Assembly: GCA_030583665.1 (NCBI GenBank) | Contig: CP129469.1 | Span: 3,339,043 to 3,403,042 of the forward strand | DNA from: Candidatus Jettenia sp. AMX2 | Lineage (GTDB): Bacteria > Planctomycetota > Brocadiia > Brocadiales > Brocadiaceae | Reading direction: 5' to 3' | DNA: 64,000 nucleotides | Shown here: positions 1 through 64,000 of the stretch, in pieces | How the letters are laid out: each line of letters starts with the position of its first letter | How positions within the stretch are numbered: the stretch's first letter is position 1 | The notes under the pieces: model-generated | The model's database searches: none | What the model saw: only the letters and a program-made list of their open reading frames with translations | What the model was told of the DNA's origin: nothing | Program-made: the position numbers and the translations under genes

Positions 1-1
1 A

Positions 2-214
2 GATTGCCTCTATACAAACAGTATTCATCATCAGGCTATTAAGGTACTGGGAAAGGGGCTAAAAGACACTGCCCGTTCTGCTGACGGTATTATAGAGGCC
101 ATTGAATGGGATGATTATCCATTTTTACTGGGTGTCCAATGGCATCCTGAACGCATGGCTTCTCATCCACACCATTCATCTCTGTTTGATGCCCTTATTG
201 CAGCTACAGGCTGA
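2..214 (+). CDS. Class I glutamine amidotransferase-like peptidase (C26 family), C-terminal part
   Basis: The window opens inside this gene; 70 codons up to the TGA are present. The visible part contains an HHQAI segment and GVQWHPE, the block that carries the catalytic His and Glu in class I glutamine amidotransferase-like enzymes. The HHQ plus GVQWHPE combination is typical of the PuuD-like gamma-glutamyl-GABA hydrolase / peptidase C26 group. The nucleophile Cys would lie upstream and cannot be seen, so activity and substrate are not established. It converges on the perR-like gene. Confidence 0.75.
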
Positions 215-245
215 ACCCCGGAAGTGGTATACCCGCCATACTTTT

Positions 246-662
246 TTATCTGCATGCCCTGCAAATGCCATAAAAAGAGATCTGGAATCCGGAAACGGCA
301 TAATCGTTTTTGATTGATTCGGGTAATTTGATATGCGATGAGTAATCGGCATAAATATCGTGTATTTTTTTACAGGAAGAGCAGATGACGTGGTGATGAA
401 TGTTCATGTTAGGGTCGTAATGCTTGCGGTCTTCATCAATAATAAGCTCTCTTACTTCCCCAAGATCTCTTAAGGTTTCCAACGTCTTATAGATCGTGGT
501 AAACGATACGGTAGGATATACTTTTTTTACACGGTTAAAGACCTCTTCAGCAGACGGATGAGAGGTATTATTCTCAAGGACATTGAAGATCAGTAACCGC
601 TGAGGCGTAATCTTCATACCGTTATTTCTCAATACTTTGGTTAGTTTCTCTACAGATTCCAT
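246..662 (-). CDS. perR: Fur-family metal-dependent regulator, PerR-type
   Basis: A 138-residue Fur-superfamily repressor. The N-terminal winged helix holds ITPQR (18-22) and PTVSFTTIYKTLETL (50-64). The structural zinc site is complete: C94-x2-C97 and C134-x2-C137. The five regulatory metal ligands known from Bacillus subtilis PerR have counterparts here: H35, D83, H89, H91 and D102. This favours peroxide sensing by metal-catalysed His oxidation over ferric uptake control, but a Fur role is not excluded. It is the last gene of a leftward run behind the P460 cytochrome, 160 bp away. The likely targets are oxidative-stress genes, which is inference. Confidence 0.85.
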   Translation of the reverse strand: MESVEKLTKVLRNNGMKITPQRLLIFNVLENNTSHPSAEEVFNRVKKVYPTVSFTTIYKTLETLRDLGEVRELIIDEDRKHYDPNMNIHHHVICSSCKKIHDIYADYSSHIKLPESIKNDYAVSGFQISFYGICRACR

Positions 663-822
663 AGGTTATTTATCAATGTATGTAAAAAAGAATGATTGTT
701 AACTAATATTAAATATAATTTAAACATTTATGGTTTGTCAACAGAAAATCAATCGTCAGCTCAATAGTAAAAATTTGACTTTGAACGGAAAACCTTAAAA
801 TTGTAATTCCTTTCACGTAAAA

Positions 823-1347
823 TCATTCTTTTATGTTACCGGTAAATATATAATCATTCCCTGCTACTCCTATATGGCAGTTAATACATATATCAACTTT
901 GCCTTCCAAACGTGCTTCCCCATCTGGCTTGTATTTTATCCAGTACCAGTCGTGCCCTGCAGGATTAAACCCTTTTGCTTTATACATTACGGTGATTAAA
1001 AACAGCTCCTTGTTATCGGTGTAGTTTTCTTTAATCAGTAGTGCACCGTCAGGAAATACGCCTCTTTTGTTTACAACCGTATCAAAGGCAATATCATTAA
1101 TGTACAATTTAAGAATATTACCAGGCGGCATGGTGCTTTCATAGAAACCCTCTTTACCCGGCCACTGCGGATAATTATCCCTGTAAGGATTCTCTTCAGT
1201 AATATATCGCCACAGCAATTGTGCATTGACACTGTCCTTGTTGCCAAACATTTCTCCCGATACCTTACCACCATACGGAATCAGCAGGGCACAAAACATA
1301 CACAGTGCAGTAACTGTCCTGTACGTTAAAAGATAGCTGATCATTTT
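823..1347 (-). CDS. Cytochrome P460-family c-type haem protein
   Basis: A 174-residue exported protein. The chosen ATG gives a signal-peptide-like start (MISYLLTYRTVTALCMFCALL). Upstream in-frame ATGs lie inside the preceding small gene and would put the hydrophobic segment about 45 residues in. The mature part shows P460-family signatures: a Y-x-WP stretch, LKLYIND, FPDGALLIKEN, VMYKAKGFNP, DWYWIKY and a single C-terminal haem motif CINCH at 154-158. P460-family proteins bind one c-haem in the periplasm. Some oxidise hydroxylamine through a Lys-haem cross-link, others (cytochrome c'-beta) bind NO. The Lys in LIKEN could be relevant, but the cross-link cannot be judged from sequence alone. 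In an anammox-like host a role in NO or hydroxylamine chemistry is plausible. Confidence 0.8.
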   Translation of the reverse strand, partial: KMISYLLTYRTVTALCMFCALLIPYGGKVSGEMFGNKDSVNAQLLWRYITEENPYRDNYPQWPGKEGFYESTMPPGNILKLYINDIAFDTVVNKRGVFPDGALLIKENYTDNKELFLITVMYKAKGFNPAGHDWYWIKYKPDGEARLEGKVDICINCHIGVAGNDYIFTGNIKE

Positions 1348-1363
1348 GAATGCCTGCCCTGGC

Positions 1364-1540
1364 TTATCTCTTATGGCAACTGCACCGGCATTCCTCATCC
1401 GGCTTCGAAGGATAATGCCCGCACTTTTTACACCTTTGCTCCTCAGCGAGTACGGAATGAACAAAAGTAGCAGGGACAATACCCGTACTAAATAATAACA
1501 TTCCCATCACAGCAAGATTATACAAAACCTTTTTTAACAT
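1364..1540 (-). CDS. Small exported cysteine-rich protein
   Basis: A 58-residue protein with a clear signal peptide (MLKKVLYNLAVMGMLLFSTG, cut probably after HSVLA) and a mature part of only about 25 residues rich in Cys: a CKKC pair, then CRCSCH. The second of two ATGs (1540) is preferred because AAGGAGG lies about 7 bases ahead of it; the first ATG (1546) is too close. The cysteines do not form a normal CxxCH haem site, so a metal site or disulphides are more likely. It ends 16 bp before the P460 gene and is probably cotranscribed with it. No family was recognised. Confidence 0.6.
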   Translation of the reverse strand: MLKKVLYNLAVMGMLLFSTGIVPATFVHSVLAEEQRCKKCGHYPSKPDEECRCSCHKR

Positions 1541-1592
1541 TTTCATTCCTCCTTACAATCGGACAAAAAATTGTTTCTCCGGTTCGGAGCCA

Positions 1593-4106
1593 TTATTCCT
1601 TCATCTCTTCCGGGGTGACCTCTCCAGTTGCTTCTTTATGTGCAACCTCTTCCGGGCACTCTTTTAAGTCTATGCCGGAATGTACTTCTTCAGGAATAAT
1701 ACGGGCAACAGAGACAAGCTTATCACCGGCTTCCACAGAAAAAAGCTTTACCCCTTGTGTATTTCTTCCAATACTTCTGATGGTATTCACAGGAGTACGG
1801 ATAACCATACCTTTTGCTGTTATCATAATTAAATCATCTTCGTCCCGAACGTCAAGCAAAGCAACAACCTTTCCGTTTCTTTCAGTAGTCTTTATATTAA
1901 TGACACCCTGCCCTCCGCGGCGATAGGCAGGATACTCTCCGAAATCCGTACGTTTGCCAAACCCGTGTTCACAAACTGTCAGCAAAGATGCATTCTCATC
2001 AACAACAACCATACCCCGGACCTTATCCCCTTCCTTCAGGGTAATTCCCTTTACCCCATGGGTTACACGTCCCATTGTTCTGACGTCTTTCTCGGAGAAC
2101 CGTATTGCCTTTCCCTGTTCGGTACCCAAAATAACATCCTGTTTGCCATTGGTTAATTTAACGCCAATCAATTTATCTCCCTCATCTAAATTTATGGCAA
2201 TAATTCCCCCTTTTTTGGGTTTTCCATAGGCACACAGCGGTGTCTTTTTAATAATTCCATTACTGGTTGCCATAACCAATTGCCGTTCATCGAAGTTCCT
2301 TACCGGGATGAGCGAGCTTACGTTTTCGTCTTCCTTTAATTCCAACAGATTAATAATCGCCCGACCTTTTGCCGTTCGCCCCATTTCCGGAATGTCATAC
2401 ACCTTTTGCCAGTAAACCCGTCCCTGATCAGTGAAAAAGAGGATGTAATCATGAGTCAGCGCCACGAACAAGTGTTCAATAAAGTCTCCTTCTTTCATCT
2501 CTGCGCCAGTAACACCTTTCCCACCGCGGTGTTGTTTCCGGTAAGAAGTAAGGGGCAAACGCTTAATATATCCTTCGTGGGTAATAATAACCACTACATT
2601 TTCTTCAGCAATAAGATCTTCCAGATCTAACTCAGTAACAGCACTCACAATTTCCGTACGGCGTTTGTCACCGAAACGATCTTTAATCTCACTGATATCT
2701 TTTTTAATAATATCCAGCACCAGCTTTTCACTTGCCAGAATGGCCTGAAATTCCTTTATGTCTGCACATAATTTTTTATATTCTTCCTCAATCTTTTCCT
2801 GTTCGAGTCCCGTCAGCCGCTGGAGTCTCATATCCAGGATAGCATTGGCCTGGATTTCAGAAAGCGAAAACTGGTTTATAAGCCCATTGCGCGCAATTTC
2901 AACAGATGCAGAGGCTTTTATTAATGCAATTATTTTATCAATATTCCCGAGTGCAATCTTCAACCCCTCCAGAATATGGGCTCTCGCCTGTGCCTTTTCC
3001 AGTAGATATTTCGTCCTCCGTATAATAACAACCTTCCGGTGCTTTATATAGTACATCAGCATCTGTTTCAGATTGAGCGTCTCCGGCCGGTTATTTACCA
3101 GTGCAATCATGATGATACTGAAACTGTCCTGGAGTTTTGTATGTTTATAAAGCTGGTTTAAAATAACCTCTTCATCTTCACCCTTTTTCAAATCGATAAC
3201 AAGGCGGCTTCCCTCGCGATCGCTTTCATTACGGATATCCGATATGCCTTTAATCTGTTCTTCCTTTACCAAATCGGCAATTCGTTCCAAAATATTATCC
3301 CTGTTCAACTGGTATGGTATTTCGGTCACAACCAGACTCTTTTTCCCGCTTTTTGAGGTCTCTGTATGCACCCGTGCCCGTACAATAACCGTTCCCCGGC
3401 CTGTCCGGTATCCTTCTTTAATCCCATCAGTACCGCAGATCTGCGCCCCGGTGGGAAAATCGGGACCCTTGATAATCTGCATAAGTTCATCAATGGTAAC
3501 ATCGGGGTTGTCAATAACCTTAATAATTCCATCGCAGACCTCACCTACATTATGCGGTGGGATACTTGTGGCCATGCCAACTGCTATGCCGGAACAGCCA
3601 TTGCACAGCAGGCTGGGAAATTTTGAAGGAAGAACAACCGGCTCCTGCCTGGTATCATCATAATTAGGCATATAATCAACTGTTGCCTTCTCAAGATCCT
3701 CCATGATAGTCATCGTAACAGATGTCATGCGGGCCTCGGTGTAACGCATAGCTGCCGGAGGGTCTCCATCAATGGAACCGAAATTTCCCTGACCCTCTAT
3801 AAGAGGATAACGGTAGTTAAAATCCTGAGCCATACGAACAAGGGTTGGATAAACGACCTGTTCACCATGCGGGTGATAATTTCCGGTCGTGTCACCTGCA
3901 ATTTTAGCGCATTTTCTGAATTTGGAACGCGGTCCCAGGCCAAGATCATTCATAGCGACAAGGATGCGTCTCTGTGAGGGTTTTAAACCGTCTCTCACAT
4001 CCGGGAGCGCCCGGCTCATGATGACACTCATGGCATAATTCAGATACGAATCTTTCATTTCCTCTTCGATAAAGAGGTCTTTTATATTTTCTCTTCCTTC
4101 AATCAT
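1593..4106 (-). CDS. gyrA: DNA gyrase subunit A
   Basis: 837 residues, the normal size for GyrA, which breaks and rejoins DNA through a tyrosine during negative supercoiling. The catalytic Tyr is Y122 in AAMRYTE, the same number as in E. coli. The GyrA box is present as QHRGGKG, marking a true gyrase rather than ParC, and beta-pinwheel repeats such as RRGGQGV follow. In the quinolone pocket, HPHGEQVVYPTLVRMAQ, position 83 is Gln and position 87 is Pro (Ser and Asp in E. coli). The C-terminus is an acidic tail. The ATG overlaps the end of the upstream hydrolase gene by 8 bp, so the two are translationally linked. No gyrB lies nearby. Confidence 0.97.
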   Translation of the reverse strand: MIEGRENIKDLFIEEEMKDSYLNYAMSVIMSRALPDVRDGLKPSQRRILVAMNDLGLGPRSKFRKCAKIAGDTTGNYHPHGEQVVYPTLVRMAQDFNYRYPLIEGQGNFGSIDGDPPAAMRYTEARMTSVTMTIMEDLEKATVDYMPNYDDTRQEPVVLPSKFPSLLCNGCSGIAVGMATSIPPHNVGEVCDGIIKVIDNPDVTIDELMQIIKGPDFPTGAQICGTDGIKEGYRTGRGTVIVRARVHTETSKSGKKSLVVTEIPYQLNRDNILERIADLVKEEQIKGISDIRNESDREGSRLVIDLKKGEDEEVILNQLYKHTKLQDSFSIIMIALVNNRPETLNLKQMLMYYIKHRKVVIIRRTKYLLEKAQARAHILEGLKIALGNIDKIIALIKASASVEIARNGLINQFSLSEIQANAILDMRLQRLTGLEQEKIEEEYKKLCADIKEFQAILASEKLVLDIIKKDISEIKDRFGDKRRTEIVSAVTELDLEDLIAEENVVVIITHEGYIKRLPLTSYRKQHRGGKGVTGAEMKEGDFIEHLFVALTHDYILFFTDQGRVYWQKVYDIPEMGRTAKGRAIINLLELKEDENVSSLIPVRNFDERQLVMATSNGIIKKTPLCAYGKPKKGGIIAINLDEGDKLIGVKLTNGKQDVILGTEQGKAIRFSEKDVRTMGRVTHGVKGITLKEGDKVRGMVVVDENASLLTVCEHGFGKRTDFGEYPAYRRGGQGVINIKTTERNGKVVALLDVRDEDDLIMITAKGMVIRTPVNTIRSIGRNTQGVKLFSVEAGDKLVSVARIIPEEVHSGIDLKECPEEVAHKEATGEVTPEEMKE

Positions 4107-4773
4107 ACAGGTTTACCTCTGAAACAAACGGATTATACTTCTTTTCTTCTCCGATAGTTGTCGGCGTACCATGACCTGGGTAGACGACCGTTTCATCGTC
4201 GAGCACAAACAATCTTTCCTTTATGGCGCGGATAAGCTCTTCCTGATTGCAGCCGGGAAAATCTGTCCGGCCAACACCTCCCCTGAAAAGACTATCTCCG
4301 GTAAATACCACAGGAAATTTCCCGCCCCCCCGGCTGCCGGTGTATAAACATATTCCACCCGGTGTATGTCCCGGTGTATGGATTACCTCAAATATATATC
4401 CCCCGATGCCAATTGTATCCTTATCTTTCAGGACTCTGTCTGCAAGGGGGGAACGCACCGTGGGACTGCCGTAAAAAGCAGAAAGAATAGAGAGGTTTTT
4501 TGCCGGATAAGGGAGCATCTCCAAATCTTTCTCATGGATGCAAATTGGTATATCCGGGAATGCCTTTTTCAGATCGGCATTGGCACCGATATGATCACCA
4601 TGCCCATGGGTAAGCACGATCATTACCGGTGTCAGATGCTTATCTCGTAAGAAACTGATAATAATTTCAGCATCTGCACCGGGATCGATAATCATTGCAT
4701 CTGAAGAGTCTTTGCCTGCGACAACGTAACAGCATGCATTCAAATAACCCACATTTAACTTCTGAATAAACAT
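4099..4773 (-). CDS. Metallo-beta-lactamase-fold hydrolase, glyoxalase II-like
   Basis: A 224-residue MBL-fold protein with the full metal-binding set: THGHGDH (motif 2), HTPGHTPGG (motif 3), FTGDSLFRGGVGRTD (motif 4) and YPGHG (motif 5). The GVGRTDFPG stretch is typical of the stand-alone GloB-like bacterial group, which hydrolyses thioesters such as S-lactoylglutathione or analogues. The longer C-terminal substrate domain of classic glyoxalase II is missing. Substrate is therefore open. It lies between the NDK-like gene (3 bp gap) and gyrA (8 bp overlap), in one leftward operon. Confidence 0.88.
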   Translation of the reverse strand: MFIQKLNVGYLNACCYVVAGKDSSDAMIIDPGADAEIIISFLRDKHLTPVMIVLTHGHGDHIGANADLKKAFPDIPICIHEKDLEMLPYPAKNLSILSAFYGSPTVRSPLADRVLKDKDTIGIGGYIFEVIHTPGHTPGGICLYTGSRGGGKFPVVFTGDSLFRGGVGRTDFPGCNQEELIRAIKERLFVLDDETVVYPGHGTPTTIGEEKKYNPFVSEVNLYD

Positions 4774-4776
4774 ATT

Positions 4777-5967
4777 TCATTTTTTCCGCAAATACCCTTC
4801 TATTAATTCTTTAAGTTCACAGGGATCGCTATTGTCCCATAATCCAATAATCTTTCGCTCCCTTTCTGCGTTTTCTACAGTATCAGAGGCATGTGCGGCA
4901 TTTTTCATAATATCTTCTCCATAAATCCTTCTGACCTTGCCGGGTTCACCCTTTTTTGAATCGGTAGGACCTAAAATATTTCTTATTTTATAAATTGCAT
5001 CAGGTCCCCGGTACAGGAGTGCAAGGCAGCGTGCTGTTCCCGGTCTTCTCTTATCAGCCGGACTTGCTTTTTCAGGATCCAATCCTGTCATATACTGTAT
5101 AATTTTATTGAATTCATGCATGGCATTTCTATCTTTCAGTTGTTCTGATAGTTCTTTTGCCTGAGCCATTAACAGAGAATCCGGCATCTGAAAAGCGAAG
5201 AGTGATTTGAGACTTTCTTCCAGTTTTTCAGCTATTTTCTCAGGTTTAGGTTTTAACTTCTCACGGAATATGTCTATTAAAGGTCCGTAAAACTCCTCAG
5301 CCTGTGCAATACTCATCCTCAAAAGCTTCATCCCGACAATATACAGACCTGTTCTAGAAAATGTATCGATTATATTTCCCGGTAACGGACTCTGTTCCTC
5401 AAATGGTTTCAAAATAACCAGTGTCGTTTCAACCTTGGTTCCTTCAGTAAATGTAATACTCTCCTCAAGAACCCCTCCGTCAGTGGGTAAATACTCAGCA
5501 AACAGGGCAAGCTGTTTATCATTGGTAACAGCATCGGCAGAGGTAATTGCTGCCGGCTCAAAATATTCAACCGTACCGTCTGATCTCTCAACATAATCTC
5601 CAAAACTTCCGCGAACAGTATGGCCCTGGAAACTGCTGATCGGACCTATCACATCATCCTTCATCTTTGCAATAGCATTGGCTCCTTTAAAAAGGAGAAG
5701 CACTGTCCTGTTCGTTATTCCAAATTTGTTTTCTTTGCGAAAATTACTATTAATATAATTAATCATGACCTTCTTCCAGGCAGGCTTAATATCCTGCTCT
5801 TCAATCGTTGAGCAATATTTCTCAACGAAGGCATCGCTGGGCGCAAACATCGTTGCCCCGATAAATTCGAGATTAGCCAACGATAGTAAACGTCCCAATA
5901 TGCCTCCGGTACGGCTTTTTAAGAGGCTGTAAGGTGTAATCAATGCATAAGTAAGTTCGTCTGCCAT
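4777..5967 (-). CDS. Tandem nucleoside diphosphate kinase-like protein
   Basis: 396 residues built from two NDK-like halves. The first begins YALITPYSLLKSRTGGILGR and has LLFKGANAIAKMKDDVIGP. The second begins TTLVILKPFEEQSPLPGNII and has LLYRGPDAIYKIRNILGPT followed by AAHASDTVENAERE. NDKs transfer phosphate through a His in an N-x2-H-x-S-D context; here H359 fits. The equivalent place in the first half reads AAITSADA, so its catalytic His is lost. Each half also has an insertion between the kinase blocks. A pseudo-kinase plus active-kinase arrangement is likely; authentic NDK activity is not certain. It is first in an operon with the MBL hydrolase and gyrA. Confidence 0.75.
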   Translation of the reverse strand: MADELTYALITPYSLLKSRTGGILGRLLSLANLEFIGATMFAPSDAFVEKYCSTIEEQDIKPAWKKVMINYINSNFRKENKFGITNRTVLLLFKGANAIAKMKDDVIGPISSFQGHTVRGSFGDYVERSDGTVEYFEPAAITSADAVTNDKQLALFAEYLPTDGGVLEESITFTEGTKVETTLVILKPFEEQSPLPGNIIDTFSRTGLYIVGMKLLRMSIAQAEEFYGPLIDIFREKLKPKPEKIAEKLEESLKSLFAFQMPDSLLMAQAKELSEQLKDRNAMHEFNKIIQYMTGLDPEKASPADKRRPGTARCLALLYRGPDAIYKIRNILGPTDSKKGEPGKVRRIYGEDIMKNAAHASDTVENAERERKIIGLWDNSDPCELKELIEGYLRKK

Positions 5968-6077
5968 ATATCTAGTTTTCTCCGGGAATCAGACCAATAA
6001 AAAGTAAGTGTTTAACAAAGTCAACAGAGACCTGCTTCAGATTTACAAAATAATTCCGCTAATTTAAGGGGGATTTT

Positions 6078-6113
6078 ATGACTGCTACTGCTTACAAAAA
6101 ACCGCTTAAATAA
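6078..6113 (+). other. Eleven-codon ORF with strong ribosome site in the NDK-dnaE gap
   Basis: In the 256-bp gap between the NDK-like gene and dnaE, AAGGGGGA stands 4 bases before an ATG that opens MTATAYKKPLK and then stops. Both flanking genes run the other way, so this is the only plus-strand signal here. It may be a tiny peptide, a leader, or the 5' stub of a lost gene. Nothing else is seen in the gap. Confidence 0.25.
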
Positions 6114-6223
6114 AACAACGAAGCTTCCTATCAGATAGCCCTCCTGTGAAGCACATTGTATCTTCCGGGAAGCATTGTTAAATATCAGATATTAACAAAA
6201 TAAAGACATCCGGTCAATTATTT

Positions 6224-9200
6224 TTACGCCGTAGCCAGTATTTCCTCCTGATTAATTTGCAAGGATTCCGGACCGAAAATCTCCTGTATATGCAATAAAA
6301 AGGTGTCTGTTACGGAAACGGAATACTGGCGGGAGGCTTTAATATGATAATTACCCTGCGGTGTGATGATTTCAAAGAAAAGGGGACATGTGCCGCTATG
6401 TGCCTTAATAATTTCTTTTAGCCGGATTAGTTTTTCCTCTTCATACTGAGATGCTTCAAACCGGACGGTTACGCACTTTGCCAGGTACATGAGTGCGTTC
6501 TTTTCTGCAATAATTTCTTTTATCCGTATCGTAGGACCCGCAGTCTGGAAACCGGTCTGCCCTTTCACAAAGATAACCTCATCCAAATTTAAGAGTGCTT
6601 TATATGCTTTTATCTCTTTCTGGAAGGCAATGCATTCCACAGTGCCTTTTATATCTTCAAGGGTAATATATACCATAGGGTCACCACGTCTTGTGCTGCT
6701 GTTTCTCAGATTGGTAATAATACCTCCCAGGGTTACTTCTGCCCCTTCGGGAAGTTCCGAAATTTCCGCAGAAGTTGTATTGGATAGTTGTTTAAATTTT
6801 TCCTTATATGCATTTAAGGGGTGATGGCTCAAATAAAAACCAAGGCTCTCTTTTTCTGCCTGACATATCTCCTTTTCAGACCACCGCACCACATTGTCAT
6901 CTGCCTCCGGATCCTCTTTCTTAAAGAGAGGCAGGTCACTATCAAGATTAAATAAGGATTTCTGGCCTGTTCGTCTATCTTTATTTGCAACACCGCCCAT
7001 TTCCATGGCTGTATCAAGCCCCGCAATGAGTCTTGCACGGTTATCATGGAGGGAATCGAAGCACCCTGATTTGATAAGATATTCAATTACCTGTTTATTC
7101 ACTGCACGCATATCAATCCTTTTACAAAAATCCAGAAGGGAAGTAAACCTGCCATCCTTGTTTCTTGACTGGATTATAGATTCAACGGCCTTTTCACCCA
7201 CATTTTTAATCGCCCCCAGACCGAACCGTATTTTATTGCCATGAGATATAGTAAAATCGCTCTGGCTTTCATTCACATCCGGCGGCATTACCTCAAGACC
7301 CATCCGCCGGCAATCTTCGATGTATTCCACAATTTTTTCCGAATGTTCTTTCTCGCAGCTCATCTGCGCTACCATATACTGAACAGGATAATTTGCCTTC
7401 AAATATGCAGTCTGGTAAGTAATTACCGCATAAGCAGCGGAATGGGATTTGTTGAATCCGTAACCTGCAAAGTACTCCATAAGCTCAAATATACTGGCAG
7501 CAGTTTCTTCGGGAATTCCGTTCGCCACGGCACCGGTTACAAACTGGTCCTTGAATTTTGCCATGATTTCAGGTTTCTTTTTCCCCATTGCCTTACGGAG
7601 GTTATCTGCCTCGTTGAGCGTAAAACCCGCCAGCCGGTTGGCAATACGCATAACCTGTTCCTGGTACAGGATTACTCCATGGGTCTCTTTCAGGATAGGT
7701 TCAAGGAAAGGGTGAAGGTAAACTACCTCTTCTTTTCCATGTTTCCGGTTAATAAAGGATTCCACCATTCCGCTCTGCAAAGGACCTGGCCGGTATAAAG
7801 CCACGAGCGGCAGGATATCCGCAAATGTTTCTGGTTTTAGTTTTTTTAACAATTCCCTGAACCCGCGGCTCGTTTCCACCTGAAAAACACCTTTTATATC
7901 ACCGCGGGATAACAACTCATAGGTCTTTTTGTCATCCATCGGGATAGCTGCAATGTCGATATCTGTGCCTGTGGTTTCCCGTATTAGCCTGATGGCTTTA
8001 TCAATAACGGTTAATTTCCGGACACCAAGGAAATCCGCCTTTAATAATCCAATCTTATCCACCAGTATTTCATCGTAGAATTGTGTGGTTACAACATCTC
8101 CGGCTTTCGCCAGTGGCACATACTCGGTTAACGGTTCGTCAGAAATGACAATCCCCGCTGCATGTACAGACGCGTGGCGGCAAAGTCCTTCCAGTTTTTT
8201 TGAAATATCGAAAAGTTCATGGATATGTTTCTCATTCTCATAGAGTGCTTTTAAAGCGGGTTCTTGCTCCAATGCCTGTTTCAGGGATATATTTACCGTG
8301 TTGGGGATAAGCTTGGCCACCTTGTCCACCTCGGACAAAGGAATATTCAGCACCCTGCCAACATCCCGGATAACCGCCTTTGCCTTCATCGTCCCAAACG
8401 TAATAATCTGGGCTACGTTGGTATCTCCTCCGTATTTTTCCCTGACATACCGAATGACCCTTTCACGGCCTTCTGCACAGAAATCAATATCCAGGTCAGG
8501 CATGGAAATCCGTTCTGCATTTAAAAACCGCTCAAACAAGAGGTCGTTTCCGATAGGGTCGATATTCGTAATATTTAATAAATATGCAACCAGACTCCCT
8601 GCCCCGGAACCGCGTCCCGTTGCCGGTATACGCTGTTTTACCGCAAAGTTGATAAAATCCCATACGATTAAAAAATAATCAACAAAACCGGTATTCACGA
8701 TAACCTTAAGTTCGTAATCCAGGCGTTCCCGGACATCCTTTGTAAGAGCGCCGTATTTTTTTACTGCACCATCCTCACAGAGCTTTCTTAAATAATCGCT
8801 GTTGGTCATACCTTGCGGCGGGATAAATTTAGGCAGATGTACCTTGCCAAAGGACATTTCTACCTGACATCGTTCAGCAATCCTGGAGGTGTTTTCAATA
8901 GCCTCCGGGATGTCCCGGAAGACAGTGTGCATTTCATCAAAATCTTTGAAATAAAACTCATCCGATCCAAAACGCAGTCTCTGGACATCAGTGAGGTGTT
9001 TTCCTGTATTGATACAGAGAAGAACATCATGTGCCGTTGCGTCATCCCTATTTATATAATGAATGTCGTTTGTCGCAACTAACGGAATATCAAGTTTTTT
9101 TCCTATCTTTACCGCTTCGGCCACCAACCTTGCCTGATGTTCAATCTTGTTATTCTGAATCTCTAAATAAAAGTGTTCCGGACCAAAAATGTCCTTATAT

Positions 9201-9697
9201 TCTTTTGCTATAGTTACTGCTTCCTCAAAGCGATTATTGAATAAACGCTGGTTAATTTCGGAGGTCATGCATCCACTCAGGCAAATAATGCCTTTAGAGA
9301 GGGTTTTCAGCAGTTCCCTGTCTATCCGGGGTTTATAATAAAAACCCTCAAGATATGCCGACGTTGTAAGTTTTAGAAGATTACGGTAGCCTTCATCGTT
9401 CTCTGCAAGCAGGGTAATATGCCCCAAAGATTCCTTACCATTTCTGGAATCTTTATCAAAGCGGCTTCCACCATGGGTAATGTATGCTTCATAGCCCAGA
9501 ATGGGCCTGAGTCCTCTGTGCCTTGCTGCTTCATAAAACTCAATGGCGCCAAACATGTTCCCGTGGTCTGTGAGGGCAAGTGCAGGCATTTTTAATTGCA
9601 CAGCCTTTTCCACAAGGTCACTTATCTTGCATGCGCCGTCAAGAAGGCTATACTCACTATGGACGTGAAGATGAACAAAAGTATTCTTTAAGCTCAT
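6224..9697 (-). CDS. dnaE: DNA polymerase III subunit alpha
   Basis: 1157 residues, the standard DnaE length. The N-terminal PHP domain shows HLHVHSEYSLLDG (9-21) and ALTDHGN (41-47). The polymerase core has GRGSGAGS (361-368) and the catalytic Asp pair in PDLDIDF (D401 and D403, numbering as in E. coli). The FERFLN and GFNKSHSAAYA blocks, an OB-fold near the C-terminus (VTLGGIITNLRN) and a shape-like tail follow. It replicates the chromosome as the catalytic subunit of Pol III. It has its own upstream region, and a damaged copy of its 5' part lies at 10700-11088. Confidence 0.97.
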   Translation of the reverse strand: MSLKNTFVHLHVHSEYSLLDGACKISDLVEKAVQLKMPALALTDHGNMFGAIEFYEAARHRGLRPILGYEAYITHGGSRFDKDSRNGKESLGHITLLAENDEGYRNLLKLTTSAYLEGFYYKPRIDRELLKTLSKGIICLSGCMTSEINQRLFNNRFEEAVTIAKEYKDIFGPEHFYLEIQNNKIEHQARLVAEAVKIGKKLDIPLVATNDIHYINRDDATAHDVLLCINTGKHLTDVQRLRFGSDEFYFKDFDEMHTVFRDIPEAIENTSRIAERCQVEMSFGKVHLPKFIPPQGMTNSDYLRKLCEDGAVKKYGALTKDVRERLDYELKVIVNTGFVDYFLIVWDFINFAVKQRIPATGRGSGAGSLVAYLLNITNIDPIGNDLLFERFLNAERISMPDLDIDFCAEGRERVIRYVREKYGGDTNVAQIITFGTMKAKAVIRDVGRVLNIPLSEVDKVAKLIPNTVNISLKQALEQEPALKALYENEKHIHELFDISKKLEGLCRHASVHAAGIVISDEPLTEYVPLAKAGDVVTTQFYDEILVDKIGLLKADFLGVRKLTVIDKAIRLIRETTGTDIDIAAIPMDDKKTYELLSRGDIKGVFQVETSRGFRELLKKLKPETFADILPLVALYRPGPLQSGMVESFINRKHGKEEVVYLHPFLEPILKETHGVILYQEQVMRIANRLAGFTLNEADNLRKAMGKKKPEIMAKFKDQFVTGAVANGIPEETAASIFELMEYFAGYGFNKSHSAAYAVITYQTAYLKANYPVQYMVAQMSCEKEHSEKIVEYIEDCRRMGLEVMPPDVNESQSDFTISHGNKIRFGLGAIKNVGEKAVESIIQSRNKDGRFTSLLDFCKRIDMRAVNKQVIEYLIKSGCFDSLHDNRARLIAGLDTAMEMGGVANKDRRTGQKSLFNLDSDLPLFKKEDPEADDNVVRWSEKEICQAEKESLGFYLSHHPLNAYKEKFKQLSNTTSAEISELPEGAEVTLGGIITNLRNSSTRRGDPMVYITLEDIKGTVECIAFQKEIKAYKALLNLDEVIFVKGQTGFQTAGPTIRIKEIIAEKNALMYLAKCVTVRFEASQYEEEKLIRLKEIIKAHSGTCPLFFEIITPQGNYHIKASRQYSVSVTDTFLLHIQEIFGPESLQINQEEILATA

Positions 9698-9846
9698 GAA
9701 TATATATAAGTTAAGTAATCAGAAGGAAATAAGGTGAGAATTGTTTTTTAACAACGATGCAACATCACTGTTTTTTCGTTTTTCCACTTTGCTATTATGA
9801 TACCATCATGTTCAGAAAATCAAGCGCAATTTTGGTAACAATTTAC

Positions 9847-9875
9847 TTGAAACTCATTTTTTATTGTGCTATAGT
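9847..9875 (+). promoter_or_regulatory. Sigma-70-type promoter for the first coiled-coil gene
   Basis: TTGAAA (9847-9852), a 17-base spacer, then TATAGT (9870-9875). This is close to the sigma-70 consensus and would give a leader of roughly 90 bases to the ATG at 9970, which has AAAGGGGGA as ribosome site. Prediction only. Confidence 0.45.
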
Positions 9876-9969
9876 GTGTCTACATAAATTCTTAAACAAA
9901 ACTACCTTTTCAATCATTTTTTAAATCTTTTAGAGATGGAAGGATTATAATACTTCAAAGGGGGATTCA

Positions 9970-10659
9970 ATGGCTAGTTGTAACACAAAAGCAAAGGCTG
10001 TTATGGTTGTACTGGTAGGTCTTTTCGGACTACTCTGTATCGGTTTTGGAGTATCAGTAACACAAAAGTACAAAATACAAAAGGATCGTGTTCACGACCT
10101 TGAGAAACAGCTTGGTGCCGGGTGGAAAGAAGTAATAAAAATTCCGGAACTTACAGAAAATTTAGAAAAGGTTGAAGTTGAGAAGAAAGAGATTGAGGAA
10201 AAGTTCGTAAGCTGCGCCTCAGAAAAAGATGGTTTAGCAGAGAAAATAAATGACTTACAGAAGGAAGTAGATACCTTTGGAGCTATAAAGGCAGCAGTCG
10301 GAATACAGATCAATGGTTTACAAAAAACGATAACAGAGCAGCAAAACAGGCTTACAGAAATTGAGGAAGAAAAAGCAAGGTTAAGAGAACAGCTTGTAGC
10401 CCTTGAAGAGGAGGGCAGTAAAATTACAGAGAAATTCGATCTCCGTGTTGCAGATATGAAAAGAATCCAGGAAGAGTTGAAAAATCAGCTTAATTATTAT
10501 ACAGAAGCAAAGAAGACCGCTGACCAGGAGCTTGCAGAAAAGCAGAAATCTCTTGAAGAACTCCGGAAGGCGAAAGAAGAATTAGAGCAAGAGTTGGCAA
10601 AGCTTAAAGAACAGGGCGTGTCAGAGCAGCCGGAAGAAGAACAAGAACCTTATATTTAA
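9970..10659 (+). CDS. Membrane-anchored coiled-coil protein (copy 1)
   Basis: 229 residues. One N-terminal membrane segment (about residues 10-30, VMVVLVGLFGLLCIGFGVSV) is followed by a long, almost unbroken charged coiled coil rich in Glu, Lys and Leu, and a short acidic tail. It is a paralogue of the gene at 11149: the first 190 or so residues differ at only a minority of positions. The ribosome site AAAGGGGGATTCA fixes the start. No known family was recognised. A structural or scaffold role at the membrane is inference. Confidence 0.75.
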   Translation: MASCNTKAKAVMVVLVGLFGLLCIGFGVSVTQKYKIQKDRVHDLEKQLGAGWKEVIKIPELTENLEKVEVEKKEIEEKFVSCASEKDGLAEKINDLQKEVDTFGAIKAAVGIQINGLQKTITEQQNRLTEIEEEKARLREQLVALEEEGSKITEKFDLRVADMKRIQEELKNQLNYYTEAKKTADQELAEKQKSLEELRKAKEELEQELAKLKEQGVSEQPEEEQEPYI

Positions 10660-10699
10660 GAAACAAGCAACCACCAGATTTCCAGAATATTTTAAATAC

Positions 10700-11088
10700 C
10701 CACGGTTAGCCATACCTTGCGGTGGAGGAAATCCAGGCAGGTGCTTTTCCATAAGGTCATTTCAGCATGGCATGTCCGGCAATCTTAAAAGTATTTTCAA
10801 TAGCCTCTGGTACATCCGGGAATACCGCGTATATTTCATCAGAATTTTTAAAATAAAACTCATTTGACCCAAAACGCAATCTTTCGTGTATCAGAGAGAT
10901 GTTTTCCTGTATAGAAACAGAGAAGAACATCGTTTACGCAGGAGTACCATGTCAATCTGCGGTTTACAGGAAAATCCTTCAAGAATGTGCCGATGTTGAG
11001 AGTTTTTAAAGATTACGACAACCTTCGTAGTTTTCTTTACGAAGAGTAATATGGAGCAGGGGATCTATGCCATTTTTCGCATCATTTT
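10700..11088 (-). pseudogene. Decayed fragment of dnaE 5' region
   Basis: Base-by-base reading shows this stretch to be a diverged copy of dnaE. 10703-10945 matches 8801-9030 (shared runs include CATACCTTGCGG, TTTTCAATAGCCTC and ACAGAGAAGAACATC). 10955-11088 matches about 9320-9440. The intervening 290 bases of dnaE are missing, and many substitutions and indels destroy the frame. It sits between the two coiled-coil paralogues, which shows that a unit of dnaE 5' end, spacer and coiled-coil gene was duplicated in tandem and this part then decayed. Confidence 0.85.
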
Positions 11089-11148
11089 CAATCGTTTTTT
11101 AATCTCTTTAAAGACAGAAAAATAAAAATACATCAAAGGGGGTTTTCA

Positions 11149-12273
11149 ATGTCGAGTTGTAACTCAAAAGCGAAGGGTGTTACGGTTGTTCTGGTAGTTC
11201 TTTTCGGACTGCTCTGTGTAGGCTTTGGGATATCGGTTACACAAAAAGCTTTAATCCAAAAGGAACGGGTATATGATCTGGAGAGGCAGCTTCGTGCTGG
11301 GCGTAAAGAAGTACTAAAAATTCCTGAACTTATGGAAAATTTAGAAAAGGTTGAAGTAGAGAGGAAAGAGATTGAAGAAAAGCTCGCAAGCTATGCCTCA
11401 GAAAAAGATGATTTGGCAGAGAAAATAATTGACTTACAGAAGGAAGTAGATACCTTTGGTGCTATAAAGGCAGCTGTTGGAGTGCAGATCAGCGGCTTAC
11501 AAAAAACGATAACAGAGCAGCAAAACAGGCTGACAGAAACTGCGGGAGAAAAAGCAAGGCTAAGAGAACAGCTTGCAGCTCTTGAAGAGGAGGGCAGCAA
11601 AATTACGGAGAAATTCGATCTCCGTATTGGAGATATGAAAAGAATTCAGGAAGAGTTGAAAAATCAGCTCAATTATTATACAGAAGCAAAGAAGATCGCG
11701 GATCAGGAGCTTGCAGAAAAGCAAAAATCTCTGGAAAACCTCCGGAAGGCAGAAGAGGAAAAAGGAAGATTAGTTGAGCAGCTTACAGAAAAACAAATAT
11801 CTCTTGAAAAACTGCGGAAGGTGAAGGAAGAATTAGAGCAAGAGTTAAAAAAGCTGAAACAGCAAGGTGCACCAAAGCCGCCGGAAGAAAAGCCGCCGGA
11901 AGAAAAGCTGCAGGAAGAAAAGCCGCCGGAAGAAAAACAAGAACCTTCTTCTAGAACACCTTATTTCCCGTTCATGGATTCTTCAAAAAGTGATACCTCA
12001 TCAGAAGAACTCAACAAGGCCTTAGCCTTGTTACGTGAGAGGATTATGGCACCTACGATAAACCTTTCGGAGGTAAGCATATTGCTTTCACGAATAGAAA
12101 GCATTTTAACGTTAACGCTATCTCATTTTCAACTAAGGGACACTTTTCAATCAGAAGAATTAAACAAGACTTTTGCCTTGTTACGTGAGAGGATCACGTC
12201 GCCTACGATAAACCTTTCGGAGGTAAGCATATTGCTTTCGCGAATAGAAAGCGCTTTGAAGAGTTTACGATAA
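11149..12273 (+). CDS. Membrane-anchored coiled-coil protein (copy 2, extended)
   Basis: 374 residues. The N-terminal membrane segment and coiled coil are paralogous to the protein at 9970. After residue 190 it gains an extra coiled-coil block, a Pro-Glu-Lys linker made of repeated PPEEK units, and a C-terminal domain of two near-identical segments of about 35 residues, each containing SEELNK, LLRERI and PTINLSEVSILLSRIES. The ribosome site AAAGGGGGTTTTCA matches copy 1. The last gene of the duplication, it ends in a terminator. Function unknown. Confidence 0.75.
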   Translation: MSSCNSKAKGVTVVLVVLFGLLCVGFGISVTQKALIQKERVYDLERQLRAGRKEVLKIPELMENLEKVEVERKEIEEKLASYASEKDDLAEKIIDLQKEVDTFGAIKAAVGVQISGLQKTITEQQNRLTETAGEKARLREQLAALEEEGSKITEKFDLRIGDMKRIQEELKNQLNYYTEAKKIADQELAEKQKSLENLRKAEEEKGRLVEQLTEKQISLEKLRKVKEELEQELKKLKQQGAPKPPEEKPPEEKLQEEKPPEEKQEPSSRTPYFPFMDSSKSDTSSEELNKALALLRERIMAPTINLSEVSILLSRIESILTLTLSHFQLRDTFQSEELNKTFALLRERITSPTINLSEVSILLSRIESALKSLR

Positions 12274-12307
12274 AGTATTTAAAAATGCTCGACTGTTGTT
12301 TCCGGAT

Positions 12308-12337
12308 AAGGGGAAGGTTAATACTTTCCCCTTTTTT
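12308..12337 (+). terminator. Rho-independent terminator after coiled-coil copy 2
   Basis: A 10-bp stem (AAGGGGAAGG with CTTTCCCCTT, one G-T pair), a 6-base loop and a run of T, 35 bp after the stop codon. Confidence 0.8.
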
Positions 12338-12452
12338 ATTTAAGGGTTACAAAATATCAAGCGGGTAAAGTTATACAATAGTTCTTTCTAAATTAGAATT
12401 CTATAGTGTCATTAATGAGCAGCCATAAATAGCTAACCCTGGAATGGCGAAA

Positions 12453-12510
12453 TGATTATAGCCAAAGCATAGCAACATACAAATAACCCCGAAGGGGTGA
12501 CATAAAATAA
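12453..12510. repeat. Dispersed CCCCGAAGGGG repeat
   Basis: Contains ATTATAGCCAA, then CATA and, after a short spacer, the palindrome ACCCCGAAGGGGT followed by GACATAAAA. The same order of words occurs at 34182-34255. Noncoding interspersed repeat; the rest of the 12274-12551 gap shows only the terminator. Confidence 0.6.
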
Positions 12511-12551
12511 ATATTTCCTGAAAGGTCTCATTAATTCAGATAAGAATCTCT

Positions 12552-13184
12552 ATGGGCAACAATACAATAAATAATGAGCAAACAGTTATCGATGAGTATG
12601 CCCATATCGCTTCACGGTATGACAAGCGATGGTCATTTTATATCAGCGCAACACTTCGGGAGACATTGAAACGGTTGGATATAAAGCCGACCGATACCCT
12701 ATTGGATGTGGGTTGTGGTACTGGTACATTGCTGGAAGCGATTTCACAAAAATATCCTTCCGCTAAACTGGTTGGGACAGATATTAGCAGAGAGATGCTC
12801 AGGATCGCTTATCGCAAGCAATTCAAAAAGTGCAGTCTCGTTGAGAGCAATTCACGGCAGCTACCATTTCATTCTGAAAGTTTCGATATGGTAGTTTCCT
12901 GTAATGCCTTTCACTATTTTCGCATGCCTGAAGAATGTTTATCAGAGATTGCAAGGGTTCTTAAGCCCCAGGGGAGAATCGTAATTACTGACTGGTGCGA
13001 TGACTATATCGCCTGCCGTATTTGTGACATATTTCTGCGCATATTCAACCGTGCCCATTTTAAAACATACGGACTGGATGCATGCAGACGTATGCTACGG
13101 GATGCCGGTTACACAAACATAGAGGCCGAGAAATATAAAATCAATTGGTTGTGGGGCCTTATGACGGCAAGGGCATTAAGGTGA
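12552..13184 (+). CDS. Class I SAM-dependent methyltransferase
   Basis: 210 residues. Motif I is LLDVGCGTGTLLEAI, followed by the acidic VGTDIS loop (motif II), FDMVVSCNAFHYF (motif IV) and VLKPQGRIVITDW (post-motif). This is the UbiE/BioC-like small-molecule methyltransferase fold (Methyltransf_11). The substrate cannot be told. No strong ribosome site precedes the ATG, and neighbours on both sides are repeats, so it appears to be a single-gene unit. Confidence 0.88.
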   Translation: MGNNTINNEQTVIDEYAHIASRYDKRWSFYISATLRETLKRLDIKPTDTLLDVGCGTGTLLEAISQKYPSAKLVGTDISREMLRIAYRKQFKKCSLVESNSRQLPFHSESFDMVVSCNAFHYFRMPEECLSEIARVLKPQGRIVITDWCDDYIACRICDIFLRIFNRAHFKTYGLDACRRMLRDAGYTNIEAEKYKINWLWGLMTARALR

Positions 13185-13189
13185 TAATA

Positions 13190-13485
13190 GAATTGAAGAA
13201 CATAGTATCAAACCGAAGATATCTTTAATCGAAGAGAAAGCTATCCTACCGGTCATTATTAGAGAATGCTCGCAATGACCGTGCGCTTGCCATTACCCCC
13301 CAAACGTCATTGCCTCGGGGTTCGTAACGAAGCGACGAAGCAATCCCCTCTTGTCGCAACCGTTATTGCGAAGGCAAAGCCTGAAGCAAACCCTCTCCAT
13401 GACTATGAGATTGCTTCGTCGCTTCGCTCTCGCAATGCAGAAACGGTCTTATTTGGTGGGCACTGCCCACCCTACATTGAAATTA
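13190..13485. repeat. Composite interspersed repeat (CATTGCGAG/AAGCAATC family)
   Basis: The 364-bp gap holds words shared with 14395-14545, 24170-24460, 36890-36990, 52425-52505 and 63835-64000: GTATCAAAC near ATCTTCAATCGA, CATTGCGA, GAAGCAATC and AGATTGCTTCGTC. It ends in a GGTGGGCACTGCCCACC palindrome followed by CTACA. No gene is seen. Confidence 0.7.
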
Positions 13486-13548
13486 TGTATCTATGTACGG
13501 ATTGCCAGCATCTTTGTCCAATGAAACCTTATTCGTTATCCAACAAGA

Positions 13549-14337
13549 TCATATCAATCCAATTCCCAACATAATCGATACGAAAAGCAATAACATCCCG
13601 ACAATAATTTGAATGGTACGGAAAGTGATTTTTTTCATCAGGCGTGAGCCAATGAATGAACCTAAAAACGCTGTGAAAACAGCGGCAAAGACTAACCGAA
13701 TGTTTATATGGTTTTGGAGTACAGCAACGTTTTTTGCGACGAAGGTAGCTCCATAAACAGCAAGCCGTGATATATCTACCACGACTGCAGAAACTACATT
13801 TGTTCCGATAAAAGATTCTTTTTTCAGTCCCGTCCTGATCAAAAAAGCAGCACGTAAGGCACCTTGCTGACCCGATAGTCCACCAAAGAATCCGGAAAGC
13901 GCTCCGCCGAGCGGAATATATTTCGGATGAAACCCAAGCTTTTCAAAACGCGGGTTGAGCTCCAAAATTGCAAAAATTGCCAAAAGAATGCCAATCACAA
14001 TTTTTACAACCGTGATGCTAAAGGTTCTTCCAGAAAAGGTGTATTCTGTAATAGGTGGAACATCGGTAAAATAGTTTAACAGGAGCGCCCCGGTAATGGC
14101 CATGATTGAGGCAGGAACAGCAAATATCAGTACTATTTTATAATTTGCCAGTTTACCGACCAACGCCAGTTTAAAAAGATTGTTTGCTAAATGGACGATG
14201 GCTGTTGCTGCAATGGCAATTTCGATAGGGAAAAAAATCGCAAAGGCCGGCATCAGAAGGGTGCCTAATCCAAAACCTGAGAAAAGGGTTAACGCAGAAA
14301 CGATAAGCGCTACGGTACAGATAACGAGATAATCCAT
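13549..14337 (-). CDS. TauE/SafE-family membrane exporter
   Basis: 262 residues with about eight hydrophobic segments. The N-terminal half has GFGLGTLLMPAFAIFFP and the second half GGLSGQQGALRAAFLIR, the two repeat halves typical of TauE/SafE (DUF81) proteins. Members export sulphite, sulphoacetate or related organic anions, or import carboxylates. Substrate cannot be inferred; the neighbours are repeats. The ATG follows a modest ribosome site (GGAGAAATAACTCT). Confidence 0.85.
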   Translation of the reverse strand: MDYLVICTVALIVSALTLFSGFGLGTLLMPAFAIFFPIEIAIAATAIVHLANNLFKLALVGKLANYKIVLIFAVPASIMAITGALLLNYFTDVPPITEYTFSGRTFSITVVKIVIGILLAIFAILELNPRFEKLGFHPKYIPLGGALSGFFGGLSGQQGALRAAFLIRTGLKKESFIGTNVVSAVVVDISRLAVYGATFVAKNVAVLQNHINIRLVFAAVFTAFLGSFIGSRLMKKITFRTIQIIVGMLLLFVSIMLGIGLI

Positions 14338-14394
14338 AGAGTTATTTCTCCGTAAAATAAGGGAATAGTTTTACCTGGATTGCACAGGAATTTT

Positions 14395-14545
14395 CATGTT
14401 ATAGTACCTCAAGGTATCAAACAGAACATATCTTCAATCGACGAGAAAACTATCTCACCTGCCATTGCGAGGGTCTTTTCCGAAGCAATCTCAAAGGTAG
14501 AGATTGCTTTGCCGTTTCACTCCTCGCAAAGACATTTTTTCAGGA
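14395..14545. repeat. Composite interspersed repeat, second copy
   Basis: Shares TATAGTACCTCAAGGTATCA, ATCTTCAATCGACGAGAAAA and CATTGCGAGGGTCTTTTCC with the copy at 24170-24460. It fills most of the gap between the exporter and the polyferredoxin gene; nothing else is seen there. Confidence 0.65.
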
Positions 14546-14710
14546 TTTATTATGTCCCATATACCTGTTTACAAGCCAAAGAAACAATGCTAACCATATT
14601 CTGTTCGGTCGCATCTGTTAGATACTATTATGTAACCGGTTTAACGACAATCTCCTAAATTTACCTTTTTTAAGGGTGAATTTGAGGAACGAATTTATGT
14701 AACGTTGTAT

Positions 14711-16126
14711 TTATTGCAAGAGCCCCCAGCCAGTAATGATAAAGAGGAAAAGGCTGGCTACTATATAGTTTGGGACCAAATGACGATGATACGTTTCCGG
14801 ATTCGCAAGCCTGGCTTCACGTATGCTAAAACAGAGGCCTGCAACGATTAATACTATACCGGCAACAGAAACAGACGGCAGAGAGAGAATAGGTCCTGGC
14901 TGTGAAATTGTTTTCGAGGTTATTTCTGAAACCGTTTCGATTCCTGAAGGGTCTTTTAATGCATAGGGAAGAAAACCTATCCAGGAGGTAAACTTTGCTA
15001 AACCTTTTGCCATGTGTCCTGCAGAAACAATAACGACAAGAGGAAGAGCCAGGAGACGCCAGGAATGTGTCAGGGATATACTCCTGCGGGTAAATACAGA
15101 TATTACACCGAGTACAAACCAAAGTATCGTAGGATATATACAGATTATCCATATTCCTTTAATCCAGCCCATTGCAGAAGAGAAACCGAAATAGCTGGAT
15201 AGGCTTGCAGGAATCCAGAGCAATACAGACTTCGCAACATTCCATTCAGTGCATAGTTCATATGTTACAAATCCGGAAACCAGCATGACAAAAATGGTGG
15301 TCGGCCACGAGGCAAGCGGTTCACGTGTGTCAGCGGGATGAAACGGACGACGCAGGACCAACTGCATATTGTCAGGTTTGCACGATTTTATGCACTGACC
15401 GCAGACAAGGCAATCGCGGCTGCTGTTTAATTTGGGGGGATTCAGCAGGCTTGGACAACTGCGGCCATCGAGTCTTGTCCGGTTACAAGCCTTGATACAA
15501 TCCTTACCGGTACAAGTTCCGCAAACCTGGTCTGATCCGGCACGTACTGCCAGCATGCTGCCGCGCCCATAGGTACCTAACAGGAGACCTATCGGGCAGA
15601 AACCACGGCAAAATGCCCTGTCTTTAAAAAAGAAGCCTGCAAGGGCTGCGGTACTGAGCAATCCCCACAAAAATACAGATGTGTACGCCGGAACACGATG
15701 CAGGTTGATACCGGAAACAAGCAATTGTATCAGGGCGTATATTCCAACAATCAACGTACCCGACTGTAACCACATGCCCAGAACAAGTTGTTTGATCCCC
15801 AATCTTCGTGCAAATCGTTCTGTTCCGTTTGCAATAAGCTCAAGGGGGCATACCATGCACCAGACCCGGCCGAACAATACAGACATCCAGACAATCGAAG
15901 GCCACCACAAGCCCCAAATTAAAAGATTTACGATGTTTGTTTTGGCGTACAGTTTATCATTCACCCCCTCCGGTGTGAACCGCCTCCAGCCGGTAACCGC
16001 AAGAAGCACAAATACCGCAATTGTGAATAATTGGAAAATATAGGGGAAACCCGGCCACAGAACAAAGGACCGGACAAACCTTATGCTCAGTAAATTAAAT
16101 CCTTTCTGCCTGGAACTGGCGGTCAT
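14711..16126 (-). CDS. Membrane polyferredoxin, NapH/NosR/CcoG-like
   Basis: 471 residues with about ten membrane segments. Two CxxxCP motifs follow membrane helices (GRVWCMVCPLE near 85-95 and FCRGFCPIG near 173-181), as in NapH and the NosR C-terminal domain. Two Cys-rich clusters then form ferredoxin-like Fe-S sites: CGTCTGKDCIKAC, and CLVCGQCIKSCKPD near 238-250. Such proteins pass electrons between quinone and periplasmic partners. No terminal enzyme lies next to it. It overlaps the PadR regulator by 4 bp (ATGA), so expression is coupled. Confidence 0.75.
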   Translation of the reverse strand: MTASSRQKGFNLLSIRFVRSFVLWPGFPYIFQLFTIAVFVLLAVTGWRRFTPEGVNDKLYAKTNIVNLLIWGLWWPSIVWMSVLFGRVWCMVCPLELIANGTERFARRLGIKQLVLGMWLQSGTLIVGIYALIQLLVSGINLHRVPAYTSVFLWGLLSTAALAGFFFKDRAFCRGFCPIGLLLGTYGRGSMLAVRAGSDQVCGTCTGKDCIKACNRTRLDGRSCPSLLNPPKLNSSRDCLVCGQCIKSCKPDNMQLVLRRPFHPADTREPLASWPTTIFVMLVSGFVTYELCTEWNVAKSVLLWIPASLSSYFGFSSAMGWIKGIWIICIYPTILWFVLGVISVFTRRSISLTHSWRLLALPLVVIVSAGHMAKGLAKFTSWIGFLPYALKDPSGIETVSEITSKTISQPGPILSLPSVSVAGIVLIVAGLCFSIREARLANPETYHRHLVPNYIVASLFLFIITGWGLLQ

Positions 16127-16446
16127 GTTTCTCTTACGACCTCTTCATATAATTCTTTTAATTTAACCTTTACCTTGTTAAGCATCTTGATCCCTGTTCG
16201 GGTAATTTTGTAATATTTCCGCTGTTTGTGGTCAACAATCCTGTATTCGCATACCAGAAGGCCGTCTTCCTGCATCTTTGCCAGTGTTGGATAGAGTGTA
16301 CCAGGACTCAGCTTGTAACCATGCCTGCCCAGTTCTTCGATCAGGCCTATACCGAAGACTTCCTCTTTTGATGCATGGTAAAGGATGTGTATTTTTATAA
16401 ATGCAAGATGAATATCCCGTAACAGGGTACGAGTAATATCGTTCAT
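16123..16446 (-). CDS. PadR-family transcriptional regulator
   Basis: 107 residues. The N-terminal winged helix contains GIGLIEELGRHGYKLSPGTL and YPTLAKMQEDGLLVCEYR, followed by RKYYKITRTGIKML, the usual PadR pattern. A C-terminal helix for dimerisation follows. It starts the operon with the polyferredoxin gene and probably autoregulates it. The signal is unknown. Confidence 0.9.
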   Translation of the reverse strand: MNDITRTLLRDIHLAFIKIHILYHASKEEVFGIGLIEELGRHGYKLSPGTLYPTLAKMQEDGLLVCEYRIVDHKQRKYYKITRTGIKMLNKVKVKLKELYEEVVRET

Positions 16447-16552
16447 AGATATCGGTTAATAATATCGTATATCAATATTATATTCAAGAAAAAAAATGCA
16501 GGTTTAATCTCCATTGATAATGGAGGATTCAAATAGTGTAACGAAGGGTGCA

Positions 16553-17218
16553 TTAGTACTTCGATACGTTAAGTTCTTCCATCTTTCCGGTAACCATAAA
16601 CACAATCCTTTCGGCAATGTTGGTTACCCTGTCTGCGATGCGTTCCAGATTGTGCGACACCCAGGTTAAATAGGTGGCTCCGTGGATTATTTTGGGATTC
16701 CCTATCATCAGGAACAGGAGTTCCCTGTAGATCTGATCGTGAAGGGCATCTACCTTGTCGTCTTCTTTGCAGATAAGCCTTGCCTCTTCTACATCCCTTT
16801 TTATGAAAGCCTTAAGGCAACGCTCCAGCATAGACAATCCAATATCCGCCATTCTGGGTATATCAATAAGGGGCTTTACCAGTGGCTCATTGCCGATCAA
16901 TAAGCTTATTTTGGCAATCCCTTCTGCGTAGTCTCCCATACGTTCCAAATCCGTTATAATACTGAGTATTGATGTCAATGTCCTCAGATCAATGGCCATC
17001 GGTTGTTGTGTCGCAATGAGGGAAATACATTTTTCTTCAATTTCAAAACGTTTTTTATTAATAAGGAGGTCATTTTTAATTACTTCGTGGGAGGCGGTTC
17101 TGTCTCTTTTCTGAAGTGCCTCCACAGAGAGTTTTATAGCATGTGCTACCATATCCCCCATCTTCAGTACCTCATTTTCCAGATTATTTAATTCCTTATG
17201 GTAAAGTTCCCTAGTCAT
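16553..17218 (-). CDS. phoU: Phosphate signalling protein PhoU
   Basis: 221 residues, all helical, with the two PhoU repeats, each holding an acidic metal-binding patch (DLERMGDYAEGI near 90-101 and HNLERIADRVTNIAE near 186-200). PhoU links Pst transport to the PhoR/PhoB-type kinase and limits phosphate uptake. It is the last gene of the leftward pst operon, 20 bp after pstB. No phoB/phoR pair is in this window. Confidence 0.95.
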   Translation of the reverse strand: MTRELYHKELNNLENEVLKMGDMVAHAIKLSVEALQKRDRTASHEVIKNDLLINKKRFEIEEKCISLIATQQPMAIDLRTLTSILSIITDLERMGDYAEGIAKISLLIGNEPLVKPLIDIPRMADIGLSMLERCLKAFIKRDVEEARLICKEDDKVDALHDQIYRELLFLMIGNPKIIHGATYLTWVSHNLERIADRVTNIAERIVFMVTGKMEELNVSKY

Positions 17219-17238
17219 AATTGTTCCCTCAGTAAAAT

Positions 17239-18009
17239 TTAACCAAACCTGCCGGTAATATAGTCTTCAGTTTGTTTTTCAGAAGGGTTTGTAAAAATAG
17301 CGGTTGTTGTATTAAACTCGACAAGTTCTCCCAGCATGAAGAATCCGGTATGCTCTGATATCCTTGCTGCCTGTTGCATATTATGGGTTACGATGATAAC
17401 GGTATAATCTGTCTTCAGCTCAAGGAGCATGTCTTCTATCTTTGCGGTAGCGATGGGGTCGAGTGCGGAGCATGGCTCGTCGAGGAGGATAATCTCGGGT
17501 TCCATAGCGATTGCCCGTGCGATACAAATGCGCTGCTGCTGGCCACCCGAAAGGTCAAGGGCGCTCACATGAAGCCTGTCTTTCACTTCATCCCACAATG
17601 CTGCTTTCTTCAGTGCTTTTTCACACACTTCTGAAAGGGTGTTTTTGTTCCGGATGCCCTGTATACGAGGGCCATATATAACATTTTCAAAAATTGATTT
17701 TGGGAAGGGGTTGGGCTTCTGAAATACCATGCCAACCCTTCTGCGTAATTCGGTGACATCAATTCCCGGTGAATAGATATCCTGGTCATCAATTTTAACG
17801 GTTCCCTCTATTGATACGTCTTCGATAAGATCGTTCATGCGATTCAGGCATCGAATCAAGGTTGATTTTCCGCAACCGGAAGGTCCGATAAAGGAGGTTA
17901 TTTTATTTTTGGAAATGTCGAGATTGATATTTTTTAATGCCTTGGTCTTCCCGTAAAAAAGGTTCAGATCAATGATAGTTACAATTGGTTCAGGAACTTT
18001 TATCTTCAT
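17239..18009 (-). CDS. pstB: Phosphate ABC transporter ATP-binding protein PstB
   Basis: 256 residues, the usual length. Walker A is GPSGCGKST, followed by [12 protein letters not shown], which is specific to PstB. The signature motif is LSGGQQQR, Walker B IILLDEP with the CSALDPIAT loop, and the switch His is in [10 protein letters not shown]. It powers phosphate import with PstA and PstC. It is followed by phoU and preceded by pstA. Confidence 0.97.
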
Positions 18010-18033
18010 GTTTTTCTCATATGATTTTCAGGG

Positions 18034-19674
18034 TTATAACGATGCGGCACGGTACCATTTTCTTAATTTATTCCGTATGAGTATAGCCGTAATATTCAGT
18101 AAAAGAATAATTGCCAGTAACACAAAGGTTGTGGTGTACACCATAGGAATAGCTGCTTCAACGTTGGGGGATTGAAAGCCGACGTCATAAATGTGAAAAC
18201 CCAGATGCATAAACTTCCTTTCGAGGTGAATGAAGGGAAACTTACTGTCTATAGGGAGTGATGGAGCCAGCTTTACTACTCCGGTGATCATTAACGGTGC
18301 AACTTCTCCGGCTGCCCGTGCAATTGCAAGGATTATACCGGTAAGAATACCAGGGGTTGCATGCGGGAGCAGTATTTTCCGGATCGTTTCAAATTTGGTG
18401 GCACCAAGGGCAAAGGACCCTTCCCGCAGGGATTTCGGGACAGCAGACAATCCTTCTTCTGTTGCTACAACGACAACCGGCACCGTTAACAGCGCCAGGG
18501 TGAGGGATGCCCAAAGAATACCACCCGTCCCGAAGGTCGGGGACGGTAACGTATCAGAAAAGAACAGCTCGTCAATACTGCCGCCAATGAGATAAACAAA
18601 GAAGCCGAGGCCAAAGATACCAAATACTATGGAAGGTACGCCGGCAAGGTTACTGACCGAGATGCGTACAATCCTGGCAAAAACAGTATCACCTGCATAT
18701 TCCTTCAAATAGACTGCGGTTAATACCCCTAGCGGAACAACCGCTATGCTCATAATGAATACCAGCATGACAGTGCCGAAAATAGCAGGAAATATACCGC
18801 CTTCTGTGTTGGCTTCCCTTGGTTCGCCTGACAGAAACTCCCAGAATTTTATCAGATAAAAACCAAATTTTGAAAGAGTTCCCATTTCATTTGGAGCGTA
18901 TGCACGGATTATTTGAAAAACAGGAACCGTTCTCTCCTCACCTTCGGCAAGCTGCACCACAATTTTTTCTTCCATTGCCTGTGAGTAAAGTTCGGTAAGT
19001 ATGCCTTCCTGTTCCCTGTAAGCTTTTTCGAGGTTTAACGTGCTGGCCTTTAAAGCCTCGATTTTTTTACGAATTCGTTCTGATGGTTCCTGCGATTTTA
19101 AACGTTTCAAGGCAATACGGTTTTTTTCCATCCGGTGATTTATATTACCGATTATTTTTTTTTCAATATGCCGTATTTCCCTGACGAGCGCATGGTTTTC
19201 TTTTAAGAGCGGGAGCAGGTCTTGTTGTGTGAGGGACACCATATCGTCATCATCTTCCTCCTCCTCTTCGTCATCATCATCATCATCGTCATCTCTTATC
19301 AAGCCCTTCAGAAAACCATACATGTTTCCCCACTCTCGCCTTTCAAATGCCAGGGCATTGCGGGGATATTCGAGGGAGATAATATCCGCATCTTCAATCC
19401 ATGTAAAATCAAGACCATAAACATCCCTGTTTCCAATCTTTAGTTTTGTCCGGAAAGCGTCTTCCTGATAGGGAACAGGCTCTCTCTTTACCACTTCTCC
19501 CAAGACAATGCTACCATCTTTAAGCGTGAATTGGGTAATAGGATACGGCCAGAAGACGCTGAGTCCGTTTATCATAATAAGCGCAACTAATCCGCCCATC
19601 ATCAGGAGTGTAATCGTTAGTGAACAGGCAGTCAGCCAGATATATGGGATTCCTGTTTTAAAAAAATGTTTCAT
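18034..19674 (-). CDS. pstA: Phosphate ABC transporter permease PstA, long form with acidic run
   Basis: 546 residues, almost twice the minimal PstA. After the first membrane helix (about 12-36) comes a soluble insertion of some 240 residues, with an unbroken run of 17 Asp/Glu (128-144) and a coiled coil (about 160-225). The permease domain then follows, with FGIFGLGFF, SLTLALLTVPVVVVAT and the EAA loop LREGSFALGATKFETIRKIL. Long PstA and PstC forms are known in other Gram-negative bacteria. The insertion would face the periplasm if the N-terminus is cytoplasmic. It starts inside the end of pstC (4-bp ATGA overlap). Confidence 0.92.
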   Translation of the reverse strand: MKHFFKTGIPYIWLTACSLTITLLMMGGLVALIMINGLSVFWPYPITQFTLKDGSIVLGEVVKREPVPYQEDAFRTKLKIGNRDVYGLDFTWIEDADIISLEYPRNALAFERREWGNMYGFLKGLIRDDDDDDDDEEEEEDDDDMVSLTQQDLLPLLKENHALVREIRHIEKKIIGNINHRMEKNRIALKRLKSQEPSERIRKKIEALKASTLNLEKAYREQEGILTELYSQAMEEKIVVQLAEGEERTVPVFQIIRAYAPNEMGTLSKFGFYLIKFWEFLSGEPREANTEGGIFPAIFGTVMLVFIMSIAVVPLGVLTAVYLKEYAGDTVFARIVRISVSNLAGVPSIVFGIFGLGFFVYLIGGSIDELFFSDTLPSPTFGTGGILWASLTLALLTVPVVVVATEEGLSAVPKSLREGSFALGATKFETIRKILLPHATPGILTGIILAIARAAGEVAPLMITGVVKLAPSLPIDSKFPFIHLERKFMHLGFHIYDVGFQSPNVEAAIPMVYTTTFVLLAIILLLNITAILIRNKLRKWYRAASL

Positions 19675-22037
19675 AGTTTGCTATATTTTTTCCTCATTCT
19701 CTGCCGTACCATTTCAGATGCAGTATTTACGATAAAGGTTGTTATGAAAAGAAGTAAGGCTGCAAAAAAGAGCACACGGTAAAGTGTGCCGCCAATTGGC
19801 GCTTCGGGGATTTCAACTGCGATATTTGCTGAAAGAGCCCTGAACCCGTTAAAGGGATTCCAGTCCATAATGGGGGTGTTTCCCGTTGCCATAAGTACAA
19901 TCATGGTCTCACCGACTGCCCTTCCGAAACCAATCATCACGGCTGAAAATATACCTGGGCTTGCCGTCGGAAGTACTACACGTACCGCCGTCTGCCAGGG
20001 AGTTGCTCCCAATGCAAGCGACGCCGAGCTAAGATTTGCCGGAACATTGCTCAAGGCATCTTCCGATATCGTAAAGATGACCGGGATGATTGCAAATCCC
20101 ATTGCAAATCCGACAATAAGGGCGTTTCTCTGGTCATAATGCAAGCCTAAAACCGATAAAAGCCAGTGCCGGTAATCACCCTGAAAGAGGATAGATTCAG
20201 AGATGGTGGTAAGCTGGATTGACACGTATACAGCTCCGATAAGAAATGGTATTAAAAAAAGGGCTTCTATACCATAACGATATTTACTTTGTATCCAGTC
20301 AGGCAGAAATCCCCAGGAAAACAGGGCAATGGCAGTAAAAAGCACGATGAAAAGGGGGGCAATGACTATGGCCGGAAAGATACTCTCAATAAGTGGTGCG
20401 AACCATAATGCTGCAAGAAAACCGAGGATAACACTGGGAAGTGCTGCCATGATTTCAATGGCAGGTTTGATAAATTTTATCCTCCGGTGAAGGAACTGTG
20501 ATGTGTAGAGCGCTGCCAGGATACCAATCGGCATAGCAATGACCAATGAGTAAAGTGTACCCTTTATGGTGCCAAAAATCAGGGGTACGAGGCTTAGCTT
20601 TGGCTCGTAATCCCCGGCCCCTCCGGTAGATTGCCAGATAAATTCCGGCTTTTCATAACCTTCATACCATATACGCCCAAACAATGTCTTCAGGGTAATC
20701 TCAGGATGGGGGTTTGATATGTTCCAGTGATACAAAGTATTATCCGTACAGGCCACCAGAATTCCATTTCCCCGCGGTGAGAATGCTATGGCGGTTGGTT
20801 CTGCCTGTGTACGCAGGCTGAGGATTGTTTGTCTGGAGGTGGTATGGCTGAGATGGATTGTCCCGTCGTATGCCATGGTTAAAAAGCTCTTGTTCCTTTT
20901 CGAGGGCACCACTGTCATTGCCTGCGCAGTATGCGGCTGAAAGGTGTGTATCTTTTTGAGAATGGTTTTCGCAGGGTTGTTTTTACGTACCTGCATCCAG
21001 GAACTTATTGCACCCTCCTGATCACATGCTATAAGCGTGATATCTCCCAACACAAAACCCAGCACGGTGATAGCTTTATCCGATATTTTTCGTATCTCGT
21101 GAACGAAAGGGTTTTTTTTGTCCCTGATATTGATATGGATTAATTTTCCCGTGGAAGTTCCGGCATAGAGGTTTTCCATAAACGAATCAATAGCCAGCGA
21201 TGTTATCTTAACCGTGTCTTCCGGTTCCGTTATACCGGAAGGAAAGGCGGACGATTCACGCATGGCATACGACGGAGATTGATTTACGAGATGAGTTAAA
21301 TCCTTCCTGAATTCTGTTTTTTCCCCTGTGCCAAAAAGGGTTCTTCTGACTTCCGTATGTTTTACTAATAATCTGTTATCGGTTGTGCTGGCAACCGTAA
21401 TTGTTGCCCTGTCGTCACTTTTCGACACAACATGTTGGATCTCCTGGCCTTTTTCATCGATTTTTAGTGTTTCACCTTTTGCTATTTGGGGAGTGATGAT
21501 TCTTCTCCCGTCTTCATAGGATTCTGAAAAAGTAATAAAGACTGTCATGATGCTTCCGTCATACATTCCGAGGACGAGACGATTCTGATCTTTGTATACA
21601 GAGGTTATTATGCTCTCCCGTACCAATTCCTCATCTGGCTCTTCGTGGGTATGGTTTGTTTCAGGAGAAAGACCAGCAGCAGGAACCGTGTGATTATTAC
21701 CGGGACTCTGGTTCACTTCAGAAGAAGTATCTGCCATGTTTGTAATATGGTATCTTTTAACGATTTTGTTATCTGATAAGGAGATAAACTCTATTCTTCC
21801 ATCCTGATAAACCGTATAGGCAGTTTCCTGGTATTCGTCTATATCAACGAAAACCACCTTGCCATGGGCAGAATAGCTCGCCACCTCTAATACTTTCGCG
21901 CTTTTAAAAAGCGGGTGCACCTCTGAGAGGATAAAGAAAAACAAGGCAAGTACGATAAAAATCGTAAACGAGCCGCCAATCGTGATAATGCAGCGGGCTG
22001 TTTTATCAGCGATTTTTCTTCTTTTTAAGGTTTCCAT
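19671..22037 (-). CDS. pstC: Phosphate ABC transporter permease PstC with beta-propeller-like insertion
   Basis: 788 residues. One membrane helix (about 17-42) is followed by a soluble domain of roughly 430 residues with repeated beta-blade-like stretches (KVVFVDIDEY, NRLVLGMYDGSIM, TMAYDGTIHLSHT, AFSPRGNGILVACTDNTLYHW), suggesting a WD40-like propeller. The PstC permease core follows, with the EAA loop SSASLALGATPWQTAVRVVLP. The long form parallels the long PstA encoded next; both insertions may dock with PstS. No clear ribosome site precedes the ATG, and the PHO-type promoter of porin 1 lies about 2 kb upstream. Confidence 0.9.
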   Translation of the reverse strand: METLKRRKIADKTARCIITIGGSFTIFIVLALFFFILSEVHPLFKSAKVLEVASYSAHGKVVFVDIDEYQETAYTVYQDGRIEFISLSDNKIVKRYHITNMADTSSEVNQSPGNNHTVPAAGLSPETNHTHEEPDEELVRESIITSVYKDQNRLVLGMYDGSIMTVFITFSESYEDGRRIITPQIAKGETLKIDEKGQEIQHVVSKSDDRATITVASTTDNRLLVKHTEVRRTLFGTGEKTEFRKDLTHLVNQSPSYAMRESSAFPSGITEPEDTVKITSLAIDSFMENLYAGTSTGKLIHINIRDKKNPFVHEIRKISDKAITVLGFVLGDITLIACDQEGAISSWMQVRKNNPAKTILKKIHTFQPHTAQAMTVVPSKRNKSFLTMAYDGTIHLSHTTSRQTILSLRTQAEPTAIAFSPRGNGILVACTDNTLYHWNISNPHPEITLKTLFGRIWYEGYEKPEFIWQSTGGAGDYEPKLSLVPLIFGTIKGTLYSLVIAMPIGILAALYTSQFLHRRIKFIKPAIEIMAALPSVILGFLAALWFAPLIESIFPAIVIAPLFIVLFTAIALFSWGFLPDWIQSKYRYGIEALFLIPFLIGAVYVSIQLTTISESILFQGDYRHWLLSVLGLHYDQRNALIVGFAMGFAIIPVIFTISEDALSNVPANLSSASLALGATPWQTAVRVVLPTASPGIFSAVMIGFGRAVGETMIVLMATGNTPIMDWNPFNGFRALSANIAVEIPEAPIGGTLYRVLFFAALLLFITTFIVNTASEMVRQRMRKKYSKL

Positions 22038-22114
22038 GGATAATTTGTAAAATGGTTCAATGAAAATGAAATTTCTATGATATTCTGTTCACAAAGGAGG
22101 ATGCAAATTTTTTA

Positions 22115-22253
22115 TAACTATTCAACTCAATGCTCTTCGGCCAATTCCCCCGTAACAAAGGGGATTCAGGGGGTTGTAATAAAACATGAAAATTGAACAA
22201 CCCTCTACCCCACTTTAATAAGGGGGAATATGGTAAATTTTGCTGAATAGTTA
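22115..22253. repeat. MITE-like hairpin element, 139 bp
   Basis: Bounded by perfect 10-bp inverted repeats, TAACTATTCA (22115-22124) and TGAATAGTTA (22244-22253). Inside are further long imperfect inverted arms, 22143-22177 and 22196-22230, both built on ATTCCCCC, AAAGGGG and GGGTTGT words. It has no coding capacity. It lies between pstC and porin 1. Confidence 0.6.
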
Positions 22254-22391
22254 CAATATTTTTCAGGCCCCGTTCCGGAAGGAACGAGGAATCTTCAGGA
22301 TGTCCCTTTCTGGTGGAAATGGCTCTTACAGCAGGTGAAAATTCCTGTAAAATTCATAAAATCTTATGTTGCTATTGTTTTCGTTAACACA

Positions 22392-22454
22392 CAGGGGGCG
22401 AAGCATTCGCTGATGTTTAACTTGTATTCCGTGCTGCAAATGCTTCGCCCCCTG
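22392..22454. repeat. Long perfect inverted repeat
   Basis: Arms of 16 bp, CAGGGGGCGAAGCATT (22392-22407) and its exact complement (22439-22454), with a 31-base loop; one mismatch further in, the pairing resumes. No T-run follows on either strand, so it is not a standard terminator. It could act on transcript stability between porin 1 and pstC, or be a remnant of a small mobile element. Confidence 0.6.
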
Positions 22455-22569
22455 CAACGAATAGGGAATTCCTATGCGTTACATGCTATGTTTTCCAACA
22501 CCGTTTGTTATTGCCTGAAGATTTGCATGTGTTATTATAAAAGGAATAAAAAGGAGAAGCAATTCCTGA

Positions 22570-23904
22570 TTAAAAAATAATCTGGTATTGTATTCTGAAT
22601 ATATTTTCGTGTTTCGTCTGTTCTCCGGCATCTGTTACAAAATGACTAAAGTCTGACTGTATCTTTGAACGATGTTTGCGGAAGTAATAGTTTAGACCAA
22701 TGGTATATTCCCTGTGGAGATCCCTGGATGTATCCTTGTCGGGATCAAGCAGAGAATAACGTGCGGCAAGCTCCAGTTTTTTTGGCAACACAAAGTATCC
22801 AAGCTGGGTAAAGAACCCTTCGGATTTTATAGAACCACCACCGTCATGGTCGTGTGACATTATATAATATTCATTCTCCCATGCAATTCCTTTATATCTG
22901 AGACCAAAATCAAAGACACCTGCAGTGCCAGCCTCCTCGCTAGGTTTATCCCGCAGTTTTGGATTAAAAACAACAGCAGCCCCCATGGTTGCCTTTAAGG
23001 TCCCGGAATGTGCAAGATCGGTGTCACTATAATAATCAAATTTTCCAAACGGGTTATATCTTACACTAAGCACATACATGAGTTTGTTATCAATATTGAC
23101 ATTTGCAGTTTCACCGGCTCCGGTAAACACCGCAGCATGATATTCCACATGGCCGTTGAAAGGCAGTCCGTAGATATTGAGTCCATAATCCCTGTCCTGA
23201 TCGAAGAATTCACTGGCGATTGCTCTATCTATAAGTAGGAGCTTGGAAGATGATGTGACCCTATGCCTATTAAACGGTACTATAAAATATCCAATCTTGG
23301 CATTTAATTCCTTCTGTGGAGTCCAGTACACATAAAAATCTCTCAGATTAACGTCTCTTGCTCTGTCAGCATCTAATGAAACATAATAATGTAAAAGTTT
23401 GCCATAAATATTCCCCCCGAAGTAAACCCTTGCCCGGCGAACTTCGAGAGTGCTTGTATCTTTTTCTCTATCTCTGTCCCGGAATGTATATTGGAATTGT
23501 AATCTGGCTCCAAAATGTAACGAGTATTTGTTATCGGCGGTTTTAAGACTTAATGAATATTTATCATCGTCAGGGGTATAGGCGAGTGTAACGGCTGATG
23601 GATCGGGGTCCTTTTTTTCCCGTGCTTCGTTTGAAGAGAGATAGCTTTCCACTTCCTGTTTAACTTCTTCCTTTACAGGCAGGGAGTCTATACGTTTTTT
23701 TAAGGCCTCTATTTGTGCCTGTTGCCGTAGCATGGACTCTTCCATTTGCTTCAACTGCCGTTTTAAATCTTCTATTTCATTTTCAGACATTTCTTCTGTA
23801 TTCATGGCCTCCCGGGCAAATACATTGGGTAATATGCTATTTATGTATAGGTTGTAAAAGAGGACCGCAAGCAACGAGATATACCCGCACCGCAATGTGT
23901 TCAT
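22570..23904 (-). CDS. OprO/OprP-like phosphate-selective porin (copy 1)
   Basis: 444 residues. Signal peptide (about 1-32), then a coiled coil (about 37-75, NEIEDLKRQLKQMEESMLRQ) which in OprP-type porins lies at the periplasmic end, then a beta-barrel starting SLHFGARLQFQYTFRD and ending with the outer-membrane signature RIQYQIIF. A DFYVYWTPQKELNAKIGYF stretch matches the Porin_O_P family. In this context, next to pstS and pstC and behind a PHO-like promoter, phosphate passage is the likely role. It is a paralogue of the gene at 25949. Confidence 0.88.
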   Translation of the reverse strand: MNTLRCGYISLLAVLFYNLYINSILPNVFAREAMNTEEMSENEIEDLKRQLKQMEESMLRQQAQIEALKKRIDSLPVKEEVKQEVESYLSSNEAREKKDPDPSAVTLAYTPDDDKYSLSLKTADNKYSLHFGARLQFQYTFRDRDREKDTSTLEVRRARVYFGGNIYGKLLHYYVSLDADRARDVNLRDFYVYWTPQKELNAKIGYFIVPFNRHRVTSSSKLLLIDRAIASEFFDQDRDYGLNIYGLPFNGHVEYHAAVFTGAGETANVNIDNKLMYVLSVRYNPFGKFDYYSDTDLAHSGTLKATMGAAVVFNPKLRDKPSEEAGTAGVFDFGLRYKGIAWENEYYIMSHDHDGGGSIKSEGFFTQLGYFVLPKKLELAARYSLLDPDKDTSRDLHREYTIGLNYYFRKHRSKIQSDFSHFVTDAGEQTKHENIFRIQYQIIF

Positions 23905-24031
23905 GTTTACCTTCCTTCCCTCCCTTCTTCCTTTCTTTCGTACTGGAAATACACCACCATTAAAATTAACATGATATTTTATGAAATCTTTGGCAACTGC
24001 ATAAGGTTGCCAACCTTTCTTTTGTGTACGA

Positions 24032-24085
24032 ATTATAAAACCTGAATATTAGGGGAGTGTTAAGAAATTGTTAATTTTGTGTTAA
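24032..24085 (-). promoter_or_regulatory. PHO-box-like promoter of porin copy 1
   Basis: On the minus strand three TTAACA hexamers stand exactly 11 bp apart (complement at 24080-24085, 24069-24074, 24058-24063), followed after 20 bases by TATAAT (complement 24032-24037). This is the layout of B. subtilis PhoP boxes (TTAACA-type repeats, 11-bp pitch). An almost identical promoter stands before porin copy 2. Confidence 0.75.
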
Positions 24086-24169
24086 ATTAAAAATATGTTC
24101 GTACACTTAATCCCCTTTTCCAGGAAGAACATGGTGTTGCTTACAACTGCATGGATAAATTCCCCTTAA

Positions 24170-24460
24170 TAACTGGGACAGGGGTTTGTTATAGTACTCA
24201 AAGTATTAAACCAAACATATTTTCAATCGACGGGAAAACTAACCCGCCGGTCATTAGAGATTGCTTCGCTTACACTCGCAACGACCGTGTACTTGTCATT
24301 GCGAGGGTCTTTTCCGAAGCAATCCCACCACTGTACAACCGTCATTGTGAAGGCAAAGCCTGAGGCAATCCCTCCCCCATGAGATTGCTTCGTCACTTCG
24401 TTACTCGCAATGACCGAAATAGTCTTTTTTGGTGGGCAGTGCCCACCCTACACTCTAATC
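24170..24460. repeat. Composite interspersed repeat, third copy
   Basis: Shares long words with 13190-13485 and 14395-14545 (TTCAATCGACGGGAAAACTA-like, CATTGCGAGGGTCTTTTCC, GAAGCAATC, AGATTGCTTCGTC) and ends in a GGTGGGCAGTGCCCACC palindrome. Noncoding. Confidence 0.7.
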
Positions 24461-24496
24461 GTTTCCATCACGAAGAAAAACACTAATTTCATGTTT

Positions 24497-24645
24497 AGAA
24501 ATTCCAAACATGGTGTTCCTTTCCCTTGATGGGGGTGGCCAGGTGGGGGAAAGGGGAAAGGGGAAAGGGGAAAGGCATATCACCCTTCCCGAACTTTGCC
24601 CAAAAAGTGAGGGAGATAATTAGGCGCTAAAGGCCTAACCCGAAC
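24497..24645. repeat. Interspersed GGGGGTGG-type repeat with a G-quadruplex motif
   Basis: Degenerate copy of the element at 34007-34162 and 63613-63752 (AGAAATTCCAAAC, GATGGGGGTGG, GGCGCTAAAGGCCTAA). It contains four or more G4 runs separated by AAA at 24545-24570, made of a repeated GGGGAAA unit, a textbook quadruplex-forming sequence. Confidence 0.55.
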
Positions 24646-24774
24646 GAGTAGCAGGAGAAAGGTAGGGCAAGGCTTTGGCCTTGTTATTTAAAGCAGAGAT
24701 ACTTCACTCCGTTCAGCATGACAACAAAATCATTCTGGGTTGACAGCGAAGAATCTCATACATAGCCGGCGACA

Positions 24775-25797
24775 TTAATGTGTAATTTTCTTAAGTTCCT
24801 CTGCAACAACTGATGCCGGCAAAGGCAAGTAGCCGTCTTTCAGGACGATTTCCTGACCTTCAGCGCTCAGGATAAAGGTAATGAATTCCCTTACCAGGGG
24901 ATCAAGGGGCTGGCCGGGGTTTTTGTTAATATAAATATAAAGAAACCTTGACAGGGGATAAGAACCATCCAGAACATTTTCCATATTTGCCTCGTAATGG
25001 GGTTCTCCTTCTTTAAATGCAAGAGGCACTGTGCGTACACCTGATGTTATATATCCGATGCCGCTGTATCCCATACCGTAGCGGTCTTCTGTCACACCCT
25101 GCACAACAGAGGCTGATCCTGGCTGTTCTTTGACAATATTTTTGAAATCTCCCTTGTAAAGTGCCTCTTCCTTAAAAAATCCATACGTGCCTGATGCAGA
25201 GTTACGGCCGTAGAGACTTACCGGTCTTGGCGCCCATCTTCCTGTCAGTCCAAGTTGTCCCCATGTTCTGATATCTTCTTTATAGCTACCTCTTCTGGTA
25301 CTTGAGAAGACGGCGTCAACCTGGGGCAGACTCATGCCCTTTAAAGGATTGTCTTTGTGTACATATATTGCAAGGGCATCCAATGCTACTTTTATTTCCG
25401 ATGGTTTGTAACCGTATCTTTTTTCAAAAGCATCTATTTCTGTGGGTTTCATTGCCCTGCTCATGGGGCCTATTTGTGATGTCCCCGATATCAATGCAGG
25501 CGGGGCAGTGGAAGAACCTTTGCCTTCGATTTGTATCTTTACATTCGGATATGCCCTGTTAAACCCCTCTGCCCAGTAAGTCATAAGATTATTGAGCGTA
25601 TCTGAACCGATACTGTTCAGATTCCCCGATACCCCTTCAACTCTGATGTAAGGTTTCATTGCTGTTTCTGCATGCAATGCTGCGGCATGTAGAAATACTC
25701 CCATTGGTATACTGAGATAAAGTATTGTCAAAAATGATCTTAGATATTTTTCCACAGATGTTTTCTCCTTATATTTGGTTTCCGGGATTCCTTCCAT
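24775..25797 (-). CDS. pstS: Phosphate ABC transporter substrate-binding protein PstS
   Basis: 340 residues. A signal peptide lies at about 20-45 (FLTILYLSIPMGVFLHAAAL). The mature start has the PstS pattern VSGNLNSIGSDTLNNLMTYW, followed by GKGSSTAPPALISGTSQIGPMSR, where Ser, Thr and Gly residues bind phosphate, then GRNSASGTYGFF, which carries the second binding loop. It ends in VLKDGYLPLP. It binds phosphate in the periplasm for PstABC. It follows porin 2 by 150 bp and so probably shares the PHO-like promoter at 27381. Confidence 0.95.
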   Translation of the reverse strand: MEGIPETKYKEKTSVEKYLRSFLTILYLSIPMGVFLHAAALHAETAMKPYIRVEGVSGNLNSIGSDTLNNLMTYWAEGFNRAYPNVKIQIEGKGSSTAPPALISGTSQIGPMSRAMKPTEIDAFEKRYGYKPSEIKVALDALAIYVHKDNPLKGMSLPQVDAVFSSTRRGSYKEDIRTWGQLGLTGRWAPRPVSLYGRNSASGTYGFFKEEALYKGDFKNIVKEQPGSASVVQGVTEDRYGMGYSGIGYITSGVRTVPLAFKEGEPHYEANMENVLDGSYPLSRFLYIYINKNPGQPLDPLVREFITFILSAEGQEIVLKDGYLPLPASVVAEELKKITH

Positions 25798-25948
25798 AAT
25801 TTACACTTTCCCCATATTATAGCGAAAAGTAAAACGATATACGAGCAGAATGGTAATACATTTAAACATAGTCAAAAAGCTCAACGTTTTTTTTATCACT
25901 TCATTTTCTCCTTCATTATTTGAATGATTTCTTAAACAGCAGGGTACG

Positions 25949-27295
25949 TTAAAAAACAATCTGATATTGTATTCTGAATACATTTTCGTGCTTTGTCTCT
26001 ATCCCGGCATCTGTTACGAGATGACTAAAGTCTGATTGTATCTTTGAACGATGCCCACGGAAATAGTAGTTTAAACCAACGGTATATTCCCTGCGAATAT
26101 CCCTGGATCTGTCTTTGTCCGGATCAAGCAGAGAATAACGTGCAGCAAGCTCCAGTTTTTTTGGCAACACAAAGTATCCAAGCTGGGTAAAGAATCCGTC
26201 GGATTTTATAGAACCACCACCATCAGGGTCGTGTGACATAAGATAATATTCATTTTCCCACGCAATCCCTTTATATCTGAGACCAAAATCAAAGGCTCCT
26301 GCAGTGCCAGCCTTTTCGCTGGGTTTATCACGGAGCTTAGGATTAAAAACAACAGAAGCTCCCATGGTTGCCTTTAAAGTTTCGGAATAAGTAATATCGC
26401 TTTCTCCGTAATAGTCGAAACTTCCAAAAGGATTATATCTTACACTGAGCACATACATGAGTTTGTTATCGAAATTTGTATTAACATTTTCCCCTGCTCC
26501 GGTGAATATGGCAGCATGATATTCCATATGTCCATCGAAAGGCCGTCCGTAGATATCCAGACCATAATCTCTGTCCTGATCAAAAAACTCACTGGAAATT
26601 GACCTGTCCAGAAGCAAGAGCTTTGCGGATGTTGCTACTCTTTGTCTGTGAGAAGGTACCTTGAAAAACCCGATCTTTGCATTTAATTCCTTTGCTGGGG
26701 TCCAGAATACATAAAAATCCCGGAGATTAATATTTCTGGCATTATCCGCATCTAAGTCAACATAGTAATGCAAGAGTTTACCATAAATATTGCCACCGGC
26801 GTAGACTCTTGCCCGCCTGATGTTTAGTGTGCTAATGTCTTGCTCCTCGTCTTTGTCTCTGAAAGTATACCGGAATTGTAACCTGCCTCCCAGACGTAAT
26901 GAATATTTGCTATCGGTTGTGCTGATGCGAAAAGAATATTTATCATCATCAGGGGTATAGGCTGCTGTAAATGTTGGCAACCCAAGCCCCATTTTTTTCC
27001 GTGCTTCGTCTGAGGAAAGATAACTTTCCACCTCCTGTTTAACTTCTTCCTTTACGGACTGTTTGACGTCTTCCTTTAGCGACAGAGATTCAATATGCTT
27101 CTTTAGGTACTCCATCTGTTCCTGTTGTCTTTGCAAAGACCCTTCCATTTGTTTCAACTGCAGCTTTAAAACCTCGATGTCGTCTGCGGGTTGTGCAAAC
27201 ACACGGGGTGCAATGCTCTGCATAGCCAGGTTATAAAAGAGAACTGCAAACAACAAGATACACGCATACCGCAATTTGTTCATAATTCTTTCCAT
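25949..27295 (-). CDS. OprO/OprP-like phosphate-selective porin (copy 2)
   Basis: 448 residues, same plan as copy 1: signal peptide (about 1-34), coiled coil (about 41-80), barrel from SLRLGGRLQFRYTFRD to RIQYQIVF. Most barrel residues are shared with copy 1 and the nucleotide sequence is also close, so the duplication is fairly recent. A duplicated VKEEVKQ segment lengthens the coiled coil. It is first in a unit with pstS, behind the second PHO-like promoter. Confidence 0.88.
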   Translation of the reverse strand: MERIMNKLRYACILLFAVLFYNLAMQSIAPRVFAQPADDIEVLKLQLKQMEGSLQRQQEQMEYLKKHIESLSLKEDVKQSVKEEVKQEVESYLSSDEARKKMGLGLPTFTAAYTPDDDKYSFRISTTDSKYSLRLGGRLQFRYTFRDKDEEQDISTLNIRRARVYAGGNIYGKLLHYYVDLDADNARNINLRDFYVFWTPAKELNAKIGFFKVPSHRQRVATSAKLLLLDRSISSEFFDQDRDYGLDIYGRPFDGHMEYHAAIFTGAGENVNTNFDNKLMYVLSVRYNPFGSFDYYGESDITYSETLKATMGASVVFNPKLRDKPSEKAGTAGAFDFGLRYKGIAWENEYYLMSHDPDGGGSIKSDGFFTQLGYFVLPKKLELAARYSLLDPDKDRSRDIRREYTVGLNYYFRGHRSKIQSDFSHLVTDAGIETKHENVFRIQYQIVF

Positions 27296-27380
27296 CCATC
27301 CTTTCTTGTTTTCAAAATTGCACTACGGGTAGCATAATAATATTCCTGTGTACGAGGCTAAGATGCCTTTTACGTAGCGA

Positions 27381-27434
27381 ATTATAAAACCTGAATATTA
27401 GGGGAGTGTTAAGAAATTGTTAATTTTGTGTTAA
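27381..27434 (-). promoter_or_regulatory. PHO-box-like promoter of porin copy 2 and pstS
   Basis: Three TTAACA hexamers on the minus strand at 11-bp pitch (complement 27429-27434, 27418-27423, 27407-27412), 20 bases, then TATAAT (complement 27381-27386). About 50 bases are nearly identical to the promoter at 24032-24085, while flanking sequence differs, which supports selection on the site or a recent duplication. Confidence 0.75.
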
Positions 27435-27734
27435 CTTAAAAATAGTTTTATGTATGAATTTCTGCAGTGGTTTCCGGTATTTCTTATGACGGGATGGTGT
27501 TTTTTTGAACAATTATGCATGTTCTGTATGGCGTAGTAACAATAAATGATTTTCATTAGAAGGCAGGAAGGGCATGCAGTGAACGCCTGACACGAATCTT
27601 CTGAATTGCTGGAGAAATATAGGGTAAGGCTTGCGTCTTGCAATCGAAACCGGGGTGCTTTGTTTGCCTCGTTCAGTATCCATTTTTAAAGGGAGACATT
27701 GGATGTATGAAGTCTTTTTTGCTGGCTTGAAACA

Positions 27735-28025
27735 TTAATGTTCAATTTTTTTGAGTTCTTCTGCAATAATGAATGCCGGTAAAGGCAAATATCCGTCTTT
27801 CACGACGATTTGTATTCTCACATTCAGGTATATCCTGTTAAATCCTTCAGCCCAGTAAGTCATGAGGTTATTGAGGGTGTCTGAGCCGATGCTGTTCAGG
27901 TTACCGGATACACCTTTAGACCTGACGTAAGGCTTAATATCCGTTTCACCATATACGGTATGATGATTCATAGTTCCTGCCATGCTGATAAGAATTACCA
28001 GGAAGTACCAGAGTTTATTTGTCAT
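27735..28025 (-). pseudogene. pstS paralogue collapsed by an in-frame internal deletion
   Basis: An open 96-codon frame. It has a signal peptide (MTNKLWYFLVILISMAGTMN), the PstS N-terminal block VSGNLNSIGSDTLNNLMTYW up to NVRIQI, then jumps straight to VVKDGYLPLPAFIIAEELKKI, the PstS C-terminus. Relative to the intact pstS about 245 residues are missing, and with them both phosphate-binding loops. The frame and ribosome site (AGGAGAAAATATC) are intact, so a short exported peptide may still be made, but it cannot bind phosphate in the PstS way. Confidence 0.85.
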
Positions 28026-28070
28026 GATATTTTCTCCTCATACATCAAAACTATTTGACCGGCTATTTAG

Positions 28071-28100
28071 TTAAAAGATAATTTGATATTGTAAAATGTC
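28071..28100 (-). pseudogene. Tail of a third, lost OprP-like porin
   Basis: On the minus strand the sequence reads ILQYQIIF then TAA, matching the conserved C-terminus of both porins (RIQYQIIF and RIQYQIVF), with nucleotide similarity to the ends of both genes. The rest of this porin is gone. It sits where a porin would stand if the porin/pstS unit had existed three times. Confidence 0.5.
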
Positions 28101-28138
28101 CATTTCTTTGGCATCAGAAAAATCTCCTCCTTTTATCG

Positions 28139-29590
28139 TTATTTAAATGCATTTATCGATACTTCAATATAGAAAAAGTGTGAATTTTCAGACCGGCCGG
28201 TGTTGCGCGTGAACTCCCCAGGTTTGAAATAGGCATAGCCGGTGCTGGTATCGATACAGGATGTAAGTTTATATCTTATGCGGATGTTATATTCCTGTCC
28301 GATGAAATTACCGCTTTTGCCGGATCGGTCACGGAGGTTTGCAGCATTCCAACGGTCAGTATCACTGGCGAGCCAATAGATGGCATAGGCTGTATCGATT
28401 CTCAGTTTTTTGGCCGGACTGAACTCAAAGATTAATTTGGGGTTGCTGATGTTTTCCATTTGAAAATAATCATTACTTGACCAGGGCCGTGCGAAGCCGA
28501 ACAACCTTTCGAATCGTTGGTTTTTGTTATCGGTGGGATCCCGGTCGCCGCTAGCATAACCATAGAATAAGGCGAGGCGAGGTAGCCACAGGTGGTCAAA
28601 GGTATAGCCCACTTCGCTGGTGGAGGCGAATGCGCTGTGTTGTTCCGTCCCGTGACGGCCAAATTGATAAATTACCTGGAGGTCGTAGTCGAAACCGGTG
28701 TTACCGACAATGCCGTAACCGCGCAGACCGGCCGTATGGATGTCGCGGTCGATGTTACTCCGCCCACCGTCTTGCCTGAGTCCTAGATAATAGGGTTGGA
28801 GTGTCACGATGTGTGACCATCGACGCCAGTTTCCAATCGTGCCGTAAAACCATTGTTCTTCGATAGGCCGGTCCAGGTCGTACTTAAGTCTTTCAAGTGG
28901 TTGCACAGCGAGCATGTTCAGCTGCCAGTCGTTTATCTGTTGGCCAAAGGTGGCCCGAAAACCCTGGAAGGTATTCGTAGTATTGCGCCATTCGTTACGG
29001 GCAATCAGGCGACGATCCATAAATTCAAATGCCATGCGGCCGGCCTTGATGCTAAGCGGGCGTTCAGCACCCAGTCCTTCCTTGAAATAGAGTTCGACAA
29101 ATGCCTGAATGGGTTCGAATTCATTAACGTCACGGATATCCCGGTTGAACTGGCTGTTGTAGCGTCGCGCGTCTTCAAGCTCGATAGTAAATCGGAAAGG
29201 ATCCCATATTTCCCTGAGTGCCAGGAATGCACGGGTACGCAGCAGGACAGGTTCGTCAACGGTATTGATATTCCTCCGGAAATCGTTGTTGCGATACTCA
29301 TACCGTAAACGGTAGTCCAGGCCGACATCGAGCCAGTAGATGTCCCTGAAGATATCGATACCGGTTAGATTCAAAGTACGGACGTAACGTGGTGGCTCGG
29401 TCTCGGTCCGTGTACCGTAGCTGCGTCTTTCCACAAAATAATTACGGGTTTCCGGGGCTGCTTCATTTACTGTTATTTTTGTAAGCTGCTCAATATTTTG
29501 AGCAAATGTCCCGTACCGCGGATACCTTGTGTTAAAAAAAAATACCAATAGCAATATTACGGAATATTTGTACCGTATAATATTTACCAT
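28139..29590 (-). CDS. Alginate-export-family outer-membrane barrel
   Basis: 483 residues from the chosen ATG. This start is set by AAAGGAG 4 bases ahead and gives a signal peptide (MVNIIRYKYSVILLLVFFFN); an ATG 63 bases further upstream has no ribosome site. The barrel has strand-rich repeats with GLDYRLRYEYR, IQAFVELYFKEG, IKAGRMAFEFMDRRLIARNEW and a terminal FFYIEVSINAF. This is the AlgE/alginate export pattern, which in non-alginate producers marks general outer-membrane channels. It stands upstream of the phosphate island but has no TTAACA boxes, so phosphate control is not shown. Confidence 0.82.
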   Translation of the reverse strand: MVNIIRYKYSVILLLVFFFNTRYPRYGTFAQNIEQLTKITVNEAAPETRNYFVERRSYGTRTETEPPRYVRTLNLTGIDIFRDIYWLDVGLDYRLRYEYRNNDFRRNINTVDEPVLLRTRAFLALREIWDPFRFTIELEDARRYNSQFNRDIRDVNEFEPIQAFVELYFKEGLGAERPLSIKAGRMAFEFMDRRLIARNEWRNTTNTFQGFRATFGQQINDWQLNMLAVQPLERLKYDLDRPIEEQWFYGTIGNWRRWSHIVTLQPYYLGLRQDGGRSNIDRDIHTAGLRGYGIVGNTGFDYDLQVIYQFGRHGTEQHSAFASTSEVGYTFDHLWLPRLALFYGYASGDRDPTDNKNQRFERLFGFARPWSSNDYFQMENISNPKLIFEFSPAKKLRIDTAYAIYWLASDTDRWNAANLRDRSGKSGNFIGQEYNIRIRYKLTSCIDTSTGYAYFKPGEFTRNTGRSENSHFFYIEVSINAFK

Positions 29591-29653
29591 AACTCTCCTT
29601 TGTTCTGAAAACCAGTAACATCGCAGTGAACCACAAAGATACTGACCTACCAT

Positions 29654-30389
29654 CTTACTGTAATTCAGTTAGTATAAAATCTATAGAAAAGTAGAATATT
29701 GTACCGTTAATTGAATAAATAAAAATATGGATTACTAATAAGGATATATGTAATATATTGACAATATTAATGATATAGTTTATAAACTAATTTAGTCTAG
29801 AAGAAAATACGTAGCATATAAACTCTATATAAATAGTAGAAAATATAGTGGTTTATCTTTTTTGTCAAGTCTTTTTTGGTGGTTTGTATCCTGTGCAAAT
29901 TTCTTAAAAAGGTATATTAAGGTTTTATCAACAGTATGTCATATGTGACATAGCGATATTAAATAATATATACGGAATCGGTATCAAAAATCAGATTTTT
30001 GATGGACAAGCAATAATAAACATCCTTGAATTGATAGGTATTTGATGCTATAAAAAAACTTGGAGAACTTCTATACATATAGTGACTTAAATAATGCCGC
30101 ATAATTCCCGTAAGGTATTGTTCGGTTTTCATAATGTCAAAGATCTCAGGCATTATTTATGTTGTTATGTATACTAAAGCGCGACATAGAATTTTAGTAA
30201 TCTTTTATTTATTTTGAAAATAACTGTTTGGGTGGAATGACTATGGGTTTGCAAAAATTCAAAACTACATTATTTGGATGTTGTAATTTGGTGCTTGTTT
30301 CGTTTTTTCTTAAATTATAGGCAATAAAAATGTACGCGATTTATCCAACAAAGCCGTTTTTAATAGCTTCAATATAGAGGGGGTATGCT
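29654..30389. other. A+T-rich gap, no gene seen
   Basis: About 735 bases, very rich in A and T. No convincing frame is present on either strand. A TGTCA-N4-TGACA inverted pair near 29936-29949 resembles a regulator half-site pair, but it is far from both flanking genes. Confidence 0.5.
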
Positions 30390-30449
30390 ATGAAAATTAG
30401 TACACGAAACGTTATAAAAGGTATTAAAAAATCCATTTATGGGAAATGA
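30390..30449 (+). pseudogene. Molbindin-like N-terminal stub or leader peptide
   Basis: GAGGGGG followed by ATG opens a 19-codon frame, MKISTRNVIKGIKKSIYGK, which resembles the start of molbindin/TOBE proteins (MKISARN-x-LKG). It stops inside the MFS gene, overlapping its ATG by 11 bp. Either a truncated molybdate-binding gene or a leader that couples translation into the MFS gene, which lacks its own ribosome site. Confidence 0.4.
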
Positions 30450-31638
30450 AGTATGGATTCGTGTGAGGAATTGGCTTGGCCTGGAGCGGAATATCCTTGT
30501 TATGCTCAGCGCCCTTCTTATTTTGGGCATGGGTGAAGAACTCTGGATACGGTTTGTTCCCAAGTATCTGGAATATCTGGGTGCCAGCGTCTGGGTTATC
30601 GCTGTTTATGGTACGTTGAAAAGGTTTCTGGACGCTGTTTATCAGTATCCTGGTGGCTGGCTGGCAGACAGGCTGGGACGGCGCGCTTCATTAATATTCT
30701 TTATCATACTGGCCATTATCGGCTACTTGCTCTATCTTCTTGGGCCTGGCTGGAAGTGGGTCATGATCGGTACCTTTTTTGTGATGGCCTGGAGCAGTTT
30801 AACCTTGCCGGCAATATTTAGCATTATTGGCGATAGTTTGCCCAGGACACACCGCTCAATTGGTTTCGGTGTTCAGTCTATCTTGAAACGGGTACCGGTT
30901 GTACTTGGCCCTTTTCTTGGCGGTTTCATTATTGCATCGGCCGGTATGGCCAGTGGAATGAAACTTGGTTTTGGTATTACGATCATTCTGGCCCTGATAG
31001 CTGTTTTTATTGTACTTTATTATTACAGGGAAAGCGTACCTCTGTTTCAAAGTAATACGAATTTTGTCAATATCTGGCGTAATATGGATACGCGCTTCAA
31101 ATGGCTGCTGGTAGCCGACTGTCTGGCGCGGTGGGCAGGGGGAATGCCCGAGGTCTTTGTTGTTCTTTATATTGTCAATATTCGTGGATTGGACATTTTC
31201 CATTTTGGATGGCTTACGAGTATTCAGATGTTAACGGCGATTCTGATTTATATTCCTATAGCCAAACTCTCAGACCGGATGAATCGTAAACCGTTTGTTT
31301 TAATAACCTTTGCCTTTTTTGCCCTCTTTCCGCTGGTATTGGTAAACGCAACCAGTTTCTTTTGGGTGGTACTGGCTTTTGTGATTGCCGGTCTGAGGGA
31401 GGTTGGAGAGCCTGCCCGGAAGGCCCTTATTGTCGATCTGGCACACGAAGCGGCACGAGGCCGTACGGTTGGGATGTATTACCTCATCCGCGGTCTTGCC
31501 GTCTTTCCCGCCTCACTGGCAGGCGGCTGGCTTTGGACCATCGACAATCAACTCCCTTTTTATAGTGCGGCTCTTGTGGGAACGGCTGGTTTTCTGGTTT
31601 ATATGGTATGGGGTCCTTCCGGTAAAATTACCTGCTGA
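30439..31638 (+). CDS. MFS transporter
   Basis: 399 residues with about twelve membrane helices. The loop after helix 2 has GGWLADRLGRRAS, the MFS motif A, and the middle loop repeats it weakly (AKLSDRMNRKPF). Charged residues in GLREVGEPARKALIVDL match the drug/sugar-efflux-like MFS_1 group. Substrate unknown. The start lacks a ribosome site of its own and overlaps the 19-codon frame before it, so coupling is likely. An exported LamG-like protein and a binding protein follow on the same strand. Confidence 0.85.
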   Translation: MGNEVWIRVRNWLGLERNILVMLSALLILGMGEELWIRFVPKYLEYLGASVWVIAVYGTLKRFLDAVYQYPGGWLADRLGRRASLIFFIILAIIGYLLYLLGPGWKWVMIGTFFVMAWSSLTLPAIFSIIGDSLPRTHRSIGFGVQSILKRVPVVLGPFLGGFIIASAGMASGMKLGFGITIILALIAVFIVLYYYRESVPLFQSNTNFVNIWRNMDTRFKWLLVADCLARWAGGMPEVFVVLYIVNIRGLDIFHFGWLTSIQMLTAILIYIPIAKLSDRMNRKPFVLITFAFFALFPLVLVNATSFFWVVLAFVIAGLREVGEPARKALIVDLAHEAARGRTVGMYYLIRGLAVFPASLAGGWLWTIDNQLPFYSAALVGTAGFLVYMVWGPSGKITC

Positions 31639-31914
31639 ACAAAGGCGTTGACAGATTTCTTGTTTATCGTTACAGATGTACCGTGGTGTAACAATGATAG
31701 TATTAAACACTTTTCTTATAGAAAAAATGAAATGCCACCGCATTGCTTATTTTGTTATTATAGTACCTGATGACCGGTTTTTTTTGAAATTTTCCGTGCC
31801 AGAGGATTTTGATCTTATAAAATAAAAAAATTTATTTGTAATTATGAGCGGTTTTTTCTTATTCTATGCAGAATACTGAATTCTCTATATTTATAAATTT
31901 TTTGAAGGTAAATT

Positions 31915-32613
31915 ATGGTTATGATCAAATCAGGTATTATCTCTTTCATTTTTTTATTGGGTATATTGGTATTTTCTGTTTATACGTATGCACAGCAGGG
32001 GCAGAAGGTGACTGTTTCTGAAATCATTGGGGAACGAAGGGAATATTATTTTGATGATAATATCGTTGGTGAATTACCGTTCGGTTTTCAAAGTACGCTG
32101 ACCGGCAAAGGCAAGGCAGGACACTGGATTGTTAAGAAGACAGAGAAATCTCCTTCAGCCGATAACGTTGTTGCACAGGTCAAGCATGATAGTACCGATT
32201 ATCGTTTCCCGCTTCTTATAGCAGAGGGTGTGTCTTACAAAGATTGTATGGTGTATGCATGGTTCCGGGCAGAAGACGGTAAGATAGACCAGGCTGGCGG
32301 GCTGGTATTCCGGTATAAGGACAACAATAACTACTATGTGCTGAGGGCTAATGTCCTGGAAAATAACGTGAGGGTATATAAAGTTGTAAATGGGAAACGA
32401 ACACAAATCGGCGGCAAGGATACGAAGGTTAACCCAAAGGAATGGCATTTACTGAAGGTTATTTGCAAGGGAGATAAAATACAGTGTTTTTTTAATAATA
32501 CAAAGGTAATTGAGGTTTCGGACAATACCTTCGATAGCGGAGGCGTTGGATTATGGACAAAATCTGATTCCTATACCTATTTTGATGATTTGATAATGCA
32601 GGAATTGAAATAA
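31915..32613 (+). CDS. Exported LamG/concanavalin-like protein
   Basis: 232 residues. Signal peptide (about 1-27, ending VYTYAQQ), then a single beta-jelly-roll domain with YYFDDNIVGELPFGFQ, AQVKHDSTDYRFPLLIAE, AGGLVFRYKDNNNYYVLRAN, WHLLKVICKGDKIQCFFN and GGVGLWTKSDSYTYFDDL. This is the pattern of LamG / 3-keto-disaccharide-hydrolase-like (DUF1080) domains found in planctomycete secretomes. No catalytic residues can be named. It probably binds a carbohydrate. It is followed 29 bp later by the binding protein gene. Confidence 0.7.
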   Translation: MVMIKSGIISFIFLLGILVFSVYTYAQQGQKVTVSEIIGERREYYFDDNIVGELPFGFQSTLTGKGKAGHWIVKKTEKSPSADNVVAQVKHDSTDYRFPLLIAEGVSYKDCMVYAWFRAEDGKIDQAGGLVFRYKDNNNYYVLRANVLENNVRVYKVVNGKRTQIGGKDTKVNPKEWHLLKVICKGDKIQCFFNNTKVIEVSDNTFDSGGVGLWTKSDSYTYFDDLIMQELK

Positions 32614-32642
32614 ATCGGTATTAAACGAAAGGATGGTGGGTT

Positions 32643-33647
32643 ATGAGGTTTATTATGATGGCAATAATTGTTCCCTTCCTTTTCATGGAGGTATGTTTTG
32701 CGAAGCAAGTGATTGTTTATACCTCGGTGGATAGAGAGTTCTCTGAACCGGTACTTAAACAATTTGAGGAAGGTACCGGGATAAAGGTACGGGCAGTTTA
32801 TGACACGGAAGAGACAAAGGGTACAGGCCTGGTTAACAGGCTGATTGCGGAAAAGGATAAGCCCCGGGCCGATGTTTTCTGGTGTGGCGATCCGATACGG
32901 CCTGCTTTACTTGAGACAAAAGGCATAACAGAGCCGTATGTCTCAGGTGCCGCTGCTGATATTCCGGAAAAATACAAGTGTAAGGAGGGAAATTGGACAG
33001 GATTTTCTGCCCGTGTCCGGGTCATTCTTTATAATACAAACCTGGTAAATCTTGATGAAAGGCCTTTATCCCTGTTTGACCTTGCGAAACCAAAATGGAA
33101 AGATCAGGTGGCGATTGCAAACCCGCTCTTTGGCTCCACCGCAGCGCACATGGCTGTCCTGTTTGACACATTAGGCGATGAGGATGCTGTGAAGTTTCTC
33201 TTTGATTTAAAAACAAACAGGGTAAGGATTGTTTCATCAAATAGTGAGGTAAGAAGGCTTGTTGTAGACGGAGAGGTTATGGTAGGCATTACTGATACCG
33301 ATGAGGCTGAGATGGCTATTCAGGAAAGAAACCCGGTAAAAAAGGTATTTCCGGATCAGGGGGATAAAGATATAGGCACCTTCATTATGCCAAACGTGGT
33401 TTGCCTTATCAAGGGCGGTCCGCATCCGGATAGCGGGAAAAAATTGATTGATTATCTCCTGAGTAAGGAGGTTGAGAGACAGCTGGCATTTGCATCCTGT
33501 TACCAGATACCGCTCAGGCATGATGTCAGAAGGCCTGCTGATGTTTATATGATTGATGCAATAAAAGGTATGGATGTCGATTACCATAAAGCGGCGAAGA
33601 AGATGGAGGAGATCGAAGAGTTTCTCAAGGATTGGGCAGGAGGATAA
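32643..33647 (+). CDS. Iron-type ABC transporter substrate-binding protein
   Basis: 334 residues with a signal peptide (about 1-20, ending EVCFA). The N-terminus VIVYTSVDREFSEPVLKQFE and the following RLIAEKDKPRADVFWCGD match family 1 solute-binding proteins of the FutA/SfuA ferric-ion group. No permease or ATPase gene is adjacent, so it is an orphan here. Ferric iron is a likely ligand, but anions or other metals are possible. AAAGGATGGTGGG stands just before the ATG. Confidence 0.8.
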   Translation: MRFIMMAIIVPFLFMEVCFAKQVIVYTSVDREFSEPVLKQFEEGTGIKVRAVYDTEETKGTGLVNRLIAEKDKPRADVFWCGDPIRPALLETKGITEPYVSGAAADIPEKYKCKEGNWTGFSARVRVILYNTNLVNLDERPLSLFDLAKPKWKDQVAIANPLFGSTAAHMAVLFDTLGDEDAVKFLFDLKTNRVRIVSSNSEVRRLVVDGEVMVGITDTDEAEMAIQERNPVKKVFPDQGDKDIGTFIMPNVVCLIKGGPHPDSGKKLIDYLLSKEVERQLAFASCYQIPLRHDVRRPADVYMIDAIKGMDVDYHKAAKKMEEIEEFLKDWAGG

Positions 33648-33911
33648 ACTCTTTCTTCTCTGACAAACCAGTGCGCAAGAAAATAATGTGTAAGTAACAC
33701 GTTAATTTTGAAAAAATAATTCACATGACTTCGTTAGGTAGTTACAGAGCAATAGAATCGGAAGTTACGTAATGTTAAGCTCCGGAAGGGCGGCATATAA
33801 ATATATTGTATAGGAATTTTCATTTTAATGAAGCGGGTTTGCGGGGAGGTGTAGTTATAAGGTTGGTGATGGTAATATGATACGATAGTGTTTGTCCCAG
33901 TTCGTGATCAG

Positions 33912-33944
33912 AACACTGTCAGGGTTGAGAACCCTGACAGTGTT
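33912..33944. repeat. Perfect 15-bp hairpin
   Basis: AACACTGTCAGGGTT, 3-base loop GAG, and its exact complement. It is followed by TAATTT only, so a terminator is doubtful. It lies 265 bp after the binding-protein gene; nothing else is seen in 33648-34000. Confidence 0.6.
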
Positions 33945-34006
33945 AATTTCCATTCAACCCTGCGTGTGGCTAAAAACAAAGTCGCCGAAAACCTAATTTA
34001 ATGTTA

Positions 34007-34162
34007 AGGAATTTCAAACTGTTAGTTCCTCCCCCCTGTCTGCGTGCGGTGACGCACAGGCAGGGAGGTTAGGTGGGGGTGAAAGGAACAATCTGTGATC
34101 ACCCTCCCTTAATCCCTCCCGTCAAGGGAGGGAAAATGTTTTTTAGTCGCCGAAGGCCTAAT
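34007..34162. repeat. Interspersed repeat, about 150 bp
   Basis: Near-identical to 63613-63752: GGAATTTCAAACTGTTAG, GGAGGTTAGGTGGGGGTGAA, CTCCCTTAATCCCTCCCG, and a tail GTCGCCGAAGGCCTAATT. A degenerate third copy is at 24497-24645, and a piece of the tail also occurs at 33979-34000. Confidence 0.75.
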
Positions 34163-34181
34163 TGATGGGTAAATATGAGGT

Positions 34182-34368
34182 AACCCCGAAGGGGTGAGAT
34201 GGTTATAGCCAATACATAACCATAGATTAACAACCCCGAAGGGGTGGCATAAAACAATGATAATTCTGAAGAAATAGTATGAAGAATCTGTATTCTCTGT
34301 CACCCCTTCGGGGTTTAAGCTATGTTTTGTATCTTTTACGATAATCATGACATCCCTTCGGGATTAAA
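34182..34368. repeat. Cluster of four CCCCGAAGGGG palindromes
   Basis: Palindrome centres at about 34189, 34239, 34309 and 34357, in the order plus, plus, minus, minus. The first two carry GGTTATAGCC and CATAAAA words also found at 12453-12510; the last two read in complement. No gene is present between the binding protein and kdsB. Confidence 0.7.
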
Positions 34369-34487
34369 AAAGTGGCAACTTATCAAATCCCACCCTAACT
34401 TGAGAAAAAAATATTTGAATTTAAGAAATTTGGCTAATAGAATAAAAATTTATTTTTAATTTTCGTGTGTAGTTACTACGTATTCAT

Positions 34488-35235
34488 GTGAAAGTAGTCG
34501 TCATTATTCCCGCAAGATATGCATCAACCAGACTTCCAGGAAAGCTCATCCTGCCAGAAGCCAAGACCGTTACCGGCAGATATATTATCGAACACGTTTA
34601 TCAGAATGTAAGACATGCAAAAAGGATAGACGGTGTTATTGTTGCTACCGATAGCCGGGAGATATACGATATTGTTAAGGCATTTGGGGGAGACGTGGAG
34701 ATGACATCCCTTGCTCATACCTCCGGTACCGACCGGATTGCAGAAGTGGCGGTCCGTACAGATGCGGATATCATCATAAATGTACAGGGGGATGAACCTG
34801 AGATAAAGGCTGCCATGGCAGACAAGGTTTTGGAAACCCTGGTGAAGGACGAGAGGGCTGTTATGTCAACCCTGGCAAATAAAATAACATCTGCCGCAGA
34901 GCTGTCTGATCCAAATGTCGTGAAGGTTGTACTGGATAAGGATGGATATGCGATGTATTTTTCACGGTCGCAGATTCCTTATGTCCGTGACAGTCAAGAC
35001 CCGGTGAGTGAATCAGGTATTACATTCCTCAGGCATTTGGGTATTTATGCCTACAGGAGGGAGTTTTTATTAGCATATCCGGGGTTACCGGCTTCACCAA
35101 TGGAGCATGCCGAGAAGCTGGAGCAACTCAGGGCACTCTTTCACGGATATAAAATAAAGGTTGCATTTACAGAGGATACGTCCCGTGGTATTGATACCAA
35201 AGAAGATTTTATAGCGTTTATGGAAAGATATAATC

Positions 35236-35243
<8 letters not shown>
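34488..35243 (+). CDS. kdsB: 3-deoxy-manno-octulosonate cytidylyltransferase
   Basis: 251 residues, the normal KdsB length. It starts [19 protein letters not shown], the nucleotide-binding loop, with [17 protein letters not shown] and the FSRSQIPY block. KdsB makes CMP-Kdo for lipopolysaccharide inner core, which indicates a Gram-negative envelope. Its last 8 bases overlap pyrG, and the CTP made by PyrG is its co-substrate, so the pairing is functional. Confidence 0.97.
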
Positions 35244-36831
<1,588 letters not shown>

Positions 36832-36889
36832 ATGAATCAGCAGGGTACGATTTGCAGTGTTGCGTTTCAGGAAAATATCTGCTGAGAAA

Positions 36890-36990
36890 CATGTCATTGC
36901 GGTGAGCACATTCTTTTTTACCCGGTGACAAAGCAATTTGTTGTTACCAAAAGACGTAAGATTGCTTCGCTATCGCCCGCAATGACGATA
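36890..36990. repeat. CATTGCGG/AAGCAATT interspersed repeat
   Basis: Contains TCATTGCGGTGAGCACA, GACAAAGCAATT, AGATTGCTTCGCTATCG and GCAATGACG, related to the composite repeats elsewhere in the window. Confidence 0.5.
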
Positions 36991-37017
36991 ACGCGGTAAG
37001 CACCTCATCAATTATTG

Positions 37018-37230
37018 TTACGGTTTAATCACAGAAATCGATGCAAGTTCACGGACGTACAATATTTCAGCGCTACGAATTGGCCGGATATCATTCTGCG
37101 TCAATGTTAATAGAGGAATCGTATTGCCTCCAGCCAGAACAAATTCAACTTCAAAAACAGTATTATTTTTATAACAGTGTACAACTGCACCGATATCGCC
37201 TCTCCTTACATTGTGTTTTTTAAACGAAAA
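37018..37230 (-). pseudogene. DUF4926-like remnant without start
   Basis: The minus strand is open for 70 codons after an in-frame TGA and reads VRRGDIGAVVHCYK, then FEVEFVLAGGNTIPLLTL, NDIRPI, the core of DUF4926-type small proteins. No ATG, GTG or TTG with a ribosome site lies before the core, and the usual N-terminal helix is missing. It is probably the end of a small toxin-antitoxin-like or plasmid-style gene. It stands 170 bp from the insertion sequence. Confidence 0.45.
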
Positions 37231-37401
37231 TCATTTGCTTCTCAATGGCTAAAGAATCCTGACAACAAATATCTCCAGCACTTCATTCGCATTTTTTGAA
37301 TCACATTGACTTATATTCATAGAAAAGCTACAGTATGCACAAATTGTGCATAGAGAAAACCATCATGATTGACGAATCAATATATTATGAATAATCTGAT
37401 A

Positions 37402-39246
37402 CCTGACATTCAAGAGGTTTTTTTCTTCTTAAGCAGAAGAAATCGTTTTTAATGATTGATAGATTGCAGTATCAAAGGCGAAATAATTCAGAATATCCTC
37501 ATGCAGTTGCGTAAAATTGGTAACCTGCTTAAAGACAGACTCACCAAGAGAGACAACAACCACAGCTATTCCTCTCATATTTTGAAACAGTACTCTCCCT
37601 GTTGGATTATCAGTTAGTCCCTTATTACCCGGTATGCTCTTCTGATCCCTTTTCAGTGACTGTCTTATCTGCCGTTGCATCAGCGTATATACCATAAGGG
37701 CTACCAGATAAACAAATCCTAAGACCGCAATTCTCTTTGGATCCTTCAGGAAGATAGGAGCTACTGCTGCAGGATTCTTAGCCCATTTAAAGTTTGTCTC
37801 CACTGAAGACTGTCCCTTGTATGCCTTCAGAATCTCTGCATCAGTCATCCGGGAAGAATCCAAAATATTCGTTACCAGAATGAATTTGTTCAGTCTTTGC
37901 TTACTCTGAGAGAGGTGCTCAGCGTCTTCCTGAAAAGAGAGATTTACTGTCCAACTCTCCCTCTGGGGAAGTTGTTCTCCTGCTCTTGGTCGGCCTCTGT
38001 GCTGTCTTTTTTCAATAACCGTTCTCTTCTCCCTCTCAAAGCCCAACCTATGATAGTCTACCTTGATCTGTTTTCTGAGTTTATCAATTTCCCTCAGCGC
38101 ATCCTCCTCACAAGCAAATTCCCTTTTCTGTATCCCCTGAGAAAGTTTCGTAAGCCCCTGATATTCCTTTTCTTTCTTTGCCTTCCATACCCTTTCTTTC
38201 TGTTTCTGAAGGGCGGTTGATTCCACTACCACAAACCTCATCTGCCTGTGTCTTTGCTCTGCGTTGTCTGTCTTATAGACATAAGGTGCTATCAGAGAAA
38301 ACCCCCGGTACTCTTCATATTCTCCTTTTCTCCTACCTGGGGTAGTCAAAAGAATCTCTGATGGCTTATCCTCCTTGAGTATCTCCTCATACATCCCTAC
38401 CGTTTTTGGCATCAAACTGATAAAAGAAATCCCCTGCTCAAAGGCCATCTCTACGGTTGGGGCAGAAAAAAATTTACTATCCGAAACAAGGATGCTCCGG
38501 GAAATATCCGGCACTATCTCTCGCAATGTTTCCAGGTTAAACCGGTTCTCCGTGCTGTCAGAGGTGTTCCCCGAGGTAATCCTTCCTGTAAGAGGAACTC
38601 CCCCATCTCCACTAACCGTCATTCCAAATAGTACTTGCTTGAGGTCTGTTCTCTTATCCTTACTATGTCCATACGTAATTCTCGGAATGTCATCCCCATC
38701 TTCTTCTTGCTCATAAGCACCGTACAGGCTAATACTGGTAGTATCAAAATGCAGCTTCTCCAGTCCTAGCGAGTATTTCATGATAGCTTTTGCTATGAGC
38801 TTTGAATACAACATTCCCAAACCGGCTTCCCACATCTGATCCAGTGCCGCCCCTAACCGGTTATCATGGAATGACTCGGCCTTAATCTGTTTCTGGAAAA
38901 CAATCTCGGTATCATAGTCACCCAATACTTCTGAGACTTTGTACAGAGCATGCTGACCGGTCAGGATTGACAAGACCATTGCCTGGAGACATTCTCCGGT
39001 ACTTACACAATTGAGTTTGTGAGAATCAACCAGTTCGTCGATAATCTGACCAATTTCCAGGTATCGCATACAAGCTGATACCAAAGGAAGGTGATCAAGT
39101 CTCTTGGCAGTTAGAATTTCAAAAGATTCACTCCCCTGCATACCTTTTCCTTTCTTTTCTGAAGGTTTTTACCGGGTAGATTAATCTATCTTCCTAAAAA
39201 ATCAATTAAATTTTATCTTTTCTCTGAAAAACCTCTTGAATGTCAG
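37402..39246 (-). mobile_element. Complete IS1634-family insertion sequence
   Basis: 1845 bp with 20-bp perfect terminal inverted repeats, CTGACATTCAAGAGGTTTTT (37403-37422) and its complement (39227-39246), around a single transposase gene. A likely 5-bp target duplication, TGATA, lies at 37397-37401 and 39247-39251. The intact frame and perfect ends suggest a recent, possibly active insertion. It landed 48 bp before hsdM. Confidence 0.9.
37429..39141 (-). CDS. IS1634-family transposase
   Basis: 570 residues, the usual length for this IS4-related family. The N-terminal domain has DHLPLVSACMRYLEIGQIID and SFHDNRLGAALDQMW. The DDE catalytic residues are most likely the Asp in LHFDTTSISLYG, the Asp in ILVSDSKFFS and the Glu in SSVETNFKWAKNP. 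It cuts and joins DNA at the element's inverted repeats. The frame is uninterrupted. Confidence 0.93.
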   Translation of the reverse strand: MQGSESFEILTAKRLDHLPLVSACMRYLEIGQIIDELVDSHKLNCVSTGECLQAMVLSILTGQHALYKVSEVLGDYDTEIVFQKQIKAESFHDNRLGAALDQMWEAGLGMLYSKLIAKAIMKYSLGLEKLHFDTTSISLYGAYEQEEDGDDIPRITYGHSKDKRTDLKQVLFGMTVSGDGGVPLTGRITSGNTSDSTENRFNLETLREIVPDISRSILVSDSKFFSAPTVEMAFEQGISFISLMPKTVGMYEEILKEDKPSEILLTTPGRRKGEYEEYRGFSLIAPYVYKTDNAEQRHRQMRFVVVESTALQKQKERVWKAKKEKEYQGLTKLSQGIQKREFACEEDALREIDKLRKQIKVDYHRLGFEREKRTVIEKRQHRGRPRAGEQLPQRESWTVNLSFQEDAEHLSQSKQRLNKFILVTNILDSSRMTDAEILKAYKGQSSVETNFKWAKNPAAVAPIFLKDPKRIAVLGFVYLVALMVYTLMQRQIRQSLKRDQKSIPGNKGLTDNPTGRVLFQNMRGIAVVVVSLGESVFKQVTNFTQLHEDILNYFAFDTAIYQSLKTISSA

Positions 39247-39294
39247 TGATAAAGCTCCTCAGTTAAATATATTCCATAAAAAGGAAGGATTTTT

Positions 39295-40818
39295 ATGGCG
39301 CAAAATAATGAATTAGAAAAGACACTATGGGCGGCGGCTGACAAGCTCCGCAATAATATGGATGCGGCTGAGTATAAGCATGTTGTGCTTGGTTTGATTT
39401 TTCTGAAATATATCTCAGACGCCTTTCATGATCTTTATGAAAAATTGAAAGCCGGGGAAGGTGAATTTGAAGGCGCTGACCCGGAAGATAAGGACGAGTA
39501 CCTTGCCCATAATATCTTTTTTGTCCCAGAGAAAGCGCGTTGGCAGTATCTCCAGGATAAGGCAAAAAAACCGGAGATAGGAAAGCTCGTTGATGGCGCA
39601 ATGGATTCCATAGAAAGGCTTAATCCTACTTTAAAAGGGATTTTGCCAAAAATCTACGCAGATCCTGAACTGGACAAACAACGGCTGGGAGAGCTTATTG
39701 ATCTTATCGGAACTATTGGATTCAACCAAAGCGGGCATAAGGCAAAGGATTTACTTGGCAGGGTGTATGAATATTTTCTCGGTCAGTTTGCCGACGCCGA
39801 AGGGAAAAAAGGAGGTCAATTTTATACACCTGCCTGCATCGTAAAACTCCTTGTAGAAATGCTTGAGCCGTATAAAGGCCGTGTTTATGACGGGTGCTGC
39901 GGTTCCGGCGGTATGTTTGTTCAGAGCGAAAAGTTTATTGAGGAGCATGGAGGGCGTATTGGCGACATTTCCATATTCGGGCAGGAATCAAACCCGACAA
40001 CCCTACGACTTGCAAAGATGAACCTTGCCATTCGCGGTATTGATGCAAAGATTGAACCCGGGGACACGTTTTTACAAGACAAACACCCTGATTTGAAGGC
40101 GGATTTTATCCTTGCCAATCCACCATTTAATGTGAGCGACTGGAGCGGTGAACAGCTTCGCGATGATAAACGCTGGAAATATGGCGTGCCGCCTGCAGGA
40201 AACGCCAATTATGCCTGGCTTCAACACTTTGTGCATAAATTAAGCCCCAATGGCACTGCCGGGATAGTTTTGGCGAACGGAAGCATGAACTCAAACTCCG
40301 GCGGTGAAGGGGAAATCCGCCAAGGCATGATTGAGGCAGGACTTATTGACTGCATGGTTGCCCTTCCCGCTCAGCTTTTTTATAACACCATGATTCCCGC
40401 ATGCCTGTGGTTTCTGGCGCGCAATAAGGCGAATGGAAAATTCCGTAATCGTTCAAATGAAATTCTGTTTATAGATGCGCGCAAGCTCGGCACAATGATA
40501 AACCGCCGGAATAAAGAACTGACAGATAGCGATATAAAACGTATTGCTGAAACCTATCACTACTGGCGCAATAAAAACGGCAATTACGAGGACAAGCCTG
40601 GTTTCTGTAAATCAGCGACAATTCAGGAAGTAAAAAATAATAATTATGTCCTTATGCCTGGACGCTATGTGGGTACTGAGATCGAAGAAGATGACGGCGT
40701 GCCATTTGACGAAAAGATGAACGCATTAACTTCAAAATTGGCAGAACAATTTGCAAAAGGCGCTGAACTGGAAAAAGAGATAAAAAGGAATCTGAAAGGG
40801 ATAGGGTATGAGATTTAA
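39295..40818 (+). CDS. hsdM: Type I restriction-modification system, methyltransferase subunit
   Basis: 507 residues. An HsdM N-terminal helical domain is followed by the adenine-methyltransferase core: [18 protein letters not shown], the SAM-binding motif I as [10 protein letters not shown] (199-208) and catalytic NPPF (275-278). It methylates adenine together with HsdS. AAGGAAGGA fixes the start. Its last bases contain the ATG of the next gene (overlap 11 bp), and its tail peptide NLKGIGYEI is repeated in front of hsdS. The IS element ends 48 bp upstream and may have replaced the promoter. Confidence 0.96.
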
Positions 40819-41317
40819 TCTCATTATAGATAAAGAATATAAAGACTGGCTTACAGAGATTAAATTAAAGGTCCGGCATGCCCAGCTTAAAGCGGCGGTA
40901 AAGGTAAATACAGAACTCCTTGTGTTGTATTGGGAACTCGGTGCAGATATTGTAGCCAAACAGGAACATGCTAAATGGGGCGAAGGGTTGATTAACCGGC
41001 TGAGCAAGGATTTGATGTCCGAATTTCCTGATATGAAAGGTTTTTCCCGAAGTAATTTGATGTATATAAAAAAGTGGTATCTGTTTTACCGTAAGAGCAG
41101 CGCAATTGTCCAACAGCCTGTTGGACAATTTACGAAACAGCTTGTTTCGCAATTTCCGGTACGCAAAATTAGCCAACAGCCTGTTGGACAAATTGGACAA
41201 CAGATCATTGCCCAAATTACCCAAATATCCTGGGGATACAACATCCTGCTGTTAGAAAAAATAAAAGACGCACAAATTCGTATCTGTTATATGCAAAAAA
41301 TTATTGAACATGGCTGA
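40808..41317 (+). pseudogene. DUF1016 (YhcG-like) gene, N-terminal half only
   Basis: 169 residues covering the DUF1016 N-terminal domain: KAAVKVNTELLVLYWELGADI, GFSRSNLMYIKKWYLFY and SWGYNILLLEKIKD. The family continues ENGWSRNVL; here EHG is followed by TGA, then codons for S-R, so the conserved Trp codon TGG has become a stop. The PDDEXK nuclease half is missing, and a second full DUF1016 gene begins 18 bp later. A truncated protein may still be made. The linker is built from short palindromes. Its ATG lies inside the hsdM end. Confidence 0.7.
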
Positions 41318-41335
41318 AGCCGTAAGGAATAGACC

Positions 41336-42445
41336 ATGAGTTCTAAAAATAACTTAACATTCAAAGCTTTGGTCAAAGCTATTTGTCTTGTCCATACGCA
41401 AATGACACAACAGGCCGCTAAAGCGGTCAATGTCAGCCTCACCATGCGCAATTGGTTTATTGGTATGTATATTACGGAATTTGAGCTTCATGGGGCTGGC
41501 AGGGCAGGGTATGGTGAAAATCTTTTTAAAGTGCTTGCTGAAAAGCTGGCGGATCACAATGTAAGCGGATGCCGGTTCAGGCAATTATACAATTACAGAA
41601 ATTTTTACCAGGCATACCCGCAGATTTTGCGGACAGTGTCCGCAAAATTTAAAAATCTGACTATTCCGATCAAGCAAAGCCAGCATAAATTGTGGACAGC
41701 GTCCGCAAAATTCACAACCGATCCTGAAAAACTGCTTAGCAGCCTTTCATACAGCCATTTGGAGTTACTGGTTAAGATAGACGATTCTTTTAAACGTTTT
41801 TTTTACGAGTGTGAGTGTATCCGCGGTAACTGGTCGGTGCGGGAACTTGAGCGCCAAATAGCATCCCTATATTACGAGCGTTCCGGACTTTCCCGGGATA
41901 AAAAGAAGCTTTCCACTCTGTCCTCGAAAAGTTCGGAAATCAATACGCCGGAATTGACCGTTCGGGATCCGTACATATTTGAATTTATCGGGCTTAAATC
42001 ACGTGAAGTTATGGGCGAATCGCATCTTGAAGATGCCCTTCTTGACCGTTTGCAGGAATTTATGCTGGAACTTGGCCATGGGTTTTGTTTTGAAGCGCGG
42101 CAAAAACGCATCCTGCTTGACGATGAGCACAATTTTGTAGACCTTGTGTTTTACCATCGCATACTGAAATGCCATATTCTGATTGAATTAAAAGTTGACC
42201 AGTTTAAATATGAGCATATCGGACAGCTTAATACCTATGTCAGTTGGTATAAAAAACATGCCATGACCGAAGGAGATAACCCGCCGATAGGCATACTGTT
42301 GTGTACCGGTAAGAACCATGCGAAGGTTGAATATGCGCTGGCGGGAATGGACAATAAGCTTTTCGTTACCAAATACCAACTGGAGTTACCGAAAAAGGAA
42401 GCTATTCGAAAGTTCCTTGAACAAGAGCTGAGAGGCAAAGAATAA
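41336..42445 (+). CDS. DUF1016 family PDDEXK nuclease
   Basis: 369 residues, full length. The N-terminal DUF1016 domain has LTMRNWFIGMYI and SGCRFRQLYNYRNFY. The C-terminal nuclease has FCFEARQKRILL, the acidic FVDLVFYH and the IELK catalytic lysine, a PD-(D/E)xK site. Such proteins are common next to type I restriction genes and other defence genes; DNA or RNA cutting is inferred. Two inverted repeats of 12 bp interrupt the linker. It is read from an ATG 18 bp after the first copy and ends just before the hsdM-tail copy. Confidence 0.85.
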   Translation: MSSKNNLTFKALVKAICLVHTQMTQQAAKAVNVSLTMRNWFIGMYITEFELHGAGRAGYGENLFKVLAEKLADHNVSGCRFRQLYNYRNFYQAYPQILRTVSAKFKNLTIPIKQSQHKLWTASAKFTTDPEKLLSSLSYSHLELLVKIDDSFKRFFYECECIRGNWSVRELERQIASLYYERSGLSRDKKKLSTLSSKSSEINTPELTVRDPYIFEFIGLKSREVMGESHLEDALLDRLQEFMLELGHGFCFEARQKRILLDDEHNFVDLVFYHRILKCHILIELKVDQFKYEHIGQLNTYVSWYKKHAMTEGDNPPIGILLCTGKNHAKVEYALAGMDNKLFVTKYQLELPKKEAIRKFLEQELRGKE

Positions 42446-42450
42446 ATGAA

Positions 42451-42507
42451 ATGAATTTTGAAAAAACTGTTCGGGAGAATTTGAAAGGGATTGGGTATGG
42501 GTTTTAA
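42451..42507 (+). pseudogene. Copy of the hsdM C-terminal tail before hsdS
   Basis: An 18-codon frame reads MNFEKTVRENLKGIGYGF and stops. The end of hsdM reads [16 protein letters not shown] and stops, and the DNA is alike as well (GAATTTGAAAGGGATTGGGT against GAATCTGAAAGGGATAGGGT). The ATG of hsdS lies inside this copy just as the ATG of the first DUF1016 gene lies inside the true hsdM end. This marks the old hsdM-hsdS junction. Confidence 0.75.
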
Positions 42508-43762
42508 GAGATGGGAACATTTTAAGCTTGACAGTTTATGCCAAATCACATCTAGCAAAAGAATATTTGCTGAAGAATATGTTGAATATGGCACCCCTTT
42601 TTTTCGCTCCAAAGAAATTATTCAAAAAGCCCTTGGAGAAAGTATTACAGAATTTTTGTTTATTTCCAAAGAAAGGTTCTCTGAAATAAAAAAACAATTT
42701 GGTGCGCCTCAAAAAGGAGATGTTCTTTTAAGTTCGGTTGGGAATAGGTCTGGTGTCCCTTATCTTGTTAAAGAGAGTGATGGGGATTTCTATTTTAAGG
42801 ACGGAAACTTGATATGGTTCAAAGATTTTAATCCAAAACTATCTTGTGATTATCTGTACTATTGGCTCAAATCTTCTATAGGACAAAACCTGTTAAATTC
42901 TATTATGATAGGCTCGGCACAGAAAGCTTTAACAATTATTGGATTATCAGGTCTTGAAATTACTCTTCCCTCTCTATCCACTCAACGCCGTATTGCTTCT
43001 ATCCTTTCCGCCCTTGACGACAAAATTGAACTCAACCATCAGACGAATCAGACGTTGGAGGCAATTGCTCAGGCGATATACAAGGAGTGGTTTGTCAATT
43101 TCAATTTCCCCACTTCCGAAGGCAAACCATACAGAGATAGCGGTGGAGAAATGCAGGACAGCGAACTTGGCCCTATTCCGAAGCGGTGGATGATGTCTAC
43201 GCTCGGAAATGAAGGAGAATTTAAAAATGGAATTAATTATTCACGAGATGAACGTGGCGATGCGTTATTTTCGATTGTAAATGTTCGAGATATTGTTGCG
43301 GATAAGTTTTTGTCAAAACCAAGTTTGGATATAATTCAGATTGATAGGAAAAAGGCGCAACCGTATATACTAAAAACAGATGATATTCTAATTGTAAGGA
43401 GCGCAAGCCCAGGTGAGACGGCTATTTTACTAATAGAGGAGCAAGATATTATTTATTCAGGTTTTACGATCAGATATCGCTTGCGAAACAAAAAATATTT
43501 CCTGTATTTATTTTTTATTCTACAAAATGTAAAGGGTGCACTTGAAAATTTGTCGAACGGAACAACTCTAAAAAATATTAATCAAGAGATGCTGAAAGAT
43601 TACAAGATAAATTATCCTACAGAAGAAATTGTTGCGAGCTTTAATGAAATAATCGAACCAATATTCGAGAAGATATTTATAAATAATCAGCAAAATTATA
43701 ATCTAGAAAAAGTCCGCGATAGCTTGTTACCTAAACTAATAAGCGGAAAAATTGATATGTAG
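42497..43762 (+). CDS. hsdS: Type I restriction-modification system, specificity subunit
   Basis: About 421 residues. Two target-recognition domains are visible, the first from about residue 5 to 160 and the second from about 235. They are separated by the conserved helix STQRRIASILSALDDKIELNHQTNQTLEAIAQAIY, written here only as a landmark from Ser about 172 onward, and a matching helix at the C-terminus. The ATG (42497) is preferred over a TTG six bases earlier because AAAGGGATT stands 4-8 bases ahead. HsdS reads the bipartite DNA target for HsdM and HsdR. The recognised sequence cannot be inferred. Confidence 0.92.
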   Translation: MGFKRWEHFKLDSLCQITSSKRIFAEEYVEYGTPFFRSKEIIQKALGESITEFLFISKERFSEIKKQFGAPQKGDVLLSSVGNRSGVPYLVKESDGDFYFKDGNLIWFKDFNPKLSCDYLYYWLKSSIGQNLLNSIMIGSAQKALTIIGLSGLEITLPSLSTQRRIASILSALDDKIELNHQTNQTLEAIAQAIYKEWFVNFNFPTSEGKPYRDSGGEMQDSELGPIPKRWMMSTLGNEGEFKNGINYSRDERGDALFSIVNVRDIVADKFLSKPSLDIIQIDRKKAQPYILKTDDILIVRSASPGETAILLIEEQDIIYSGFTIRYRLRNKKYFLYLFFILQNVKGALENLSNGTTLKNINQEMLKDYKINYPTEEIVASFNEIIEPIFEKIFINNQQNYNLEKVRDSLLPKLISGKIDM

Positions 43763-43791
43763 AATGCGGATCAGATTGCGGTAAGGGCGCT

Positions 43792-44883
43792 ATGACTGGA
43801 CTGACCAATATCACAGAAGAAAAGGCAATAGAAGAAATACGGAATTTCTTCCGCGAGAAACCTTTCCTTTTTTTTGGAACAGGAATGTCATGTGCATTGG
43901 ATGTTAGATTTGGAATGACCACCCTGAAAGATGCACTCTTTGATGGAATCCAGAATAGGACTTTAACAGATTCGCAGAAAACGGAATGGAATGCAGTTGT
44001 TGGTAACTTACAAAACGGGGCAGATTTGGAGAATGCGCTGAATTCAGTAAATGATCAAGACTTGCTGAAAACATTGACTGACATCACAAGTTCATTCATC
44101 GCCGACTTAGACAAACAATTTGCCTATCAGATAGCCCAGGGTTTGGCTAAATGGCCTGCTACCGGATTATTAAAGAAACTGGTTGAAACACTTCCCGAAG
44201 GTGACCGCATTCTTCATGTACTGACGCCAAACTACGACATGCTCTTTGAATATGCCTGTGACTTTGCTGGCATCTCTTATACAAACGGCCTTTTTGGTGG
44301 GATTGAACGTAAAAAAGATTGGAAGGCTGTGGATCGAGCATTGCTCGAACCTGAGCAAATATGCCAAGGCAGGAAGATGAAGACGGTCTATAGACACAAA
44401 AAGCATGTACGCCTTTACAAGGTACACGGTTCGCTTAATTACTTTTTCCATCGCAATTCCGTTATAGAAAACAATGCCTGGATGTGGAATCCACCGAATT
44501 TCGTATCGCGTGTAATGATCACGCCTGGGATTTCAAAATATCAAACGCTTCAACGGTATAGGCAGGAACTTCTACAATCCGCTGATGCCGCAATAGACAA
44601 GACGACACATTTTCTTTTTCTCGGATATGGATTTAACGACAGTCATCTTGAGGAATACATCAAACGCAAGCTCATTACGCAATCATGTCATGGTTTGATT
44701 GTGACAAAAGATTCTAATTCACGGATCGACTCTCTGCTCAGTCAATCAGACAATCTTTGGTTGATTTGCAAAGAAGATAATAACACTAAAATCTATAACA
44801 AAAAGTATTCAGGCAACCTTATACTCTTAGGTCAAAAGCTTTGGGATATACATGAATTCACAAATCGAATTTTAGGAGGTTAA
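43792..44883 (+). CDS. SIR2-domain defence NADase
   Basis: 363 residues with the SIR2 fold: FFGTGMS (27-33) at the NAD-binding start, TPNYD (145-149) with the catalytic Asn, YKVHGSLNYF with the catalytic His (212), and FLFLGYGFNDSHLEEY. SIR2 proteins paired with HerA are a known anti-phage system that depletes NAD on infection. Here it precedes HerA by 2 bp, so the pair is clear. It starts 29 bp after hsdS. Confidence 0.88.
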   Translation: MTGLTNITEEKAIEEIRNFFREKPFLFFGTGMSCALDVRFGMTTLKDALFDGIQNRTLTDSQKTEWNAVVGNLQNGADLENALNSVNDQDLLKTLTDITSSFIADLDKQFAYQIAQGLAKWPATGLLKKLVETLPEGDRILHVLTPNYDMLFEYACDFAGISYTNGLFGGIERKKDWKAVDRALLEPEQICQGRKMKTVYRHKKHVRLYKVHGSLNYFFHRNSVIENNAWMWNPPNFVSRVMITPGISKYQTLQRYRQELLQSADAAIDKTTHFLFLGYGFNDSHLEEYIKRKLITQSCHGLIVTKDSNSRIDSLLSQSDNLWLICKEDNNTKIYNKKYSGNLILLGQKLWDIHEFTNRILGG

Positions 44884-44885
44884 CC

Positions 44886-46625
44886 ATGGCAATATTTACA
44901 TTCGACAAATCACACTCACTTGGGAAAGTCCGCGCTGTGGATACCAGAAAAGTGAACATCCAAGTCAACAGCGATGAAGACCTTCGCAAAGCGCGTGTTG
45001 GACAGCTTGTGGCACTCTCTCTTCCAGGCGCTGTCGAAGAATGGCTAATTGGCATCATCGACAAGATCATCAAAACACCCGTTTTGGAAGAGCAGCCCAT
45101 TACCGAAGAGAACGGTTCTGCTGAAATGGCAGCTATGGTCTTGCCTCGAGAGAGTGTTCTCAACACGGTTCAATTGACGTTGGTGGGTACAGTTGGTTTG
45201 ACAACCGACAATAAAACCAAGTTCTCCCGTTCACTAGTCCAAGTACCGGAGATTGACGGAACATGCCATATATTGCGCGACGCTCAGTTGCAGACCTTCA
45301 TGCGTCTGCTTTCCGCCGAAGGTAAGACGGAACATTCATTGGAAATTGGCCGTTACACAATCGATGAGAACGCCAAAGCCTATTTAGATGGCAATAAGCT
45401 ATTTCAACGTCATGCTTCCCTCTTAGGTAGCACAGGTTCAGGCAAATCCTGGATGGTTGCATTAATTCTTGAACAAGCGGCTAAATTGCCATCTGCCAAC
45501 ATAATTGTATTCGACCTTCATGGAGAGTACCGGGAATTGTCATACTCGCGACACCTCCACATTCCTGGTCCTGAGGAACTTGGGCAAACCGATCATTCTC
45601 TGCTATTTCTTCCATATTGGCTTCTCAATGCAGAGGAATTGCAGGCTATGTTCATTGACAGGAGCGAATTCAGTGCCCACAACCAAGTTATGGCATTTCA
45701 GGATACTGTTATTGCCGAAAAGAAGAAGACGCTCGAGACTTTGAAAAAAACAGATGTGCTGAATGCTTTCACACTTGATAGTCCCATCCCATTTCAAATC
45801 AAGAACGTTCTTAAGGAACTGGAGCGCCAGAACACGGAAATGGTCCCGGGGTCAAGCGGGAAGGACAAGCAAGGCCCATTCTACGGTCAGTTCAGCCGCC
45901 TTCTTGTGCGTCTGAACAGTAAGGTCAGCGACAAGCGTTACGGATTCCTTTTTCAGGCACCAGACTCCGAACATCAATATGATGCCATGGCCGGGATGAT
46001 TACAAGGCTAATGGATTACTCGACGCACAATGCACAAATCAAGGTCATCGACTTTTCAGAGGTTCCAGCAGACATTTTGCCAGTAATTGTAGGATTGGTT
46101 GCTCGAATTATTTATCAGGTTCAATTCTGGACGGATCGCGATAAGCGTCGCCCAATGGCGCTTGTTTGCGATGAGGCACACCTATACCTTCCTAAAAAAG
46201 ACGGAAAGAATCCTGTGGAACAACGCGCAATTGAGAACTTTGAGAAGATTGCCAAGGAAGGCCGCAAATATGGCGTAGCTCTTCTCATTATAAGCCAGCG
46301 TCCATCCGATGTCAGTTCCACGATACTCAGTCAGTGCAACAATGTCATCGCTCTGCGTTTGACCAATGGCGACGATCAGTCCACGGTTAAGCTCCTGATG
46401 CCAGAAAGCCTTGAGGGATTAATGGATACATTGCCTATTCTAGACATTGGTGAGGCGTTGATTGTGGGTGATGCTGTTTTGCTCCCAAGTAGAATCCGCA
46501 TTAATAAACCAAGTGAAACACCTCTAAGTGCCACAATTGATTTCTGGGATGAATGGAACAAGAAACCTGAAAAACCAGATTTCTTGAAAGCAGTTGAGAA
46601 CATGCGAAGGCAGAACAGAACATGA
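44886..46625 (+). CDS. HerA/FtsK-like ATPase of a SIR2-HerA system
   Basis: 579 residues. An N-terminal HAS-barrel-like domain (about 1-150) is followed by a DUF87 HerA ATPase: Walker A GSTGSGKS (181-188), Walker B ALVCDEAH (425-432), and the sensor LLIISQRPSDVSSTILSQCN. The C-terminal IGEALIVGDAVLLPSRIRI is HerA-typical. HerA forms hexamers that bind SIR2 and activate it. AGGAGG precedes the ATG. Confidence 0.9.
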   Translation: MAIFTFDKSHSLGKVRAVDTRKVNIQVNSDEDLRKARVGQLVALSLPGAVEEWLIGIIDKIIKTPVLEEQPITEENGSAEMAAMVLPRESVLNTVQLTLVGTVGLTTDNKTKFSRSLVQVPEIDGTCHILRDAQLQTFMRLLSAEGKTEHSLEIGRYTIDENAKAYLDGNKLFQRHASLLGSTGSGKSWMVALILEQAAKLPSANIIVFDLHGEYRELSYSRHLHIPGPEELGQTDHSLLFLPYWLLNAEELQAMFIDRSEFSAHNQVMAFQDTVIAEKKKTLETLKKTDVLNAFTLDSPIPFQIKNVLKELERQNTEMVPGSSGKDKQGPFYGQFSRLLVRLNSKVSDKRYGFLFQAPDSEHQYDAMAGMITRLMDYSTHNAQIKVIDFSEVPADILPVIVGLVARIIYQVQFWTDRDKRRPMALVCDEAHLYLPKKDGKNPVEQRAIENFEKIAKEGRKYGVALLIISQRPSDVSSTILSQCNNVIALRLTNGDDQSTVKLLMPESLEGLMDTLPILDIGEALIVGDAVLLPSRIRINKPSETPLSATIDFWDEWNKKPEKPDFLKAVENMRRQNRT

Positions 46626-46658
46626 GAAAGGTTACCAAATCTGTGGTGAAATAGAAAT

Positions 46659-47711
46659 ATGAGTGATGAAATAAAATACGAAGACGAAAAATGCCGGCGA
46701 TTCAATGAATCGTTAGATGAAGAAGGCGATGTGAATATAGCGAACATTTCTTTCTCCCGTAGCCGTATTTTATTTGAGATGGATTTTGAAACATATAAGC
46801 AAGCTCTATATGAATTTTTAGAGCAGGATTATGAGGACCTAAAACAGATTATTTTTGATTATTATCCGGCATGTATCGCCTATAATTTCAGATTGTCAGA
46901 ACGCGGCGAAGGCTCTACTGATCCAGTGAGAAAACTTCTTCATCTAAAGGATAGCTGGGAATCAGTTATTTTTGTCTTGTACGCTTTAGTTATGGGCGAG
47001 GTTCGCAGAAAAGGAGTGGATTTAAAGACAACTCAAATATTTGTGTCATACGATGCGGGCGGTAATCCTATCTTTTCGAGCTTCAATTCAGACAAGGTAT
47101 TATCAGACGCCTTAAAGCAGAAACTACAGAATATAAAGGCAATTGTTCAACATGTAAAAAATCGAGCCATTGGGTTTAAATGCGCAGAAATTGAGTTAAA
47201 CCTATTTGACGATTTGCTTCAACTGCAAGAAATACGAAACGATCTTTCACATCATACCGTGCCTACACGAGAACAAGCGGAGACTGAGTTAAAAACGGTG
47301 TTGCTGTTATTTCGTGAAATGCTTACTAAGACGAGATTCTTGGAAAATTGTAAGATGCTGCGGTTTGATAATTATTCTTCTGATTGCCGGTGCGAAACAT
47401 TCAACGGTCATTCCTTGAATCGTGAATATGATAATTTTAGTTTTACAGAACCTCATAAAAGCTATGTAATAGGGCTTGGACAAGAGCAAATATTCGTTTT
47501 ATGGGACAATGAGTGCTTTAGTTTATCGCCGTTTCTACATTTTGATAAGGATGCTACAGGGCATGAATCGTATATTTGCGCATACAAAGGCAAAAGACAA
47601 GGAAAATATTGGTATGAGCCAGTAAAAATAAGAACAGAAAAAACTTTTGATCATCTTCAACCCAGCTTTAATACAGAAAAAGATGAAATTATAAAATTGG
47701 TGGTGCCATGA
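46659..47711 (+). CDS. Unrecognised protein with HEPN-like R-x4-H motif, coupled to hsdR
   Basis: 350 residues, no family recognised with confidence. A helical middle part (about 85-230) contains [11 protein letters not shown], with R193 and H198 in the R-x4-H spacing typical of HEPN RNases, followed by a helix [13 protein letters not shown]. The C-terminal 100 residues look beta-rich ([31 protein letters not shown]). The position between HerA and hsdR and the 4-bp ATGA overlap with hsdR make it part of the operon. It may be an RNase toxin, or a sensor for SIR2-HerA or for the restriction subunit. The motif reading is inference, not proof of activity. Confidence 0.6.
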
Positions 47712-50700
47712 GTTTTTATGAATCAGATATAGAACAACTTGCTTTGGAGACCCTCAAAGAGGAGCATGGATATAAAATCCTCTACGGACCTGATATTTCT
47801 GAAGGCAAATACAAAGAGCGTGAATACCCGGAAGTAATACTTCAGGCGCGGTTAAAAAACGCAATTGATAAAATAAATGTCCCGATCCCGGAAGATGCCC
47901 GGGAAGAGGCGTTTAAAAAAGTCTTGCGCACCTTCTCTGTCAGCATGATGGAAAACAACGAGTCTTTCCACCGGATGCTTACCGAAGGCGTAGACGTTAA
48001 GTTCCATGTGGGCGAAGGCAAGTCAAGAACAGAGAAGGTATGGCTGATTGATTTCATGAATCCTGATAATAATGAGTTTCTGGCAGTCAATCAATATACC
48101 GTAGTTGAAAATCAGAACAATAAACGGCCGGACATTGTGTTATTTATTAACGGCATTCCTCTGGTTGTGATTGAACTGAAAAATCCCATCGACGAAAACG
48201 CTGACATTAAAGCTGCATTTAATCAACTACAGACCTATAAGCAATTAATTCCTTCGCTTTTTGCCTACAATGTCTTCCTTATTGCCAGCGATGGATGGTT
48301 TGCCAGGATTGGCACGATTACCAGCGACTATGCCCGGTTTATGGAGTGGAAAACCGCTGATGGAGAAACTATTGTTGACGCCAAGGTAGAACCTGAACTT
48401 GAACCGATGATTAAAGGTCTTTTAAATAAAAAGACTTTATTGGATATTATAAGACATTTCATCGTATTTGAGGAGGCAAGAGAAAAGACGCTCAAAAAAA
48501 TCGCCGCGTACCATCAGTATTATGCTGTCAATAAGGCAATCGAATCAACAATTCGCGCAATAGGAGAAGTTCCGCAGAGTGTGCAGGATAGTCCGGAAAA
48601 ATATGGTTTCGCAAGTGTGCGGGATCAATCTCCGGGAGACAAAAGAGCCGGTGTTGTATGGCATACCCAAGGCAGCGGCAAAAGTCTTACGATGGTTTTT
48701 TATGTTGGAAAGCTGGTACTTGCCGAAGAAATGAATAATCCTACGATCGTGGTTTTGACTGACCGCAATGATTTGGATCAGCAGTTATTTGAAACATTTA
48801 CCAATTGTCAGCAATTGATTCGCCAAAAACCGCAACAGGCGGTCAACCGGGAGGACATAAAAAAGTTACTCGCTGTTTCATCAGGCGGTGTGGTGTTTAC
48901 GACTATTCAGAAGTTCCTGCCGGAAGATGTTGGGGCACAATATCCCCTTTTGAGCGAAAGGCAAAATATTGTGGTTATTGCCGACGAAGCGCACCGCAGT
49001 CAGTATGATTTTATTGACGGATTTGCACGGCACATGCGCGATGCCTTGCCCAATGCCTCATTTATCGGATTTACCGGTACTCCTATCGAGAAGGAAGATA
49101 AAAATACGCAGGCGGTATTTGGTAATTATATAGACGTTTATGATATTCAACAGGCGGTAGAAGATGGAGCGACAGTCCGCATCTATTATGAAAGCCGCCT
49201 GGCAAAGATTGAACTTTCAGAAGCTGAACGTAAAAAGCTTGATGAGAAAGTCGAAGATATTACCGAAGGTGATGAGCTTTCAGAGCGGCAGCTTCGTTTT
49301 GCCAGATGGACGAGCAAAGAAGCTGTGGTCGGAAGCCAACAGCGGCTTCAACAGGTTGCGGCTGACATGGTTAACCATTTTGAACAGCGCTTATTAGCGG
49401 CAGAGGGTAAAGCCATGTTTGTCTGCATGAGCCGCGGGATTTGTGTCGCCCTTCATAATGAAATTATTACGTTACGTCCGTACTGGTATGATGCTGATGA
49501 TAATAAAGGTTCGGTAAAGGTTATTATGACCGGTTCTGCCAGCGATCCCCTGGATTGGCAGGGACATATCCGTAATAAGCAGAGAAGAATCAAAATTGGT
49601 GACCGGTTGAAAGACCCCGGAGACCCACTAAAGCTTGTGATTGTCCGCGATATGTGGCTTACCGGCTTTGATGCACCCTGTTTACATACCCTTTACATTG
49701 ACAAGCCGATGAATGGACACAACCTCATGCAGGCAATCGCTCGTGTGAACCGTGTTTTTGGCGATAAAGAAGGTGGACTGGTAGTTGATTATATTGGTAT
49801 TGCTCAGGATTTAAAAAAGGCACTGGCAGTTTACACCGAAAGTAAAGGCAGAGGTAGCCTGGCGTTTGATCAGGAAGAAGCGGTTGCCAGGATGCAGGAA
49901 TTATACGAGATTGTTGTGGATATGTTCCATGGATTTGAGTATCGCAGGTACTTTACGCTTGAGCCAAGAGAAAAATTAAACTTTATCTTAGATGCTACGA
50001 ATTATATAGCAGAATTATCAGAAGAAAAAGACGGACAGAAAATACGGAATGGTAAAGTTCGCTTTAAGAAGAACGTTACAAAGCTGCAAAAAGCATTTGC
50101 GATTTCAGTACCTCATCCGAAGGCGTTTGCGATTCGGAATGATTTGGCGTTCTTTCAGGCTATTAAAGCACGATTCGCAAAATTAGATGAAGAGACAAGG
50201 ACGCGAACAGACGAGGAAATTGAAACAGCTATCAGACAGATCATAAATGATGCTATTGTTTCAAAGGAAGTTGTTGATATTTTCGATGCTGCTGGCTTGA
50301 AGAAGCCGGATATTTCCATTCTCTCAGACGAGTTTCTTGCTGAAATTCATGGAATGCCCCGGAAAAATCTTGCTTTGGAATTATTGAAGCGTCTCCTGAA
50401 TGATGAAATAAAAAGCCGGAAAAAGACGAATTTGGTTCAGGGCAGAAAATTCTCAGAACTTTTAGCTGAAGCGGTTAAGCGGTATCAGAATGGTCTTTTG
50501 GATTCTGCTCAGGTGATTGAAGAGTTGATTAAGCTGGCGCAGCAGATTCGTGAGGCAGACAGACGTGGAGAGGAGCTTAATCTGCGGACGGATGAACTGG
50601 CGTTTTATGACGCCCTTGCAGATAATCCTAAAGCTGAGGCAATACTGGGTGATCAGACTCTTAAAATGATTGCTCATGAATTAGTTGATAGTGTAAGGAG

Positions 50701-50884
50701 AAACACGAGTATTGACTGGCAGATTAAGGAAAGTGTTCAGGCAAAATTACGTGTGCTTGTAAAACGAATCTTGCGAAAGCATAAGTACCCACCAGACGAT
50801 CCGGCTACCGGTGAATATACTGTTTCTGTTACAAAAGTTTTAGACCAGGCGGAACTGCTTGCTGAGTATTGGAGTGAAAACTAA
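47708..50884 (+). CDS. hsdR: Type I restriction-modification system, restriction subunit
   Basis: 1058 residues, full length. The N-terminal nuclease has PDIVLF (D142) and VIELKNP (E156, K158), a PD-ExK site. The helicase/translocase has Walker A QGSGKS (321-326), DEAH (426-429), FTGTPIE and [10 protein letters not shown]. It translocates DNA and cuts at a distance when HsdM and HsdS bind unmodified sites. All motifs look intact. It starts within the end of the preceding gene and is the last gene of the defence operon. Confidence 0.96.
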
Positions 50885-51395
50885 TTGGTATAGGAATAAA
50901 GAATATTCGAACCGCTGATATCCTTGTAAAGGTTAGATTCCTGGGGATACTATTACATTGTCAAGGTGATTTATGATAATACTGCTGACACAATCTGAAA
51001 GACTGATCCCTCGTCTTTACCCAAAGTTGGAAGGATGGTTTGGTAAGGTCCTACAAATAAAGGACTTGTAGTTTTTAAGGCTTTTAAAACTCAATTTCAT
51101 ATCCTTTTACTTTTCAATAACTTACCGACTCGTGGGTAAAGGGCAAGACTGAGCCAGCCATGAATCTGTTTATCAAATCCGGTGATTTTACATCTTCGGA
51201 GTGAGCAATGAAGTAACGAATAAATTCTTTTCGCTTCATACAATAATATATTTTGTATTTTTATTGTGTTTGTACTATTCATTTCCTTCTCTATGGATAA
51301 TTGTTTTACATTAAGTTTTTCTCTCAATATTAAAAAAGTGATAGAGAGTGCAAGCCTTTTTCTGTTTCTTCCCCGGGAAAAAAGGAACAGAACAA
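50885..51395. other. Gap of 511 bases after hsdR, no convincing gene
   Basis: Contains a partial inverted repeat (AAGACTGATCCCTCGTCTTT near 50998 and its relative near 51130-51160). A short minus frame at 51114-51239, MKRKEFIRYFIAHSE onward, looks vaguely like a HicA toxin start but has no ribosome site and no HicA core. Confidence 0.5.
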
Positions 51396-52280
51396 TTACA
51401 AGTGAACCCCCAGTGTATTTGCAATACGGCAGAATTCTTCGTTATTATTGAATGTGATCGTTATCTTTCCTTTTCCGTTTCTTTCTTTTATGGAGACCTT
51501 TGTTCCAAAAAACCTTCTGAACCGGTCTTCCATGTCCTCGACCTGCGGATGCATCCTTTTCTTTGGTGTTGCTGTGTTGCTGTTTTTTTCAACTTTCTCC
51601 AGCGAAACAATGGTTTCTACTTCTCTAACCGAGAGCCCTTCTTTTATGATCCGCCCGGAAAGGCTCAGTTGTTTTTCCTTTTCACGTAAAGATAAAAGTG
51701 CCCGTGCATGCCCCATGGATATTGTTCCACGTGAAACGTTGTCCTGGATTTCACGGGGCAGATCCAGCAGTCTGATATAATTCGTTACCGAGCTCCTGTC
51801 TTTTCCCATTGCCTTTGCAACCTGTTCCTGGGTAAGGCCAAATTCATTGATTAACCTTTGAAATCCTGCAGCCTTTTCAATCGGATTAAGGTCTTCTCTC
51901 TGAATATTTTCTATCAAGGCAATCTCCAGATTGTTGAGTTCATCTGCTTCCCGGACAACTGCGGGGATTTCTTTCAATCCAATCTGTTTTGCTGCCCTCC
52001 ACCGGCGTTCGCCTGCAATGAGCATGTATCCCTCTGAAACAGGTCTTACGATGATAGGCTGCAGGATGCCGTATTTTTTTATCGACTCTACCAACCCATG
52101 CATTTCCTTCTCATGAAAGGCATCGCGCGGTTGGTGATTGTTAGGTTTGATATCATGCGGGTTGAGTTTTATAATGTCGCTTCGTCCTGTCTCCCTGCCT
52201 TGTTGCATCACGTCCTCTATTCCTATAACGCCGCCTAATAATGTTTGTAAGCTGCGGCTGAGTTTTTCCTTTTTTGACAT
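51396..52280 (-). CDS. parB: ParB/Spo0J chromosome-partitioning protein
   Basis: 294 residues. The N-terminal domain has IKPNNHQPRDAF and GERRWRAAKQIGL, the CTP-binding box C; then ALIENIQREDLNPIE, the helix-turn-helix LTQEQVAKAMGKDRSSVTNYIRLL, and GHARALL. A C-terminal dimerisation part follows. It loads onto parS and organises the origin region with ParA and SMC. parA is not next to it. Two parS-like sites lie within 0.9 kb, one inside this gene. Confidence 0.95.
   Translation of the reverse strand: MSKKEKLSRSLQTLLGGVIGIEDVMQQGRETGRSDIIKLNPHDIKPNNHQPRDAFHEKEMHGLVESIKKYGILQPIIVRPVSEGYMLIAGERRWRAAKQIGLKEIPAVVREADELNNLEIALIENIQREDLNPIEKAAGFQRLINEFGLTQEQVAKAMGKDRSSVTNYIRLLDLPREIQDNVSRGTISMGHARALLSLREKEKQLSLSGRIIKEGLSVREVETIVSLEKVEKNSNTATPKKRMHPQVEDMEDRFRRFFGTKVSIKERNGKGKITITFNNNEEFCRIANTLGVHL
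51723..51738. promoter_or_regulatory. parS-like site inside parB
   Basis: TGTTCCACGTGAAACG differs from the consensus TGTTnCACGTGAAACA only at the last base. It lies within the parB coding sequence, as one parS does in B. subtilis spo0J. Confidence 0.8.
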
Positions 52281-52424
52281 GGCTGAGGCTCCTTATATAA
52301 ATGATTTTATTTGCATTCCCATAAGGGGAATGCTAGTATTTAGCAATTGTGGCTAAGGAATTCCAATAGAGACATATCCTAGTGTATCGTTCTACAAATA
52401 TGTTTACATATATTTTTGTCAAAG

Positions 52425-52505
52425 CGAGCGACAGCGAAGCAAACTTAAGGCTATATAGAACAAGAGTATGCTTCGTCGTTCCACCCCCTCGCAATGACAT
52501 TCGTT
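52425..52505. repeat. AAGCGAGCGAC / CTCGCAATGACA repeat
   Basis: The words AAAGCGAGCGACAGCGAAGC, TTCGTCGTTCCACC and CTCGCAATGACAT link it to the other interspersed repeats of the window. The remaining bases of 52281-52637 hold only parS. Confidence 0.45.
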
Positions 52506-52604
52506 TTTGTATAGGTTTTTATGAAACGTTGTACTAGAATTGTTTGGTTCTTCAATGAATTACCTTTTACCTGTTTTACTGAAATTCTGATTGTTCAGAA
52601 TAAA

Positions 52605-52620
52605 TGTTTCACGTGAAACA
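52605..52620. promoter_or_regulatory. Perfect parS centromere site
   Basis: TGTTTCACGTGAAACA, the full 16-bp palindromic parS consensus, lies 325 bp upstream of parB and 18 bp before the next gene. It is the ParB nucleation site; its location suggests the chromosome origin is near. Confidence 0.93.
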
Positions 52621-52637
52621 TTCATTTTTGCTAGTGT

Positions 52638-53471
52638 ATGAGATTTTTTAAAATTTGCAAGTCATTTTATAAATCCGGACTTCTGGCGATTGCTGTTCTT
52701 ACGTTCAGGGATATCTCGCGACAAACGCTGTTTTATTTTATTCTGGGCGTTGGTTGTTGTTTACTATTCTTCTCATCATTTTTTACCCTGTTTGCCTTTG
52801 GGGAAGAATCGAGAATGATCAGGGAGATGGGGATATCTACAATCGTGCTCTGTTGCTTATGTCTTGCATCTCTGAGCGCAACGAGTACCCTCTTTACAGA
52901 AAGAGAACAAGGCACTCTTGTAACCCTGTTGTGTAAACCTGTTGCCCAGAGGACCATCCTTCTTGGCAAGTTTTTTGGGATCACAGGGGTTATTTTCTTT
53001 GTGTGTATGTTTATGGGGTTTTTTTTATCATTAGCCATAACGATAAAAGGGTTTCCTGGGGATTACCGTAATTTTACCACCTCACTGATAAGTGTTGCCG
53101 CTTTTGTTTTTCTTAAACTGCTTTTCTCTTTTCTCCAGGTTGCGATCATTTGCTCAATTGCAATATTGGGATCCGTCTGCCTTCCTATGGTATCCAACCT
53201 GGGCCTTTGTATGGTGGTTTATATTGTCGGGAATCTGACACAATCTTTCTATGGAATATTTCAGGAAAATGGAAACTTAAGCGCCCTTTTTTGGTTTATC
53301 CTGTTCTTTTTTTCCGTTATTCCAAACCTGAGTGAATTTAGTAACATAGAGAGTTCTTTTGAAAGTGTTCGTTTTGTTACGATAGCACTGATGGTATTGT
53401 ATACGGTTCTGTATGTAACATTCATTCTTACCGTAGCATGCGAGCTTTTTGAGAAAAAGGAATGTAGCTAA
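52638..53471 (+). CDS. ABC-2-type membrane permease-like protein
   Basis: 277 residues with six to seven membrane helices. The N-terminus VLTFRDISRQTLFYFILGVG and the later TLFTEREQGTLVTLLCKPV, RTILLGKFFGI are characteristic of ABC-2 permease subunits, where FxxExxxGT-like and KPVxR-like words are conserved. It would need an ATPase, but none is adjacent. The start is 18 bp after parS, with no good ribosome site, so a different start is possible. Confidence 0.7.
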   Translation: MRFFKICKSFYKSGLLAIAVLTFRDISRQTLFYFILGVGCCLLFFSSFFTLFAFGEESRMIREMGISTIVLCCLCLASLSATSTLFTEREQGTLVTLLCKPVAQRTILLGKFFGITGVIFFVCMFMGFFLSLAITIKGFPGDYRNFTTSLISVAAFVFLKLLFSFLQVAIICSIAILGSVCLPMVSNLGLCMVVYIVGNLTQSFYGIFQENGNLSALFWFILFFFSVIPNLSEFSNIESSFESVRFVTIALMVLYTVLYVTFILTVACELFEKKECS

Positions 53472-53600
53472 ATGGTAGCAACTATCCGGTCAGCACGGCA
53501 GGGGAGAAACATGACTCATTTTCCTTTGTCCATTTTCGTAAGGACTGGATGCACGGAAAGAGAGATTGCGGCAAGGTTATTTGTCTTCGAAAACGGAGTG

Positions 53601-53625
53601 TATTGTATTGTATTGTATTGTATTG
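53601..53625 (+). repeat. Pentanucleotide tandem repeat, (TATTG)5
   Basis: Five exact TATTG units, 42 bases before the preferred start of the phosphoesterase gene. Slippage here would change the spacing of upstream signals, or the frame if an upstream start is used. Confidence 0.85.
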
Positions 53626-53666
53626 TACCCGCAGTTATTTTACGGATGTGGAGAGAGGATTTTGCA

Positions 53667-54395
53667 TTGATCTACGGAATAATAGGGGATATACATAGTA
53701 ATTATGAAGCTTTAGCGGCAGTGATTCGGGAGTTTCAACAGGAACAGGTTGAGCAGATATTATGCATCGGGGATATTGTAGGTTATGCCGCAGAACCGGT
53801 AGAATGCATCGATTTACTTTCTGATTTAAAATGCATAAGTGTTGCAGGGAACCATGACTATGCAGTTGCAGGGAAATTTCCCGGAGAATATTTCCATGCG
53901 GATGCAAGGGCGGCTGTGTTGTGGACTGTCAAACAACTACCAGATGGATATACGGACTATTTGAAAAATTTACCACTGGTGAAAGAGATTAACGATATTA
54001 CCCTTGTTCATGGCTCTCTCAACCATCCGGAAATCTTTTATTACATAGTATCCGAGCGCGATGCACGATTGAATCTGAATTTGTTAAAGACTTCAATTTG
54101 TTTTTACGGCCATACCCATGTACCATTGGCAGTTTTGTCTGATAACAGAAATATGCGTGTTGAAAGTGGACCCGTTATAGATTTGAATACAGCAGAGAAG
54201 TTTCTTATCAATGTGGGAAGTGTGGGGCAGCCCCGGGACTGGGACCTCAGGGCTTCCTGTGTTGTCTATGATACTAAAAAAAAGATTGTAAAAATAAAAC
54301 GCATTAAATACGATATTGACAGAGCGGTTGAAAAGATATATTCGGCAGGCTTACCCAGAATTAACGCCATGCGTTTAACTGAATATATTTCATGA
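53667..54395 (+). CDS. Calcineurin-like metallophosphoesterase (YfcE/MJ0936 type)
   Basis: 242 residues from a TTG at 53667, chosen because GGAGAGAGG lies 8 bases upstream and the protein then begins IYGIIGDIHSN, the usual N-terminus of this family. An ATG at 53646 lacks a ribosome site, and the longer upstream frame reads through a repeat tract. Metal ligands are in GDIHSN, CIGDIVGYAAEP, GNHDYAV, LVHGS and YGHTHVP. It is an intracellular phosphodiesterase or phosphatase; its substrate is unknown. It converges on serA. Confidence 0.8.
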   Translation: MIYGIIGDIHSNYEALAAVIREFQQEQVEQILCIGDIVGYAAEPVECIDLLSDLKCISVAGNHDYAVAGKFPGEYFHADARAAVLWTVKQLPDGYTDYLKNLPLVKEINDITLVHGSLNHPEIFYYIVSERDARLNLNLLKTSICFYGHTHVPLAVLSDNRNMRVESGPVIDLNTAEKFLINVGSVGQPRDWDLRASCVVYDTKKKIVKIKRIKYDIDRAVEKIYSAGLPRINAMRLTEYIS

Positions 54396-54402
54396 AAATA
54401 AC

Positions 54403-55986
54403 TTAAAAATGAACAAGGTGTACTGATTCTATGTGATCCAGTTGTTCGATCTCCCGGATGCATTCAAGGGGTAATGTTGCATCTACATTTAAGATAGTGA
54501 TGGCGTTACCTCCTACTTCTTTTCTGCCAAATGCCATTTTGGCTATGTTGATTTTTTTGCGCCCAAGAACCGAGCCAATATCGCCGATAAACCCTGGTTT
54601 GTCTTTTCCAAAGAGAACCAGCAGATGCTCGTCCAGTGCCGCTTCGACCCCATAACCGTTGATATCAACGATCCGTGGTTCATTTCTGCCAAAAACAGTA
54701 CCCGAAACGGTAATGTCTCCGTTTTCCCGTTTTATTTTAGTAGTAATAAGGCTGGTAAAATCGCTCGAGCTGTTACTCGTTGTTACCGTGATTTTAATAC
54801 CGCGTTCAGCCAAAAGAACGGGTGCACTGACGATATTAACACCATCTTCAAGAGATGGTTTCAATAATCCAACAAGGAGACTATCGGTGACGAGCCGGAT
54901 ATTCTTCTTGCAGATTTCTCCTGTATAGGTTATATCAATCGTTTGTATATTTCCTCTTGCAATCTGAACCAGAAGTGATCCCATCTTTTCTGCAAGGGAA
55001 ATATAAGGTTTCAGGATAGCATATTCGTCGAGGTTATAGGTGGGAAGGTTTACTGCATTTCTAAATCCTCTCCCTGTAAGGGCATCTGCCATTTGCTCTG
55101 CTGCTTCTATTGCGACAGCATATTGTGCTTCTTCTGTTGATGCACCTAAATGAGGCGTTGCAATAACCTGGTCTAATTCAAGCAATTTGTTTCCTACGGG
55201 CGGTTCTTTGTCGAATACATCAATGGCTGCTCCTGCCACATGTCCACTCTGTATTGCTTGATAAAGGTCCTCTTCTGAAATAATCCCCCCTCTTGCACAA
55301 TTGATAATCCTGGCCCCTTTTTTCATATAGGAAAATTCCCGAGATGTTATAATATTTTTTGTTTCGTTGTTTAACGGGACATGGATGGTGATATAATCTG
55401 CATGTGAAAGCAATTCCTTAAGGTCCTTTGCAATGGTGATACTGTAATTTGAGGCAACCTCATGGGAGATGAAAGGGTCATACCCTATTACCTTCATTTC
55501 CATGGCTGCAGCCCGTTTTGCAACCTGTCTGCCTACCCGGCCTAATCCGATAATGCCAAGGGCCTTCCCGGCTACCTGAATACCCGTGAACTGTTTCCTT
55601 TCCCATTTACCAGCTTTTACCGACGCACATGCCTGCGGTATAAACCGAGAAAGAGAAAACAACATGGCTACGGTATGTTCGGCCGTCGAAATAATATTTC
55701 CTTCCGGCGTGTTCATGACTACAATGCCTTTTTTTGTGGCAGCAGTTACATCAACGTTGTCAACTCCTACCCCTGCCCGGCAAATTGCTTTTAATTTACC
55801 GGCATGCTCCAGTACGGAAGCGGTAATTTTTGTTCCACTGCGCAGAATAACACCTTCACAGTTATGTATAAGCCTTGTGAATTCCTCTGCTTTTATACCG
55901 GGTTTATTTAAAACCTTAAGTTTCGCCTTTTCCAGTATTTCTGTGCATATGTCAGGAAGTTCATCGGTAATTAAAACCTGCATCAT
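54403..55986 (-). CDS. serA: D-3-phosphoglycerate dehydrogenase
   Basis: 527 residues, the long SerA form with an intervening domain and a C-terminal ACT domain. The NAD site is LGIIGLGRVGRQVA, with catalytic Arg in INCARGGII, Glu in the DVFDKEPP region and His in ATPHLGAST. It oxidises 3-phosphoglycerate, the first step of serine synthesis. The ACT domain (about 455-527) suggests feedback by serine. It is a single gene. Confidence 0.96.
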   Translation of the reverse strand: MMQVLITDELPDICTEILEKAKLKVLNKPGIKAEEFTRLIHNCEGVILRSGTKITASVLEHAGKLKAICRAGVGVDNVDVTAATKKGIVVMNTPEGNIISTAEHTVAMLFSLSRFIPQACASVKAGKWERKQFTGIQVAGKALGIIGLGRVGRQVAKRAAAMEMKVIGYDPFISHEVASNYSITIAKDLKELLSHADYITIHVPLNNETKNIITSREFSYMKKGARIINCARGGIISEEDLYQAIQSGHVAGAAIDVFDKEPPVGNKLLELDQVIATPHLGASTEEAQYAVAIEAAEQMADALTGRGFRNAVNLPTYNLDEYAILKPYISLAEKMGSLLVQIARGNIQTIDITYTGEICKKNIRLVTDSLLVGLLKPSLEDGVNIVSAPVLLAERGIKITVTTSNSSSDFTSLITTKIKRENGDITVSGTVFGRNEPRIVDINGYGVEAALDEHLLVLFGKDKPGFIGDIGSVLGRKKINIAKMAFGRKEVGGNAITILNVDATLPLECIREIEQLDHIESVHLVHF

Positions 55987-56376
55987 TATCCCCTCTTGTA
56001 TAATAAACCATGAAAAGTTATTAAAAATCTTTAACGCATATAAGTGTTGGTGGTTGCTGCATGGGTATGATCGCTAATGTCCGGAAAACAATACAGCGAT
56101 AAACCACAAAGCATAAAATATTTGTAACCTTACTATAACAAGAAATACAGTTACCTGCCGATAGTAAGATAAGTTTCATATAATAGCAATTTTATGTATT
56201 AAAATCAATTTATAACTATGGAACCGTATTATGTGAAATCGTGTTTTACATTAATGCGCGGTAAGCACCTGCATAGTATCCTGGTACGTTATGCGAAAAG
56301 CCGTAGCTACTTCAATTATCAGAACATAAATGATCAAGATATAACCTTTCGTTTTGCCGGTTACTCTTGTAAAAAC

Positions 56377-56404
56377 TTGCGGTGAGTAAGTTTTTTTGTA
56401 TAAT
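56377..56404 (+). promoter_or_regulatory. Sigma-70-type promoter of the coiled-coil/SUMF1 pair
   Basis: TTGCGG (56377-56382), 16-base spacer, TATAAT (56399-56404), about 73 bases before the ATG at 56478. The remainder of the gap 55987-56376 shows no gene. Confidence 0.45.
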
Positions 56405-56477
56405 TAGGTTTATATATTTATGGTAAAAAATAGTAAATTTTTTGAAAAATCATTTTAAATTATGGGAGTATTATCGA

Positions 56478-57566
56478 ATGAAGTCTATAATCACGGTAAC
56501 CCTATCGGTAACAATCAGTGCAGTTTTACTGGTTGCTGTTCCCCGTGTGAAAAATGTTCAGGCGCAGGGTAGTTCACAGCAGGATAGTTCACGGGATGTT
56601 TTAAGGAATCTCGATAATTTTAACAAATCGCTTGCAGGCTGGATGGGGAACATTGACAGGGTTAATGAGCGGTTTGATGCCCTTCAGAAAAATATAAGCG
56701 ACATCCAGAAGAGTATTAGCGAGAGTATTGTTCCTATAACAGGGATGATGGGTGAAATAAGGGCGGCTGAAGCGAGGATGATGGCCGCAGTTGAAAGGGT
56801 GGCGGCCATAGAGCGTACCGCATCTGTAACAGAAATTACCGCAACACTTGCAACCTTTAATAGAAACCTTGAACTCCTGAAAAGGTTAATTGCTGAAATG
56901 GGGAAAAGGGTTGAGGATCAGGAGGTAAAAACAACTGTGCTTGAGAAGAGATACCAGGAGGCCCAAAGACCACTGGAGCCAATCAGAAGGTCTATTGAAG
57001 ATTTAGCCAGCTCTATAACCGCAAGACTCAGCGAACAGGAAAGAAAAATGACTTCTGTTGAGGAAACTATTGCGGCACGTGTGCAATCTGTAGAGGATCG
57101 CCTTGCACCAGTTGCTGAATTGGAAAGAAAAGTGAAAAGGCTGGAAGCGGAAGGGCCTGCCGTTGCGCGCGAGATGACAGAAAGACCGTCTGAGGCGCGG
57201 GAAAAGCCGGAAGTGCCAGCGCCTATGGCGATAGCAGCAGCAGTAAAGGAAGTTCTCCCTCCAACGCCTGAAGAAGAGGGGTATACTCCTATTGGCGAAG
57301 GTTTCTATATACGAAATGCCGAGTTGCGGCACTTTGGGTCATCTTCACGTATTGAAGGTGAAATTAAAAATTTATCCGGTGCCGCCAGAAGTATTGCCGG
57401 TTTTACCATCCGGATTTTCAATGCAGCAGATACACTTCTCTTTTCGCAGGATTTTTCTATAAAAGGTTTTAAAAAGGATGAAATGCGAACCTTCAACGAA
57501 ATTATCAGTGGTTACTCACCGATCGATATTACCAGATATGAAATTACTCCAAGAAGGAGGTTCTAG
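56478..57566 (+). CDS. Exported coiled-coil protein with C-terminal FxLYD-like domain
   Basis: 362 residues from an ATG with GGGAG 9 bases ahead; an in-frame ATG 36 bases earlier has no ribosome site. Signal peptide (about 1-30, MKSIITVTLSVTISAVLLVA), a long helical coiled coil (about 40-230) and a Pro/Ala linker. The final domain (about 280-360) includes FYIRNAELRHFGSSSRIEG and GFTIRIFNAADTLLFSQDF, which resembles FxLYD/DUF3426 beta-domains. Probably periplasmic. Function unknown. It overlaps the SUMF1 gene by one base (TAGTG), so the two are coupled. Confidence 0.7.
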   Translation: MKSIITVTLSVTISAVLLVAVPRVKNVQAQGSSQQDSSRDVLRNLDNFNKSLAGWMGNIDRVNERFDALQKNISDIQKSISESIVPITGMMGEIRAAEARMMAAVERVAAIERTASVTEITATLATFNRNLELLKRLIAEMGKRVEDQEVKTTVLEKRYQEAQRPLEPIRRSIEDLASSITARLSEQERKMTSVEETIAARVQSVEDRLAPVAELERKVKRLEAEGPAVAREMTERPSEAREKPEVPAPMAIAAAVKEVLPPTPEEEGYTPIGEGFYIRNAELRHFGSSSRIEGEIKNLSGAARSIAGFTIRIFNAADTLLFSQDFSIKGFKKDEMRTFNEIISGYSPIDITRYEITPRRRF

Positions 57567-58363
57567 TGCCGTTCCGGTATAAAGGTTTTATCCTGACTGC
57601 AGTAATATGTTTTTTGTACATCGGTTTTACAGAAAGACTATCAACTGCACGGGAAGAGTACCCTGATATGGTTTTTATACCTGCAGGAGAGTTTACGATG
57701 GGTGAAAATACCTATTATAACTGGACCTTCATGCTGGCCTTCAACATTTATGACGGCCCTGAGCATACCGTTTATCTGGATGATTACTTTATCGATAAAT
57801 ATGAAGTGACGAATGAGCAGTACCGGAAATTTGTTGAAGAAACAGGCTATCGGATGCCACGTTGCTGGAATGATGAACGTTTTAATCAGCCTGACCAGCC
57901 TGTCAACGGAGTTACCTGGGATGATGCCGTTGCATATGCAACCTGGGCCGGGAAACGATTACCGACAGAGGCTGAATGGGAAAAGGCCGCGCGGGGAACT
58001 GACAAGCGGTTATGGCCTTGGGGGAATACCTTTGATAAAGGAAAATGCAATGTGTGGGAATCCGGAATAAGAAGGACTGCCCCTGCTGAAAGCTATGAGG
58101 AGGGGAAGACCCCATATGGATGCTACAATATGGCCGGAAACGTATGGGAATGGTGCGCTGATTATTATGATCAAAACTACTACTACGTATCTCCAAGAGA
58201 AAATCCGACAGGGCCGGAGACTGGGCAGCAAAGGGTTATCAGGGGCGGCGGGTTTCTCTATTTTGGACACTATGCGCGATGTGCTGCACGTTACCGTGTA
58301 CCATGGTATGCGGAGAGTCCTCAGATCGGTTTCCGTTGCGCTAAATCCGTTGAAAAAAGATAA
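57566..58363 (+). CDS. SUMF1/FGE-domain exported protein lacking the catalytic Cys pair
   Basis: 265 residues from a GTG start preceded by AGGAGG. N-terminal signal or anchor (about 5-22), then a formylglycine-generating-enzyme-like domain: MVFIPAGEFTMGEN, KYEVTNEQYRKFVEETGY, PVNGVTWDDAVAYATWAGKR, RLPTEAEWEKAARG, NMAGNVWEW, VIRGGGF and GFRCAK. In true FGE two Cys stand in the CHRSYC block before RCAAR; here that block reads YFGHYARCAAR with neither Cys. It is therefore probably not a sulphatase activator but a binding or structural member of the fold. Coupled to the coiled-coil gene upstream. Confidence 0.82.
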   Translation: MPFRYKGFILTAVICFLYIGFTERLSTAREEYPDMVFIPAGEFTMGENTYYNWTFMLAFNIYDGPEHTVYLDDYFIDKYEVTNEQYRKFVEETGYRMPRCWNDERFNQPDQPVNGVTWDDAVAYATWAGKRLPTEAEWEKAARGTDKRLWPWGNTFDKGKCNVWESGIRRTAPAESYEEGKTPYGCYNMAGNVWEWCADYYDQNYYYVSPRENPTGPETGQQRVIRGGGFLYFGHYARCAARYRVPWYAESPQIGFRCAKSVEKR

Positions 58364-58418
58364 AAATTCTTTTTAATGTATTCTTTCAATATCAATTTCT
58401 ACCGTTTGAGAAGAGGTT

Positions 58419-59582
58419 TTACCGCACACTGTCCCGCTCTCTGGGCTGCTTTAATAGTTCTTGTACCTGTTCAAATGTTTTTGGGTCCACACGAAGCCTT
58501 CCCTTAGGGTCTGAAACTCCCAGCCGGGTTGCCATTTCGTCAACATCAAGCAGGTTTAAGTCAAGGCTGGAAAGATTTACATCTGCCAGATTCATATTCC
58601 GGGCTGCTTCCATCGCAATGATAATATCTCCTCCCAGGCCGGAAAGGGCTTCTCTCCGTAATTGTTCACCAACTGCCTGAGCCTTTTTTACCAGAAGCGT
58701 CCCTTCTGCTATACGTTCTTGTTTGTAAAGATCACCTTCCGCCATGGTTTTTACGAGGTATTGGTCTGCTTCGGCAACAATTTCAATGGTTGTTTTTGTG
58801 GTTTCTGCGTCAAGCACAGTGATTGCTCTGTCCCTGTCACCAGCGATTCTCTGGGAAATAGCCTCTGTATCAGCATCAATGGTTTGGGTAATACCTCTCC
58901 GGTCTGCTGCGAGTGCCTTTGAAATGTTTAATACGTTGTCAAGTTCGGCTAGCTTAATATTTTTAATCTTTCTCTCTAGTTGTGGATCGAAGCGTATTTC
59001 CAGTATTAACACATCAATGATAGCTACATAGCGGGGTGAAAGTCTTTCGATAAGTTGTAATCTACACTCTTCTGCCCGCCTTCTTTTCTCGTCCGGGTTA
59101 TAAAGATCGCGTTCTACCATCTTACCGAAAACACTTCGCGCGGCATCACGCGTTTCATTTTCGACGATAATTTTATACCGCTCACCAGGGCCTAAACTCT
59201 GCCTCAACTTCCATGCCTCACCTTTTTTGATCTGATATTTTACAATCATGTCTACGGCAACATCATAATCGTCAGCCGTCCTTACCATGACTTCCCTTCG
59301 TTCGTCGTGTCCAATGCGGGATGGTTCTTTAGCAAATTCCAGCGTCTGAACGGTTGCATCATACAGATCCCATAAATCTATTCCTGTAATAGCTCTGTGC
59401 CATCCTGGACCGTGATCCTTCTCTATGATACCCCTATCCACACCCCAAATAACAGTTCTTACTCCTACTTCGTCAATACCTACTTTGATTATGAAGAATT
59501 TTACACCAATAATAGCCAACGCAATGATTGAAAGAATTGATATAGGAATAATATATTTGGCGGTAAGTTTTCCTAATTGCAT
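58419..59582 (-). CDS. SPFH/Band 7 membrane protein (HflC/prohibitin-like), copy A
   Basis: 387 residues. One N-terminal membrane helix (about 11-33), then the SPFH domain with VRTVIWGVDRGIIEKDHGPG, WHRAITGIDLWDLYDATVQT and VKYQIKKGEAWKLRQSLGPG, followed by a long helical coiled coil (about 215-310, AADRRGITQTIDADTEAISQ). SPFH proteins form large ring assemblies in the membrane and often restrain FtsH-type proteases. It lies 140 bp after a second SPFH gene; both are transcribed leftward. Confidence 0.85.
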   Translation of the reverse strand: MQLGKLTAKYIIPISILSIIALAIIGVKFFIIKVGIDEVGVRTVIWGVDRGIIEKDHGPGWHRAITGIDLWDLYDATVQTLEFAKEPSRIGHDERREVMVRTADDYDVAVDMIVKYQIKKGEAWKLRQSLGPGERYKIIVENETRDAARSVFGKMVERDLYNPDEKRRRAEECRLQLIERLSPRYVAIIDVLILEIRFDPQLERKIKNIKLAELDNVLNISKALAADRRGITQTIDADTEAISQRIAGDRDRAITVLDAETTKTTIEIVAEADQYLVKTMAEGDLYKQERIAEGTLLVKKAQAVGEQLRREALSGLGGDIIIAMEAARNMNLADVNLSSLDLNLLDVDEMATRLGVSDPKGRLRVDPKTFEQVQELLKQPRERDSVR

Positions 59583-59601
59583 ATTTCCCTCAAGACTTTG
59601 A

Positions 59602-59714
59602 TTAGATAAGGCTTACATAAAGTTTGGAGCATTGAGTTTTTTTGTCATTTGAAATTGTTTCGAATTTCGAAATTCGAAATTCGAATTTGGTTGCGGCCAC
59701 AGGCCGCGCCAGGG
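59602..59714. repeat. Duplicated element before SPFH copy A
   Basis: Shares TAGATAAG, GAGCTTTGAGT-like, GTCATTTGAAATTGTTTCG, the TTCGAATTTCG run and GCGGCC-CAGGCCGCGCC with 61242-61352. The run of TTCGAA words is self-complementary. Confidence 0.7.
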
Positions 59715-59721
59715 TATCTAT

Positions 59722-60906
59722 TTATGGTGTTTTATCCGGTCCTGGTTTTAATGGACTATGCAATACAGCATCAGGTGGCTCCGGGAACATATAATCAATT
59801 TTCGGTGCATCCTCTATATACTTAAACCTTTGTATACTTTGCGGGGTTTCGATACCCTGTCTGATAATGGGTGTACTTCGCACAATGGCCTGCTTTAAGC
59901 GTTTTGCATATTCAAGACGTACTAGGTTGCGGCCACCGTCCCCTTCCAATGCGTCCCGCAATGCCTTGATTCCTTCTGCCTCTGCTGTTACCGTTGCAAG
60001 GACAGCGTCTGCCTGCTTTACGAGCCTCTGAAATTCAGCATCTCCTTCAAATCTCTTTCTGATTAAATATGCGTCAGCATCCTGTCTTTTTGCTTCTGCA
60101 ATACCTCTGGCATCCATAAGCCGTTTATCAACCTCACCTCTGAATCGCGCAATCTCAACCTCCATCCTCCTGGTTTCTTCAACAATTACACGCCGTTGAT
60201 TTTCCCTGGCAGCCCTCGCCCTCATCTCCTGCTCTTCAACTTCTTTATCTGCCAACCTGCGCTCCTGGATTTTTTCGGCATATTCACGGTAATAACGGTA
60301 GTCTGTCAGGTTGATAGAAGTCACATAGAAGCCATGCGGTTCAAGCGCGTGGTTGATTTCATTTGCCGCCTTTCTGGCCTTCTCATCACGCGCGGTAGCG
60401 ATCGGGAATTCATCAAGTGTTAATTCACCATAAGTGTAATAGCATATGGTCCGTGCATAATCATACAACCATTTTGTTTTATAAATATCGCCGACTCCTG
60501 TATTCTGTACAATGAAAATTGCAAATTCCGGCTTTAAACGGTATTGTACCTGGATATCCAATACGACATCACCACCATCTATTGTCTTTACAATCAAGGG
60601 GTTTCCTTGCGGATGTCTCTCATCAATTTCCGCAGCGGTCATTCTCAATACCTGTTCACGTTTATCGAGAATATATATGTCCTGGATAAACGGATAGTAG
60701 ACAATGGCACCTGCCCTGTCTACGAGCTTTATACCTCCTGTAAGGTTGTTTACTATTACTGCAACCTCATCAGGGGCGATTTCTTTCCAGCTTAATTCTC
60801 TGCCGCCGTAAATACCTCCGACAATTATTGCTATTACGATAACCGCTATTATGATATTTCGATAAATATAGGGATACTTGTTTTTGGAGGTAAAATATTT
60901 GTCCAT
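59722..60906 (-). CDS. SPFH/Band 7 membrane protein (HflK/prohibitin-like), copy B
   Basis: 394 residues. N-terminal membrane helix (about 15-37), then the SPFH domain with EIAPDEVAVIVNNLTGGIKL, VYYPFIQDIYILDKREQVLR and VVLDIQVQYRLKPEF, then a coiled coil (about 200-315, QERRLADKEVEEQEMRARAA) and a Pro-rich tail. The helix register and size match copy A, so they probably form a mixed complex, as HflK and HflC do. No protease gene lies nearby. Confidence 0.85.
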   Translation of the reverse strand: MDKYFTSKNKYPYIYRNIIIAVIVIAIIVGGIYGGRELSWKEIAPDEVAVIVNNLTGGIKLVDRAGAIVYYPFIQDIYILDKREQVLRMTAAEIDERHPQGNPLIVKTIDGGDVVLDIQVQYRLKPEFAIFIVQNTGVGDIYKTKWLYDYARTICYYTYGELTLDEFPIATARDEKARKAANEINHALEPHGFYVTSINLTDYRYYREYAEKIQERRLADKEVEEQEMRARAARENQRRVIVEETRRMEVEIARFRGEVDKRLMDARGIAEAKRQDADAYLIRKRFEGDAEFQRLVKQADAVLATVTAEAEGIKALRDALEGDGGRNLVRLEYAKRLKQAIVRSTPIIRQGIETPQSIQRFKYIEDAPKIDYMFPEPPDAVLHSPLKPGPDKTP

Positions 60907-61241
60907 AGAGGCTTTTTTATGATAATCCCATAATTACTTAAGTTATTCTGCTAGCAATAAATAATATTTAAGGTAATTATTATAAAGATGTGGTATGGAT
61001 GGGTCAAGAAAATTATAAAAGTGAGTGTTAAATAAAAAATTTAGTATTTACTACAGCAAAAATGATACCGAAAGAACAGACCGAAAACTAAGTCTCTAAA
61101 AGTATACAGGTATAAAAAACGTGTAGAATCTTTAAACATTCCCGAAGAGAAATGACTAAGGAAGAGACAATCTGTACTACTATCCATCAACTTCTTGTTT
61201 TTTGTGCTTGTTTTTCAAGATGCGTAACCGTAAGGCATTAA

Positions 61242-61352
61242 TTAGATAAGACTTACGTATATCATGGAGCTTTGAGTTTTTGTCATTTGAAATTGTTTCG
61301 AATTTCGAATTTCGAATTTCGAATTTGGTTGCGGCCGCAGGCCGCGCCTGGT
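61242..61352. repeat. Duplicated element before SPFH copy B; rest of the 1-kb gap
   Basis: Second copy of the element at 59602-59714, about 335 bp upstream of the SPFH gene. The surrounding gap 60907-61909 is A+T-rich. Near its end AAAGGAGG precedes an ATG-TTC-TGA start-stop (61816-61824), and no longer gene is seen. Confidence 0.65.
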
Positions 61353-61909
61353 CCTTAAGCATAGAATGGATATGATTCATCTTTATTACCGTAGTATGCA
61401 TACCGTTTACCTTCCAAGCCTCATGAAAACTTATTCAGTATATATGAAATATATACTTTGTAATAATAATTCTGACAAAAGATTTACACATTTGCTTCCA
61501 TGCTACGTTGTTGTATGAAAAGGTGTTTTTTGTTAAATCGGTACCTTGCATAATCTGCACCTTGTAAAAGACATTTCATCTTGAAATATCGAAACACCTA
61601 GAGGTTGGTTTTGAAAATACTACAAAATGTATAAAAATTTTGTTTTAACTATTAAATGATAAAGGATTAGTGAATGTATTTGCATTTAAGGAATCATTTG
61701 GAACATGATTTGTTGTTTCGTACTTTGCATTTTTATTAAATAGTTGCTTTCTGAACGTATGTATTGTCTTCAATTCAGGAATGTAGACTTAGCAATGAGG
61801 AGAAAGGAGGCTGTAATGTTCTGAAATGTATTTTGGCAGTGTCCGGATTTAATGGAATTTCTGATTCTATTAATTAGGGTTTGTTTGTTTTTGAAAGGAG
61901 GAACAAATA

Positions 61910-63592
61910 ATGAAAAATGCTTTGTGGAAGACCTGTATCGGTAGCTTTCTTACCGCTGTCTTCTGCCTCGCTATCTGTATTATGCCTTTGAGGGCGGAAG
62001 GGAAGTCACTGGAAGATATGGAAAAGGAGTTAAACGCCCTGAAGGCTGCTATTGGAAATTTAACAGAACAGATAGAGGCTGTCAGACAAAAGCAGGAAGC
62101 TGCTATCCCTGCCTTTGTTGCCAGGAAAGAGGAGGATGATGATGAAGATGATCTCACGATGCTGAAGGAAGATATCCGCATACTGAAGGAAGAGGTGAGA
62201 ACTGCTGCCCAGGCGGAGCCGACTCTAAAAGCTGAGGATTTAACGGGAAACGTATATTCAGAGTTTGCAAGAAAGGTAAAACTGGGAGCACAGATCAAGA
62301 CAAGGGCTGAATATGCAAGCGGGTTTTATAATGTTCCTGATAGTTCCCTGCCAGGCGCTAATGGAGCTCCGCCTGGAGCTACACCAGGTACGGTTAGACC
62401 CAGAACGAGCGTCGATGACGAATATGTGCTCCAGCAGACAAGGTTGTGGGCTGATGCAGATGTGAACGAGCACTTGGGGGTGTTTATTCAGTTGCAGGAC
62501 TCCAGGGCATGGGGTGTTGCAGGTTCGACTATTGGTTTTGCCGTTGATCGTAGAGACCGAAGCACCCTGGGTCTCCATCAGGGGTATTTTGACATAAAAA
62601 GACTCTTTGATTTACCGCTTACGGCCAGGGTCGGCCGTCAGGAGATTATCTGGGGCGACCACCGAGTTATTGGTAATTTCGTGTGGTCAAATATGGGACG
62701 TACGTTTGATGGCGCCAGGTTTATGTGGGATACCGATACCATCAATGCTGAGGTATTTGGTGCAATCGTGGATGAACGTGGTTTTCTCGCTGGCAGGGGA
62801 GACGAGAGTGTATATGCTGGCCGGCTGGGGTTTAAAAAGCTGGTTCCCGGCGCCTTGCTTGAGCTTATGTACATACAGAAAAATCAGCATGACAGTACCG
62901 TTAATAGCGCTACTGCTACCGGATTTGCAGATTCTGGTGATGGAAAGGTATTGATTCACAACATAGGCGCCAGGATCGATGGTAAGCTACCCAACCTTGA
63001 GGCGGTTGATTACACCTTTGAGGCGCATGGACAGTTTGGTGATTATGGCGACCTGACGCACCGTGCTTACGCATTCGCAGGCAGGGCAGGGTATACCTTT
63101 AAAGATGTGGCCTGGACTCCGCGTTTTGGTCTTGAATATTCATTCGCATCGGGTGATGGAGATCCTGACGATAGTCATCACGGGACATTTGATAACCTGT
63201 ATCCGACAAACCACTGGCAGCTTAACTACGGGGCCATAGATCTGCTCTCCTGGCAAAATATGCATGACGCCAGGGTTAACATAAAGGTATCACCGACCCC
63301 CAAATTAACCGCCCAGGTTGATTATCACTACTTCTGGCTTAATCATTCAGCAGATGGCTGGTATGCAGCACACGGTGGTCTTGCAACTCCCCGGCCGGGT
63401 GTCAGACAAGGTTTTACAGAGACCTCTAACCGGTTAGCACAGGAAGTGGATGTGACGCTAAGCTATGCATTGTATAAGAATGTGCATATACTTGCCGGAT
63501 ACTCATTCTTTGATCCGCAGCGCTGGATTAGAAATGAAATCGGTAATATTCCCACCCACTGGGGTTTTATACAGACCACGGTTACATTTTAG
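61910..63592 (+). CDS. Alginate-export-family outer-membrane barrel (second)
   Basis: 560 residues. Signal peptide (about 1-29), a coiled coil (about 33-62) with a short acidic run EEDDDEDD, then the barrel: VKLGAQIKTRAEYASGF, TRLWADADVNEHLGVFIQLQ, LTARVGRQEIIWGDHRVIGN, RTFDGARFMW, LEYSFASGDGD and terminal FIQTTVTF. This is the alginate-export domain, with different loops from the 28139 protein. The coiled coil may reach the peptidoglycan. AAAGGAGG stands ahead of the ATG. It is a probable general anion or sugar channel; substrate unknown. Confidence 0.83.
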   Translation: MKNALWKTCIGSFLTAVFCLAICIMPLRAEGKSLEDMEKELNALKAAIGNLTEQIEAVRQKQEAAIPAFVARKEEDDDEDDLTMLKEDIRILKEEVRTAAQAEPTLKAEDLTGNVYSEFARKVKLGAQIKTRAEYASGFYNVPDSSLPGANGAPPGATPGTVRPRTSVDDEYVLQQTRLWADADVNEHLGVFIQLQDSRAWGVAGSTIGFAVDRRDRSTLGLHQGYFDIKRLFDLPLTARVGRQEIIWGDHRVIGNFVWSNMGRTFDGARFMWDTDTINAEVFGAIVDERGFLAGRGDESVYAGRLGFKKLVPGALLELMYIQKNQHDSTVNSATATGFADSGDGKVLIHNIGARIDGKLPNLEAVDYTFEAHGQFGDYGDLTHRAYAFAGRAGYTFKDVAWTPRFGLEYSFASGDGDPDDSHHGTFDNLYPTNHWQLNYGAIDLLSWQNMHDARVNIKVSPTPKLTAQVDYHYFWLNHSADGWYAAHGGLATPRPGVRQGFTETSNRLAQEVDVTLSYALYKNVHILAGYSFFDPQRWIRNEIGNIPTHWGFIQTTVTF

Positions 63593-63612
63593 TAGTTTAC
63601 CTATCTTATGTA

Positions 63613-63752
63613 TAGGAATTTCAAACTGTTAGTTCCTCCCCCTCGATGGGGGAGGTTAGGTGGGGGTGAAAGGAACAATCTGTGATCGCCCTCCCTTAAT
63701 CCCTCCCGTCAAGGGAGGGAAAATGTGTTTTTTAGTCGCCGAAGGCCTAATT
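63613..63752. repeat. Interspersed repeat, second full copy
   Basis: Near-identical to 34007-34162 apart from a shorter central hairpin (CCTCCCCC-TCGAT-GGGGGAGG-like). It begins 21 bp after the barrel gene. Confidence 0.75.
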
Positions 63753-63790
63753 AATTTAGGAATGTTGCATTAAAAATTTTGATGAAGTAT

Positions 63791-63825
63791 AATGGGTGTT
63801 GTGAAAAACAACACCCATTTTTTTT
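63791..63825 (+). terminator. Rho-independent terminator
   Basis: A perfect 12-bp stem AATGGGTGTTGT / ACAACACCCATT with loop GAAAA, then six T. A matching run of A is weak on the other side, so it acts mainly rightward, ending the barrel transcript. Confidence 0.85.
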
Positions 63826-63834
63826 CAAATATTG

Positions 63835-64000
63835 TACAGGAATTTTTATTTTATTTGAGCGATTCCCGGGGTGGTGCGGATAAATTTGTTTATCTGTACC
63901 AATTATGTAGGGTGGGCACTGCCCACCAAATAAGACCTTTTCTGTCATTGCGGGAAACGAAGCGGTTGCGAGGAGAGAACGCGACGAAGCAAACCCGGAG
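63835..64000. repeat. Composite interspersed repeat at window end
   Basis: Contains TAGGGTGGGCACTGCCCACC, AATAAGACC, GTCATTGCGG and GACGAAGCAAAC, the reverse order of the copies at 13190 and 24170. It continues past the window. Confidence 0.6.

What the first reader, a model, noticed from the sequence alone, without database searches (positions are those of the whole stretch)
24032..24085. Triple TTAACA box at exact 11-bp pitch before porin 1
Three identical hexamers one helical turn apart, then TATAAT. The layout equals the B. subtilis PhoP box, yet this is a Gram-negative, planctomycete-like genome next to pst genes, where the PHO box is undescribed as far as I know.
Basis: partly seen in the sequence, partly recalled or inferred. 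Interest (0 to 1): 0.6.

Follow-up and report, generated by a model that had tools for sequence, protein, structure and literature searches.

The report
Anammox phosphate-starvation promoter (Pho box)
Upstream of two phosphate-uptake genes, this anammox bacterium carries a phosphate-starvation switch made of four evenly spaced copies of a short DNA word; the same switch is found in all 33 related genomes tested, mostly before phosphate genes, so it marks a phosphate regulon for which no earlier description in this group was found.

Summary
At 24032-24085 (minus strand) there are four, not three, TTAAYA-type boxes at exact 11-bp pitch, then nine bases, then TATAAT. A near-identical copy (66/67 bp) precedes the second porin at 27381-27434. 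The two copies sit before the only two Porin_O_P genes of the genome, in the pstS / pstC-pstA-pstB-phoU cluster.

A genome-wide scan gives only three perfect triples: these two and one before an ACR3 arsenite exporter. A profile trained on other genomes recovers all three and finds sites in 33/33 family genomes; about half have a porin, pst, phoU, phoB, psiE, phoX or ACR3 gene first downstream. In held-out families of the same order, 20 of 24 sites precede PstS, porin, PhoU-like or PhoR-like genes. The -10 hexamer, not used to select sites, lies exactly 9 nt after box 4 in 48/49 sites. PhoB is the only OmpR-type winged-helix protein in the genome.

It is a PhoB-type Pho promoter: a new member of a known kind. 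TTAAC-type boxes at 11-bp pitch are already known from cyanobacteria, so the Gram-negative setting is not the surprise. I found no earlier Pho-box description for anammox bacteria. Binding and phosphate response are untested.

The parts
24080..24085 (-). Box 1, TTAACA (promoter of porin 1)
   Evidence: family alignment
24069..24074 (-). Box 2, TTAACA
24058..24063 (-). Box 3, TTAACA
24047..24052 (-). Box 4, CTAATA (family consensus TTAAYA), at the place of a -35 element
   Evidence: perfect TTAAYA in 44 of 49 family sites
24032..24037 (-). -10 hexamer TATAAT, 9 nt after box 4
   Evidence: at this offset 48/49 sites have at least 4/6 TATAAT, no other offset tested exceeds 17
27378..27444 (-). 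Second copy of the promoter (boxes 27429-27434, 27418-27423, 27407-27412, 27396-27401; -10 27381-27386), 66/67 identical to 24029-24095
22570..23904 (-). Porin 1, Porin_O_P (PF07396), first gene after the promoter
   Evidence: 1.1e-16; one of only two in the genome
25949..27295 (-). Porin 2, Porin_O_P, 73% identical to porin 1, first gene after the second promoter copy
24775..25797 (-). pstS, phosphate-binding protein, next gene after porin 2
   Evidence: TIGR02136, 257.5 bits against cut-off 206.6
19671..22037 (-). pstC permease (788 aa), after porin 1 with a 532-bp gap
   Evidence: TIGR02138, 194.4 bits, just under cut-off 196.45
18034..19674 (-). pstA permease
   Evidence: TIGR00974, 255.6 bits over 193.45
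17239..18009 (-). pstB ATPase
   Evidence: TIGR00972, 411.2 bits over 343.2
16553..17218 (-). phoU
   Evidence: TIGR02135, 208.3 bits over 130.25

Best explanation
The element is a Pho-box promoter: the binding site of the genome's PhoB-type response regulator fused to a sigma-70-type -10. Under phosphate starvation the PhoR/PnpS-like kinase would phosphorylate PhoB; PhoB subunits would bind head to tail on the four 11-bp repeats along one face of the helix, with the last repeat in place of a -35 element, and recruit RNA polymerase to the TATAAT 9 nt downstream. This would switch on porin 2-pstS and porin 1 (and probably pstCAB-phoU), bringing phosphate across the outer and then the inner membrane. 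A third copy would co-induce the arsenite exporter ACR3, plausibly because arsenate enters through the same uptake route. Shown here: the sites, their fixed geometry, their conservation, their gene neighbours, and that PhoB is the only OmpR-type winged-helix regulator in the genome. Inferred: binding by PhoB, activation rather than repression, the phosphate signal and the operon read-through.
For: Geometry: 49 family sites line up without gaps as [TTAACA-N5]x3-TTAAYA-N9-TATAAT, with the -10 at the fixed offset in 48/49. Conservation: matches with up to 1 mismatch in 26/33 family genomes against 2 reversed-control matches; 33/33 with the profile. Own genome: a profile trained without it finds the two porin sites and the ACR3 site at 40.7-48.7 bits; one weaker site at 26.3; noise from 15.5. 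Function of neighbours: of 96 distinct sites, the first gene is a porin in 24, PstB in 12, PstC in 4, ACR3 in 4, PsiE cluster in 4, PhoX cluster in 2, PhoB in 1, PhoU in 1. Held-out families f2, f3, f94: 20 of 24 sites before PstS (9), porin (7), PhoU_div (2) or a PhoR-like kinase (2). Regulator: one Trans_reg_C gene in the genome, PhoB, with PhoR next to it; E. coli PhoB base-contact residues T194, V197 and R219 are kept and R201 is Ser (residues from PMC3264566).
Against: No binding, footprint or expression data. PhoB scores 248.8 bits, below the curated TIGR02154 cut-off of 296.2, though it is the best-scoring family. Nearly half of the family sites precede genes without a clear phosphate role (cNMP-binding, CheW, EAL/GGDEF, HMA_2 and unknowns). 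Four draft genomes that hold sites show no Trans_reg_C hit; none of them is both at least 90% complete and at most 5% contaminated. A 532-bp gap with a strong hairpin separates porin 1 from pstC, so control of pstCAB-phoU by this promoter is uncertain. phoB in this genome has no box of its own.
Confidence: 0.93

Rival explanations
1. The repeats bind a different OmpR-family regulator (for example a WalR/YycF-like one), and the position next to pst genes is incidental.
For: WalR/YycF-type regulators also read direct repeats at 11-bp pitch (own knowledge), and the kinase gives 414.5 bits to WalK.
Against: The genome has a single Trans_reg_C gene, and its best family is PhoB at 248.8 bits against 195.1 for YycF; the kinase passes the PnpS cut-off (424.9 over 400) but not WalK's 725. 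Downstream genes are phosphate genes across several families.
Confidence: 0.04
2. The element is a repressor site: PhoB or another protein bound at boxes 1-4 blocks the promoter under phosphate-rich conditions.
For: Sequence alone does not give the sign of regulation.
Against: Box 4 stands where a -35 would be, no TTGACA-like -35 is conserved, and a fixed short distance from the box to the -10 is the layout of activated pho promoters (E. coli: box 10 bp upstream of the -10, PMC1906773).
Confidence: 0.03
3. Chance AT-rich repeats or a copied mobile repeat without function.
For: The two copies in the window are 66/67 identical, as a recent duplication or gene conversion would leave.
Against: Shuffle and reversed-pattern controls; conservation of sequence and geometry in 33/33 family genomes with diverged flanks; gene specificity.
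Confidence: 0.003

Closest known systems
Cyanobacterial SphR (PhoB) Pho box, CTTAACCT
   Same: TTAAC core, at least three tandem copies, 8 bp plus 3-bp linker = 11-bp pitch, before pst and phoA genes of a Gram-negative phylum (PMC1906773).
   Different: Here the core is TTAACA/TTAATA, four copies, with a fixed N9-TATAAT; found in Planctomycetota, most often before Porin_O_P genes.
Bacillus subtilis PhoP box (TTAACA-like, 11-bp direct repeats)
   Same: Hexamer and pitch as far as I recall them; the kinase here passes the PnpS cut-off, a Gram-positive type.
   Different: The B. subtilis consensus is recalled from memory, not tested here; targets here include outer-membrane porins, which Bacillus lacks.
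Escherichia coli PhoB box (CTGTCAT, two 11-nt repeats)
   Same: 11-nt direct-repeat units, placed just upstream of the -10 (PMC4415409, PMC1906773); PhoB 42% identical.
   Different: Different hexamer (TTAACA, not TGTCA) and four repeats instead of two; base-contact residue R201 is Ser in this PhoB.

Membership tests
PhoB-type Pho box | Direct repeats in 11-nt units, at least two | tested here: met
   Four units at exact 11-bp pitch, conserved in 49 sites
PhoB-type Pho box | Position just upstream of a sigma-70-type -10, replacing the -35 | tested here: met
   N9 then a TATAAT-like hexamer in 48/49 sites
PhoB-type Pho box | Enrichment before phosphate-uptake and pho regulatory genes | tested here: met
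   About 50 of 96 family sites and 20 of 24 held-out sites
PhoB-type Pho box | Cognate PhoB/PhoR pair in the genome | tested here: met
   Adjacent phoB-phoR; PhoB is the only Trans_reg_C gene
PhoB-type Pho box | Bound by phosphorylated PhoB | not testable with these tools
   Needs footprint or EMSA
PhoB-type Pho box | Genes induced by phosphate limitation | not testable with these tools
   No expression data found for anammox bacteria
PhoB equivalog TIGR02154 | Score over curated cut-off 296.2 bits | tested here: not met
   248.8 bits; still the best-scoring family. The regulator is called PhoB-type, not an equivalog by this rule
PnpS/PhoR phosphate sensor kinase | Score over curated cut-off | tested here: met
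   NF046044 PnpS 424.9 bits over 400; TIGR02966 PhoR 320.9, under 334.2
WalR/YycF box | WalK/WalR pair over curated cut-offs in the genome | tested here: not met
   Kinase 414.5 against 725 for WalK; regulator 195.1 against 340 for YycF

The most novel reading that the evidence does not exclude
Anammox bacteria and the rest of their order share an old four-box TTAACA Pho promoter that controls an unusual regulon: outer-membrane phosphate porins and pst genes together with the ACR3 arsenite exporter, and in several genomes cyclic-nucleotide-binding, chemotaxis (CheW) and c-di-GMP (EAL/GGDEF) genes, so that phosphate limitation would also drive arsenic defence and a change of lifestyle.
Probability: 0.5. 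Interest if true: 0.55.

Novelty: new member of a known kind. Interest (0 to 1): 0.48.

Why it matters
Anammox bacteria lack routine genetics (own knowledge), and no phosphate regulon was found described for them. A sharply defined promoter with fixed geometry lets their phosphate-starvation genes be read from any genome or metagenome, predicts members (ACR3, PsiE, PhoX-like, signalling genes), and gives direct tests (metatranscriptomes under phosphate limitation, in vitro binding). It could also serve as a marker of phosphate stress in wastewater communities.

Tried and rejected
Chance origin: rejected by shuffles, reversed-pattern controls and cross-genome conservation. Phylum-wide motif: with up to 1 mismatch it is rare outside the family (12 of 15 sampled family genomes match against 7 of 279 others), although three of those seven precede phosphate genes (PstS-like in L129, PHO4 in L097, and L102, judged a Na/Pi cotransporter by eye only). 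A box directly before pstS, pstC or phoB in this genome: none found. Literature searches for the B. subtilis consensus in the open library returned nothing usable. The simple promoter scan picked box 2 as a '-35' with an off-register second hexamer and was not informative.

Full report
Observation. The minus strand of 24029-24095 reads TATTTTTAAT-TTAACA-CAAAA-TTAACA-ATTTC-TTAACA-CTCCC-CTAATA-TTCAGGTTT-TATAAT-TCG. There are three perfect hexamers at 11-bp pitch, as reported, plus a fourth box CTAATA in register, then 9 nt and TATAAT. The same element, 66 of 67 bases identical, lies at 27378-27444, before a second porin; the flanks differ. In window shuffles the pattern with up to 3 mismatches averages 0.15 matches against 4 observed.

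Surroundings. Both copies point at Porin_O_P genes (PF07396), the only two in the genome. Gene order on the minus strand is promoter copy 2, porin 2, pstS, promoter copy 1, porin 1, pstC, pstA, pstB, phoU. So the two promoters stand at the head of two likely transcription units that together hold the whole Pst-PhoU-porin set. The porin 1-pstC gap of 532 bp holds a strong hairpin, so read-through is not certain. In the window a profile of the element scores 59.7 and 57.9 at these places and below 5 everywhere else.

Genome. The window lies in a 3.46-Mb single-contig genome. Only three perfect triples exist: the two porin sites and one at C1:3284947 before a protein that passes the ACR3 arsenite-efflux cut-off. 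A sequence-only profile trained on 42 sites of other genomes recovers exactly these three at 40.7-48.7 bits; a fourth, degenerate site scores 26.3, and the next is 15.5.

Relatives. The family appears to be that of Candidatus Brocadia, Kuenenia and Loosdrechtia, from the named records that carry the closest porins; the same-genus genome G022 is Candidatus Loosdrechtia aerotolerans by sequence match of its contig to L079. With up to 1 mismatch 26/33 family genomes match, with 2 control matches in all. With the profile all 33 match; most of these genomes supplied training sites, so the held-out test below is the fairer one. Aligned sites show four boxes, and a TATAAT-like hexamer (at least 4 of 6) exactly 9 nt after box 4 in 48 of 49; no other offset tested exceeds 17. 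The -10 was not used in choosing the sites, so this is independent evidence of a promoter.

Genes downstream. Among 96 distinct family sites the first gene is a porin (24), PstB (12), PstC (4), ACR3 (4; those of three other loci are 79-83% identical to the window genome's copy), a PsiE-like cluster (4), a PhoX-like cluster (2), PhoB (1) or PhoU (1); other recurrent clusters are cNMP-binding (8), HMA_2 (5), EAL/GGDEF (5) and CheW (4) (these clusters are named from one representative each). As a held-out test I took 20 regions from other families of the order, found by the profile and not used in training. Of 24 sites there, 9 precede PstS, 7 a porin, 2 a PhoU_div protein and 2 a PhoR-like kinase (some by BLAST similarity only).

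Regulator. The genome has one OmpR-type winged-helix gene (PF00486); its two hits are the same sequence in overlapping contig ends. It is PhoB-like (best family TIGR02154, 248.8 bits, below the cut-off of 296.2) and is followed at once by a kinase that passes the PnpS cut-off. Against E. coli PhoB (42% identity), base-contact residues T194, V197 and R219 are kept and R201 is Ser; the list of contacts is from PMC3264566. A changed contact fits a changed hexamer, but this is inference.

Mechanism. The layout (head-to-tail repeats one helical turn apart, last repeat in place of the -35, fixed distance to the -10) is that of promoters activated by PhoB. Activation under phosphate starvation is therefore the most likely mode. 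Binding, sign and signal are inferred.

Comparison. Pho boxes of 11-nt direct repeats are general (PMC4415409). TTAAC-type boxes with the same pitch are described for cyanobacteria (PMC1906773), so a Gram-negative genome with this layout is not unprecedented. For anammox bacteria or planctomycetes I found no description in an open-licence library, which does not prove absence. Links between arsenic genes and PhoB are known in proteobacteria (PMC3834237), so ACR3 in a Pho regulon is plausible and not new in kind.

Verdict. A genuine PhoB-type Pho promoter, present throughout the family of anammox bacteria and in much of its order; a new member of a known kind, with a clear predicted regulon.

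Noticed in passing
window 19671-22037 and 18034-19674 (-): PstC is 788 aa with beta-propeller (WD40-like) matches around residues 258-457, and PstA is 546 aa with about 260 extra N-terminal residues; both are far longer than usual Pst permeases.
   Followed up: no
L095 1-11034 and L096 2276-13309 (ends of G000:C1): The ends of the genome contig are identical over at least 11 kb, so the assembly has an untrimmed circular overlap; phoB appears twice only for this reason.
   Followed up: yes
L198 5757-5821 (G000:C1:3189763, -): A fourth, degenerate Pho-like site (26.3 bits) with no clear gene downstream; it is divergent from a 646-aa symporter-like ORF. Possibly a relic.
   Followed up: partly
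G024:C1:285267-349811 (L178-L180): Eight Pho sites within 65 kb, before genes including a porin, cNMP-binding, HMA_2 and PhoX-like proteins: a Pho gene cluster.
   Followed up: partly
L241, L243, L246, L248-L250, L252-L254, L257: In one sister family box 1 is mostly TTAACC and box 3 TTTATA, a lineage variant of the element.
   Followed up: no
window 22395-22455 (-), approximate: Strong hairpin GGGGGCGAAGCATT...AATGCTTCGCCCCC between porin 1 and pstC, without a T tract.
   Followed up: no
window 24240-24420: Short dispersed repeats of the type CTCGCAATGAC / GATTGCTTCG between the porin 1 promoter and pstS.
   Followed up: no
window 32643-33647 (+): Binding protein similar to 2-aminoethylphosphonate PhnS (130.6 bits, below cut-off), a possible phosphorus gene without a Pho site.
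   Followed up: no
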